From Burhinus oedicnemus (lineage: Eukaryota; Chordata; Aves; Charadriiformes; Burhinidae), in contig VFFE01006842.1 in NCBI GenBank assembly GCA_008921705.1, positions 451,394 to 515,393 of the forward strand: 64,000 bases of DNA, given 5' to 3'. Positions 1-64,000 of this stretch are shown one piece after another. Within the stretch, counting starts at the first letter, position 1; every line of letters begins with the position of its first letter. Made by a program: the position numbers and the translations under genes. The notes beneath the pieces are model-generated. The model was given only the letters and a program-made list of their open reading frames with translations. It was not told the DNA's origin and searched no databases.

Positions 1-3000
1 AAGCAGAAACACATCTGGTGTCTGCAGAACAGCAAGGAAACAGAAAGGAGAGGAGCCAAAGCAGCTATCCCAGGTGTACACAGCTGCATCATCCCAACAC
101 TGCTGCTCCACCTGAGAGCCATGTCTCATGTAAGTAGTGGACTGGGATGGTGATTAGGAGAAAGAGGAAATTACGAAGGAGACTTTTTCTCCTTCATATT
201 CCCTATCGTGGCTGAACCAGTCGGCTTTGTCCTCAGGTCTCTGTGTGGTGTTCACTGTTCCCATTCTTCTATGTTCCTCACGGTCATGTTAAAAAGATGA
301 CCAAAGCTGACTGGCCTAAAGTATCATGCTTATGATCTGTGGCAAAAATTCCCCTTTGTGAAGAAGACAAATTTGATATTGACTGCTTATTGGTTGTTCT
401 AATGGCTTATGTTATGGCCTGTAGAAATAATGTAATTGAGAAGTTTTCTTACTGTCTGAAATGTCATCATTGCAAGGTTGTCCACCAGCAAATCATCATC
501 AAACCAGAAGTCCAAACCCTGTAGTTATGAGGTGAGTTTTAAAGAATTGTAAGATTGGCAAAAAAAAAAAGAATGTAAAATGTATGGAGCCTGTATGTGT
601 GCTGTAACATTTTTTTAGCTTTGTGTGGCAGGATTAAGACTTGGAACATTGACAAGACACGAAAATGAAAGGTAAGATTCTCACATATTGCCTTATATGG
701 GTGTTGAGGTATATAAGAAAAATAGGGAAATACTAAATATTATGAAAGAGTTGATGACACGTTTGTGCACTGTAGTGTATGGCAGGACATGTCCATATAT
801 GTGTTAGAACTGTCTTTCCTCTTGCATTTATGAATTAAAATTAAGTTTTAAAATTTTCTTCCCCCTCGCCTCCCCTTTTTTTTTCCCCAGAGCAAAAGGG
901 AGGGTTAATTTAAAAAGAAAGAAGCCCAAATTTTGTTTTTTTCTTTTGGTAACAGGACCTTTGATATAGAAGACACCTCCGTGAACAAACCCTCAATGTT
1001 TCTTCAAAAATCTAGTTTCCATTCCAATAGACACTTTGCTGAGAAGTCATTTTCTGTCACGTGAAGGGAAGATCTGACACAAGTTGTGCCATATTTAAAC
1101 ATATTCTAGCTTGAGCCAAATTCATTAGTGTAAAATCGATATAGGCTGGATGCTGGCAAAGCTGCCGTAATCTGGTATTAGCTGGAGAGGTATCTAGAGG
1201 TAAGTGGTTACTAAGAATCAGCTCTCAGCAGGGTGCCAGAAGGTGACAAATGCCAGAACTGATGTGACTATACATCTTCACGTTTATCTATTTTCTTCTT
1301 TTCTTCCTTTCTACTTTTCCTTCCCTGTCAGCATATGTTGCTTTGCAGTTGTGCCACCATTATTATTGTTGCTCTCTTTTCTATGCCCTGCTCCTATTCC
1401 CAACAGGAACCTCCCCCCTGTTTTTTTTTTTTATTCACTTGGGTGGTGGATAGCCTTAATTTTATTAGATTACCATTTGTTATCACGCCAAACAAAGTAA
1501 GTCAGAGAATAAGACTCTTCTGCAGTTAGTGCCAACTGTGAGAGTGGTAAGGGATATTGAGAAGATGCAAATGCAGGAAAGAGAGGAACTGTTCCTGTAC
1601 AATGAAATGGTCTTAATTACAGACAGCGTTGAACACTGCTAACTATACTCCTGCATTTTCACTTGCTTATTTGAGGTCCAAAGTGAGACTGTCTGATTAT
1701 GTACGTTGCTCTACCATATCCGACAGAATAATCTTTTGTTTTCATCAGGTTTGACTTCAGTTCCTCTGGTGGTCATTTCAGTTTATACTTTCTTGCTGTT
1801 AACTTTCTGATTTCTTCATTAACGACATGAGGCACAAATGTCTGGCACCATGGGAGAGGGAGAGCTACCCCTGTCTCTGCACATAGTGAGTTGGTACAGA
1901 TTTATTTTATTTTTTAAATGACTGTTTTCTCTCCAAGTGAATTGCCCAAACTCCCTCAGCTGAAAATGTGATAACTGTTGAGGCTGAATGCTTGTAAAGG
2001 AGAGGAATACAGTAGGCTCATACATTTTCTGAAGAATTTTTATGAGAATCACTTTTTACAAAATTTCCCAATTGATTTCCCACGTTATTACTCCTCTGGC
2101 TCCCAATAATGTTATTTAGACAGAGAAATATTCCGACAGCATATCTTCCCATTTACACTTTGCTTTCAGCACTGGCCTATAAATGGGCCGTTATAGTCTG
2201 GAAAAAAGTATGAAGAGTAAAACTTTTCCTTCATTTTGCTTAAGAAATGGAGTCTAACTAACAGTTGTCCAACAGGCACCTGCTATTATAATTTAAAAAT
2301 TTTCTACCAGGCTAAACATGCAGAGGTGGACTAATTTGACTAATAAATAGCTAAGTATAGTAAACAGGTAATTTTATATCCACAGTGCAGACCTGATTAC
2401 TATGGAATACCGCAGTGTGTTCAAGAAAGAACTACCAGCAAGCCCTGCAACAATAGGAGCAAGCCCAGCAGACCCAGTACCATGACATGAGTGGGTTTTA
2501 GGTCAGTGAGGTTAAAAAAAAACTTAGTCCAGACCAACCCAAATCTACGTAATCACCTTGTACAAGGTAGTCAGTATGTGCTAACATAATGCCCACAACA
2601 GAACTCAACATGGTAGTTCTGGGCCTAATTCTGCCCACCATGTCCTTGGAAAGTAGTCCCGTTAGCTTCAGTCATAATGCATATGCAGGAGGAGAATGCA
2701 TTAGTAGAGAACTAATCTGAAGAGCTCCTAGGAGGAGACAGCAGGTGGCAGATGCCTTGAGGGACTGCTCTGATTAGCAGCCTGCCCCACTTCCATTCAG
2801 TGCATTAGACGCCTACTGCACCAGAAAAGATTGGAGCTAGGGCCACCTGCTGCTGTAGAAAGAGACAAAGTTTAGATAATTTTAAGTTACCCATTGATGG
2901 ACAGGTCCCCTTCCACTATTTGTGCATGTGGGGGAAGTCCTAGATGTTGGCTGCATACAGTGGATCCATATTTGTGTTTCGAACTTGTGGTGCCTCCATG

Positions 3001-6000
3001 TGAAGTCTTTGGGTATAGCACATTTTAGTTCCAGGTTTATCATCAGTGTAGGGGAAAGCTTATCTAGTATATTACAACTATTCCTTTCTTGTCGTGATTC
3101 AGAGGACATCATAGCAGAGAAATCCTGAACCTGCTCTAACAGCCAAAGCCTTGTTTATCTGTAATTACATCATTTTTCAGCAACAATAAAATAATGTAGG
3201 CCTGCCGGCTTTAGGGAAATTAACGTATTTGCATCAGTGTCAGCAAAATTCAGTATGGCCTATGGTGCTTGAACTGTGTATTAAGAGACTTTTAAATGGA
3301 GCAGTTTGCTCTGGATATTGGTATTCAACCTGTTAAATTGACTGCATGAAGGGAAAAATTTCGGTAAAATGTCACCAAATTTTCACTCGCTACAGAATTT
3401 TGGTATGTTGTAGACTACTAAAAGGATATGCCTTCTGCAGGGTCCTGCTAAATAAAACCAATAAGGGCTTAATTCTGCTCACTTACATGTATTTGTTTAT
3501 CTGAACAGATGTTGGCACTTATGCCTTATTGCTTGACTTAGAGAGGAATGATAGGGAAATGGCGATCATTAGAAGCTGGTGACAGCTTTTTTGAGGGATG
3601 GAGGTACTGGATGGGAAAGGTAGACTGGGGAAATTGAAAAGACCTGTGCCAGTGAACCAAGGAAATGTCTCAGGGGCTCAGACACAAGGAATTTGTGAAG
3701 GAAAGGAGAAATGACTGAGTGATGACTGAGATGCAGCAGTGAACAGTTGGCCTCTCAAAAGAAGGCATGTGTTCAAATTGAAAAAAAGATAAAGGCATTG
3801 ATTGTTAAACACAGGGTTATGGTAGACATTAGGAGGTGAAATGTCTATATAAACTGATATTGCCACAACAACAAAATGTATAAACTTGCCATGAGCAAAT
3901 TAGGTTGGGTACTAAAGCATTCCCAACCACCAATGTGATTCCTGAGCAGCCATCTCATAAAAATAGTCGAAGTGAGAAACCATTTTCAGAGGGAACTTGA
4001 TAACAGGATTATGTGATGAGGTTACAAGATAAGACTGGCAGGATGCAATTATCTAGATCCCTTCCAGGCCTATTCCCCTGGGAGAAAAGAGGAAATCAAA
4101 AGCAGTAGCTTACAATGCACTGCAGGTGTGCATGTGGCCCAGCGTATAACCTCAGTTTGCCAAGGCTGGATACTAATCCGACTAATCTAGAAGTGCTATA
4201 ATGATCTGTTCTCCCCATTAGCCCCTAGATAAGCATGTAGCTGTTAAATGAACTGTCCAAAGATATGTATTAATATGCAGCTGATGAATGCAACTATTTG
4301 TCCTTCACTGTAGCAATGTTCCTACCTCCAAAATAGTCTCATGCCGAAAAGACACCAGCAAGTAATAAATATTAAAAACTCAAGTAAGATGGCCGTGGTG
4401 CTACTAGAGAGAAGAAGGCATTCAGGAAATTTTGCAGCTCCTTTGCCTTTTTCAGATTTTTGTTTGCAGATACTTATCAGCAATTCATCAACTTGTCAAT
4501 TTACCCCATAATCTCCGAGTGCTCTAGCTAAGATCTAGCCTAACACAAGCAAAACTTTCTCTCCAGTTGCTAGGTAACTCCAGTGTCTGTTCGTCTGTGG
4601 TACTGGTTATCAGCTGTTCACATCTTTATTTACTTTTCATCTTGACCATAGTAATGTGATATAACTGGACGCAGAGCCGCCAATATTTAAGAGACTTTGC
4701 AGAGTTACCAGTGCTGCAGTCCATCATCTCATCAACATGGGCTGCCCTCCTCACAAACGTACATGCCCTTCAGCTCAAGTTAAAAGGAGGTTTCAGTTCT
4801 CATCTTTGGTTGGTTCTGTGCATATTTTAAGACTACTTTGAAGTGGTGAATGGGAACCATTCTACATGAGATTTGATCCTCTAGCACAATACAGCACTTT
4901 GTAATAATATTTAAACTCAGCCTTCTAATTCTGGGAGAGAAATAAACAAGGAAAAACACAAATGGACAAAAGCCCTTTCCCAGGAACTAGGAACCACAAA
5001 CTCATCAGTAACTACTACAAGAAATAGCAAAGCAACATAAGTATTTTTCAAACTTTTAGAAAAACCTTACCAAAACAAACTACTTTTCACACTTGTCCTT
5101 TGGGAGAAGATGAAAAGATGGAAAAAATATGCATAGCCATGTTGCTTACTGCATTGTTAGGAATTCCAGTGAGAAAAGTGACATAACATTATATGCAAAA
5201 CAAAGGAATAGAAGAGCAACTGACTTTATTTTGTTGAATTGCAGTAGCTTCTAACAGCCTTATTCTGTTCTCTAACAGAAGAAAACACCTATCTCACACA
5301 CAACAGTGGAACATCCTACTCCTGAAATAATTGCTCTAACTACAAATCTGGGGACAATGTGAGAGTACAACAAACAGGTGGAGCAGAAGTTCAAGGCAAG
5401 ATGTAGATAACTGTGGGAGACGAACTAGGAAATGATCAGAGTGTATCTGCTACCTAACCCAAGACTCCAAGGGCTGGGGAAATCAGTTTTGACACATCTT
5501 TGCTCGCATTACTGTCTGCCAGAGGAAGGTTTAGTTGGTAGTGTCTTTTAGATAGAGGGATCTATATATGTCTAGCTGTCTATATATCTGTCTCTCTATA
5601 CAAAGACATTTATCAACTAAATATGTACAGAATTTATTTCATTGTTTATTAAGGAAGGAATAAGGACGCAAGCTCAGAATGCTTCTGGCTGGAAAGAAAA
5701 ACAATCCTGCAACTGTCCAGTCACTAACGGATGACCCTTCTTTGCTTTATTTAGAAAGCAAATGTACAATATTTGATAAACTTCCTTCACAGAATTTCTC
5801 GGCAAGGAATATAGGAAAACATTATGAACTTCAGAAGGATTCATTAAAATAGTTTTAAAATCAATGAATCCACTGATCTAAATATACAAATAACAAAGAT
5901 TTTACAAGTGGTTTCCTACAATGTGTTCTGAGTGATAATAAGACATCACTCTTGAAGTGCTTCATCAATTACTTACTATAGTTAATAGGCTGAATTTCCA

Positions 6001-9000
6001 TCCTAAACAGACAAACTTCTCTATGGAAAATGGACAAATTAAAAGGTTTAGAATATGAACACTCCAGGATGCTTTATATAGTCAGACCCTGTTGGCTGGT
6101 GCTGGTAGTTCTATCTGGATCTTTTGTTATTTAAATCTACCCAAGTTCCCCTTTTCACACTACTTTACTTGGAAAGCTGTAACATTCCTAAGTTTCTCAT
6201 TTAAGATGCTACACATTAGAACACCTTGAACTTTTGTTTATGTCAAGGTCTTGAAGCTATATTCAGAGCTCACAGTACATTTGAAAATTATTTCCACACA
6301 ATATTATTTCCTTCTTGATGGGAAAAACTGATGTCTTGGAGAAAATCTGCATGTTTGACCTTTAGACCATCCATCCAAGAAATTCAGGTGTGCCCTCTGA
6401 CAAGGTGGTATATGTAATATCATCTGTTTTTTATTTATGATATGTCAGAGATGTGCATGGAACATTAGATGTGTAATAGCACACAAGGTATTTTATAATC
6501 TTGAGTCATGACTTTATCAGGTGATTTAGGCCTCCCTGGAAGAACCTATGTCCACTAAGTCTAATGGAGTTGTTCTTCAACCAATGGTTTCTTTCACCAT
6601 CCATTCTTGCTTTGATTTCCATCTGCTTTATACACTGAATAAGATTGGAAATGATTCCGTGATAAATAAATCAACATCAAAGACACAAAAAATCAGAATT
6701 AAGTTGCACGAGCCATCTTAGAAATACAGTTTCAAATTTTTGGGGTGCTTGGCTTTGTATCCTTGTTACTGCAGTGTTTTTTTACTCATGCACATACTTG
6801 AACACCAATGTATAGTGTAACAGAGGGCAAAGAAGTCAAGGAACTTTGCTTTACTTGTGAAGGTATACAATTTAGGGGGTCTTGCTGAAAGACTGAATTT
6901 CTCTGTGCTTTGAATGATAGCATATTACCTTTAAATAGCGTGGTGGGATTGATAAATCATATTCAGACCATCTTCTGTAGCTGCCCAAGTTAAATGTTGT
7001 TATACCAGAACCGACACATTTAATCTAAGCCCTCTTTCCACTTCCTTACAGAATCATGATGCCCATTGCTGTGTCTTTTTCTTTTGTTCGTTTATTTCCC
7101 CTGACCCATTTTCAGCAAGAGGGCAAACCTGTGTTTGAGATAAAGTTATTCTTTCGGGAGATAAGAGCCCCCAGAGACTGAGAAAGGGCTAGAGTTTAGC
7201 TCTCACATGTTGTTGAATACTTTAATCTCTGGAAAATTATATGGAAGATTCTTCTCTTGGCTGATCTTGAGTTGAACTCAGTGCTCTGTATGTGTATTAA
7301 GGATAATTTGCGCAGGATTAGATAGTGTTTAGGTGCTTTCCAGCTGCTGTTGAGTTGCATTACAATATGGGCACCACTGCAGCTCAAACTGGGGAAAGAA
7401 GTTTGGGTTTAGAGGTCTTGTGAAACATACAATCTAATATAGATAGTAAGTACCACTAGAGCCATGTTGTCTCTGACAGTAAATGAGCAGAACTGCTCTC
7501 TACAACTAACGTCCTGAAATTCCATTTAAGATTATTTTCATAGTGGAAGGTATAAATAGAGACCTAAATGATTTGTAGAAAAGAAACATGACAGAGGTTA
7601 GGTGCTCATTCAGAGACTGAAACACCCAGTCCAGAAGGATGAGAAAGAATATTCTAAGTGAGAAAGTGAGGTGGAGTGCAGTTTTGTCTTATCAGGAAAA
7701 AAGTAAGAACAAATTATTTGCACCTGTACTTTTACAGTACTGAGTGACATGCCTTTAGATCTGTGAAAAGGAGTGGGTTGCAGTCAGGCTAAACACAAGC
7801 TTGTAGGAAGGAAAGAAGTAAACAAGACAAATCTGGTGGCTATCTTCCCTGGTAATACCTAGGAGGAAGTGGTGCTTTCCCTTGTGTGAACCCGCAGCAG
7901 TGGTTGTCATACCCAGCTTCACGGAAAAGAAAAACATTGTGAGCTATTAAATGCAAAAACACTGTCTCTGACTCATGAATTCCCTGAGCTACAAATCACA
8001 GGAGAATTTTGGGTAGGTGTTATTGCATGTGCTTTGTGGCTTCTCTGTCATCTGCTATTGGTCAGTTTGAAGACCAGATACTGGGCACTGCCTGACATAC
8101 TGGTCTTGCTCTCATGTTCTCATGTTAACATGAACCTTCTAAAAGGTTGTAGTCTGAGCTACTCTTCTGAGCTCTATTTGCTTAAAGGGGGAAGACGTGA
8201 TTCTCCAGAAGGAGATTTATCCTACCTTAGCACTTTGTCAAGGACAAAAGAGTAACTCTCTGGTAATGCCTATCCTGCCCTATTGACCTGGGAAGGAAAT
8301 AAATAACTAATTTAAATTGGTCATTTAACTTCCAGGTAGATAAATTCAGGCAAAGTGATTCCTACTCTTAGTGACTGGTAAGGCTGTTTCACTGGTCTAA
8401 TTTTTATCTTACAAGAAACAAGAGAAAAAGGCTAAGCAAGACTCTTCTCCCTTTAACATATAATGCTCAAATTCTCCTGATGATGCCTCGCTACAAATCA
8501 CTTTGCTTTTCTCACCCATCTTTCACAGACAGACACTTATCTTAATCAAATACACATTAGCTACTTCTGTGGGTTTATCTGCTTGGTCTCCTGAGGACCA
8601 GCATTGCACCTGCGTCTTTTTTTGCATTGGCTGCCTTCTCTTCAAGAGCCTTAATGCATGTTTTATTAAAACTCACTCTCTCCTTTGTTCTGGTGAGCGG
8701 GATTTTTTTTTTTTTTTCCCCAATGGCTGAACAAAGTCTAATAAAAAAATGTAGTACTCTTTGGGCAGAGGAATCTCAGCCAACCAGTATTTCAGGCTGC
8801 TATTGACAGCAGAACTTTGGAAATTTACTAGGCAAAATTTCCACTTCTTTAGGTGAAAGCTGGTCTTTTTCCCTTTCATTGCGAGTCCCAACAGGAAAGA
8901 TTTTTGGGTTTGAAAGGAAAATGAATAGTTTTACAAGTCATATCCTTGAAGGATTATCTGTATTTGGAACTGTAAATAAAACAATGAGAGTGTAATGCCA

Positions 9001-10129
9001 TTGCTTCATTGAATCAATTCACAGTTGGATCACAACATACCTAAAGAGAAGACTTATAATGGAAATGAAGCTTTGAAATTTGTGCCCCACAATAAAAGAT
9101 GTCATATCACGTATTTTCTTTAAAAGATTAATTTACCTTACATCAAATTGTCTCTTTTCTTACCAGACACATATTTCTTCAAATGTACATTAAAAGTTAA
9201 TGAAGATTCCTAAACTTACATTCACCAGAGGCTCGCACTTGGGTTTTAAATTAGGTACTCAGATATCACAGTTTTTGGTTGAATCTGAAGCACACATTCA
9301 TGTTGATATTTCTTTACAAAAATGTGCCACAGCAGAAATCCACAAATGCTGGTGATCAGTCAGCTGCACTGTTGAGTCTTAAACCAGTTGGAGCGAAAAA
9401 GTGGCCCGCTTTTGTATTTATCTTGCAGACGGTATCTTTGCTTTGTCACTGCTGTCAACAGGCAACATCTGAAATTTTCGAGTGTCAGTCTCAAATATTG
9501 ACTCTTCATTATGTAACAAATCAGAATACTGGGAATATTGTCATATCCAGGGTTGCTGAAGCTACTTGAATCAACATAATGCTCGAGTAGAATGTCTGCC
9601 CTGCGCTTATCACACTGTCTGCCTCTGCTGTGATAAAACACCAAAAAACCCAAACACCAAACAGTGATGGTTTTTTAGTTTGTAGCTAGCAAATAGATAA
9701 TCTGCAAGGGGAAAGGGAGGCAGAATAAATAAATGCTTAGAGAAGATACTTAACATGGGGAGCAACCCCTTCCCAGCTATTTTAGTGAATGCAAGTATCT
9801 TCTGGGAACTTTGTAAACCAACTTTTTCAAAGCTCAATGTACACAAATCCATAGGGTCCTGATGTTCAGAAGCACAGGAATTACTTACAGTCCATCAGCA
9901 AAGGAAGATTGTGACAAATGGTACCCAAAAAGACCATCTTTTTGCTTCTTAAAAATACGGCTTCAAGTTCTACCTCTTAAAAATATTAATTTGAAAATTT
10001 TGATCAAAAATTGGCTTAGGCAATGGGCTGTGAGCCCAGGGTAATACCTGGTTAATGTTTTGTGGGTGGTCCTTTCTTCTGTAACCTTCTTGAGATCTTA
10101 TTCAGGAATCAGAAATGGATTCAGAGGGC
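1..10129. other. AT-rich non-coding stretch without a supported gene
   Basis: No reading frame here is long, has a recognisable domain or sits in a convincing exon context. The open frames are 60-100 codons, often on both strands at once, as expected by chance. Visible structure is limited to homopolymer or pyrimidine runs (A-run near 560, pyrimidine tract 857-890, T-runs near 1420 and 8702-8717) and a short TATATA/TCTATA-rich patch around 5560-5600. One doubtful CR1 scrap near 4010-4080 is listed separately. The tract could be intergenic or intronic; the sequence alone does not decide. Confidence 0.6.
4010..4082 (+). repeat. Doubtful remnant of a CR1/L3-type 3' end
   Basis: The stretch around 4044-4075 (ATCTAGATCCCTTCCAGGCC) resembles the segment just upstream of the tail in CR1/L3 elements, where a GATC-rich motif is followed by CCCTTCCA. 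No 8-bp tail repeat follows and nothing recognisable lies upstream, so this may be coincidence. A profile search against avian CR1 subfamilies would settle it. Confidence 0.25.
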
Positions 10130-10330
10130 AATACAATTACTAGCCTTCTCCTCCTTCTCATAAGACTTAACAAGCCCATTTCCACCAACCTCTTCTTGTA
10201 GGTGCCGTAAGGTCCGAACTATTTGTCAGCCCTGCATAGACCCTCTCTAGTTTCTTAACAATCTTCTTGAACTTGGGGGTCCAAGCCAGGATTAACCCTG
10301 CTGTCTACCTTCCAGCCTTCCTCTTGATCC
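10130..10330 (-). repeat. Decayed CR1 LINE fragment
   Basis: On the minus strand this follows the 3' part of CR1. The plus-strand landmarks occur in the right order: CCTTCTC, then CTCATAAGACTT (the 'cctcataggactt' region of CR1), then ACCCTCTCTAG (the 'accctctccag' block), then CTTCTTGAACTTGGGGGTCC (the 'cttgaactgggggcc' block). The matches are imperfect and no frame is open across them, so this is an old copy without coding capacity. The 3' tail is absent, so it is broken or eroded at that end. Confidence 0.5.
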
Positions 10331-13300
10331 CAAACTCAGGCTTCCGAAGCTTTCATCTACTGTCCTGGACACAATGGCTCTTCCTTGTTTGCAAGCAGCA
10401 CAGCAAGTTGAACATTGCTGGTAGCACTGGCGTACAGAAATTCCCACTGTTGCTCTTCCCTCCTTCCTCCCTAGACTCAAGTTTCAGATATTTGGCAGAG
10501 ATGCACCTCGGTGTTTTTGAGGAACTCTCACTGCCATAGTCTTGGCTCGACCGTGTTGAGTTTATTATGTCTGATTCCTGAAAGCTTTCTGGAACTCCTC
10601 CACTGGAGCTACACTGCTGAGCCAGGCTGAGACTCCGTTTTGGCACAAAAACTCTTTAGTGGCATAGAATCATTGTGTTAAAGAAAAATTCCCCTCCTTT
10701 AGTGAAGCATGAAAACTCCTTGTCCCATTGGATTTCATTAGCTTATCTTTGCTACTATGGAGTTTGCATTGCTGCAAGTTTGAGCACTAGTATTTCATCT
10801 TCTGCTTTTCTCTCGATAAAAGTGTGCTAAGAACGAACCTAAACTTTTAGAGGCTTTCTCTCTTTCCTCAAGCAAAGTTCTAATTGGGTCATCATTCTCA
10901 CCAAAACAATCTTGGTAAATATGCTTACACAGTGCTGAAGCTTGGAGATATTGTATATCACACAACATTTTCCAGGAAACTCATTAGAAATTGTAAGTTA
11001 ACCTTCTAATGACTGTGTGAAATGGGTGGAGTGTGAATGTGTTAAAATCAGTCCTGAATACAACCTGTATGACGTTAGGTGATTTTATAGTGATTTAAGA
11101 CTCTCCATACCTGGGTTTTCTCTGGTAAGCACATGACATTTTTACAGACTAACATCGCCTGAACTTTCTACCTTTCTGACATGTTTTGATCCTGGCTTAA
11201 AAGTGGTGACATTACTGGGACACCAGGTCTCTAGTCTCTTCGTCTGAAATGCACCAGGATTTTCCTCTTACCAGCCTCCTTCAGACCATCTTGCTGATCT
11301 GTTTGTCATCATTGTACACAGAAACATGCTGAATATTTCCACAAATTAATTTTCCTTAAGATTAGAAATATGCACTCTGACCAAAGGTAAAGGGTCATTG
11401 GCAAGAATATTTTTAGCAATAAAAAAAAAAAAGGAGGAATAAACTGGGAATATTACAGGGCTTTTGGAAACAGAGAGAGTCCCCAATTCCATAGGCTGTG
11501 CTGATCTCTACACAGAGATGACAGTCTTCTTCATCTTAATTCAAGAAACACATTCCTGAGATATATAAACTGAAATTTATATAAATGTTAACTTATATTT
11601 AACCTGTGATTGCTCCATTTCCATGAAGTCAAAGGAGTATTAATCTGGCAGCTAGAGTAAAAAAAAAAATAATTGTGATTTCCGAAAAAAGATTTCTGAG
11701 TTTGAAAGTGCTCAGGCTGTCTGTAAATAAGCAATGTCTTTGTTATGTGTATACTGCGTACATCTGTTCATTAATTTAATCAAATTTACAGGGAAAATAC
11801 GTCATTGAATCAGAATACACAGTTCTCTCATTTTTCAGTATCTATTTGTTAAATAGTTGCTAAGATTAATCATTAGAATAGTATTATAAGAAAATACATA
11901 ATCAAAGATTCAAACAAGATAGGCAATGTTTATGAGAGTGTTAATGAGCTATGTTCTATGTCAAGTCTGACCCAGCTGGATATATTCCTTTTTGTTACAT
12001 TTTTACAAAATAAAACATTTCACAGTCATATTTTATATTTTTAATAAGATTTTACATTTTAATGAAATATAAGAAAAAGAAATGGGCCAAAAATCCTCTT
12101 TAGGGTGACTCGGTTGTCTTTTCTTGAGATAAATGAATTTTGACCTCATTTATTTATTCATATTAATGTACCTTATATTTACAGTTTAGCTCTGCTTGTT
12201 TACCGAGGTGTTTTTTCCTTCTTCCTGAGTTCCAGCTGTTGTCAGGGGATTGATTTCACCAACAGAAAAAAATGTCTTTTTTAATGATAAATAGATGTGA
12301 CATTTTACCTTGAAAAAAGACCTGAAGCATTTTAAAGCTTTTGAACTCTTTGTTTAAGTTCTTGAAAGTCCTCAGCTACCAATCAATGGGAGGTGAGAGT
12401 GAGCGGCTTAAAGAAAAAGGCACTTGGAAGAGTCTTTGTCCTGCTGTGACCATAGGTGTTACTGGCTTAGTTTAAGTCTTGTATTTCAGAGTCACCTAGT
12501 GAACAACTGAAAATTAATTGCAGGTGTCAAGGTCTTCAGTGAAAGTTAGTTGATGCAACCTCATTGTCTTCAGTAGAACTGTACCTACTCAGCAGCACCT
12601 TTCCCTGTGTATTTCTCCTCCTCCTTAGATTGCCTTTTGTGGTTTATGACTATACACCCCATTTTCTAGATCTTGTTTTGTCCTTTGAAATTCATTCTAA
12701 CATTGGACGCTCTGTGGCAGAGCCTCTAAAGGCCATAGTAGTTTCAAAACTTCTCCTGTATCTAGGGACCGGATGGAAAAAAAGAACCTGTAGGAAAAGT
12801 TCTGCTAGGAGATGGGAGGGGAAAGCAAGCCAGCACCGTGAAATTACAGCATGCAGGTGGGCAGCTGGGAAAAGAGATACAGAAGGTGGAACACATATAG
12901 CTTTGCATGTCTTTCTTACTGATCCACACGGAGCCGTCTGAATGTTGACTCCTACACCTAGAAACAACCTGGACAGGACTGGTTGTCAGAAAGGCACAGG
13001 GTCCTGACTTTTCAGACTCCATTGATATGACAGGTTCACTACCTAGCTGTATTTCCTGGGCCCCAGCCTTTGTGGTGGTATTTTTTCCAGGTTAGCATCA
13101 GAAAATCAATATTTTACTAGATTATACTTAAAGATGCAAAATTGTGTTGATAAAAATATATGCAAGTTTCAAAATTGCACGTTAAAGGAACTTTACCTTA
13201 AGAAAGACATTGTAACTGAGTGCTTTTGAAATACCATCAATGAAAATGTTTGCATAAAATAAAGCTTGAGGAAGTAATGTACAGTGTTAGTGACACTTTA

Positions 13301-13362
13301 TATCTTGTATATATATATACGAGGAAACTCCCCTCTTTTAACTCTGAGCTCAGTATACTTCC
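10331..13362. other. Non-coding stretch, nothing specific recognised
   Basis: Overlapping frames at 12564-13022 on both strands are at most 125 codons and share no recognisable domain, so I treat them as chance. There are A-runs near 11421 and 11660 and a short (TA)n at about 13308-13319. The segment 12000-12070 is very AT-rich. No exon, RNA gene or mobile element could be supported. Confidence 0.5.
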
Positions 13363-13815
13363 TTAAACATAGTGACAATTGAGACACTCAAAGTTCCTCT
13401 GCTTGATTTCCAGCTGCTGTTCCAGGTGTGCAACGCTCTCCTGCAAGTCCTGTATCCTATCTGCCAGCTCCATGCCGATGTCTCAGATACTGTTGAAGGA
13501 TTCAAATGTCTTTAGATACCCTGGTTTAAACGAGTGAATTGAACTCTGGGTGAAAGCTTACTGTCTACCCTGGATGTTTTATCTAAAATCTTCCAGTGTA
13601 TAATGGACAGTAATAAGGTACTTGTGAGGCAGTTTTCTCATGTCATCCTGAGAGGAGTCCAAAATAGGGAAGATGAGTATCTGAAGATGCTTGTCATTCC
13701 TGATGGTTGAGACAGCCTTATGCTTATAGTCATCTCAACCAGCTACAGCCATCTCCAGTGCCAGATATGTCCATCTGAACCGGTCACTCCAGGGTCCACG
13801 AATAGACACTGAAGA
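13363..13815 (-). pseudogene. Unidentified decayed reading frame, possible pseudogene
   Basis: Read on the minus strand from about 13809 to 13363, one frame runs 149 codons with four internal stops and ends at TAA (13365-13363). The first part includes RGPWSDRFRWTYLALEM, then, after a TGA, a 50-residue open run ending YTLEDFR before a TAA at 13581-13579. The last part, after a start-like ATG, reads MELADRIQDLQESVAHLEQQ, a heptad-like acidic and leucine-rich pattern typical of a short coiled coil. A pyrimidine-rich stretch ending in CAG lies just upstream (minus strand, about 13822-13810) and could be an old splice acceptor. I do not recognise the parent gene. Four stops in 149 codons is only somewhat below chance expectation, so the case rests on the protein-like composition. 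It could equally be a fragment of an unfamiliar mobile element or a chance frame. Confidence 0.33.
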
Positions 13816-16800
13816 GAAACGGTTACTTTTAAGAAGAGATTGGTTTTACCTGCTTTTTACTGTCTCGATGACGTGAAGCAATAAATCCCACTGTAGATAC
13901 TTAACTTTTAAATACCTTTAAAGTCAGGTGAAATGAATCCTAGATATATTGTTTTTAAGAGAATAATCTTTCCTTTGTTTGCACATACATGTCACACTGG
14001 TTGAGCTCAGTACAGAAAAAATGCAGATTCAGGCCCCCAAATTACATACATTGATTACAGAATATTCACATAATGAAGTTTTAATATACATTTACTCAAT
14101 GTAAATTCTGAAAGTATAAGTAGGATGCTTGTGTTGTATCACCTGTGTTCCAGCTTTGCCTATACAGGGGTGAATTTCACCTTGTGGCTGAAATCTTGAT
14201 TATACAGCTCCACACAGCTGTGGGATGAGAATTACATAATTAATGGTGAGCACTCAAATCCTAACTTGTAGCCACGGATGCACACCCGCCATGCAGTAAT
14301 GGGAGTGAATTTTCTCTTAGCATGCACGTATGGGCTAATGTGGAGCACACTGTGAATTTTTCTCTCCCCATTGGCTGTAAGAAAAGGAAGGAGGAAAAAA
14401 AGTGATGCCTTTATTGCAATTTTTGCTAGCACTAGTCTTCATCTGCCTTCTTAATTAGTCCTGCTGTGTGGCTGAGACTCCACATAGGCTGTCATGCCAC
14501 AGTGAGGACCTATATATTATAATACAGCAATTATATTATTTAGCCTCATACATTCCTGCACGAATGACTGGTTCTATCTTGTATGCTCCAAGCATTTATA
14601 TTTGGCAAATATGTGGCTGCTGTTTTTAATGACTGAAACTTACTTGTTTCAGTAGGGTTGGTGTATTCCTTTTTCCAGTCCCTCCAAGTGACAAAGCCAC
14701 GACTGAAATAACAAAAGTGAAAGAGGAGCAGTGACTGAACTCAAATAATTTTTATAATGATCCATTTATATACCATATACTTTCCAGATTCTGGTTCCTT
14801 CTCTGTGTGTGGGAAAACTATTTAAAAATTGAATTAAATTTTTGAAGTTAGGGCTTTATTTGTGAAGTTCAGGTGTTTGTGCCAGGATTATTAGGCATGC
14901 TTTTCTAGATATGTTCTCTGAGCTCTACTGCTTCCAGTGGTCTCAAATATGATTGAGATATCTAAACATTACTATTATTTCTGATTTTCACCTACCGCAT
15001 TTTTGGCACCGAAATTAATAATTTATAGGTCCATTTTCGCCATTGAGGGCAGAGATTTTCTTTTTTATCTGGCGTATGTAATTTCAGACTCACACAATAT
15101 TGTACTCATTGTTAAAATGTTATTGTCCACCCGCTTAGCAAATCTCTTCCAGAAACTTTGGCATTTGGCTTCTAACAGCATGAGAGGAGCTTCACAATTG
15201 AGTAGACTGTGAACAGCCACTAAAAAATTGTGCATATCAACAATTCATAAAGCTGTGCAACAAAGTTTATCAGAAACTCATGGTTAACACTTTTTCATGA
15301 AAACTGGCTAAATGAAGGTTTCAATCTGAGCAATATTCTTACTGGATCATTGAAGTCTTTTACTGGCTTCAGAAAGTCAGGTGTGGTCTGTGCAGCTGTC
15401 GTTCGCCTGTGTCCATGTATGTTAGCACAGGATTTGTGGTTTTATTTTAAATTACTTTTTCTCCCACTAAGAGAAGTTAGGACATCATAAATCATCTTCC
15501 TAAGACCAAAAGAGAGGGAAGAGAACAAGCTCCAGTTCATATGTGTAGCAACCATGCACTGAGAGTATCTGCTTCAGAGTATTATAGGTTTCTGTCTTTT
15601 TTCACTTCTCTTTAAACTATTCATTAATTTTTTGATTCTCCAAATTCCTTGGGATTATGTGTGAAGCTCTGTTTTATTGCATCTGTAACAGTATACTACA
15701 AAAGGGTGAAGGCTGTCAATTCAATGTTAAATATCATCTTGGGTTACAAATATTCTTCCCTGGTTCTCCTCCCAGGTCTATGCTTTCCTGTGTGGTTTTC
15801 AAGGTATTAAAGTTACATTACTCTTCTTCTAATTGCCATCTTCTTCAACATGCCATCCATTTACCAGAAATGAGAAACTAATGTGACATAAAAGAGAAGA
15901 CTTAATCAAATCAGCAAGATGTACACAAGTCTAAACTACTAAATCATGTGTTCTTGTTGTGTCATATTATAGGCCCTATCCTCTGCCCATGTTTAGGTAT
16001 AAGAACTTACTGAATCATCTCAAAAATGAAAAAAGTAAATTTGAATACTATAAAAGTAACATTATCTCACTGTAGAAGCCTAATTCAATATCATATTTCA
16101 GTGAATTAATTTAAATAGAATTTTAAAGGTGAAAATGTGGCTTCCAAAAACACTAAAATATTTTAAATTTTTTCCCTACCTTTCTAAAATCTTCTAAATA
16201 AGATGCTTCCTTTTCTTTGGTTTGATATCTTTGGGTTAATTAGTTTCTTTAGCCTAGTCTTTCACTTTAGAATATCCTTTAAAAATAGATCTATTTCATT
16301 TTATTGTTAGCGTATTATTTCAGTCTGCTCCAAATTAATCTCCTATGAATGTTCTCGTCCGCGTAAAATTTCGAAACTTTTGGTTGGATTCTAAATAAAA
16401 ATGATAGTTTTTCAACTTTTAAAAAGTACTGCAAGCCTATAAATTTACTTTTTCATCCCAATCCCTTTTTGAGTGTTGTAATTAAAGGGTTACAATCTGT
16501 TCGTTGGGTTTCTTCTTCCATACCGTTTCCTACTATCGAGTAGTCCAGAATGACTAACAAGTATTAGACATCCATCCACTGGGTGTCTGTAATCAGGTGT
16601 GGTGAAATCCATCCCGTCCCTGTAGGAACTGGAGAATGTCACATGCAGGTGAGGGAGAAGCCTGTGGTATGACAGAGCAGAACAGGGTCAGTGAATTTGG
16701 TTTCTGTTCTCTCTTAGACAGAACTCATAGATTTGGTTGTGGGATCCACCCAGCTTTCCTTGCCAGGGGCAATCATTAGCAGCATAAGGAAGAAACAGGT

Positions 16801-17385
16801 TAATTATATAGACCTTCACTGTTTCAAATATCCACTTTGGGAGGGTTCCTGAAAAGGCACGAGGATTTGTGGTGGAGCCAGGCCAGCAGATGACAGGCAG
16901 AAAGGGGTTGTAGAAAGTTACAGAGGAGCGGCAGGCGGAACAAGGAGTTCTCTGAACGGTTACCAATGGACCTCTGTTTTGTGGTCGTGTGCTAAATCAC
17001 ATGGTCTTAACCTGTTAAAACAGATTTGCCTGAACTGTACTGATAGATGCTAGCAGAGCATCCAGCAGCTGGGAATCCATGTGGAGGCATCAACCCCTCA
17101 CACAAGGTCACTGGTTTCTCCACCAGGTATCCGCGCAGTGTGTTTGGTGACTGGCTCCCTTATTCAGCCCACAAAGGAGACAGCAAAAGTCTCCTTTATT
17201 CCTCCAGTGTCTCCACAGGTGCAGCATCCTTCAGGCACCTACATTTGAAGACAAAAACCACTTGAGAGGAACCTTATTTTGGTTCTTTACCATGTCAATG
17301 CAGTTTTTACAAAGAAAGGAATGAACTGACTTTATGTAGTTTCCCAGTCAAGGAGCCTGTTTGAAGGACGAAAGATAGAATAAGT

Positions 17386-17430
17386 GTTTGTGTGTGTGTG
17401 TATATGTGTGTGTGTGTTTTTGTGTGCATG
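17386..17430. repeat. Interrupted (TG)n microsatellite
   Basis: A run of TG dinucleotides broken by TATATG and TTTT. It is a short simple repeat with no sign of association with a mobile element. Confidence 0.85.
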
Positions 17431-20400
17431 TATGAGGTATAGAAGACTGAAAGCTAAATGAATATGTATGCAACACTGTGCGGTGACATCTGATTGACAT
17501 TTCTAAGAATTAATTCCAAGTGAGTGGTACAGTGTTCCACATCACGGGTTACCAATGCACGTGCTCTTCCATGGGCGTAACATTTTGTTCCTACAATTCC
17601 CATTTGTTATGTGTATCTATCAGCTGAGCGTACAGTAAAGACTGCTATTTAAATTGCTTATTTATTTTGCTGGTTAGTGGGCTTTAATGACCTAAGGACA
17701 GAGGACCTACACAGTGCTCTTTAATTTTTGTTGTAATTGTACATATAAAAGCCCCATGCTAACAAGAATCCTTTCACTTTCTCTATGTAAAATGACACGC
17801 AGCCTTCACTGGCAAAAATAAAACAAAATTGCTTCAGGGGCCTGATCCTGCAAATATTGAACCTTTCCTGGGACGAGTTCAGTGCTCGTCGTTCCCCTTG
17901 AGCTCCAGTGCCTAGCAGCTCCCAAGGGCAGCTGGTAACACTGCTGAGGAACACTGAACATTGCTTTCCAAAAAGGAAGAGGACGGTGCTATTCACCAGA
18001 TCCCTAGCAATGGATGATACTGTTTAATATGATATCCATTCCCGCTGCTGAGAAAGTTTAGGTAGGCAGAATGCAATTTCTCAAACTGGAATTTGGCCAA
18101 GACACTGGGGGTATACTCTAGCTACAAGGGCAATGACATATTTAATCCTGACTGAAGACAATCCTTTGTAATAGCTACATCCTAATATTTTTTTTTCACC
18201 ACTGTTTTTGAAACCACTCCTCAGCCGTGTCCCAATTAAAAACGAAACCAAGATCAAAATCAAGAACAAAAATTAAAACAAAAAATGGAGATTTGTAATT
18301 TCAGTTTGGTTATATAAATACATGTTTCTTACATAGCACTTGGCTGATGTTGTGTTCCCTAACCTATTGTGAGACACTGGTTATCCAGCAGTTCAAGGCT
18401 CAGAATCTCCAGTTTGTGTGAAATCATTATATTTCCAGCGTGTTTTCTTTTCTGAGGTTAAGTAAGAAGACAACATATAGAATCTTCTAATGGAATCAGA
18501 AGCTCAAGGAAAAAAAAAATGTTTTCAAGCTATCTGGATCACAGCAAAAAAATTGACATGCTTGAGTCAAAAATAACATTTTGCTTTCTTGATGGAAATT
18601 AAGTTGAATATTATATTCAGACCATTCTCTGTGACTGCCTGAATCTGCAGAGCCATGTGATAATAAAAACTCTGAGTCACTCGTATTTCTCTTTTACCCA
18701 AGTTTTGTGTTAGTGCTGAGAAACTTTTCTGAAAACAGATTTTCGTTTTTGCCTGCTGGCACAAATGTTCTGACTTGAGTTGGCTCAGCCATGGCCTGTG
18801 AACCCCAGGTCTCTCCTCTCCAGTGTCAGACACCGCTCCAGTTGGACCTGGTTTACCTTAGGCTTGGACAGGAGCACAAAGGCTTTACTGTTGCTGCAAT
18901 GGCATTTTTGTACAGTTATGTCAATTTTTTCTTTCATGGTATTTTTGAACACAAAACACAAATGGGCCTTTTCAGGTCCCAAGGAATTGGGCAGCCACCT
19001 ATATTAGTAAAATGAAGATACAAAGGACCAAATACATCAATGTTCTTCAGTGTTTAACTATTCAATATATCGATGTCCCCTTACAAAGGGCTGTGGGCCA
19101 TAAAAAAAACCATAATGAATTTCAGTTCTAGTTGAAAAAACAATTGGACAGCTATGATGAATCGTCTCCTATAAAAAGAGAAAATACTGTAACTTTTGGA
19201 TTGTTTCCAGATCAGACACAGCCCTGCTGCTCGGAGAAGGCTGGGAGCTGGAGAGGTATTTTGGGGGGTACTGACGTGTAAATAAATCCACTGAGCATCT
19301 TTTTCTCTTCTGGACTTCTCAGCATTAGAATCACCATATGACAGAGCTCTCCGAGAGAGACGGAGAAATAAACAGACTGCTGATACGTTGCAAGCTGCTG
19401 AGTTTATTTCGGGTGGAATCGGGTCTAAGGATACCAAGCCCTGCAGCCTGTGCCCGTCACCCACCTGCCTGAAGGAAAAGATCCTTGTGCACTTTTTTTC
19501 CCTTTCTTTTTTCATGAATGCTGTCTCGTTAGTGCTGTGGGCAAAGCCTGCGGTTGAAATTGCTTTGTGATGTCACTTGGTTTGATTACACCATGACACT
19601 TGCAGCTGATTGGATGTGAGGAGAGATCTGATTGATATCTTCAGTCCACCTCTGTTGTCATTTGATCCAGGCGATGCTACTGTGGAAGTGGAAAAACGCT
19701 GGAGAATCTAATCAGCAGAAAGTCACAAAGTGTGAAGGCACGCGGGTTAACTCCTGATGTTCTTCTTTCTGAATCTGGGCACGGGGTTCTAATGATGGAC
19801 AATAAGCCATGCCTAGTCTCTCAGTAATTCTTAGCCTTTTCTGAGAGGACAAGCTTGATTTTTTCTGTCACTTCATATGCGTGCAATTCAGAAGTAACTC
19901 CAGTAAAGCCAAACAGATAAGCTTTTAAGTGCTGAAGTCAGTATAAAACTGGTTAAAGGAAGGAAATATAAAATCTCTAACTCTGTACTGTGCCTAAAAA
20001 GTCATACATACACAGATTTACTACTTTTTGACAAGGGAATGTTAATGCAAAGAGATGATATTGCAGTTTTAAGTTAAACTTCACTTTTACATAAGCCATT
20101 AACTTCTATAAGCTTATCAACCTGACTTCTTTTGAACTGTTTGAACAGTGGAATTATCTTCTGTAAGAAATTTTGAAATTACTTGCTTTTCTGAACCCAC
20201 TTGAAAAAATCAAAATATTAAAAGTTTATTGAAAAAAAGCAAAAAAGCCCTTCTGACCTGAAAATCTTGGGAAAGAAAAGTCAGTATTTTTACCTGAGTG
20301 AATTTGTTGTATTAAACTGGATGTTTTTAAAAGTTACACGTTGATTCTCCCAAAATAAAAATAGAGGAATTTTACTGAATCCTGTAGGAATACTATGTTT

Positions 20401-22860
20401 TGGTAAAACAACATCTGCAGGTAGGAAAATAATATTGATTTCTGAACCTTATAATTCTCCAGCATTTTTATTAATACAGACTTTTAATAATGCTCAATAG
20501 ATCCTGTACTTGTTGGAAGCACTGTACAGATATGTAATGATGCTTCTAAGATAGCTTAGCACTATTATACACATATAAGTACTAATACACATATTAAGTA
20601 CTAAAACACCCAAATAAAATAATCTATTTAAAGTAACTCAGTAAAGAAATGGGAATTCTGGAATTAGAAACTCTAGAAATACTAGTTCCCAAATGGGTTT
20701 CCATGCTCTATGTGTGTCTGTATGTATGCAGATATGTGTGTGAGTTTCTGTATTAGTGATAGAACAGCTGCAGGTATGTAAATAAAACATAGCAGAAAAG
20801 ATTCCTGCATGGGTAGAGCATCACCCACCACTTTAACAACTTCTGTCTACCATTTCTTTGTTTCCAAACAGATGACTAAATCTCTGCAAAGCAAAGACAG
20901 ATGATTTTGTTTGGATACCTAATTATTTGGAAAAGAGAGTGATAAACACTGAGTTGAAACGGAAGTGGAAGGAACTTCTGAGAGTTCAGAAATTTAAGGC
21001 AAATAGTATTTGATACATCTCCCCCTCCAAATCTTTGCCCTACTTACAAATAATTTGTGATTGTGAAATAACCACATAAATGCAAAAAAGAAAGGAACCG
21101 GAAGCACTCAATCCACATACTAATCACTTCTGAACAACAGAGCTACCTTTGCCTTTGATATTTAATGATGGATGGAGGAACAACTGTATTTTCTGCTCTA
21201 AAGGGACCCATTTTCCTCCCTGGTTTTATATAGAGCTCATTCTATGTACTTTTGTACTGAAGTTCACTAAGTATTCAATTATTCAAGAAATATTTCAAGT
21301 AAAATTAAATATTCATTTATTTAGAATTCTACCAAAACAAGTGGCTGTCTGCGCACATCTATCCTGTGCACAGCAATGCATGCAGTAAATAAATATAAGA
21401 AAATCAGTTAAGTCTTGTTAATATTAAATCCTAGTGCTTTCTTCTTATGGGGTAAATCAGGTTTTCGGAAATTCAACAAGGTCTGTTCTGCTATTGGGTG
21501 CTATTACCTGCTCAATATTGATCTTGCTTTTCCCTTTGGATTAGTAACAATTATTCTAAAATACTAGGAATTACTTAAGCCTGAATGTCATTTGTGTTTT
21601 TGACCACTCATCATGAGATCAGGTTCTCTTCTGCTGTTCAACATGTTGCTTGAAGATTTATTTGGAATTATATTTTCACTGAAGAATTTCATTTTGTTGA
21701 TGCAGCAGCTCTCCCTATAATGACAGTTAAGTTTATTTTTTATTTACTTTCTCAGGATATTTTTAGTGGTGACGGATACCTCTCTTCATCTGGGGAAAAG
21801 TTACCCTGCAAGATAGTAAAGGGAATAAAAATGTATAATTACGTCTTGTATGTGTAAGGGTCCACAGAAATGCCCCGCTATTAATTCTGTGAGTGAAAAA
21901 GAACCTGCACTTAAGCAACCTGCTCCAGTCAGGAAACCTATTGAGTGTTGCACTAAGTTCTGATTTGAAAAGGCATTGATCAGACACTGCTAATTCTTTC
22001 ACTGTGTTTTATGGGAGTGGGATAGCTTCCCTTCCCATCGAGCTGATGGTAGCTCTGCTATTGATTTCATTTGGAGTAATAGCATCAGCCCAAGTGTCTC
22101 TTGCAGGACAATAAAGTACAGTTTATTTAAGTGCATGAGAGGATTTTATGAGACAGTGAAGCACATGGGCTATAGAGAGTAGAAGCAGCAAATAAACTAA
22201 GCAAGTAAGACAAACAATTCCAGGCTTTGTTCTTTGCAGTCCACCATCTTTCTGAATTTGTTGATTACAAATCCCCGTTTTTTAATCTCATCAGCCATTA
22301 ACTGCCCATACTAGTACTTCTTTATTTGATCCATATTCCTTGTCTAAATACCACTTTTCTTCCTAAAGACCATTGTTATGTTTTTACTCCTGAGAAGTTT
22401 AATTATTTTTTTTTAAGCTATTGGATTAATCCACTTTCCATGTAAAAACTACCTGAGTTTTCCAAATCATCATAGTATTGTTCCAGCTGTGCTCACTATT
22501 ATTTTAACAGTTATTTCTATATACTGGTTTACTGTGTGAAACAATCCTAATAATTGTGTTATACTATTTCTTTTCAACTGTATGCATCAGTTCTTCTGCT
22601 TCGTTATTCCCTTAGGAAGTTCCCGAGGGCTTGATCTAAAGTTGCCTCTGGGTTTCAGGACCTTTCATTATTATCAAATTGCACTTCCTTTCCTTTCATT
22701 TCCTTGTGTGTCAGTGGTAAGAGTGTGCATTGGAGTTTGGTTGTTATTCATCATTTGATCTACTAAATTTAAAACTGTAAACATTGAATAGCTTTTAAAA
22801 TTCTCCCCTCCCTCCCTTTTGTTTTGTTCATTCACAGGCACAGTGCTTGAAAAATCTACA

Positions 22861-22890
22861 TAATAATAATTAATAAATAAATAAACAAAC
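22861..22890. repeat. TAA/AAAT-type simple repeat
   Basis: TAATAATAAT is followed by repeated AAAT and a final ACAAAC. It ends about 35 bases before the LTR at 22925, so it belongs to the target DNA rather than to the LTR. Confidence 0.75.
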
Positions 22891-22919
22891 CTGCACCTTG
22901 GAGAACCTTCAGTTGAACG

Positions 22920-23510
22920 GGAACTATCATGGTTTCTGCTGGGATGGGACTGACTTTCTTGCTAGCAGCTGGTGTACTGCTATGTTTTGGATTTGGGATG
23001 AGAATAGTGTCAGTAGCGCACAATGTTTTTGGTTGTTGCTAAGCAGTCAAGGCCTTTTCTGCTCCTCATAGTGCCCTCAAGCAAGTAGGCTGGGGTTGCA
23101 CAAGAAGTTGGAGGGGCCACAGCCAGGACAGCTGACCCCAACTGACCAATGAGCTATTCCATACCATGTGATGTCATGCTCAGCATACAAAGATGGGAGA
23201 AGAGTGAGGAAGCGGAGGACGTTCGGAGCGATGGTGTTTGTCTTCCCAAGTAACCATTATGCGTGATGGAGCTCTGCTTCCCTGGAGATGGCTGAACACC
23301 TTCCTGCCAGTGGGAAGTAGTGAATTAATTCCTTGTTTTGCTTTCTGTGCATGGGTGGCTTTTGCTTTACTTATTAAACTGTTTTTATCTCAACCCCTGA
23401 GTTTTTTCTCACTTTTACTTTTCTGATTCTCTCCCCCATCCCAGCTGGGGGCAGTGAGGGAGGGACTGTGTGGTCCTAGTTGCTGGCTGAGGTTAAACCG
23501 CAAGAGGAAC
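22920..23510 (+). mobile_element. Solo LTR of an ERVL-like avian endogenous retrovirus, with 5-bp target duplication
   Basis: The LTR proper is 22925-23505. It is flanked by the perfect direct repeat GGAAC at 22920-22924 and 23506-23510, the 5-bp target duplication expected for ERVL-class elements. Internal order matches a common avian LTR: TCATGGTTTCTGCTGGGATG at the left, a central block at about 23118-23184 (AGCTGACC, ACTGACCAA, CATGTGATGTCATGC), a downstream region with ATTAAA at 23373-23378 as likely polyadenylation signal, and GGTTAAACC near the right edge. The canonical TG and CA termini are mutated (TA at the left, GA at the right), so it is not young. No primer binding site or internal retroviral sequence follows, so it is a solo LTR left by recombination between two LTRs. 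Orientation is plus. Confidence 0.85.
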
Positions 23511-24108
23511 AGAGAAGTACAGTATAGCAGAAGATGAAGAGTTGTCTAATGGTATCACAGACAGTAGAAACGTTATTTTTCCCTGCATTATGTTTGGATT
23601 ATTGACTATCTTTAATCAACATTAGAGATGTACCTATCTTTTATGAAATTCTGAAAAAAATTGAAAGTCTAGAAACTCAAGAAATTGTCTGTCTTTTGGT
23701 GAGATGATAATCCATTTTCTAGGGGTTGGATTCTACACCGTCACTAACAATAAAAAGAGAAGGAAACCTTTGTAATAGAGAGTAAAATTTCCTTTTGGTC
23801 TTTCCTAGTTACAACTTGCATTATGTCCCTTCCTACAGACTTCAGGGGTTTGGGTTTTTTAGTTATATTTATTGTGATTAATTCAGGTAACTCATTATTA
23901 AAATTTATATTCCTAATCAAGTTGTGTATTATAATTCTTTTATCATTCTTGTTTTCAGTTTTACCAACCTAATCTCTTTTTCAAATATGCATTTTGTTTT
24001 GTCCTCAACAATGCCTGAATCATATTTTTTTGCAGTATTCAGGAAAAAGCAGAAAATATTATCTCCAGTAAAAAAAGAAACTGAAAATCCAGGAAAGGAT
24101 GGATGTTG

Positions 24109-24109
<1 letters not shown>

Positions 24110-24139
<30 letters not shown>
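24110..24139. repeat. Poly(T) tract, 30 bases
   Basis: An uninterrupted run of T. If it were the tail of a retroposed RNA, the body would lie to the right on the minus strand. I see no recognisable body or target duplication there, so it is recorded only as a homopolymer. Confidence 0.9.
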
Positions 24140-24140
<1 letters not shown>

Positions 24141-26449
24141 TACATTTTTTCTCTTATATTTTCCTCATAAATATTTTCCCATAATGATAGTATAAAGTAG
24201 TAAGAAACAAGGAAAACACCACTTTTCATATTACTTCATGGCATGCTTTCAGTGTCAGACAGACAGTGGTGGAATCATGATAGGAGCAATACCGGTTGTT
24301 GGTGGTGGAAATATGAGCAGATATGGATAATTAATTGTAATAGCGGTAATACAATTACTTTCTGCCTACTTACTTGTTGCAAATATTGCCCAACATTTAT
24401 GATATTTGCTGCTGCTACAAACTTTAGATTATATTCTGCAGAATATATTAAGAAAGCTATAGTTCATTAAGCTGTTTTGCCTTCACTCAGGTTGAGATAT
24501 CAGCAGAGCTCACTCTCAAAATCTTTGAGCCAAAATTATTAAATAATTTCATAGCATCATGTAGATTTCTTTGAATCTTAGAAGTAGGGAAGTGTGACTA
24601 AAGTTACGGTACTATTACAACAGCATAATTTTCGTATGGCTCATTCACGTAGCAGTAAAACAATGGTGGAATATTTAAAAAGAAAAACTCTGGGGGAATA
24701 TAGATAACAGTTTTAAGAAAGATCCATTTGAACCAGACAATCTGTACTCCATTAAATCAGTCCAGTGTGCACTTCAGAAATGATCAGCAGCTACAAATGG
24801 GTTTGCCAAAAATATTTTATCCCCTCCCCTACTTCTCAGACAAAGAGTTTGAGAACACCACAGCTCCATCTTGTTCTGTTTTAATAAGATATCGGGTAAT
24901 ACAGTACTAGAGCTGTTGCAGTGATCTAGCAGGAGTTCCCTGAAGAACCCTGGGAGAATGGCACTCATGCTGTTGCAAACCTAGTAGTACCTTCGAGCAC
25001 ATTTAACTACAGGACATTATTAACATTGAAGGAGCCGGTGAATTGAACAAAGTGTACTGACATAAATCAGGGTACTGTAATCTCCCATTCAGAATAACAA
25101 AGAGGGTCATGAGCAACTGTACCTCAGTGTCTTGATGTGTTTATTAGGTTCTCTTCCTATAACTGTAAAATTATTAGAAGGAGCCATGAGATGTCATCAT
25201 TACAGAGGAAAATCATTTAAATACAGGCAATGATAGATATTCCTTATGTTATATGCCAACAAAACTATTTCCCTCTTGTAATTGAGAGCCTGATTGAAGC
25301 AACTGTCCAAAGATGAATCAAGATAAGCCAGAAATGAAATTAATACGAAGGAGGAAATACTACAAAGGATTAGAAAAATTTACAACATGTCCTTCAGTAC
25401 AGGGTGTCTTCTTTCTATTATCAAGAACACTCTTAACTTTGAGGGCACCCATTTGTGTCTCTGGTTTCTGATGTGCTTGCTTTATTCAGTAACTGACCAA
25501 AAGGCTTCACCTTGGTTACATTAATTATTGGTGAATTGCAGGCTTCGTAGTTGTGTAAAGGGTGATGATAGCTGGAGAATTGCAGCTGGTTTGAGATGTG
25601 GCAGCCCACCTGCGAAGCAGCAAAGAAGAACAAGAGCGCATCAACCAAGTGCTTCATTCTCTGCAGTGGCTTCATAATTAATCTCAATCAAGATCAACCC
25701 CCAAAGGTTTCAGAACTGGAATTTCCTTGTAGCTGTAAAATAAAAAACAGCGGAAAAAGTAAGTTTTCCTAACTTTAAAAGAATCAGTGAACAATCATGT
25801 CCAAGACTGTATCCAAATGCTGTTATATTGCAGAGTAAGGTCATGTAGCAATGCTTGGACTGAAATTTAAACAGCCCCATCACTTGGAAATCCTTGCATA
25901 TAATGCCTCCATACTGGAACTGATTTAAAAAAACTTGACACTAACAATGTTAAAGTTCAGAATGAGCTGGTTTCACTAGATTTTTAAATATCGTTGCTTT
26001 AATAATGCATGGGCAATAATAATTTAAATTTTCTCTATAGACTATTCTACTAGGTTAAAACTAAAATAACTTGTCAATATTTATGGTATCCATACATGTC
26101 ATGAAGAATTCTTTTAACTGTTATTGTCCATTTTGACAATAAAAACAAAATCAAGTCTAAAAATATTGCAAATTGGTTTTATTATTATGGGACTTCTCCT
26201 TCTCACTATATTCTGGTTCTTACTTTATTATATTTAAGGCAAAAGCAATAAAAAGCAATTGTTCTGATGAAAGATGTGACATATACATTCCTTCAAAATT
26301 GTATTCATGAAAACAATGCCCAGGAGATGGTTTTAAAAGCTACTATCATTACATAATTTCAAGAAACACACATCCTCCGTTTGGCTTAAATCCCGTACAG
26401 CTTGCAGATATTTACTTGATTTAACTTTACTGCTAATATGCTTAAGTGA

Positions 26450-26485
26450 AGTGTGTGTATGTGTGTGCATGTGTATGTGTGTGTA
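26450..26485. repeat. (TG)n-rich microsatellite
   Basis: Alternating GTGTGT with GTAT and GCAT interruptions over about 36 bases; an ordinary simple repeat. Confidence 0.85.
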
Positions 26486-26818
26486 ATATTTGCTACTAAT
26501 GAACAGGGACTTTTCTACTGCAACACTTGAATATAGAGAGCAATTATGCAAAGTGCATATGAGAAATATTTTATACTTTTAGTGCGAATATACAGTAAAC
26601 TGAAGGGAAATCCTTTTCCCTGTGCTTGATTCTGAACTGATGTATTTTGAGGGACTCTGAAAATAGATAAATGGACAAGTTATGAAGTAAGAAGTGGCAA
26701 ATGAAGACTTGAAGGTAAGAACTTTATTTATTTGCATCTGGGAATAGGCACTGCCTTTTTTCCAGATAAATCTGCAGTACATTACAAAAGACTAACCTTT
26801 TGAAGAATCTATGGATTT

Positions 26819-26824
26819 AGATAG
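26819..26824 (+). repeat. Left target-site duplication AGATAG
   Basis: The six bases directly before the TGTGGG terminus are AGATAG, and the same six follow the CCCACA terminus at 27481-27486. A 6-bp duplication is the size known for alpharetroviral integration. It shows that the whole 26825-27480 unit entered as one piece. Confidence 0.9.
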
Positions 26825-26951
26825 TGTGGGTAGTTAGGGACAGGCGGTCGGAAGATATCGCGCTGTACGGGAAGATAGGGTCCCTCTCCTGATAGCTATT
26901 AGCGTGTAATTTATGATGTGAGCAGACGGAAGTGACGTTGTAAACCCAAGT

Positions 26952-26958
26952 TATAAAA
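26952..26958 (+). promoter_or_regulatory. TATA box of the left LTR
   Basis: TATAAAA lies about 24-30 bases upstream of the predicted start of R at 26982, the correct spacing for transcription initiation at the U3/R border. A mirror copy serves the right arm on the minus strand at 27347-27353. Confidence 0.75.
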
Positions 26959-26974
26959 CGCAGTGTTACCTTGC

Positions 26975-26980
26975 AATAAA
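26975..26980 (+). promoter_or_regulatory. AATAAA polyadenylation signal of the left LTR
   Basis: AATAAA sits just before R, about 20 bases upstream of the predicted R/U5 border, as in avian leukosis-type LTRs. The reverse copy in the right arm is TTTATT at 27325-27330 and works only on the minus strand. Confidence 0.75.
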
Positions 26981-27091
26981 CGCCATTTGCCGTCCACCAC
27001 ATTGGTGTCTGTGAGCTGATGGCCCGAGCGGCCTGGGGTTGGCCGCCGTGTCGTTCCTGAACCAGGTCGCCACGCCAACGAAGGCAACAAG

Positions 27092-27109
27092 TGGTGCCGA
27101 AACCCGGGA
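27092..27109 (+). other. Retroviral primer binding site for tRNA-Phe
   Basis: TGGTGCCGAAACCCGGGA is complementary to the 3' end of vertebrate tRNA-Phe (acceptor and T stem, including CCA). It begins two bases after the CA end of the LTR, the normal place for a PBS. Alpharetroviruses of the leukosis type use tRNA-Trp instead, so the LTR resemblance and the primer choice point to different standard groups. Minus-strand DNA synthesis would have started at this site. Confidence 0.75.
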
Positions 27110-27213
27110 AATGGGGATCGGGGATCGTCGCCTGGACGGGTGAACGGCGGCCGGAGCGGCAGGACCAGCCTGGCGGGGAGGACGCTCCCGGACCCGCAAG
27201 GAGGATGGAAGCC
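27110..27213 (+). other. Retroviral leader ending in a three-codon Gag-like start
   Basis: A GC-rich leader of about 95 bases separates the PBS from ATG at 27205-27207. The ATG is preceded by AAGGAGG and followed by GAA GCC, giving Met-Glu-Ala, the same start as alpharetroviral Gag. The leader is shorter than in leukosis viruses, so part of it may be missing. After GCC the sequence switches directly into the inverted LTR; the apparent continuation of the frame is antisense LTR and not Gag. It is a truncated remnant with no coding capacity. Confidence 0.65.
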
Positions 27214-27215
27214 CT

Positions 27216-27480
27216 TGTTGCCTTCGTTGGCGTGGCGACCTGGTTCAGGAACGACACGGCGGCCAACCCCAGGCCGCTCGGGCCATCAGCTCACAGACAC
27301 CAATGTGGTGGACGGCAAATGGCGTTTATTGCAAGGTAACACTGCGTTTTATAACTTGGGTTTACAACGTCACTTCCGTCTGCTCACATCATAAATTACA
27401 CGCTAATAGCTATCAGGAGAGGGACCCTATCTTCCCGTACAGCGCGATATCTTCCGACCGCCTGTCCCTAACTACCCACA
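27216..27480 (-). mobile_element. Right LTR arm, inverted (sense on the minus strand)
   Basis: Exact reverse complement of 26825-27089, starting TGTTGCC and ending CCCACA on the plus strand. Its TATA box and AATAAA lie on the minus strand, so its promoter points leftwards, towards the left LTR. The shared tract continues two bases into the centre (CT at 27214-27215), which equals the AG lying between U5 and the PBS in the left half. The right arm thus ends exactly where the PBS would begin. Confidence 0.88.
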
Positions 27481-27486
27481 AGATAG
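27481..27486 (+). repeat. Right target-site duplication AGATAG
   Basis: Perfect copy of 26819-26824, directly after the CCCACA terminus. Confidence 0.9.
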
Positions 27487-29459
27487 ATGTCTGATACAAT
27501 TTTTAAAATCACCTAAATATTTGACTCCCACTGATTTTAATTGGAGGAGGAGCCTGCATTCCTGTTGAGAATCCTATACATTGCATACCAGTGCTTTTAA
27601 ATGCTCTTTAAAAACTGTCACTGAATAAAGAATTTTGCATACCTTTCTTTATATGAGAAAATGATATGAGTAGGTCCTATATACACACATTCGTCATTTC
27701 AGATCTGGGTCCTAGATTTTCATGTAGAGTACATTCAATTTAGTCAGTCAATATAAAATTTGCATTGAAATTCAATAGATACACATTTGATCCGTAGCTC
27801 TTAATAGACAAGTTGAGAGATTTCTTTTTTACATTACTTTATTAATTGATCAGACAGAAAATAAACAGGAAAAGACATCTTTGTTGTCTAATAAGATACA
27901 AATTTTAGCACCCATTATAAAAAATTAGCTGAAATGTTATAATGTTTTATAATAAATAATTACAGAGACTTCAGTTCTGGCCAGATCCTATTTGGTCAAG
28001 ATAGCAAATAAATAACGTTAAGATTTGGATTCATCTTACTGAATGTAAACACCTACAGTACTGACACCTGTGCTTGAGTTAGTGTCCATATACTGCCTTT
28101 AAAATGAGCAGAGATAGGGACAAAACATCTTACTAGAACTAAGGGTGTGATTCATTTTATCCTGAATAGACTTCTAAAAGACTGTAGAATATCTCTGCCT
28201 ATTTGTCTCCACTGACTACAAAGGGACATCCACGTGACGAGGGTAGAAAACGGGGTAGAAATCGTATCTGACTGCATGCCCTGACAGCAGTGGGCTACAT
28301 CGTTCTAAAAGAAATCTGTGACATGCGTAATTAGCAGCGCTTCATGGAAGCTGTCATTTTACCATTTCTTTGCCTACTTGGTGTGTACCACTTCCAGGGT
28401 AAAACTGGACTGGACTGTTTTATTTTTGGTAATTTACATATAGAAACTCCTTGTAACCGAGTTTCTGGCGATGTGAGAAAGAACTCCATTTATTAATTTT
28501 TATTTTTTAAGAATAAAGGAGAATTTAGGAATAAGGAGAAGTTATTATGGTATTATATTTCAGAGACTTCTTTTATAAAAACAAACACTAACATTTAAGC
28601 CTAAAGTACTGTGTTTGGCATTTTTCTCTTTTAACTTAAAGGATATCCTTGCCAGGCAAGACAAATCACTCACTTCCAGATCCCAGTCAATTACTTCAAG
28701 AACTGCTGGAGAGTTTCACTTCTGAAGAATTAACTTTTTAGCTACCAGAGCTCTCAAAAGTGACAAATTGCCTAGCACGTAGCTTAAAAGATCATGGGGT
28801 AAAGAGAAATTTAGCGCTGTTTATGATTTCCTCCCTGGAAAGGATTGATTTTATTTCATTGCCATAGAAGCTGAACTGAACACCATATGTTCCAGGTTCA
28901 GTATTCAACAAGTGCTCTCGTTACTAGCTCTAGGACTAGCATCAGACACTCTCACTGGAGCTTGAAGTTTATGTTTTTGTGGATGAGCTCTACCTTTTCA
29001 TTGGTTCTAGATTAGACAAATGAAGGATAGCTCTTTTTATCATTCCCCTGGGGTTCCTGATGAAAAGCAGATGCTTCAGACTTCTCGTTCTTCAGGGCAG
29101 GAGGAAGGTCCTCTCAGGTGTTTGCAGGTATTTCCTGTAGTGTTGATGGATATTCCAAACACAATCACAGCAGTAATCAAGAAACCAACATAATAAACTA
29201 CTCAGTGTAGTTAATCACTAAGTGTCCTAACATAAATAGTGCCTGCAAAAAAATAAAATCCCAAATCTAGGAAGAGCAAACTCAAGGACTCAAAGAATGT
29301 GTCAGAATTAAACAATTGGTATTTAACTTCTTTAACATCTCCATTATGACATGTTTTTGACTATAGAGCAGCCCTCTGAAATAGAAATATTACAGACTGG
29401 CTTATCTCATGTGCTATCTCCCACCAACATCTGATGCACCATGTTCAGAAACAGACTTC

Positions 29460-29483
29460 GTGATGATGATGGTGATGATGATA
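29460..29483. repeat. Short GAT trinucleotide repeat
   Basis: TGATGATGATGGTGATGATGAT, a short trinucleotide repeat with one interruption and no coding context. Confidence 0.8.
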
Positions 29484-31671
29484 GGATGGTATTTGGAAAT
29501 AATTTTATCGAATGCTGTCTGAAAAAAATGTCCCTATTTTGTACATACAGTTGGCATTTTCATAAATGAAACAAACACCTGCACGCACAAGCAGTCCTAG
29601 CTCATATAAATGCAAAGTTTATGAGTTTGGACATCTGTGTTTGCTAACAGTTGTCACCATAATTTAGAGGGTCTCGGGAAGCGAAGGGTTATGGAATTAA
29701 TCTTGACATATATTTCTGAAGATGAAGTTTTTTATGTAGACTGTCTGCTACTTGTCAACGTGTATGTGTATATTTTATTAAAATGTACAATGTATTAAGG
29801 CATAAACTACTATATTTTATACATGGATATTATTTTTCTATTTGTACAGGTCCAAATTCAAGAAGACATTTAAATATTTATCTATCATGCCTTCAATTAC
29901 TTCATTTACATACGTTAAATAATTTTCCAAAACAAGGATACTTTTCTGAATCAGGGCCAGAAAGATACTGTTGTTAGTTACGTAGTTATTTCTTTTTATC
30001 AGTTGATACAATAAAGCATGCATATCTCCTTAAGGTTACAAAAATGTTATTCTATAAAATCCAGTGATTTCATTGGCTGGCTAATTGATTTTCAGGAGAG
30101 AATCAAGAAATGACTATCTCATTAACAAGCAGAGCTTGGCAGACAGGATCCACTGGTTTAGCCAGAGGGACAGAAAAACACACAGATGGAAGAATAAAAA
30201 CCACGCAAACAGAAAATATTGTAGCCAAAGGCTCCAGTCATTGTTCAAACTTCTCTAACCTGTACTTTAAGGTATTTTTAATCTTATCTCTTTTTATTTA
30301 CAGTGGCAGATAAAGCAAATATATAAAATGCTACATTGGTAGGAGAACAGGTTGTTTTGTTTATTAAGTCAAAGTGAAATGTTGATTTACACTAAGAACA
30401 TAAAAAAAGCAAAAGGGAGATGATTACAGCTTCACTTTGGCTGCTCAGATTCTAATAATCTTCTATATGTAATGAGACTGGGGAATGGAGAAGCCTTTTC
30501 CTGACAATGCTGGCAGCAGGATAACTTCTACACGCTATTGATTTTTCTTCATTGATTGTAATCTTCCTCTTCCTGAGCGTCTGTCTTTGCTTCTCTGACA
30601 TATTGAACACTGAATAGTCCCTGAGTAATTCTTGAACAGTTTGGGATCATTTTTATTTTCACAGGACAGTTGAGACCAATGGAGTGATTTATGTATACTT
30701 TGGAAGGCAAAACAAAACAGTACTGCTCTGGGAATAAATACGGACACAAAGATTTTTTTTTTTTTTAAAAAAGAAAAGCATCTCCCCTCTTCCCTCCTCT
30801 CCAACCCCCCTTTACTTCCACACTCCAATAATTTCATAAGTATCTGCCAAATCATGTAGAGGAGAACAGTAAAGCATAAACAGCTCTCACAGCTGTGATT
30901 TCAGCCATGATTGATGATGAAATACCACTGGAGGGATAGCAGGAAAATGAATATTTATTAATGATATAAAGTGCCGCTGGTTTAAAATCCAAAGAGATCC
31001 ATCATTTTATATCCATGGGATGTATGCATTGAAAGCGGAATGTTCAATAAAAGGAGCCAAATACCTTAGTCAAAACATAAGTAATTCCAGTGGGCTGCTG
31101 ATTGAATTCCTTTCTTAAAGTGAGCTAACCATAGTGGTTTTCATAAAGATTTTATTCCCACTTAAGCTACCATTAACATTACATGAATAGTAGATCATGT
31201 AGGCCTAGCCTAGAAAAAAACTGCAGTAGCAATTGCTTTAGCATATTATAAAAACACATAGCTATGCACAACTATCATCCATATAATACTAACATGCAAT
31301 TTACAATGATTTTCTGCAAAGGTAAAGGCTCCACAATTGTTTGATTTGTAACAGTTGACTTTTTCTGCCATGACTTCATTAGTTTTTATTTTATGAAGCT
31401 GATAGGTCAGATAACCTGTACCACACTGCTACAGGCAGCTTTGCATATCTTTTATTCACAGCAGAATTTTGCTCTGAATGATCCTAGTCTTTTAGAAGTT
31501 AAATAAGGCAATTTCTGGCTTATCTGATATGCAAAACACTTTTTTTTCATTTTGTTTTGAAAAAGGAAAAAAAATCAAAAAAAAATCCTTGTGCCTTTCT
31601 CTTTTGAATGGAGGCCCGATTAGGAAGTATTGTCCTATGCTGATCCTTTTTTTTTCTCTGATGTTTTTCCA

Positions 31672-31813
31672 GCCTGTTATATGGGATGAGCTTGTTCAGA
31701 CAATAAAAAATGTAGCTGCTGTGCTGACAGCAAAGGAGAAATTGACTGATGGAATTCAACTGCATAATTTAACATACGGCTTTCAAGTCAGGCTGGAAGT
31801 TCCAGAATGTTAA
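31672..31813 (+). other. Weak exon candidate
   Basis: A long T-rich tract ending in TTTTTCCAG (about 31645-31671) resembles a splice acceptor. It is followed by 47 open codons beginning PVIWDELVQTIKNVAAVLTA and ending at a TAA at 31811-31813. Composition is protein-like, but I do not recognise the sequence, no donor site or neighbouring exon is evident, and frames of this size occur by chance. Transcript data or conservation in other birds would be needed to accept it. Confidence 0.15.
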
Positions 31814-31927
31814 ACTTTGGCTAATGGATAGTGCTGAGAAAGGCAGGGTTCAGAGGAAGTCTAAAAATGGATCAAAAGCATACTCTTGGCTAAAAATGGA
31901 AACAAAATATTTATTTACTTTGATTTG

Positions 31928-31931
31928 GGGA

Positions 31932-32011
<80 letters not shown>

Positions 32012-32086
32012 AGGAAGGAAAGGAAAGAAGGAAGGAAGGAAGGAAGGAAGGAAGGAAGGAAGGAAGGAAGGAAGGAAGGGAGGAAG
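31928..32086 (+). repeat. Compound (GAAA)n-(GGAA)n microsatellite, left half
   Basis: About 84 bases of GAAA repeats (31928-32011) change into about 70 bases of GGAA repeats (to about 32083), directly abutting a CR1 copy. It is pure purine on the plus strand. The long frames read through it (KERK- or SFFL-type repeats) are artefacts of the tetranucleotide. Confidence 0.95.
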
Positions 32087-32635
32087 TATCCCTGTATTCA
32101 GTGCTGGTGAGGCCACAGCTTGAATACTGTGTTCATTTTGGGTGCCACAGTATAGGAGGGACATTGAGGTGCTGGAGCGTGTCCAGAGAAGGGCAACAAA
32201 GCTGGTGAGGGGTCTGGAGAACATGTCTTATGAGGAGTGGCTGAAGGAATTAGGATTGTTTAGCCTGGAGAAGAGAAGGCTCAGGGGAGACCTTACCGCT
32301 CTCTAAAACTACCTGAAGGGAGGTTGTAGTGAGGCGGGAGCTGGTCTCTTCTCCCAAGTAACCAGCGATAGGACAAGAGGAAACAGGTTCAAGTTGCGCC
32401 AGGGGAGGTTTAGGCTGGACATTAGGAAAAAATTTTTCACTGCAAGAGTTCTCAAACATTGGAACAGGCTGCCCAGGGAGGTGGTTGAGTCACCATCCCT
32501 AGAAGTGTTTAAAAGTTGTGTAGATGTGGTGCTGAGAGATATAGTTTAGTGGCAGCCCTGGTAGAGTAGGGTCAATGGTTGGACTAGATGATCTTAAAGG
32601 TCTTTTCCAACCTAAACAATTCTATGATTCTATGA
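32087..32635 (+). mobile_element. CR1 LINE, 5'-truncated, inserted in a purine microsatellite
   Basis: About 550 bases of the CR1 3' end in plus orientation. It starts at TATCCCTGTATTCAGTGCTG (the reverse-transcriptase C-terminal coding region), passes through recognisable landmarks (GTGTCCAGAGAAGGGCAACA, GGAACAGGCTGCCCAGGGAG, GGTTGGACTAGATGATCTTA) and ends with the diagnostic tail ATTCTATGATTCTATGA. The coding frame is broken by stops, for example in the CTCTCTAAAACTACCTG region, so it is dead. The 5' truncation is typical of CR1 retrotransposition. Purine repeats flank both sides, so no target duplication can be defined. Confidence 0.93.
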
Positions 32636-32725
32636 TTTGAAGGACGGAAGGATGGAAGGACGGAAGGACGGAAGGAAGGAAGGAAGGAAGGAAGGAAAGA
32701 AAGAAAGAAAGAAAGAAAGAAAGAG

Positions 32726-32772
<47 letters not shown>

Positions 32773-32805
32773 AGGAAAGAAGAAAGAAAAAGAAAAAGAA
32801 AAAGC
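32636..32805 (+). repeat. Compound (GGAC/GGAA)n-(GAAA)n microsatellite, right half
   Basis: After the CR1 tail come GGAC/GGAT/GGAA units (to about 32695), then GAAA units (to about 32775), then AAGAAAAAGAAA. The order is the mirror of the left half, so CR1 probably entered the GGAA core of an existing GAAA-GGAA-GAAA array. Confidence 0.93.
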
Positions 32806-33659
32806 AAGCATCTAATTGATACTGTTGGCATTTGGACAGTGAGAAAAAACGCACACGCTGTACACAGCAAGAGGAGAATCATTACATCATATAAAATTAA
32901 GAGGAAGCAACTGGACAGCAAGTGATCTCTTCCCTTTTACAAACATTGCCCTTATTCAAACTCAACAGAGCTTCACCAGATCAATGGGTTCAGTATCATG
33001 CTATATGTTCACAGCCCTTGGTTGAAAACCACCTGCATTTCTCACTGTATTTATTATTGTGTTACCTGGGCTTTACAGTTGCCTAAATAATGAGTCCATA
33101 AAGGACAAGTGCAGGCAGTAGGGCAAGGAGATGGGAGAAGAGGAGAGAGTTTTGGTGGCTAAACCCCTGGAGAATCAGATGTTTATTGCTGCTGGAGAAA
33201 GAGTGTAAAATCCAGACTTGATTAAATAGATCTGCTATTTAATGACTTTTTGCCATATAGTCTCATTTTAAAAAAGGATATAGGAGCTAAAAGGTTAAAA
33301 AGAGTGAACTGTTGTAGCACAACGAATTATTGTAAAAGCAAATGAGCCGTACACAGCTTTGCTCATCCTGAGTGCTGAGCCAGCATTTTGCCATCGCTGC
33401 CTTCCCAAGTTATTCCCAGCAGCTGCAGTGTGTAAGGAAGGTTAGAAGTATCTTTTCTGAAAAACAGCCACTCCTGTGTGAAATACAGTATAAAGTTAGC
33501 ACTCATTTTGGGAAGAATAATGACAGTGATCTGTGTTTTCATGTAAGGAGATCAGAACATTTCCTTCAGGCTAGCAAACATATATTGCAAGCGTAGGTGA
33601 ACTGAAAGACACAGAAATCAACTAGTGCTCATAATGACAAGGGCTTCGATTAATTTTGT
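32806..33659. other. Non-coding stretch, nothing specific
   Basis: AT-rich sequence with short chance frames only. No mobile element, RNA gene or simple repeat recognised. Confidence 0.5.
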
Positions 33660-33890
33660 CTAATGTTAGGGATGGGATTCAGTTTCTTCTTTAAACACCT
33701 GAGTCTCAGTTCTGCCTATATGGGCATCCGCGGCCATTTGAAATGCCCTAGAGTATCCTTTCTGCTGTCCTGCTGCCTATGTGGATGGATATACAGATCC
33801 ATCATTTGGCAGCTCTAGTGGCTTTAGATGTCCAGGTGGTGCTCTCAGAGATAGGTTCATCAGGTAGCTACAGAGCCCAGGAGCATTCCC
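33660..33890 (+). repeat. Probable old dispersed repeat of unnamed family, copy 1
   Basis: The core at 33734-33758 (CCATTTGAAATGCCCTAGAG and five further bases) matches 21 of 25 positions in 46628-46652, and an upstream TAAACA...GTCT motif occurs in both. The outer limits are guesses. I cannot name the family; it may be an eroded LTR or DNA transposon. Confidence 0.4.
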
Positions 33891-34686
33891 CCTTCCTGGT
33901 CTGATAGTTGCAAGGCTGCTGCAGTTCCTTGTCCCCAGGTCAGATCAGTAGAGAGGCACATGTACACACACATACACAAAACATAAACAGAACTGGCCCC
34001 ACAGAGGAAAGTGAGCATTTATTGCCATCTGCATAATCACACTCAACACTCACATGTGCGTGAGCAGCAGAGGTGCTCCATCCTGCTCCTCTTCTCCAGC
34101 CGATCTGCGTTGAAGCCTGCTGGTGGGATATAGACACACACCATGTGGGTCTCTACAGGAGCCGGCCTCATTCAATCTACTCAGCAGCTGGTTCCCAAAC
34201 CCCGATGCCCTCCAGTTGCTCATACTGAACTCTCAAGGCCATGAATTTCACAGCCAAGAGCAGGGCACAGTCAGACCAGTGTACTGAAACCCAGCCCCCT
34301 TTGTCCCCTATTTTCCCACACTTTTCTTCCCTGGTACCCCTTGATCTCTCATTTGCCCACCTTTGGTCCTTCTCCTATATGTCCCATAATAGGTTTTGCA
34401 CCTTCCCACAACCCTTTAAGCACCCCACAATAATTTCCTACACAAACCGAAAGTCCTCTTCCCCTGCTTCCCATACTCAGCCCTGTACTCCTGTAGACAA
34501 ACATTTCTTTTAACATACAAGCGCTCAGGGGGAGAAGAGCTCTCCCATGGCTCGTCTTGGTGGGGTTCAGACCAGGGACAACAAATGGATTCAAGGGTGA
34601 CGACACTTAGATAACTTTTAGGCCTTTAAAGGTAGATAAACCAAATCCCATCCAAGGAGTGAATTGTACGTTGGGGCCTGGAATGC
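33891..34686. other. Non-coding stretch before the second LTR
   Basis: Moderately GC-richer than average, with overlapping short frames on both strands and no domain. A short CA-rich patch lies at 33960-33980. No gene supported. Confidence 0.45.
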
Positions 34687-35297
34687 TGGACTGTATTGGG
34701 TCTGGCTGGGATGGAGTAGAATTTCCCTCACAGTGCTGGGCTTTGTATTTGCAGCTGGACCTGTGCTGGTAACACACCAATGTTTTGGCTGCTGCTGAGC
34801 AGTGCTTGCACAGCATCAGGCTGTGTCTCCAGCATCCCTCCCCCCACCTCCACAAGGCCAGTAGGCTGGAGGTGGGCAAGAGTTTGAGAGGGGACATAGC
34901 CAGAACAGCTGACCCAAACTGACCAAAGGGATATTCCGTACCATATGACATCATGCCCAGCAACAAAAGCTAAGAGAAAGGGAGGGGGAGTGGGAGGGGA
35001 GAGAAGTGGGGGCATTTGTTATTAAGGTGTTTGCCTTCCAAAGCAACCACTACACATATGGAGGTCCTGCTTCCCAGGAACTAGTTGGTCATCACCTGCT
35101 GATGGGAAGTAGAGAACAAGTCTTCATGTTTTCCTTTGGTTCTGTGTATCGCCAATGCTTTTCTTTATTAAACTGCCTTTATCTCAACCCGTGAGTTTTT
35201 AATCTTATTTTCTCCCCCTGTCCCACAGAGGACAAGGAGTGAGGGAGCAGCTTGGTGGGCACCTGGCAGCCAGCCGAGGTCAACCCTCCACAAGGAC
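34687..35297 (+). mobile_element. Solo LTR, second ERVL-like copy
   Basis: The LTR is 34692-35292, beginning TGTATTGGGTCTGGCTGGGA and ending AACCCTCCACA, so both TG and CA termini are preserved. Flanking bases are TGGAC (34687-34691) and AGGAC (35293-35297), a 5-bp target duplication with one change. The central block (34896-34957: GACAGCTGACCCAAACTGACC, then ATTCCGTACCATATGACATC) is shared with the LTR at 22925. ATTAAA at 35167-35172 is the likely polyadenylation signal. No internal viral sequence is attached, so it is a solo LTR in plus orientation. The open frames inside it on both strands are not genes. Confidence 0.85.
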
Positions 35298-37989
35298 AAA
35301 TGATCTTTGTCCAAGTCATGTGATACGACACAGAATTATTTGACATCTGAGAGAAGACTGCCGCCTGTGTTTCTGGACTTTGGATCATGTGTTGTCTTGA
35401 CAATATAGGGTCAAAGAAAAAAACAAAGAAAGAAAGAAGGGCTTAGGACCAGAAATGCAATACCTAACTTTGAAGGACTTCAGCACATAGCTGAATATGC
35501 AGTCGGGTTGAATCAAATTCAACTTCTTGCATCCCTCTGCAGCTGTCTAACCCTGGAAGTACCTAAAGTCACACAGGACTCCCCCTGGTCAGCCAGAATT
35601 TCCTTCAGTTCCCTCATTGAATGGTAATTGGGAAAATCTGTTGAGTCCCACCACTGTGCGCATCTCAGCTGAGGAACCTGGGGAGCTGGTGCAGAATGCA
35701 TGAACTCAAGAAAAGGAAACAATTATGAGGCTGGTTTTATAGTCATGTGTCTCAGGGTTTTTTTTTAGCTGGTGAGACATTGGTGTGGATCCTTTTGTAT
35801 TTACAGCTACATATGTAAGGAAGTTTAAGTCCCTCAAATTCTCCTATCTTAACTGCCTCCCCAAAATGTCCAGACTAGTTTGCTGTCCTTCCAGTCTTGA
35901 AACTCTTGCACTCTTGCCTGCAGACTTCAACAGGTAAGATGAAAAGAGACCCAGTCATTGTACTCTCAGGGACAGATAATAATTTCCTGTCAGCATATTC
36001 TTAAGAAAGCAAAGTTATTAAAAAAGAGACAAGAAGGGTATAGACACCTATACGGCATGTACACCTGCAAGAGTGCCCCTTTCAAATACCCTCTTACGTA
36101 CATGCAAAAAAGAGGCTGAACCTCCTTATTGACATGGATAAGGCCTTCAAAAGGACCAGAGGGGTAAATGTTTCAAGGCATTTAAGTGTTTCCAGAAATT
36201 TAACAAAAAGGGAGATGGGCAGTTGACCTGTAAGGGAAATGGGTGCTCTAGAGGCTAAAGATCTGCAATGGGAAAACAGAAAGGTAAAGTAATTTTTAGC
36301 CTATGCAAAAGATATCCAGCTTACTTGGGCTAACTTGCTTTGCTATACCTATATTTTCCCATCTATTAAAGTAACTATAATAGAGGTCAGCTAAAGACAA
36401 GTACAAAAGCATATCCCGTAGGATGCAAGAGTTGAAGGTATTAATACTTTTTAAGCTCTAATGATGAAAATATGGATGATTTATTTCTTTTGCTTGCATT
36501 TGGTTACAGAATATCAGATTCCAGTAATGCACTGGTTAATAATATAAAAAAAAAAAAGCAGTAGAGAAGTGGAAATAATGAAGCTGGTTAAGATTCTGTT
36601 GCTTCTCACAGGGGAAAAAATGGCTTTATTGTGATTCAAGCAGAGCAGCCAGATTTCAAGTATTTGATACTAGCAGGTAATGGGAAATTACCCAGGTTTT
36701 TCTCGTATTTCTGCTCCAGCATCTTAACTTGAGCACCCTACATCATTCTATTTCATGGGCTCTGACACTTGGTAAATGGGTTTAAAAACTTTTAAAAAGA
36801 AGGAAAGAAACCCATAAAGCCCTTTTGTTTTGAGCTATTATAATCACAATTTTCAGAAAACAGCATCCGTATCCTGGGCTGATGGTATGTTACAATGGCA
36901 CGTCACATCTGGATATATCAACCATATAATATTGTTTGACTGGCAGCAGCATTGCCAATTCGAGGAAAGGCACCTCTAACTGAGGCAGCATTTCCAAACA
37001 CATTTCTACTCCCAGCCTATAACATTTGCATGTCTGCCTCTTGGGCTCTGTATTGCTCTTTTGGCTGGTAAGGTGATGAAAATCAGGCTTCAGTAAGGGA
37101 ATATCCACAGTGCTGTCAGGGCCTCCAGGACCAGAGCCTCAATAGATGTATCTAAGCTACCTTTAATCTAGATTTCTTGGGTTTTTTCTAGATTTCCCTG
37201 GAATAAAGGTATTAACATAGTCAGGTTTGGACAGCCAGTATTAAAGTCACCAGTAAAGCTGTGAAAACTACCTGTACCCAAACCTGCTTGTGGAGTGCTG
37301 GGGAATCTTTTCTCCATTCAGTGCGTGAGGGTTAAATATTTACACTTCTTCACCAGAAAATCAGCTTGATCTGATCGGTGCAGGTCCTTGTATGTCCCTT
37401 TTCTCTATCATATTTCTTGCTGCACACTGGCTGCCTGCATTTGCTCTGAGGGCAGGTAAGGACCATTTATGAGAACCATTCCTGGAAGGAACCAGGCAAA
37501 TATTCTTATAAACTGCAGAGGTCACATCTACCTTTTATAGGGAAAGCTTTAAACTGTTTTCACTTTTATTTGTGAAGTTCACACAACACAGTTAGTTCTA
37601 GATGCATATTTTGTGCTTCTGTAGCCAAAACAGTGATTTCCAATGCCATGAAAAGTTTATTGAAAAACTGTACCCACAATCTCTTGTTTAAGGAGTATTT
37701 AGTCAATGATTTAAGTATTTTCAAAGAATAGTCTTCAAGATAATCACATAGTCTTAAAATTTAGCAAGTATAATTTCTGTTATTCCTTTATGTGAAAAAC
37801 TGTTAAACCAGTCCTGGAAGCAGAACGAAACAGTACAATTTAAGTGACGGAGACAAATTGCTAAGAGTAAACAGTCGTGTTGAAAAGTCCTCACTAATCC
37901 AGATGACGACAGATAAACCAGACCATTTGGTGTGTGATGAATAAAGTCTGCATTCTAGCTCTTAATTAACATAGTGAAAACACAGGAAA

Positions 37990-38220
37990 GGTTGACATCT
38001 ACTCGGGGTAAGATTCATCTCACCTAACTTTGGATACCTACAAAGCAGACATCTACAACTAAATGGCTGTCTAGACTCAGTCTTTAGCTGATGGAGGGGC
38101 ATAGACACTTCTAGAGCTTTTTTTCATTTCATCTGGTTTCTTACGTTAGGATGAAATTAGCTGAGCTCTAGATGTGGCAATTTCTCTCCATCAGGTATGA
38201 AAGGAGCATATTCACTTTCG
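37990..38220 (+). repeat. Possible ancient interspersed repeat
   Basis: The sequence from about 38010 (GATTCATCTCACCTAACTTT) through GGAGGGGCATAGACACTTCT to the ATTAGCTGAGCTCTAGA region reads like an eroded dispersed repeat found in avian DNA. This rests on my pattern memory only. A self-comparison across a bird genome would show whether it is repeated. Confidence 0.25.
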
Positions 38221-41200
38221 TCATTGATGCAAATATCTGCACTGTAGGCATTTGTATTTAGCCAGATGAATCATGCTGACGGTGTCTGTATGATTTTAAC
38301 TCTTCCTCATCCTTTCTGATGTAGACTTATTTTTACTTGCATTGACACAAAATAAGAGAATTTCGTTTCAGAAAGGGGTATCCATGACAGTACACAAAGA
38401 CCAAGTCAAGCAGCACTTAAAAGGGGAGGATTCTGCACTCTTTACTGTTCCATAGTTCTTTCTGCTTCAGAGACATCAAAATAACAGGAAATTACTGTAT
38501 TTTTTGACCTTCAGCTCTCCTAATCTTTATTACTAACAAATCGGACAGCTGTGGTAAGACAGAAACAAAACGTATATGCAATGTATTCCAAATCAAATTT
38601 TGAAATCTTGACATTTAAGGAAATTGCATTTCATTTTCGTGCCGCTGTTTTAAAAGCGCAGGTGAAATTTCTCTATTTTATTTTTAAATCAGAAGGCAAG
38701 ACCTTGAAAATGTGTTTCAAACAAGGTTAGTTTTGCATCTAAATATGTAAAATAGCAAAAGCTGATATGACTTGAGGAAGCAAAAATGTGGGATTCAGAG
38801 CTGAGCCCTTGAAAATTAGTAAATGCCTGTGTTATCATGTCTAGATAAACCTTATTTTGACCAGCCTATAAGTGCACTATAATAACACTTTTAGTTACAT
38901 CAGCGTACTTTTTACTTTTTTTACAGGATTTCATTCCTTCTCTTTTGTACATTGCATAGGATGGATATTGTGTTTCAAAGACATTGATAAATCTGCCATT
39001 TGCTATCTTTCAGGGACACGCTTGGGAATTTTTAAGACAACCTGAGTATCTAATAATTCATAAATATTTCCTGTAAATTTTAATTAGTGATGTCCAGGAC
39101 CTTCAACTTTCTTTAATGCCAGTGTGAGCAGGATACACTCACCTGTTCCTCCTCTGCTAAAGTCATGCCATATATACCTGTGCCTCAAAGGACTGTCTGT
39201 AGTCATCATCATAACCAAGTTCATGAAAGATATTTTGGTATTTTCTGGAATCCTCAGCTTTAAATTTTTGACTGATTTAATGGCATTTCCAGGACTTCAC
39301 TTCTGGGTGTTGGTTATGGCAGAAGCTTATTGCTGTTCAGAAAGTGAGATGAGGCTCGTCCTGTCCCCTCAGATCAGCAGGGCCAAGCTCAAATGCTGCA
39401 GCTTTCTTCTTCCTGTATCATAAGTAGAGGTGGTTAATAGGAAAATGACAATTATAGCTACCTTATGGACAGATATTTTACTTTAATGCCTGTAATGTGG
39501 CCAGATGCCATGGTATAAATAACACAACGAACAAACAACTATAACAGCACTAATGACCTTGTGAGACAGTTTGCAAAATGCAAGGCATTTAAGCTTGCTC
39601 CTATTCAGTCTTTTTAAGAAATTGCACTTACCTTCCCCCTGTGAGGGAAGGGAGACAGCAAGTGTGTTCTTTATAGGCACCAGGATCCTCATGGGATGTA
39701 AAAAATTATGCATAATGGAGCTGTCAGGAAATTTTCATATTTAGACAAGAAGTTGACAAAGTTTTGGCTTTTTGCCAGTTCTTAAGAATTCTGTCATTCA
39801 GAAGGTGAAAAGTATGTGGTTTTTTTCTTCCTGTCCAAAGGCTTTCCTCCTTCTTGACCAAACATAACCCTTTACATTTTAACTCAGCCAGAAAAAAAAA
39901 TAAATCTGAGACGACACAAATGCAAAACTCTTGCTGTCCTCCAAGCTCTGTGTGAGAGCCACAGCAGAAAAAAAAAAAAGTGTGTCATGCACTTTTCATT
40001 ACCAGTATGCTGCAGAAATGATTGATATTTTCATACTGTTTAGCCCTCACCCATCTACCGCAGCTTTAAAATAAAAGAAATGTTGCCAGCACTTTTCATA
40101 TTGAGGGGCTGCAGGACCGCTCCGGGCCTCCTTGCAGCCGTATTGCTGAAGGTTATTATTAATTGTCTGTCTGTTAACCTGCTTGTGGTGCTCAGAGGTG
40201 TCTGATGGCTGGAACTTTATCATGCGAATACAACTAGCGAAGGAATACCTTGGCTTGATAACTTCAGGACATGACGCTTCCTTTTGAAATTTGAGAACTC
40301 AAGGCATTTTCCTTGGCAGGGTGTGTACAGACAACCTGCCATTATGATTGATTGCATTCATGGAGCACTTCTGCCCTTGTCTCATTACTGAAGGATACAT
40401 CCTTGGCTCCACGCAGTTCCCTTCCATTGTCTGGCACCTTCCTCCTTTAATGAGATTTAAATCTGTTGCAGGTACTTTCAAGCAGTCTGAGAAACTCTTA
40501 TCCTTCTTTCCACTCCGTGTTAACCTGTGGGGATAGCAGTTGATGTGCTGTGGTCCGGTTGCCCTGGACTGTGCCAGAAGATAGAGCTCACTCTCTGCCT
40601 CCCCTTTGAAATAAAGGAAAAGTGCTGTAAACACGAGTCCCTTCTCAAATACGATATTCAGATTTCAGCCACCAGCTCTGCCTCATGGTCATTATCTACA
40701 GAACACAGATTTGGGGTGGGCTTTAGATGAATCTCTTCCATCTTCAAAATGATGCAAAGAAAGCTCTTAATTTGAATTTTCACACACTTAGAAGGTATGT
40801 AACACATACAGAACTTGTGCAACTACTGAATAAAGTACCTTACTATATTTTCATTGATTGTCTTTGTGTGAATCACACATGCCTATTATTAATTCAGCTT
40901 CATAACAGTGTTTTTTCACGATGCCTTGCCACCCAATTACCCCTCAGAGAAGACCTAGACTTATAGTCCTGTCACTGTCACAGGTTCCTTTTGAGCTGTC
41001 CAATCCAGTACAACTAGAATCAGAAAATAAGACAGATCAATAGGACAAAATACTTCCTAGAAGAAAAGAGGATTATGGTCAGTTCAATTCAAGACTTTGG
41101 TTTGCCTAGGCTATTTAATTCTTTCAATAAGATATATATGGTTTTAAACCTTTTGCTATTTATGTAATGGCTTATGGTAGGGGTTTCTTTCCTATCAGTA

Positions 41201-41840
41201 AAATTGAATAGTATTTTACTCTGGGTTACTCTTCCTTGCTCACCACATGATCCCAAAGGAACAAATTTACAGTACTTAGCCTGACTCTTGGATAATCCTG
41301 TGAGGATGGTACATGTGGTGCTGCTGGTAAATATACTGTAGCTGGAATGAGACCACTCGTGAAATAGATGAGAGGCTTTCTATTCTATGGACAAAAGGGA
41401 AACTAGGAGCTGGTATTACTGCTGCCACTGCTCGCACCAGTAGCTGTGAGAACACAAAACCAAAGAAAATTTGGGAGCTATTGCTTTAAGGTATCTGGAA
41501 ATAACATTCCTTAAACATGTTCTTTTCTGATGCTTCATTATACACAAGCAATTTAAATTGCTACTATTCATGTTTTCTATACAATTTCAGTCTCTGATCT
41601 TTCTCTTCCTTGTGCAGTTGCTATCCTTTCCCTGATAAGAAGGTGTGTGTTATAATTCTGTGTTTAATATATTTGCATTCTTTATAGCTCATGATTGGTA
41701 ATTATACTTTTCCTATTAATAGACTTCTTTCGTCTTTCAAACATTATCTCATTGGATTCTGGCAAATCCTTTTAGGCATACTACGACTTCCAGACTTCTG
41801 TTACCTAATCTGTCTTCCTGGCTAGTTTTAAAGTAAGTAT

Positions 41841-41842
<2 letters not shown>

Positions 41843-41887
<45 letters not shown>
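41843..41887. repeat. Poly(T) tract, 45 bases
   Basis: An uninterrupted run of T, followed by AGTC and further T-rich sequence. It could be the A-tail of a minus-strand retroposon lying to the right, but no body or target duplication is recognisable. Confidence 0.9.
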
Positions 41888-41889
<2 letters not shown>

Positions 41890-42426
41890 TCTTTTTTTCA
41901 TTTTTTCTTTGCTGTGTTTCTGGAGAGGTGAGCTATTTGAGATTGCACTTCCTCTAGGTAAGATACTGTATCTAGCTATCGACTTTTGCTTAATGATTGA
42001 GCTTTCTATGGACACAGCTTGTCAATTCCTCATAGCTAAAATTTCATATCAGATTTTTGTCATATGAATGTCCCTTTCGTGTACAATTAAGAAACCAAAG
42101 AATTACAGTCAATTGTGGGCAAGTGTGTGAACTGTTGCAGGCTTCTCTGAAGAGACTTACATACTGTTTGGAGTCAATCATATGGTCTGCAGCTGCATGT
42201 TTTCGTAGGTTAATACTGTAGCAAGACCTTCTGGAAATAACTGCCATAAATAGATTGTTGGTAGAAAGAACTGAACACACCTACTGTTGGTCTGAGAGAA
42301 ATAACTATTATAATTGGTGCTTTCTGGTCTGTACAACCCCTGGGAGCCAAGGACTTTCTTCTCAAAAGAATTCTGTAACAATTACACCCAGGGGCTGTGT
42401 GTATGTCATGACATAAAACACAGTCT

Positions 42427-42504
42427 GAATTAATTATTTAGTATGGTGCAGCCCACTTTGACTTATAAGCTATAAAAAGCCCGCCTAAGAGAGAATTAAT
42501 TATT
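42427..42504. promoter_or_regulatory. Paired homeodomain-type AT motifs, speculative
   Basis: GAATTAATTATT occurs twice, at 42427-42438 and 42493-42504, with TATAAAAAG in between (about 42471-42479). TAATTA cores are the standard homeodomain binding core. This could be an enhancer or chance in AT-rich DNA; nothing else supports function. Confidence 0.15.
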
Positions 42505-45421
42505 GCTGGAAATAACATATAATTACAATGTTGCAGGGAAAAGATAAGAATTAATGTGCCAGGTGTAAGTAGATTAGACCAGCTTGACAGAAATGAGCAA
42601 CTAAAAAAGAATTTATAGATGAAAGCTTACAGCCATTGCACCCATAGTGACTGGAAAGCATTACCATGTGATGACTGCTTAGTGGCTTATGCGAAATGAG
42701 ATATTGGCTTTAGACTCATTGCTCAGAGACAGGTCTCTGTGTCACAAATCTGACAACAAAATGGAGTGAATGGAATGTCTCATCAGAGAAACAAGGAGAG
42801 AAAAAGCTTAGAGGCTAAATTATACTTATTTCCCTTCTTGAAATTGTCTCCTTGGGTAGGAGTTGAGAAGTCTTGTGGCAGGGAAAGGGGCTTTGTGGGT
42901 AAACACATTTCAGTCTGTGTTTCTGTGTTTGTCCAGTGGTGCAGGACTATGAACTCCGCAGTGGAGAGCCAGCTGCTTTTCATGAGGAAAAAAAAAAAAA
43001 TGCTGCTTTATTCATGGTCTATCAAATAGGGTGGAAAGAAGAGGAAGAGAGAGAAAAGAAGGAAGTTTTCACATGGCTCGACACTTTTCCTAACCATCTC
43101 ATCTTCTTGTTTTGAAAAGGAGCATTTATAATATTCTGCTCTTTGACACCTTGGAGAGGCATTCATCCCAAGGTTAACGCGTGTTTTGCATGGTTCCAAG
43201 GTCAGTGTGAGAGAAGTTATCTTAACCTGCTGTGTGGAGTCTAATTAGGAACATCAACACCTTGAATGAACATTGAAGACCATTGTACTGATGGTTTTCT
43301 TCTACCTGGCATTACAAGCTGACTTCACTAAGTCATTACAGATAATTCAGAACTTCATAAAACCAAGATTTTGAAGAATTTAAAGAACTGGTGTGAAAGA
43401 CGAAAGAAGAGCCACTCAACGTAGGTAGTCTATGCAACAGTATGGGAGAAATGAACAGCTCACTGGAATGAGGTAAACATCCCTCTAAGCATGCCTGATT
43501 CCATCTGATGGATACAGGAATTGGGCAGAATTGTACATAATGTATACAATTTTCGAATTGTTCAATTATTAGCAAAGAGTCAGTAGGCTCTGCACCTGGG
43601 TCCGTCTTCAGGATGACATAAAATTGGAGAGTTTAATCTTTCCCCATTTCCTGCCTAGCTTATCTGCAACACTGATTTTTCTCTTTTAGTGTTGTAATAG
43701 TGTAATATCAGGCACATGATTAACTCAGCAGCCGATCACAGCTACTCCAGGTTGCCTACCACATGCCACCTTTTGCTATGTTAGGACTTAAGACCAGGAA
43801 TCATAGCAGCTTCTCTAAGAGATCAGTTTAGTAAGAACTGCACTAAAGGCACCAAAACCCAACATCATTTTTTGTGTTGCTAATAGATTTTAGATAAATT
43901 TGAGGCTTAACTTTCGTTTTTTCTTTGGTTCACAAGTTGCTAAGCATTTTTCCAGGACTGGTTAAAAAAAAAAAAAAAGACATTATTACATTATTTACAT
44001 CATCCATACTGTCACTGTTGATAGTAGCTTGTTCCCTTACTTCAAAACTGAATATTAGTGGTTCAGATAAAACAGAATCATTCCATTCCACTTACAAAAA
44101 TTGTCTGACTTTTATTCCAGTTATATGGAACTAAAATTAAGACTTTCAGGAACATGGTTTAGTAGAATAGAATGTACTGACTTTTTAAAAAAAGTTTTAA
44201 TGAAAAGACACTCTGGCCTTCTAGTTTTCATTATAATTCCTTTGAGTTTTGGGGAGATAAGCCTGAAATCAGTTAATCTTATGCTGATGTGAACCTATGT
44301 GAAGAGGACCTCTGGAGGTTTGCTTACCATTGCTTAATACTTAAATAACTAAAATGCTAATATACAGATCTAATTTTTGGTTGATTGTCTCACAGAGATT
44401 GCTAGATGTAATGCACTTTACAACGTGAACCAATCCATTGTTTTGATTTCAACTGTATTGGGCCATGCATAATTATGATTGATTCTTGTGAGCACTCACA
44501 AATTCACATAATGAAGAGTTTAGTATAGCAATAGAATCAATACAGAGTAAAGCTTTGTCAATGTTATTTAAGACTTTACAATTAAAATCACAAAAATATC
44601 TCCCAGAAGTTAATGTTTCAGTATCCACATTAACATTCCCCAGTTGCTGTTTCACTGGCATTCATTTTATAACAGAAAGAGACAAGAATATAAATAAGAA
44701 GAAAACCGATATGTGTTCATGCCTACATCCACATGGTAGTGTCCTAATTGCCACTCACATAGAGATGATTGAGTTAGTGGTAAAGTTTGCAACAACACTG
44801 TTGTTCAGGCTTGAAAGGAAAAAAACCTGTTCACAAGAACCCAGGATCTATATGGTCTTGTGCTACATCGCCAGTTGAGACTGCACTGCCATTCCATAGA
44901 CCTCTCGGTTGACTAGGACAAATTTGGGCGTATCTCTGTCATTTGCATTGTGTATGTGGATTGTATAGCCTATAGGTATAGCCTATATGTATAGGCTGTA
45001 TCAGAACTTTGTCTAAGGGTCAAGCCTTGGAATTTGATTTTTGGTACTATCGAAAGATTGCAGTAGTCTCTGACATGTTTCAGTTTATGCAACCTGCATT
45101 TCTCCAAACATTTCCAAGCCACAGTGCAAGACTCAGACCAGGCCAGGGACGAGTCACACTGATTATTTTCCAGTGGCTCTCATATTTGGTAGGCTAGGAG
45201 AATTCAATATTACGCATGTGGGTCATTCTATGCCCTGTTGTTGCAATGCCATAAGCATGTTGCTTTATTAGTATAGCTGTAGAATACCTAAATACCAGCC
45301 AGTTTGGCTCTCCCGTCGTTATCTCTTGTCTCATCTGGGTTTGAATTTTGCATCTGTATATGTTTTGTGAAGCGGGACATTTTGTTTCCTCTGTACTTTT
45401 CTGTTCAAAAAGGGACAACTG

Positions 45422-45446
45422 AAAACAAACAAACAAACAAACAAAC
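45422..45446. repeat. (AAAC)n microsatellite
   Basis: About six AAAC units in a row; an ordinary tetranucleotide repeat. Confidence 0.85.
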
Positions 45447-45509
45447 TAGAGGAAACTGTTTAAACGGCCCTCTGTTTAAACATGCTCCACGGAAATAAGA
45501 GCACACAAC

Positions 45510-45600
45510 AGGAAGGTCTTTTTTGATCATCAGTTCCAGCCCCCTGCTGCCACTGGCACAGACATACAATCCCTCCCATAAACGGATCAGGCTTCAATGA
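45510..45600 (-). repeat. Possible old CR1/L3 fragment
   Basis: TTTTGATCATCAGTTCCAGC followed by CCCCTGCTGCC and CAATCCCTCCCATAAA resembles, on the minus strand, the segment near the 3' end of older CR1/L3 elements. The tail repeats are missing and similarity is short, so confidence is low. Confidence 0.35.
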
Positions 45601-48600
45601 TTGCGGTTAGTCTCTGAAGTCCCCAGCTCATTGAGTTGAATAGGTCAGCTTCCCGTCTCGTCACTGTCAATATGTGACAAGACTGTTTTCTGAAAGTTTT
45701 TAACATAAAGGAAGGACGGGGTGGAGGCAGGGTAAGAACACATTTTAAAATGGAAGATTGATTTTGCAGATTAGCATGATTCTGGGAAGACACTGGCAGG
45801 TTTCTTCCGTAACCACAATTATTTTTTGCTAATCATATCAGGGGTATTTGGGGGTGGATTTTGTAATAATACTTTCGTGAATCATAATATGTTCTTTTCA
45901 CGTAAATTGTCTAGGCAAAAGGCTGGAAATTATCAGCTCCTGTAAAAACACATATCATTTTGAAACTCTTTAATGACATTCAAATGACAGTTGAGACTAC
46001 TTCAAAATCTGAGAGCTTCAAAATCTGACTGAGAAGTGATATAAGTGTGTACCTATGCCTTATATTGTTAGTAATCAGGCATATTTAGAACGGACCTGTG
46101 ACCATAAAAATATTGAACATCCTGGTAAAACCAAGTTTACCCTGTTCTTACATTTTCCTTGGCATCTGCTTATGGCTACCGCAGGAGATGGGATATTGGG
46201 CTGTATGGATCTTGGACTTGACCAAGTGAGGCTATTCTTACGTTTTTCCCTACTTTCATTAAATCCTGCTAAAAATCTAATCATATTCTCACTGCACAGT
46301 GACATTTTCTCATTTATTACTTAATTTGAAATTGCTTTTAACTTTCAGGAAACATTTATTTCTACTCCTAGTCTTTAAATGATGATGTTCGGGTGCTTGG
46401 TTCAGTTTAAGATTAAGAAATCTAAATTTAGATATCTAGCATAGATGTCTACTGTTACACTAGGTGTCTATGATCCTGTTACAGTCAATGAAGATCTAGT
46501 CAATACAGATCATAGAGTCCCTCCAGCTCTCTGGTCTTTATACATTGCATTGATTGCATTTCCATTAACGATAACAGGAGCTTATATAATGATATTTATT
46601 CAATTTCCTAAACATAGGTGTCTAATACCATTTGAGATGCGCTACTGTATCCCCTAGCAGCTGATTGCTGCTTCAAAGGGATGCACATCTCCTCCAGAAG
46701 GTCCTTTGTCAGATCTATGAGCCCATTTGTGGGTGTCTTGAATAAACTGGATGGTTTGAAAAAGGCAGCGTGTGCCTGTGTTCAGGCAGTAGAACCAAGT
46801 TCGTTGTGCAGAGGTGGACACATGAATTTAGTACGATAATGAGAATCTCGCCACAGACTTTATTGCCTATAGGCTGGAATTGCTGCTTACAATTCAGTAG
46901 AATTCCTTAATGTGAAATGAAAAATGTACCAGTCCTTCTTGGGTGCTGAATGAAATCTGAGATTTCATTTTCTCAGTTCTTTGAGTCTCTGCAGTTCTGT
47001 CATAGTAGGAGAATGATAATGAAGATAACTGAAAAATGAAGACTAAGAAGGATTTGGTGCATATGTTGGCTTGCTGCTTCATTTAACTGTTTGTTTTTTC
47101 ATGTATTATGTTTGCCTGGGGGTTTTAACTGACAGGGCGAGAAAACATTCTCATACTTTTAGTTTTTCCCCAAACACTAGACCCAGAAGCCTTTTGAGTG
47201 AATGGCTTCAGTGTGTGTTCAAGACCATAATAATTAAAGTATTACCTTTCAACAGAAGACTGCCTAAAGCGCTGTGTTGACAACAAATATAAGTGAAAGT
47301 CCAATAGTGGCAATCTCAGTGTTCAGCAAACGTGAATCAGGAACCCTGGAATCATGTTTTTAGAATCAAGCATCTTATTACTTAGCTTCTTGTCCAGCAT
47401 CTGCACTGCACACCTGTGCCACGTTTGCAAGCCTCTCTGCAGCCAGAGACCTGAAACTGAAACACACAGACACACACACAACAGAAAGGCAACAGAGATT
47501 CCACATAGCTGATTTCTATAGGAATGGAGGATTTAGGTAAAAAAAGACAATTGCTATGAATATTACATTAAATTTGCACAATCTCATGACATCTCCAGTT
47601 GTCCAGCTCTGTCCTGGGGAATACAAATGAGTATTTGTTCCAGCCAAAGTCCCTGTGGCTGACTTCAGTGGTCCAGCTGAGGAATTTCTGTACTTAATCA
47701 CAGCATACATGTTATATATTTTCTTTATGGACCAACAAATGTAGAGACTCAAATAAAGACTTTCCCTATGAAGCCAAGGAACTTCATGTGAATACAATCC
47801 CTCTTAAGAGTAGGACTTTAAGACCAGAACCTGAGGAATTAACAACTAGAACTTTTTTTGCTTTCCATTGCCATTGTAAAAAATACATACTTTTCAGAGA
47901 GTTGCTACAGAGACTGAGAAAATGATGGCAAAGTTTTTTACTGCAGCTAAGCCCAGAAAATTTTCCCTAAGAGAAGCAACAGCTCATGGCTAGGGAGTTG
48001 AGTTGCATTTTCTAGTCCATCTTATTACTGAATGGAGGGGGGAAAAAAGATATCTTCATAAATGGCAATGGCCTGTTATCCTCAAGATAAAAAGTCAAGC
48101 ATTAAGAACAGCAGTTTTAGAAAGGATCTGGGTTTAGTTACCTGAAAAGTAGGGGAGATTCTGTCAATGTGTAAAAGCCAGGGGTTTTGCTGCTCTCGCA
48201 CCAGCCAAGTGGATTTGTTTTTTCTTTTAGACTGAAAAATGACCTTTCAGTCCAAATAAAAAAATGGAAAATTTCCACCTCAAAGCCTATTTGCCTTATG
48301 CATGTCTAATTCTGCATAACCCCTTTAAAATGAAAATGCTTCCATGACAAAAACTAAAAGGCAACCTAAGTGGTACTAGATACCTCTAGGGTTGATCCTG
48401 TGTTATGGAGAGAGATGAGTCAAGGTACACATTCAGGTGAATAAGGTGAGTCCTCGTAATAATCTTCCTCTTGGTATTGGATCATTACAGTATTTCAAAC
48501 TAGCTTGTATCCTGCCAGTGGGAATGAATCTACCTGTTGAATGATGAGATAAAGACAGAAATATCTGCACAGAGTGGGATCATTTAGCAAATTCTGCCTC

Positions 48601-49597
48601 TTATAACTCCAGTGCCAGCCTTCCCCACCAAGAAGCCAGGATCCAGACAAAAGACAGCTAGGAGCCAGTTTTCCTTGCGACACATTTCTACTTACCTCAT
48701 GGTAGTCAAAGACTGTGAATGGATGAATTAGTATTTAAACTACTACCAAAACTTAGATTTATGGTTTTAATAACTTATGAGAAAAATCTGAGCTAAGAGT
48801 AGGAGAGCAATTATTATGTATTTTTCTGCCCTTCCACATAGAAGAATTCAAGCTTTGCTCCAGGTCAACACAAAGAACCACAATTAATCGGTAAAGGCAG
48901 CTAGTCATTAACAACTGGGAAACAGGGATCTATCTTGTCACATCATTTTCTCGGCCGTAAGAGCTGGCACACCCTAAGCATCCTAGTCCACTGCACTGCC
49001 AAGTGTGGGACAGACTATTGACTGTAACTCTGACCATTTTTATTTTCTAGATGAAATGTCCATTCCTGCTAAGCTCTTAATCTCAGTGTGGATATGGCCA
49101 GTTTAGCAGTGTACTTGTGGAGAAGTGACAGTGGTATAGACAGGAGGATGTGATGACTTCATCAACAGTAGACATAATATTTCTGACAACTGCTGATCGG
49201 TGTGGGTTTGTGATGGAGAATATATGGAGAGGATTGTGGGAAGTAATGGCTGAAAAGTCTCGTGGGCTTAGAAGCACAGGCCAAGAAGAGTGTTAATAGA
49301 AATGGACGTATGATCAGAACAGACAGTAACTTAGACAATGCAGCCACTCCTTTCAGAAACTTCTGTGCATTCATTCATTTTTTTTGCCTAGCTCAGCAAA
49401 CACAGACATGGCATGTAATGTTGCAAAATGAGCCTTTCTTAAATAGCAAAACAGGCAGCAGTAACATGAAGTTAAACGCCCTTAACCAGCTGCAGATGCC
49501 GTGACTTTTCTGAAGAGGTAGCTGAAGGGGTTACTCTGAAACCCTTATATCAATGACCTGGAAGGCAGATCTTCTGCTTCCAGAAGTTCACAGATCC
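45601..49597. other. Non-coding stretch
   Basis: No gene supported. It contains a probable old repeat (46395-46750, listed separately) and a CA-rich patch at 47461-47482. Short chance frames only. Confidence 0.5.
46395..46750 (+). repeat. Probable old dispersed repeat of unnamed family, copy 2
   Basis: Shares with copy 1 the core at 46628-46652 (CCATTTGAGATGCGCTACTG and five more bases; 21 of 25 identical) and an upstream TAAACATAGGTGTCT motif at about 46609. It also has an AATAAA at 46740-46745 near its presumed right end. Limits and family are uncertain. Confidence 0.4.
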
Positions 49598-49602
49598 CTG
49601 CT

Positions 49603-50417
49603 TGTCCTGGTTTGAGGTAAAACAGAGCCAACTTTCTTTTCAGTAATTTTACTTTTCAACTAAGCCTCTTCTAACTAATTAACTCCTTGAAATTAATGGC
49701 ATATTTTTCAGACTGTGTCCGCTTCCAGCAGATAAGGTCTGATGTTTATAGCTGATGCCAAGGAATGGGATGCAGAGAGGTTCCTGCTTACACTTATTGC
49801 TATAACACCCAAGGGCAGCCAACTTTGTTACTTGCCCCGTTGGAGGGTCAGAAGCAGAAAAGCGTAGAGGGGTCACATCTGCAGGGAGGAGCGGACAGGA
49901 CAGGTGACCCAAACCTGACCAACAGGGTATTCCATCCCGTCTGCCTCATGCTCAGTGTAAAAGCTGAGGGATCAAAGGGTGAGCTCTTTTATTCAGTGGC
50001 TGGCGTCCGAGGAGGACTCTGTCTGCTCGTCCGCCTTTGATCCTGATCCATGCATTCCTGAATCCGGATACGGAACCTAGTTCCTGTCCATCATTGAGTC
50101 CAGTCTGGGATTTTCCACATGCCTGCCAGTGACGTGAAGCAAAAGAGAGCATCTGTCGTTCATTTTATTGGCCTGTCCGGCCCAAACCTCGGCACTGCTG
50201 ATCCCTTCCCAAACAGGCCACCACCCAGTAGAAGGTGAGGGAGGCTGTGATAAACAGCTCTTGCTTTGTCCCAGCAGGACCTCATCTCCACTGTTGAACT
50301 GAGATTGCACCACTTCTCATGAGATGCCTAACTGGACTCTGTGTGGAAACATGATCGCACTGTGGGATGAATCCTGTCAGAAACTGTGAGCCTAATTGGT
50401 TCAAAATGGAATAGCTT
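49603..50417 (+). mobile_element. Third ERVL-like LTR, different subfamily
   Basis: Starts TGTCCTGGTTTGAGG at 49603 and follows, from memory, a longer avian LTR family: GAGCCAACTTTCTTTT, CTAAGCCTCTTCTAACTAA, TTATAGCTGATGCCAAGGAA, then a central block at about 49893-49955 (ACAGGTGACCCAAACCTGACC, TATTCCATCCC, CTCATGCTCAG) related to the other two LTRs. The right limit is uncertain. CTGCT occurs both before the start (49598-49602) and at 50418-50422 and could be a 5-bp target duplication, but the base pair before it is not the expected CA. No internal viral genes are attached. Plus orientation. Confidence 0.7.
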
Positions 50418-50422
50418 CTGCT

Positions 50423-52793
50423 GATCTTGAACACAAACCTGTTCTTCTGGAAATGTTACAACAGCACATAATAACACACAAATTCACTTGTACAGAATAA
50501 GGAGGAAGTGACAGCAAATTAATTGACAAGTGGTTTTAAATAATTCTGTAGTTGAGCCAATCGGGTACAATGGGAAGTCTTGACCTTAGGACTCTATTTT
50601 AGACATTGGTTCACACATGTCTTTCCTTGCCTGGGTTTCTGTCTGACCTTGTTCAGCCAAGTATTTTGGCCTTTGGCTTGAACACACTGAATTTTGCACA
50701 AGTGGATGGGTATGATCCAGAGAGGAACGCTGTATTCACATTGCCACAATTTCACCCACAAAGACCCGTGTAGTATTTGACAAGTTTGCCCCACAGTGTC
50801 AGTATCTTCTTGATATGCACTTCCGTGTGAGATCACTCTGTGAGGAAAAGATGGAGAGAGGCAATTCGGAAAAGTGATAAACTATGGCGTGATAACGACA
50901 GGAGAAAGTAGACGAGTGGGTGGAGGAGGCTCTTTCACTCTTCAGACTTGAGAGGTCTCCTTTAAGGTGTGTGCTACTGTTGGATAAAGAGACAAACTTG
51001 CAGTGATGTGTCTGTCAGCACTGCTTAGCGTGAAGGAGCAAGGTAGAAATTGCACAAGAGTCTATTACTGTTGCCTTCCAGGTAAGCTGTAGAAGAGAAG
51101 GCGTGCAAAGGAAGAGCTGCAGTTTACAGTTTGGCAGCTATTCCCAGCCTGTCTTTATGTATTTAAAATTCCTTTCAGTACAAGCATATGAAGGATCGCT
51201 CTCTCTCCCTTGCCACTGTGACAGTTCATTTAAGGGGACAAAGAAAAAGAAATCATAAATAAATGATGTGTTCTGCTCTGTATCCATTGTAAATGCTGGG
51301 TATTTTACTTCCTCTCTTTTGTGTATGCATGCATCTCACATACTTTTAAATTTTTATTTTTATTAAGAGAAAAATGGGGGAATCAGTCTATAAACCTGGA
51401 CTATGTCCCTGTTAGCAGTTTGCTCCTTTCTGTTTACTCATTAACCCTGCCCTTCTCCGTGTCTGTTCCCATCGCTGTCAGTAACAAATACACCCCTTTG
51501 TGCTCTTAGAAAGCTAGATCCTGTGAAGCTGCAAACTGCAGTACCTCAGGAGAGATGACCATCTACCTATTAAAGGGTGAAGTTTTATGCGTAAAGGTAA
51601 CTTTTACTGGCTTATGGGTTGCAGTCTACACTGTAGCTCCGAAAGAGGCCATTTCTGATGTTTAAATTGGGACACGGTGGCCAAGGCGCTGCTGATTACC
51701 AGATTTCCCACTGTTGTTGCTGGAGGAGCGGCTTCCTACCCTCAGCCTAGACACACTTCTCTGGGAAGGTCACAGGGGATTAGAGATCATGTCATTTCTC
51801 AATTTGAGTCAGATGCAGCCTGGAAAGAGGAAAGTAACTTTGGTCATTACCTCTCTTTCTTTTACTCATCAATGTCTGCTGCAATCTGGCCTTTGGAGCA
51901 CTTTGGGGAATTTTGTCATTGGCTCTGGTAGGAGCCCAGTACTATTTCATTAAGGCACAGATAAATGGAAAGACATTATTTTACATTCTCATTGCTATTA
52001 TGAATGACATAAAATAATGTAATAGAATTAAAACATTTCTAATAAATTTGATAGACTTAGTACTATTTAATGCTTATGGCAGGTATAAAGTGTTGAGGGC
52101 TTTTTTTTGTTATTTTACATTGAATTTAGGGGGAGAAGATGAGTTTTTTGGAATGAGTGAATTTTAAAGCCTTGTGCTTTACAGTGCTACTTAAAAGAAT
52201 GGAGAAGAAAATTAAATCTAGTTAATAGAGTCATATCTGAATAAGCCTCAAACAGCAGGTATGAGGTGAATTGACTGGTGAGCAATGTCTGGGTGATACT
52301 GTGATTCAATACCTTCCCTTCTTTGACTTGATCTCATGTTTTTCTTGACTGACTCTCACTATGGGATACCTGGCAAACAGATAAACTCCTGGCTCAATGA
52401 GCTGCTGTGAAGAAGATGTGCCTTTGCATTTCTACACAAGCTGGATATTCAGCTGATGGCAGCAAAATAATGCCAAACTGCTAGAGATTTTTCTACATCG
52501 GCAAAAATAAGGCATTGAAGGCCTGTTCTAACCAAACATTTCTATGAGAAGATGGGAGCCCAGCTAGAAGCTAAAAATTTACCCATTTGGTTAAATCATA
52601 TGACTTTCTGTATTAACGCCCAAATACATAATACATGGGAGCGGAAAGCAGCTAGCATCTCTTCCACTTGGGGTACTTAATTGTGTTCTGACAGGGGCAA
52701 ACTGTGGGCAAAAATGAATGTTGTATTAAATATAATGTTTTTCCTGTCCTAGAAAGAGATGCAGCTGCACTTTTGGATTCTGGGTAATAGTTG
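50423..52793. other. Non-coding stretch
   Basis: Short chance frames only, overlapping in several frames at 51677-51953. No mobile element or RNA gene recognised. Confidence 0.5.
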
Positions 52794-52860
52794 TTCATAG
52801 AATCGCAGCATCGTTTAGGTTGGAAGAGTCGTCTTGAAAACACCTAGTCCAGTCTCCTTG
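52794..52860 (-). mobile_element. CR1 3'-end scrap
   Basis: TTCATAGAATCGCAGCATCG, then GGTTGGAAGAGTCGTCTTG and CACCTAGTCCAGTCTCC, is the reverse complement of the CR1 extreme 3' end: the 8-bp tail, 'ttggaagggacctt' and 'tctagtccaacc' blocks. Only about 67 bases remain and the tail repeat is mutated, so it is an old, severely 5'-truncated copy. Confidence 0.75.
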
Positions 52861-55800
52861 TTTGAGAGTTAATTGCAGTTTCCAAGTGAGACAAATGGAG
52901 GAAACGTGTCAGGGCAAAATACCCCATCCTTACCTCAGCTTCCCTCTGAATTCCTAAAGGGCAATACAAGAAACTTCTGTTCTTGACAGTGTGGCTGTTC
53001 ATGCTATAAATATGGGTTTTTTGTGCTTTCATAGTTTCATGGCTTCTGGGTAAGTGTGAAATTTGATTTCTGATGAGTTAAGATGATTTGCAATTCAGGC
53101 TGAACCAGTAAGTATTCTTTAAATAATTTTTTAGGACTGGCTAAGGGAAAATAAAAAGTATCATAGACCAGTTTTCTTCTCATCGACATAATAATCAACT
53201 TCTTTCCTCACTAGTTGGTCAGTAATTGTGATTTTTATGAACCTGCCCTTCACATTTTGGAACAATAGAATACGTGTCCTCTCACTCCCGTCCTTCCTGT
53301 GGTGTGCTAGCACACAGGTCAGATGCCAGTCTATGATGCAGCAATTGCATTTCTGGATTGCTATGCAGACATATGTTAAGAAACCCTAGGGTGCAATGAA
53401 CCTTAACTGGATGGAGAATCCAAAGGCAGAAAGTTAATTTAAAACATGGCCAGCTTTCTGCCTCAAAATAGAGAACAATTCTTCCATCAATTTATCATAC
53501 TATTTATACAGCCTCTAAAACTCTACTAGTTGATTACTTTAGTCTTTGAAGAAATTATACCCACAACACCTTTCTAAGGTAAGAAAACATTATTATCCCC
53601 GTTTTCTAGGTAGGGTAGCAAGGCATAAATGAAGTGAAGGCTATATTTTTAGAAAGAGTTAGGCACATGAAAGAAGAGAACAGGTGCCAAGCTGAATATT
53701 CAGAAACAGCTAAGTAATACCAAAATCCCATCAGGAGCCTATCGTCATTATTAAATGCCTAAATACCTCTAAAATTCTGTCCCATAGCCACTGTGCCATA
53801 TGCCAATATACTACAAGCAAGAATGTATCCTTTTTTAGAAGGCAGATTTCCTTAATTGATCTGATACTTTCACTCCAAAATTGAAACAAATTAGTTTATC
53901 TGTTTTGAACTCCCTCTCAAGCCCCCTCCCTGAGCACTTTAAATGTCACTATTTCCACTGGAACTGAAGGTGTGCTGAATAGCATGTCCTGCACAGAAAT
54001 ATGATAATCTCTCTTCAATGTTTGGCAACTAGTATCTATTAATTAAGAATCCATCATTTGTACTCTGTAATTATATTTATTAAACCCTAACTCATATCCT
54101 AACTATAATTAGTTCCTGCTAATTAATTTTATCAAATCCCTCTAGATTCATATCTTAAGTAAATATTGAGTAGCCCTACACTAATTATTTCAATCAACGT
54201 GGAGTGCATTTCAAATGACTATGAATAGTTTCTATTAATTAAATTTAATATAAAATAAATGTTCTATATAATAAATTTGTAAATGTTAAGATTTTAGGAT
54301 AAAAGAGAATAAAAGACTGGTATAATGTGAAATACTCATTTACATATTCGACCAGGTTAAATAAGGCAGTTCTGTCTAAGTCAAAATTTCCACATAGGAA
54401 AACAAAGGGGTTTTAATATGAAAAATATGTGAAGAAGTATGGCTTAGTACTATAATGATATACCTTGAAAAGTTTTTCCATATCTCTTGAATCTGGTAGG
54501 AGTCCCTAGATTTTGAAAAAATCTAATTTAATTTCAAAACACGTATGAAATGTTTATGGAAGATACTATGCAAGTAAAGATAGGGCATGACAGTGGAACA
54601 GGAGCACACATCTGGGTGAGGTGCAACGTTTTTGTCAGGAGGAACTGAAGCACCCTTAACCACCAATACTGCGAGACAACCTGCTGGATTGCCTTGCCAA
54701 TGATAACGCAATTGGTCTATACAGCAAACGAGATAATGATGTTAACTTGGAGTGCTTAAAGCAAAATGGCTGAAAATTAGGTAGCAACAGGAAGTTAACA
54801 TTCAGATCATAGCCATTTTGGGTGCAGTGGGGTGTCCTTGACCTTTAGCTGCAAGGTCATGTGTATCCTGTAGGCCCTGTCTTGTATCTCCCATCCACCT
54901 GCAGATGCCTCAGATATCCCAAGCTGTCTAAAATGGTCCTTCACTTAGGCTGCTGCATCCTGCCAAAAGTTTCTAGGGCAATCTAGGCTGCAACCCAAGC
55001 TGCTTACTGGAGTTAAAACTCTAAAGATCTTTTGTCAATGCTTTAATCCAAGTGAGCTGTTATGCTGTATCTCTCCATTTATACGCGAGGGGTAGAAAAC
55101 TTCTGAGATATTCCAGATCTCTACTGTTTCAGAAAGAGATAGGCAGAGGGGAATTCATCCTTCCTGATTTTAGAAGTCCATGCTGCACTTTCCATTCTTG
55201 TCTTCCTCTACAAGAAACAGGCACTTTCATCTGCCCTATTTTAGACAACAACTATAAAACAGGAGGAATCTCATCCTAGAAGTGTTTATTTCTTTCTGCT
55301 GCCTCTAAATGGAGGTGAGGTGACAAGCTCAGATAGAAGCATTTCGAATGTAGATGCCTGTCTTTGATAACATTACTCCTGCCTGTTGACTGTGGAGGCT
55401 TCGAGCAATGTTGAGTAAAATAAGAATGGAAATGACTTGGGTTTTTGTCTTGTTTTTTGTCTCCTGTTTTGGCTTCCTGGAACTACAGCTTTCATAAAAT
55501 TTAGTGACTGGGGAGAAGAGCCTGTATTATTTTTGAAGGATGACAGTTTGCTGTCATGGGCTGTTACAAGAGTTGTAGCATTCGATGACAAAGGGAAAAC
55601 AGATTTCAGCTCTGTAGCTGCAGTGGGTTAGTTTTGATTTCAACACAGGTCAAGTGTATAAAGTAGCTTCCATCTGTGGATATTTGATTTTAATTAGCAA
55701 AGGATACAAACTACCAGAAGTCAAATCCTAATCCAAGCAAGAATATGTGGCACTATGATTTAGATATGTTACACTATCTCATTTTAATCTTTTGCTTCAT

Positions 55801-56083
55801 AATTTACAGTACCACCTTCTAATTGACAGTATCACAGTCATTTTGCTACAGAGATCATGACAGCAGTGAAGAGGTTTTTAAGTTTACAGAGAACCTTAGA
55901 TATGTGTTTAATTTTTTTCTTATTTAAATTTTATTTAAACACATATACACACACACATAAACAAGATTTAACTATTATGGTCTTTTTTGTACCACTCTGT
56001 GTATTGGTATCAATGGTTTATTTTTCATATGATGTTTGATACCATTTTACTACTCCAAAGGTGCTTTTTGGAAAGCTCTACAG
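52861..56083. other. AT-rich non-coding stretch with TAATTA-rich core
   Basis: No gene supported. The part 54030-54260 is strikingly AT-rich and contains many TAATTA/ATTAAT motifs; it may be an unannotated regulatory element or simple AT bias. A CA-rich patch lies at about 55940-55957. Confidence 0.45.
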
Positions 56084-56395
56084 ATTTATAGGATAGAGAG
56101 ACCATTAGTTCAACTATTCTGATGATGTATATTTTCATAGACTTTAGATTTCCTGCAGCTGCTTCTGTTTTGAGCTCAGTAACATGTGCTTGTATAAAAT
56201 ATTTATTTTCCAGAAAGATATGCAATCTTATTTTTGAAAGTATCAGCAGATGGTGAGTCCACCTCCTCTCTCAATAGTTTGTTCCAGTGGTTTATCATTT
56301 ATGCCATATGCTTAAAATTAATGCCACGTTTCCCATCTGATTTTGTCTGACTTCAATAAAGCTACATTCATTTCCTTGCCAGTCAGTTGTTTACC
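56084..56395 (-). mobile_element. Ancient CR1/L3-like LINE fragment
   Basis: On the plus strand the landmarks of the reverse-complemented L3-like CR1 3' region occur in order: TATAGGATAGAGAGACCATT, CTTTAGATTTCCTGCAGCTG, TTTGAGCTCAGTAACATGTG, TTTTCCAGAAAGATATGCAA, TCAGCAGATGGTGAGTCCAC, TAGTTTGTTCCAGTGG and TTTTGTCTGACTTC. Divergence is high and no frame survives. Such copies predate the radiation of living birds and are shared with reptiles. The tail repeat is gone and the 5' side ends near 56395. Confidence 0.68.
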
Positions 56396-57754
56396 CATCC
56401 TCAGGCCTTTTGGGTCATTCAGGGAGAATCCATATTGTCCTTCACACTTGAAGCATCTGAGGTGTGCCTGGTTGCCTGCAACCATCTTCTGTTCCAACAG
56501 GCAAGCACTAGTCAACCTAGTATCAGTCAATGACTCTGCTTTTATCAGTTTCAGTAGTCTCTGCTTTGTTGGCTGCTTTACTTAATTAGTTATGGCTTTT
56601 GGATCTTTTAGCTCTTTGTCTGTCCTTCAGTTGCTTTCATCCTCCGAATGCTCGTATTATACTGTCCCTCTTGCTTCACTCATCTATCTCATATGTGAGT
56701 CTGTTTCTCTCACCTTCCTTTTTGTTCCAATCTACATATATTATAAAAACCTTAATTTTTTCCTATTAGCATTGCACTCAATGTGCAATGGGAAAAATCA
56801 GGCTGCGCAAAAGTACCCGAGAGATACTGACCGTTACTCATTCCTTTCCCTCTACCTTACCCCTACATCCCCATTTTTTTATACCACTTTCTTCCATTAC
56901 ATTTAGCTATGAATTTTCTGGATCTGTTTATTTTGTTTGCTAATTGAAGAGTTTGGTCAATTTGTGGATATCAGGAAAAAGAAACAACAACCAAAACCAG
57001 ATTAAGATATAATAATTTCTTTTTCCTTGGCTGATGACAAGCATTTGCAAAAGCTCAGTCTCTAGGCAGAAAACATTTGTTTTTCTTAATGGTTGGTCAA
57101 AACCCTTAGGATTTCTTCATGCGTTTGGTCCTTTTTCTTTCACTGATGTTAAATCTGGGAGCGCATCCAAGAGTTGCTGTCCTGAAGAAGAGGAGGTGGA
57201 GGAGGAAGATTGCGATCTGTATGAAAGGAAGTGTGAAAAAAATGACAGCAGTCTTGCTGGCAAAGCTTCTGGTGACCAGTTCTTTCACACCCAGAGATTT
57301 TTCAGCTTTTTCACAGCCATTTTTTGATGAGTACTCTGATATGAGCACATACGGAAATCTTTTCTTCTTTGCTAGCCATCTCTGACACATAGCTGGCAAT
57401 GTTGCCCACTGACTGCAGCACTATTTTAGGTCAGTCTAACCTTGTAAGTAAGGAAGTCAAAGCATTTTGGAGGAACATGCAGTCAGAAATGTTTCCTAAA
57501 ATAGTCCTTTTTTTGTGTCTACAGTGGTGGCTGATAATTTTGTTATAATAGTGTCATCAACCACTTTGAATGGCTGTGGTCTGCAATGCTTTTTCCATGT
57601 TGTTTCATCTTCCTTTCACCAAAGGCAGCCCAATCAAGATCGATTGTCAGTCTGAAAGAAGCACTTTTCTTCGGTGGTTTCAGGACAGTGTATTATTTTT
57701 CTTTTTACTGATCCACCACCTTCTTTTAACAACCAGATTACAAAGTGTTGGCTT
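56396..57754. other. Non-coding stretch
   Basis: Frames near 57034-57399 are open on both strands because of a GA-rich patch (57190-57215) and show no domain. No gene supported. Confidence 0.5.
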
Positions 57755-58632
57755 TCATAGAATCATAGAATCATAGAATACCAGGTTGGAAGGGACCTCA
57801 AGGGTCATCTGGTCCAACCTTTCCTGGCAAAAGTACAGTCTAGACAAGATGGCCCAGAACCCTGTCCAGCTGAATCGTAAAAGTGCCCAGTGATGGGGAA
57901 TCCACCGCTTCCCTGGGGAGATTATTCCAATGGCTGATTGTTCTCATTGTGAAAAACTTTCTTCTTGTGTCCAATTGGAATCTCCTCAACAGTAACTTGT
58001 ACCCATAATCCCTCACCTTTTCCATGTCACTCCTTGTAAAAAGGGAGTCTCCATCTTCTTTGTAGCCACCCTTTAAATACTGAATCATGGTGATAAGGTC
58101 TCCCCTAAGCCTTCTTTTCTCAAGGCTGAACAAACCCAATTTTCTCAGCCTTTCCTCATATGGCAGGCTTCCCAGTCCTTTGATCGTCTTGGTGGCCTTT
58201 CTCTGGACCCTCTCCAGCCTGTCCACATCTTTTTTGTGTATCAGGGACCAAAACTGAACACAGTATTCCAGGTGTGGCCTGACAAGCACTGAGCAGAGTG
58301 GGATAATGACTTCTTTGTCTCTGCTGGTGATGCCCTTGTTGATGCAGCCCAGCATTCTGCTGGCTTGCTTTGCCACTGCAGCACACTGTTCACTCATATT
58401 GAGCTTGTTGTCCACCAGGACCCCCAGGTCCCTTTCCAGAGGGCTGCTCTCCAGCCAGGTAGATCCCAGTCTGTGTTGCTCTCCTGGATTATGTTTTCCC
58501 AGAGGTAAGACGTTACACTTGTCCTTGCTGAACTTCTTAAGGTACTTGTTAGCCCACCCTTCCAGCCTATCCAGGTGTTCAAGCAGTGTGGCTCTCCCTT
58601 CTGAAGTGTTCACTTCCCCACTCAGTTTGAGT
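57755..58632 (-). mobile_element. CR1 LINE, 5'-truncated, well preserved
   Basis: Minus-strand CR1 of about 880 bases. On the plus strand it starts with three tail units TCATAGAA (57755-57778), then CCAGGTTGGAAGGGACCTCA and GGTCATCTGGTCCAACC, the standard 3' untranslated end. The coding part follows to about 58632, where similarity stops inside the reverse-transcriptase gene. The preserved frame and the intact tail make it the youngest-looking CR1 in the window, although it cannot move by itself because the 5' half of ORF2 and all of ORF1 are missing. No clear target duplication is seen. Confidence 0.93.
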
Positions 58633-58643
58633 TGCAGTTTCAT
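57840..58643 (-). CDS. C-terminal part of CR1 reverse transcriptase (ORF2), partial
   Basis: 267 open codons ending at a natural stop. Residues about 6-50 (KLSGEVNTSEGRATLLEHLD ... KFSKDKCNVLPLGK) correspond to the thumb region that follows the catalytic palm of LINE reverse transcriptases. The rest is the CR1 ORF2 C-terminal region, with LVRPHLEYCVQFW at about 125-137, RKATKTIKGL, and HWNNLPREAVDSPSLGTF near the end. The endonuclease and the palm with its catalytic aspartates are absent, so the product would have no polymerase activity. In a full element this protein primes reverse transcription of its own RNA at the tail repeats. The first few residues (MKLQ) probably come from flanking DNA at the truncation point. 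Frames on the opposite strand and in other phases are shadows. It is a transposon relic and not a host gene. Confidence 0.8.
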   Translation of the reverse strand: MKLQLKLSGEVNTSEGRATLLEHLDRLEGWANKYLKKFSKDKCNVLPLGKHNPGEQHRLGSTWLESSPLERDLGVLVDNKLNMSEQCAAVAKQASRMLGCINKGITSRDKEVIIPLCSVLVRPHLEYCVQFWSLIHKKDVDRLERVQRKATKTIKGLGSLPYEERLRKLGLFSLEKRRLRGDLITMIQYLKGGYKEDGDSLFTRSDMEKVRDYGYKLLLRRFQLDTRRKFFTMRTISHWNNLPREAVDSPSLGTFTIQLDRVLGHLV

Positions 58644-61600
58644 ATTGCTTTATGCATTACAAAATGATTTTAACATGTAACAAATAATTAGCAAAAATAT
58701 CACTAGTGAAGGAGGAAAGCCTGTTGAATATCAGTTCACATGTACAACAAAGATTCTGGATTTCCCCCTGATCTGACATATTTTGGAAAACTACCAGAGT
58801 GCTATTGAATTTTACACAGAACCTCAAATTGTCTAAGGCTTGAAAAATGGGTGGGCTGTGCTAAAGATATGTACAGAAGAGCGATGAATTTGCATAACTG
58901 GTATTTGCATATTTCCAAGGAGGGTGATACATACATAATTCAGGAATAACGCAGAAGTACTTTCTTGTGCACTTAATAACGTACTCACACTGACTCCTCC
59001 ACCTACATGCAAATGTGGGTATGGATGTATTTGTCGCAGGACCATTTGAAACTTTAGTGAAATAGATTCTTTCCTTCTTCCTTTCTTTAAACAAAAATAG
59101 ATTATTTTGATAGTACCAGGAGCCATGCTGAAGCTTGAAGAATGAGAAGTCTGTCTGCTTGCTGATGGCTGAATTGAAAATTGCACCAGGAAAACTTGTT
59201 GCTCACAGAGCTACCCTTTTTTTTTTCCAGCCTGCTGCATTACACATACCCTGGATTGTCTAAGGAAAAGACCGAACAGATCTATTCCGTATCCTCGCTG
59301 CATTTGAAATAGAATTTCACCAGTGTGTTACTATTTGAACAGATATGGTATAATCAATTACTCCTCTCCTCTTCCCAAAAGAAGAAAAAAAATGCAGTAT
59401 TAGTTAACACATAGCACAGCAGCTCCAACTAATATTATATTTAGCTTGCTGCTTGTTTCTTAATTATGATTACTGTTCAGCACATTTCCTTAACAGTTCC
59501 TTGGGCCATCGGATATGCAATGCAATCCTTCTTGTAGCATCTGCCCATGTCACACAAAGCCCCGTCTCCTTCTGTACTCCTGCCTTTTAATTAATAATGG
59601 GACTGCAGTAAGTAAAAAGAATCAGTGGAGCATTTCCTAGCTAGCAGTGAGACTCTTCCTGACCTAATGCTCATAGACTTGTTTGCGTCCTTGTCCCTCC
59701 TGATGCTCTGCTCGTGGTAGGCTGCATATGGCGCAGATGTTTCTGTCATGCTATTACATGGCTATTTTCAACCTGTTTCTCAGAACAGATGTTCCCACGT
59801 GTGTTCTCCCTCCTTTCTCTGCTGACACACTCTCTGTACAAACAGCAGTGTGCATTTCTGCAGTCCTGGTTTGTGGAGAGAATGAAAATCAATACCAGTG
59901 ACAGTATTTTCCTTTCCAGGCTTCTCTGTAATGGGGCATGTGAGCCTGGTCTTCTTTAAGTCTTTCTCTCACCCCTAACAAGATGCTTCAGCTCTTGATT
60001 TGTCTGTTTTTAACCCATTTGCTTCATTGTATGGGACAGTATTTGGAAGTGCCATGTGTTTTGTAATACAGAAAGCTATCTCCTTCGATGTGCCGTCTAG
60101 TGGTTGTTCCTTCTTTCTAACCACAAATGGCAGTGTAAATTCAACAGTATGTATTCTGGGATTTACTCTAAAGGGAGAAGCAGCACACGAATAAAATCCC
60201 ATCTCCTGCCATCTGTCTCCTGCATATTTCTTTACAGTCCAAGTGCATTATATTTGAGCCCAAATGCTTCAGTATTGGCAGCAGCGGCCAGTTATGGTAA
60301 GAAATCCCCCATGAGTTTAAATACATAAAGAAGGTGACATATGGACAAAATACACCAGGGATGGTAAGGGCTGGAGTTTTATTTCTAATGTGCTGGAAGT
60401 CTCTATATCTCCTGAACAATGGCATTGCTGGTTAGTAACAACATTGATGTATTTTGCACATTACCTTAGTCCCGTAGCCCTACAGCTAAGAGCAAGTGGG
60501 AAAAATAAGAACAAGTGGAGAAAATGTAAGTAAGGAAGGAAAAGTAAACCAAACCTCACAGTGGATTAGGTTCCAGATCCTCCTGAGAACAATTAATTAG
60601 GAGTGGACATGGACAAATTGATTTTCTTTCACTGAAGAGGGATGGAGGACATTCACTTTCAAATCAGGCTTGTTGCTCCTGAAATGGTGACAGTGACCAA
60701 TGTATCACTTAGAAATGACATGACTGTACCTTCCGTCTTGGTCATTTGTTTGGAAGATATTGTTTTCCTGTGTTGGGGTATGCTGTTTTCTAACATATAA
60801 AGAGTTTTAGAAACTGGAGATTGGTCAGTCTTTTGTCATGTCATTTCTTAGCATGTAGGAACATTCAACCATACAATGCAGCTGTGAGGAATGAGTTAAA
60901 TTAGAAACTCAACACATATAATTTAATTAATCAATATTTTCATTCTTTGGGCATTGTCCTCCAAGAATAAAAATCCTGCTTCTTGTATTAAAAGCATTTT
61001 GTACTACAACCAGGCTGATTGTTGGTGTAAACAAATGAAGTACAGCAGATGACGAGTGGACTTTTTAGTGACAAATAGTGAATTTGGTCCTATCATAAGA
61101 AAATACACTGGAAAAAAAAAAAGTTGGTAACTGCTAACACATGTGAGATATTAGTTTACCTATAAACATGCACTGAAGCAATTCATAGTGTAAATAAGAT
61201 AAGGAACTGTAGGGAAGTCACAAGGGGGAGGACTGGTTTGCTCTACTTCAGATAACTAAAAGGGAGAAATATAACTATGTTGTCTGATGCTTTCCTTAGT
61301 TGATGCACAAAAAAATCAGTCATCTACCCCAGGGGTAGTTCAGGAACTCATTTGACTTTTTGATGACAAGACGAACTGACCTGCTTTGAATGTTAGATAT
61401 CTAAAGTGAGATGAAATAAATCACATCTATAATTTTGCCTTTCTGTTTTGGAGTTTAGTAGGCTGACAAACTTGGCCAACTAGGCCAAAAATTCAAAAAT
61501 TGTCAAACGAGGTGTGACTCATCTCTTTTAACTTAAACTTTCTAAAAGTCTAGCATCTAAGCTTGTCTCCTGCACAGTCAGAGGAGGAAGAGCAGTTTGT

Positions 61601-64000
61601 CCAGAGGGCATGTCAGTCTATATTGATCTTGGGTGACATGAATTATCCTTTAGAGGTGCAGGAATACGTGAACTACAGGGGCAGGCTCTTAACCGAGAAA
61701 TCTAATCTTTAGATGGCCAAAAATAGCTGCGAAGTATCGTACTCTGTGTGGTTTCATTAATTATCGGTAGCTGCGGAGATGATTTCTGTGGTGGTCAAAT
61801 GACAAGGCAGGACACTTTAGAGTCTATTTGAGAACCAGCAGGAGCTCACTGAGAGTATATAAATAGGCTATACAGCCATACTGACGTTCTTGTGAGCACA
61901 GAGACCTATTGTAAAGATTGTTTTCTAGGGACTTCACTGATTTATGGGATTCTGACAGCAGGTGCCCCTGCCCAACTGGAAGAGAACAAGAGGAAAAGAG
62001 GATTCTGCTAACTGCACATTAAAGGGAGATTGTTCAGCTACTCTTTTTCTCTGTTGCAAGAAGTTGGTGTTCCTTTTGGAGAATTTGGATGCTGTTCCAT
62101 TGAGTCTGGGAAGGGTAAATCCTATCAAAAAAGACCTTTAAGGCAATTCATGGAGGTGTTTTAGCACAGTGATTGTTGTATTTGAAGTAGTGGTAGTAAA
62201 TACTAAATCCTTGAAAAGAGGAGGAAGAACACAGGAGGGACTGAGAAAATTTATCTTAGCATTACCATTGGCCACATTCAGAGGCATTTCATGGCCATAG
62301 TTAAATCCATGTGTTTTGTGTGTTTAGATCAGCAAAGTATAGACACTTTTTGCACGTATATTTTAAAATCTGCACACAGTTTTGGAGATGTTTATGGGCC
62401 TCTTCTGTCCACACTTGTGTCCAGTGTCATTTGAGATGACCTGGACTATGTCAGGCATTAACACAGGGCTGGCAGGTATCACACAGGACTTATGGGAAAC
62501 CTTGTGCCCTCCTGGTGTGGCAAATGGAAGTTGTGTTTAGCACAAAAGCATCTTACATAGGTCTGGACACCAATCTGTGAGCAACTGAATTGACCTCCTG
62601 CAACTAAATAGGTTTCTAATGTTCCACAGCTAACTCAATGGCTATTATTCCCAGTCAAGAATAACATCTGCAAGCAATTGAAGCTCTTATTGTGGTAAAA
62701 GGCCTATAAATTGATGTGACCTCTTTTTGTACAAGTAGAAATACTGTTCTGTTGAAGGGTGCTAATAGCTTCCTGCTAGTGGGTTTCAGATCCACAATCG
62801 CAGATGTTGCTAAAGGCTGTCGGTGTGTCAAGTATTCTGTCTCAGATGTAACCCAAGTGCTATACAGCCCCTTTGAACAGTAGAACCCACCTGTAGGCAG
62901 CAGGAGTAACCACCCAGAGCAACAAGCTGTCAGACAGCGTGGAAGCCAAAGCTAACTCAGGTTGACAGTGCGCAGGCTATCCTTGGTTGTAAGTGCATAC
63001 GTTAAGGTAGCAGATCCATATACATTTTAGAGGGAAAAGCCAGGAAAAGGAGGTGCAAGCTGAGCTTTGTGCCTGTGTCTTCATGGTCTATGACTAGAAC
63101 TGAGGTGGCCACACTTTTTTACCCTTTGGACTTCTATCTACACTAGGATTGAGCCACCTTCACTCAGTGCTGAACCTGAGCTGGAAGTCCTGCCTGCTCA
63201 CAGGGTTTGTTAATTCAACTAGAGGTCTATAATAACTACTCAATTCATTGTTTTTGAGTTGGAAAACCAGTGTTGCTTGGTATACTTTGGCATTCCCATG
63301 AAAGGAAAAGTCTAGCTATTGCTTGACTCTTCTGTCTTGTATGAATTAAGATTCCCTCCAGATCCTTTATGGACAAGCAAGACAATACGGTGTCCTATCT
63401 GATTCCTTATTGGCTTTGCTGAGATAGAAGTGCAAAAGAGACCAGTGTAAATGGATTTCAGGATTCCTCACCCTGCAAAATGTCACCACAAAATGATTTG
63501 ACAATCAAATCCCTGATTAAAGGGTGCCAAATTTTTGCATGGGATTTGCCAAGAAGAGACCTGTGCACATTTGCAACAAGCAGAGGGCTTCTGGTATTCA
63601 TTGAGCAAACTACACACTCACTGAACTGATGATCTTGCAGACATTGTAAATCTGACATGTTCTAAAGACTTCAGATTTGCTAAATTTTAGGAGCAGAATA
63701 CCTTGTATCAGAGGCCAAAGGCTCCCTGTCTGCACATGTTCTCTACATTTGCAGCGTGCATGCACAAGACAGGCTGTGAATTCTGCGTATTCCTGGAGCT
63801 GGTGCTCCAATCAAGCTGCCAGATGTCAGGAAATCCTAGAGGAAATTTAGTCCAAGTTCCTCAAATTCCAGCCATACAGGATTTAGAGACAGAAAAAGGA
63901 AAGACCAAGGGTCTGCTAATGTTACCTTGAGTCCAAGAACTAGATTCTTCATAACCTGTTGTTCATTTGCAAGAGGTTACACCCTGTTCTACTTCAGTTT
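58644..64000. other. Non-coding stretch to the window end
   Basis: Short chance frames only, often overlapping on both strands (58833-59186, 60000-60425, 63458-63930). An A-run lies at 61109-61122. Apart from a possible old repeat at 62395-62600 no feature is supported. Confidence 0.5.
62395..62600 (+). repeat. Possible third copy of the unnamed old repeat
   Basis: TCATTTGAGATGACCTGGAC at 62427 and the following CTATGTC resemble the core of copies at 33734 and 46628, with a GTGTCC motif upstream in the position of GTGTCT. Similarity is weaker than between the first two copies and the limits are unknown. Confidence 0.28.

What the first reader, a model, noticed from the sequence alone, without database searches (positions are those of the whole stretch)
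26819..27486. Perfect palindromic LTR element inserted as one unit with a 6-bp target duplication
The sequence shows a 265-bp LTR, a 122-base centre with a primer binding site and leader, and an exact reverse-complement LTR, all between two copies of AGATAG. A normal provirus has LTRs in direct orientation and a recombined one leaves a single LTR; neither gives this. The flawless target duplication at the outer borders means the inverted structure existed before or during integration and did not arise by later rearrangement. This is the strongest candidate here for something undescribed: either a single aberrant reverse-transcription product that integrated, or a non-autonomous palindromic element family moved by a related retrovirus.
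Basis: partly seen in the sequence, partly recalled or inferred. Interest (0 to 1): 0.9.

Follow-up and report, generated by a model that had tools for sequence, protein, structure and literature searches.

The report
Palindromic mini-provirus with two U3 ends
A chromosome, likely a bird's, carries a 656-base retroviral insertion made of two identical long terminal repeats facing each other around a short viral leader; it is likely a one-off misfire in which two half-made viral DNA strands joined at five matching bases and would then have been inserted by the virus's own integrase, which makes it a readable fossil of an aberrant route.

Summary
Window 26825-27480 (656 bp) is two exact 267-bp inverted arms around a 122-base centre, between two copies of AGATAG. 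Each arm is a 265-bp TG...CA LTR plus AG, the two bases before the primer-binding site. Both outer borders are U3 ends. The centre is PBS, leader and nine bases of a likely gag. Relatives exist: 39 predicted proteins. By string match, 12 of 39 read PBS/leader beside the LTR and 8 of 39 reach the gag start; all 8 run on into gag, none into an inverted LTR. Two reading frames of relatives together put CTTGT in normal gag exactly where the right arm begins CTTGT: a 5-base microhomology flush with the U5 terminus. I favour an aberrant reverse-transcription product: two U3-started plus strands overlapping by five bases, copied into a short DNA with two U3 ends, then inserted by integrase. The mobile-family reading has no support, but the window's own genome could not be searched, so copy number is untested.

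The parts
26819..26824 (+). left copy of the 6-bp target duplication AGATAG
26825..27089 (+). left LTR, 265 bp, TG...CA, U3 end outward
   Evidence: 12 of 39 relatives show the same U3 edge followed by other residues, two of them by only one or two
26952..26957 (+). TATA box of left LTR (mirror copy 27348-27353 on - strand)
   Evidence: mirror position by symmetry
26975..26980 (+). AATAAA signal of left LTR (mirror copy 27325-27330 on - strand)
27090..27091 (+). AG between LTR and PBS, the dinucleotide that integrase would normally remove from the U5 end
   Evidence: role from general knowledge
27092..27109 (+). 18-nt primer-binding site; matches the 3' end of tRNA-Phe as recalled
   Evidence: sequence; tRNA identity recalled, not from a call
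27110..27204 (+). retroviral leader
   Evidence: PBS/leader strings adjoin the LTR in the ordinary orientation in 12 of 39 relatives
27205..27213 (+). likely gag start, three codons (M-E-A)
   Evidence: 8 of 39 relatives continue in gag from here
27214..27218 (+). CTTGT, 5-nt microhomology between gag of relatives and the U5 terminus; the join
   Evidence: inferred from back-translation of relatives
27214..27215 (-). AG of the right arm, retained
   Evidence: because of the microhomology it may come from gag instead
27216..27480 (-). right LTR, 265 bp, inverted, U3 end outward
   Evidence: identical to the left LTR
27481..27486 (+). right copy of the 6-bp target duplication AGATAG

Best explanation
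This is a 656-bp palindromic insertion with a U3 end at each border inside a perfect 6-bp duplication, and it was likely made by reverse transcriptase when two plus-strand viral DNAs, both started at U3, paired through a 5-base match at their 3' ends and primed each other. Shown: exact 267-bp arms, U3 outward on both sides, the AG before the PBS present on both arms, PBS and leader in the centre, and the AGATAG duplication. Deduced from relatives: normal gag carries CTTGT at the join, the same five bases that complement the U5 terminus. Inferred: strand 1 had passed U3-R-U5-PBS-leader and stopped at gag base 14 (...CTTGT-3'). Strand 2 was a strong-stop plus strand ending at the U5 terminus (...ACAAG-3') without a copied PBS. 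Mutual extension gives a blunt linear DNA whose two ends are both exact U3 termini. Integrase would process both and insert them together.
For: Exact arms and duplication. Exact U3 termini on both sides follow if both strands began at the polypurine-tract primer (general knowledge). The right arm stops flush with the U5 terminus just before the PBS. 7 of 7 relatives that read the gag start in one antisense frame have the same residues, and P0018, the only one in a second frame, combined with them forces CTTGT at the join and a different base after it. CTTGT occurs at 1 of 123 positions from PBS to the join, that one being the join. Among joins to the exact U5 terminus, 5 or more matching bases occur in 1 of 105 (the observed one), and among joins in the neighbouring 132 bases in 122 of 13860. 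RSV integrase makes 6-bp duplications, and the concerted-integration assay described uses U3-end oligonucleotides, wild-type or a gain-of-function U3 variant (PMC10209032, passages seen). None of the 8 relatives (of 39) that reach the gag start shows the palindromic junction.
Against: The microhomology is deduced from back-translated proteins of relatives, not from this host's own provirus; the first frame alone leaves 192 possible ten-base sequences, so it rests on P0018 sharing those bases with the other seven. No ordinary provirus of this host was available. The model needs a strong-stop strand without a copied PBS, or an unpaired PBS tail on the acceptor. Folding gave no pre-pairing of the two matching segments (probability at most 0.014 as DNA, 0.0 as RNA). 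Whether this virus's integrase uses two U3 ends is extrapolated from RSV, partly from a changed U3 end.
Confidence: 0.53

Rival explanations
1. Snap-back: one plus strand folded back so that its own 3' CTTGT primed on its own ACAAG, 122 bases upstream, making an LTR hairpin that was later opened into a linear duplex.
For: Same microhomology and same arms; needs one molecule only; identical arms come for free.
Against: The first product has one duplex end and a closed loop, whereas concerted integration needs two ends; an extra step is required. Folding of U5 to gag start gave no such pairing.
Confidence: 0.17
2. Host microhomology-mediated end joining of two viral DNA fragments before integration.
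For: A short terminal microhomology is typical of this repair (for the match; the rest general knowledge).
Against: Needs a free double-stranded LTR-only fragment with an exact U3 end; the usual right-end LTR continues into the rest of the genome.
Confidence: 0.12
3. Autointegration: the processed U5 CA end of one viral DNA attacked the gag start of the same or another viral DNA, and the remainder of the genome was lost.
For: The junction can be read as gag ...CT joined directly to TGTTGCC, the processed end; P0013 shows pol followed by an antisense LTR, though a nested insertion explains that as well.
Against: Needs no microhomology, yet 5 nt are present (1 of 105 joins); does not explain loss of everything beyond U3 with an exact U3 end.
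Confidence: 0.08
4. A mobile palindromic non-autonomous family trafficked by a related retrovirus.
For: Exact unit boundaries and duplication; identical arms fit a recent insertion (about 2-4 My upper bound at assumed rates).
Against: None of the 8 of 39 relatives that reach the gag start shows the junction, and its exact strings occur in 0 of 39; a transcript has no sense R downstream, so first-strand transfer in cis would fail (inference).
Confidence: 0.07
5. Assembly artefact or later rearrangement of an ordinary provirus.
For: Palindromes are prone to misassembly (general knowledge).
Against: Symmetry stops exactly at the LTR edges, flanks differ, and a perfect 6-bp duplication lies outside.
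Confidence: 0.03

Closest known systems
Ordinary endogenous provirus of an avian class II (alpharetrovirus-like, label from recalled resemblance) family
   Same: LTR with TG...CA, PBS 2 nt after the LTR, 6-bp duplication, leader and likely gag start
   Different: LTRs face each other, nearly all internal sequence is missing, and both borders are U3
Solo LTR
   Same: Short insertion bounded by a 6-bp duplication
   Different: Two LTRs in inverted order with PBS and leader between
Defective retroviral DNA described by Olsen and Swanstrom 1985 (recalled, not held)
   Same: As recalled, a reverse-transcription route to defective, inverted viral DNA
   Different: Here the product lies in a chromosome with an exact target duplication; the paper could not be read, so the overlap is not established
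Autointegration products (general knowledge)
   Same: An LTR end joined to internal viral sequence in inverted order
   Different: Usually circular with the rest of the genome retained; here a 5-nt microhomology and two U3 ends
DIRS-type elements with inverted terminal repeats (recalled)
   Same: Inverted terminal repeats
   Different: DIRS elements use a tyrosine recombinase and leave no duplication (recalled); this has a 6-bp duplication and retroviral LTRs

Membership tests
Avian class II / alpharetrovirus-like ERV | 6-bp target duplication | tested here: met
   RSV makes 6 bp (PMC10209032, passage)
Avian class II / alpharetrovirus-like ERV | TG...CA LTR followed by a tRNA primer-binding site | tested here: met
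   for position and letters; tRNA-Phe identity recalled
Avian class II / alpharetrovirus-like ERV | gag/pol phylogeny | not tested
   only three gag codons are present; own-genome search unanswered
Ordinary provirus | direct LTRs, U3 at one border and U5 at the other | tested here: not met
   U3 at both borders
Solo LTR | single LTR between duplications | tested here: not met
Palindromic mobile family | several copies with one internal junction and different duplications | tested here: inconclusive
   none of the 8 of 39 relatives that reach the gag start; the genome search unanswered in 19 tries
DIRS-type element | no target duplication, tyrosine recombinase (both recalled) | tested here: not met
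   duplication present; longest stop-to-stop frame over the element is 157 aa
Foldback DNA transposon or MITE | inverted repeats not derived from LTRs | tested here: not met
   arms are LTRs adjoining PBS/leader in 12 of 39 relatives

The most novel reading that the evidence does not exclude
Retroviral reverse transcription has a by-pass route: two U3-started plus strands that overlap by a few bases prime each other into a short palindromic DNA with two U3 ends, which integrase inserts as well as normal viral DNA. Such insertions would carry two promoters facing each other and make self-complementary LTR RNA, a ready source of antisense against their own family.
Probability: 0.15. Interest if true: 0.75.

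Novelty: new variant of a known kind. Interest (0 to 1): 0.55.

Why it matters
It looks like a dead-end reverse-transcription intermediate caught in a chromosome, with the join readable to the base. It bears on how plus-strand DNAs switch template and on whether integrase inserts a unit with two U3 ends in a living cell. If such elements recur, they would be convergent-promoter insertions able to make double-stranded LTR RNA, and they could be found by a simple screen of assemblies.

Tried and rejected
DNA relatives: no exact match of a 27-base LTR/PBS pattern in viral contigs; the CR1 reading, A2 and P0009 as queries in viral contigs gave no confirmed locus, nor did the minus-frame reading in genome contigs or the left half of the element in phage records. 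No Rfam family at gathering score and no tRNA in the window. Folding did not support the idea that U5 and gag start pair in the leader.

Literature: ten searches were answered. Searches found no paper. Searches listed only 15 of 1,089, 10 of 45, 8 of 41 and 12 of 35 papers. No listed title describes a palindromic LTR provirus. Listings only, except passages of PMC10209032 and PMC5618025; a term search of PMC10820513 returned no passage.

Considered and rejected: post-integration inversion (U3 at both borders against one duplication), assembly fold-back (flanks differ), DIRS-type element, and foldback transposon.

Full report
What is there. Window 26825-27480 is a 656-bp insertion between two copies of AGATAG. 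Its arms, 26825-27091 and 27214-27480, are exact reverse complements over 267 bp, with a 122-base centre between them (one search gives 274 nt at 99%). Each arm is a 265-bp LTR that begins TGTGGG and ends GCAACA, followed by AG, the two bases between LTR and PBS. The LTR has TATAAA at 26952 and AATAAA at 26975. The centre begins with an 18-base PBS (tRNA-Phe as recalled) and ends with an ATG and two more codons. The flanks, 499 and 500 bases, share nothing significant (best E 0.36), so the symmetry belongs to the insertion alone.

Host and family. A CR1-like LINE reading at 57840-58649 on the minus strand (CR1 identity recalled, no Pfam match) suggests a bird. Three protein searches returned 39 distinct predicted proteins: 8 scored of 31 candidates, 12 of 117 and 37 of 8000, 19 of them new. 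On reading, most are antisense readings of the same LTR family. Two have a named source, both birds: Sarcoramphus papa (P0006; lineage) and Aquila chrysaetos (P0020). By string match, 12 of 39 contain PBS/leader beside the LTR in the ordinary orientation, 8 of 39 reach the gag start, and 12 of 39 show the U3 edge followed by other residues (two of these by only one or two).

Is it a family? The exact strings expected of the palindromic junctions occur in 0 of 39. The informative number is smaller: only the 8 that reach the gag start could show the left-hand side of the join, and all 8 continue in gag. The searches see only frames that happened to be predicted as proteins, only lengths of 0.55 to 1.75 times the query, and only the 8000 candidates that share most words. 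This is a weak test for a family. The decisive test, the window's own genome, did not complete in 19 tries.

The join. Seven of seven relatives that read the gag start in one antisense frame share the same residues there; alone they leave 192 possible ten-base sequences. One relative, P0018, reads it in a second frame. If these relatives share their bases at this point, the two frames together force CTTGT at the join and a different base after it. The window reads CTTGT too, and from there follows the right LTR. The same five bases complement the last five bases of U5 before the PBS. The match is thus five bases long and flush with the U5 terminus. From PBS to the join, CTTGT occurs at 1 of 123 positions, which is the join. 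Among joins to the exact U5 terminus, 5 or more matching bases occur in 1 of 105 cases, the observed one; among joins in the neighbouring 132 bases, in 122 of 13860 (using an 8-base inferred continuation of gag).

Mechanism. Both borders are U3 ends. Plus strands of retroviruses begin exactly at U3 because they are primed at the polypurine tract (general knowledge). Two such strands, one reaching gag base 14 and one ending at the U5 terminus, would overlap by CTTGT/ACAAG at their 3' ends. Extension of each on the other gives exactly this molecule: double-stranded, U3 at both ends, PBS and leader once, AG on both arms. Integrase would then trim and insert both ends. RSV integrase gives 6-bp duplications, and the concerted-integration assay described uses U3-end oligonucleotides, wild-type or a gain-of-function variant (PMC10209032, passages seen), so two U3 ends are a workable pair in vitro. 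The pairing, the priming and the use of two U3 ends by this virus are inferred. Folding of U5 to gag start did not show the two segments paired beforehand (at most 0.014 as DNA, 0.0 as RNA).

Rivals. A snap-back of one strand gives the same letters but leaves one closed end. Host end joining needs an LTR-only duplex. Autointegration does not need the microhomology and does not explain the loss of everything beyond U3; P0013, pol followed by an antisense LTR, could be an autointegrant or a nested insertion. A mobile family has no copy in the material searched and no obvious way to copy itself, since its transcript would have no downstream R (inference). Assembly error is unlikely with different flanks and a perfect duplication.

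Age. With no difference between the 267-bp arms, assumed rates of 1.5 to 3 per 1000 million years per site give 95% upper bounds of 3.75 to 1.87 million years (rates recalled). Arm-to-arm gene conversion could make it look younger.

Limits. The host genome could not be searched. No ordinary provirus from the same host was seen. The paper that I recall as the nearest precedent (Olsen and Swanstrom 1985) is not held. The ten answered literature searches listed no title that describes such an integrated element; they cover open-licence papers only, several listings were capped, and beyond listings I saw only passages of PMC10209032 and PMC5618025.

Verdict. The feature is real and unusual. It is most likely a one-off aberrant reverse-transcription product that integrated with two U3 ends: a new variant of a known kind, interest 0.55.

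Noticed in passing
P0013, a relative outside the window: A reverse-transcriptase fragment (PF00078, E 0.00093, below the curated cut-off) runs straight into an antisense LTR of this family at its U5 end: a nested insertion or an autointegrant.
   Followed up: partly
P0020, Aquila chrysaetos: A gene model named ubiquitin carboxyl-terminal hydrolase 36 has antisense gag, leader and part of the LTR of a related provirus fused ahead of its UCH domain, either an LTR-driven transcript or a mis-annotation.
   Followed up: no
window 57755-58649, minus strand: CR1-like LINE reading with TCATAGAA repeated about three times beside it; a related stretch lies at 32098-32295 (74%).
   Followed up: no
window 31930-32077 and 32639-32801: GAAA-rich tandem arrays.
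   Followed up: no
window 23081-23406 and 34857-35200: Unidentified repeat pair, 71% identical.
   Followed up: no
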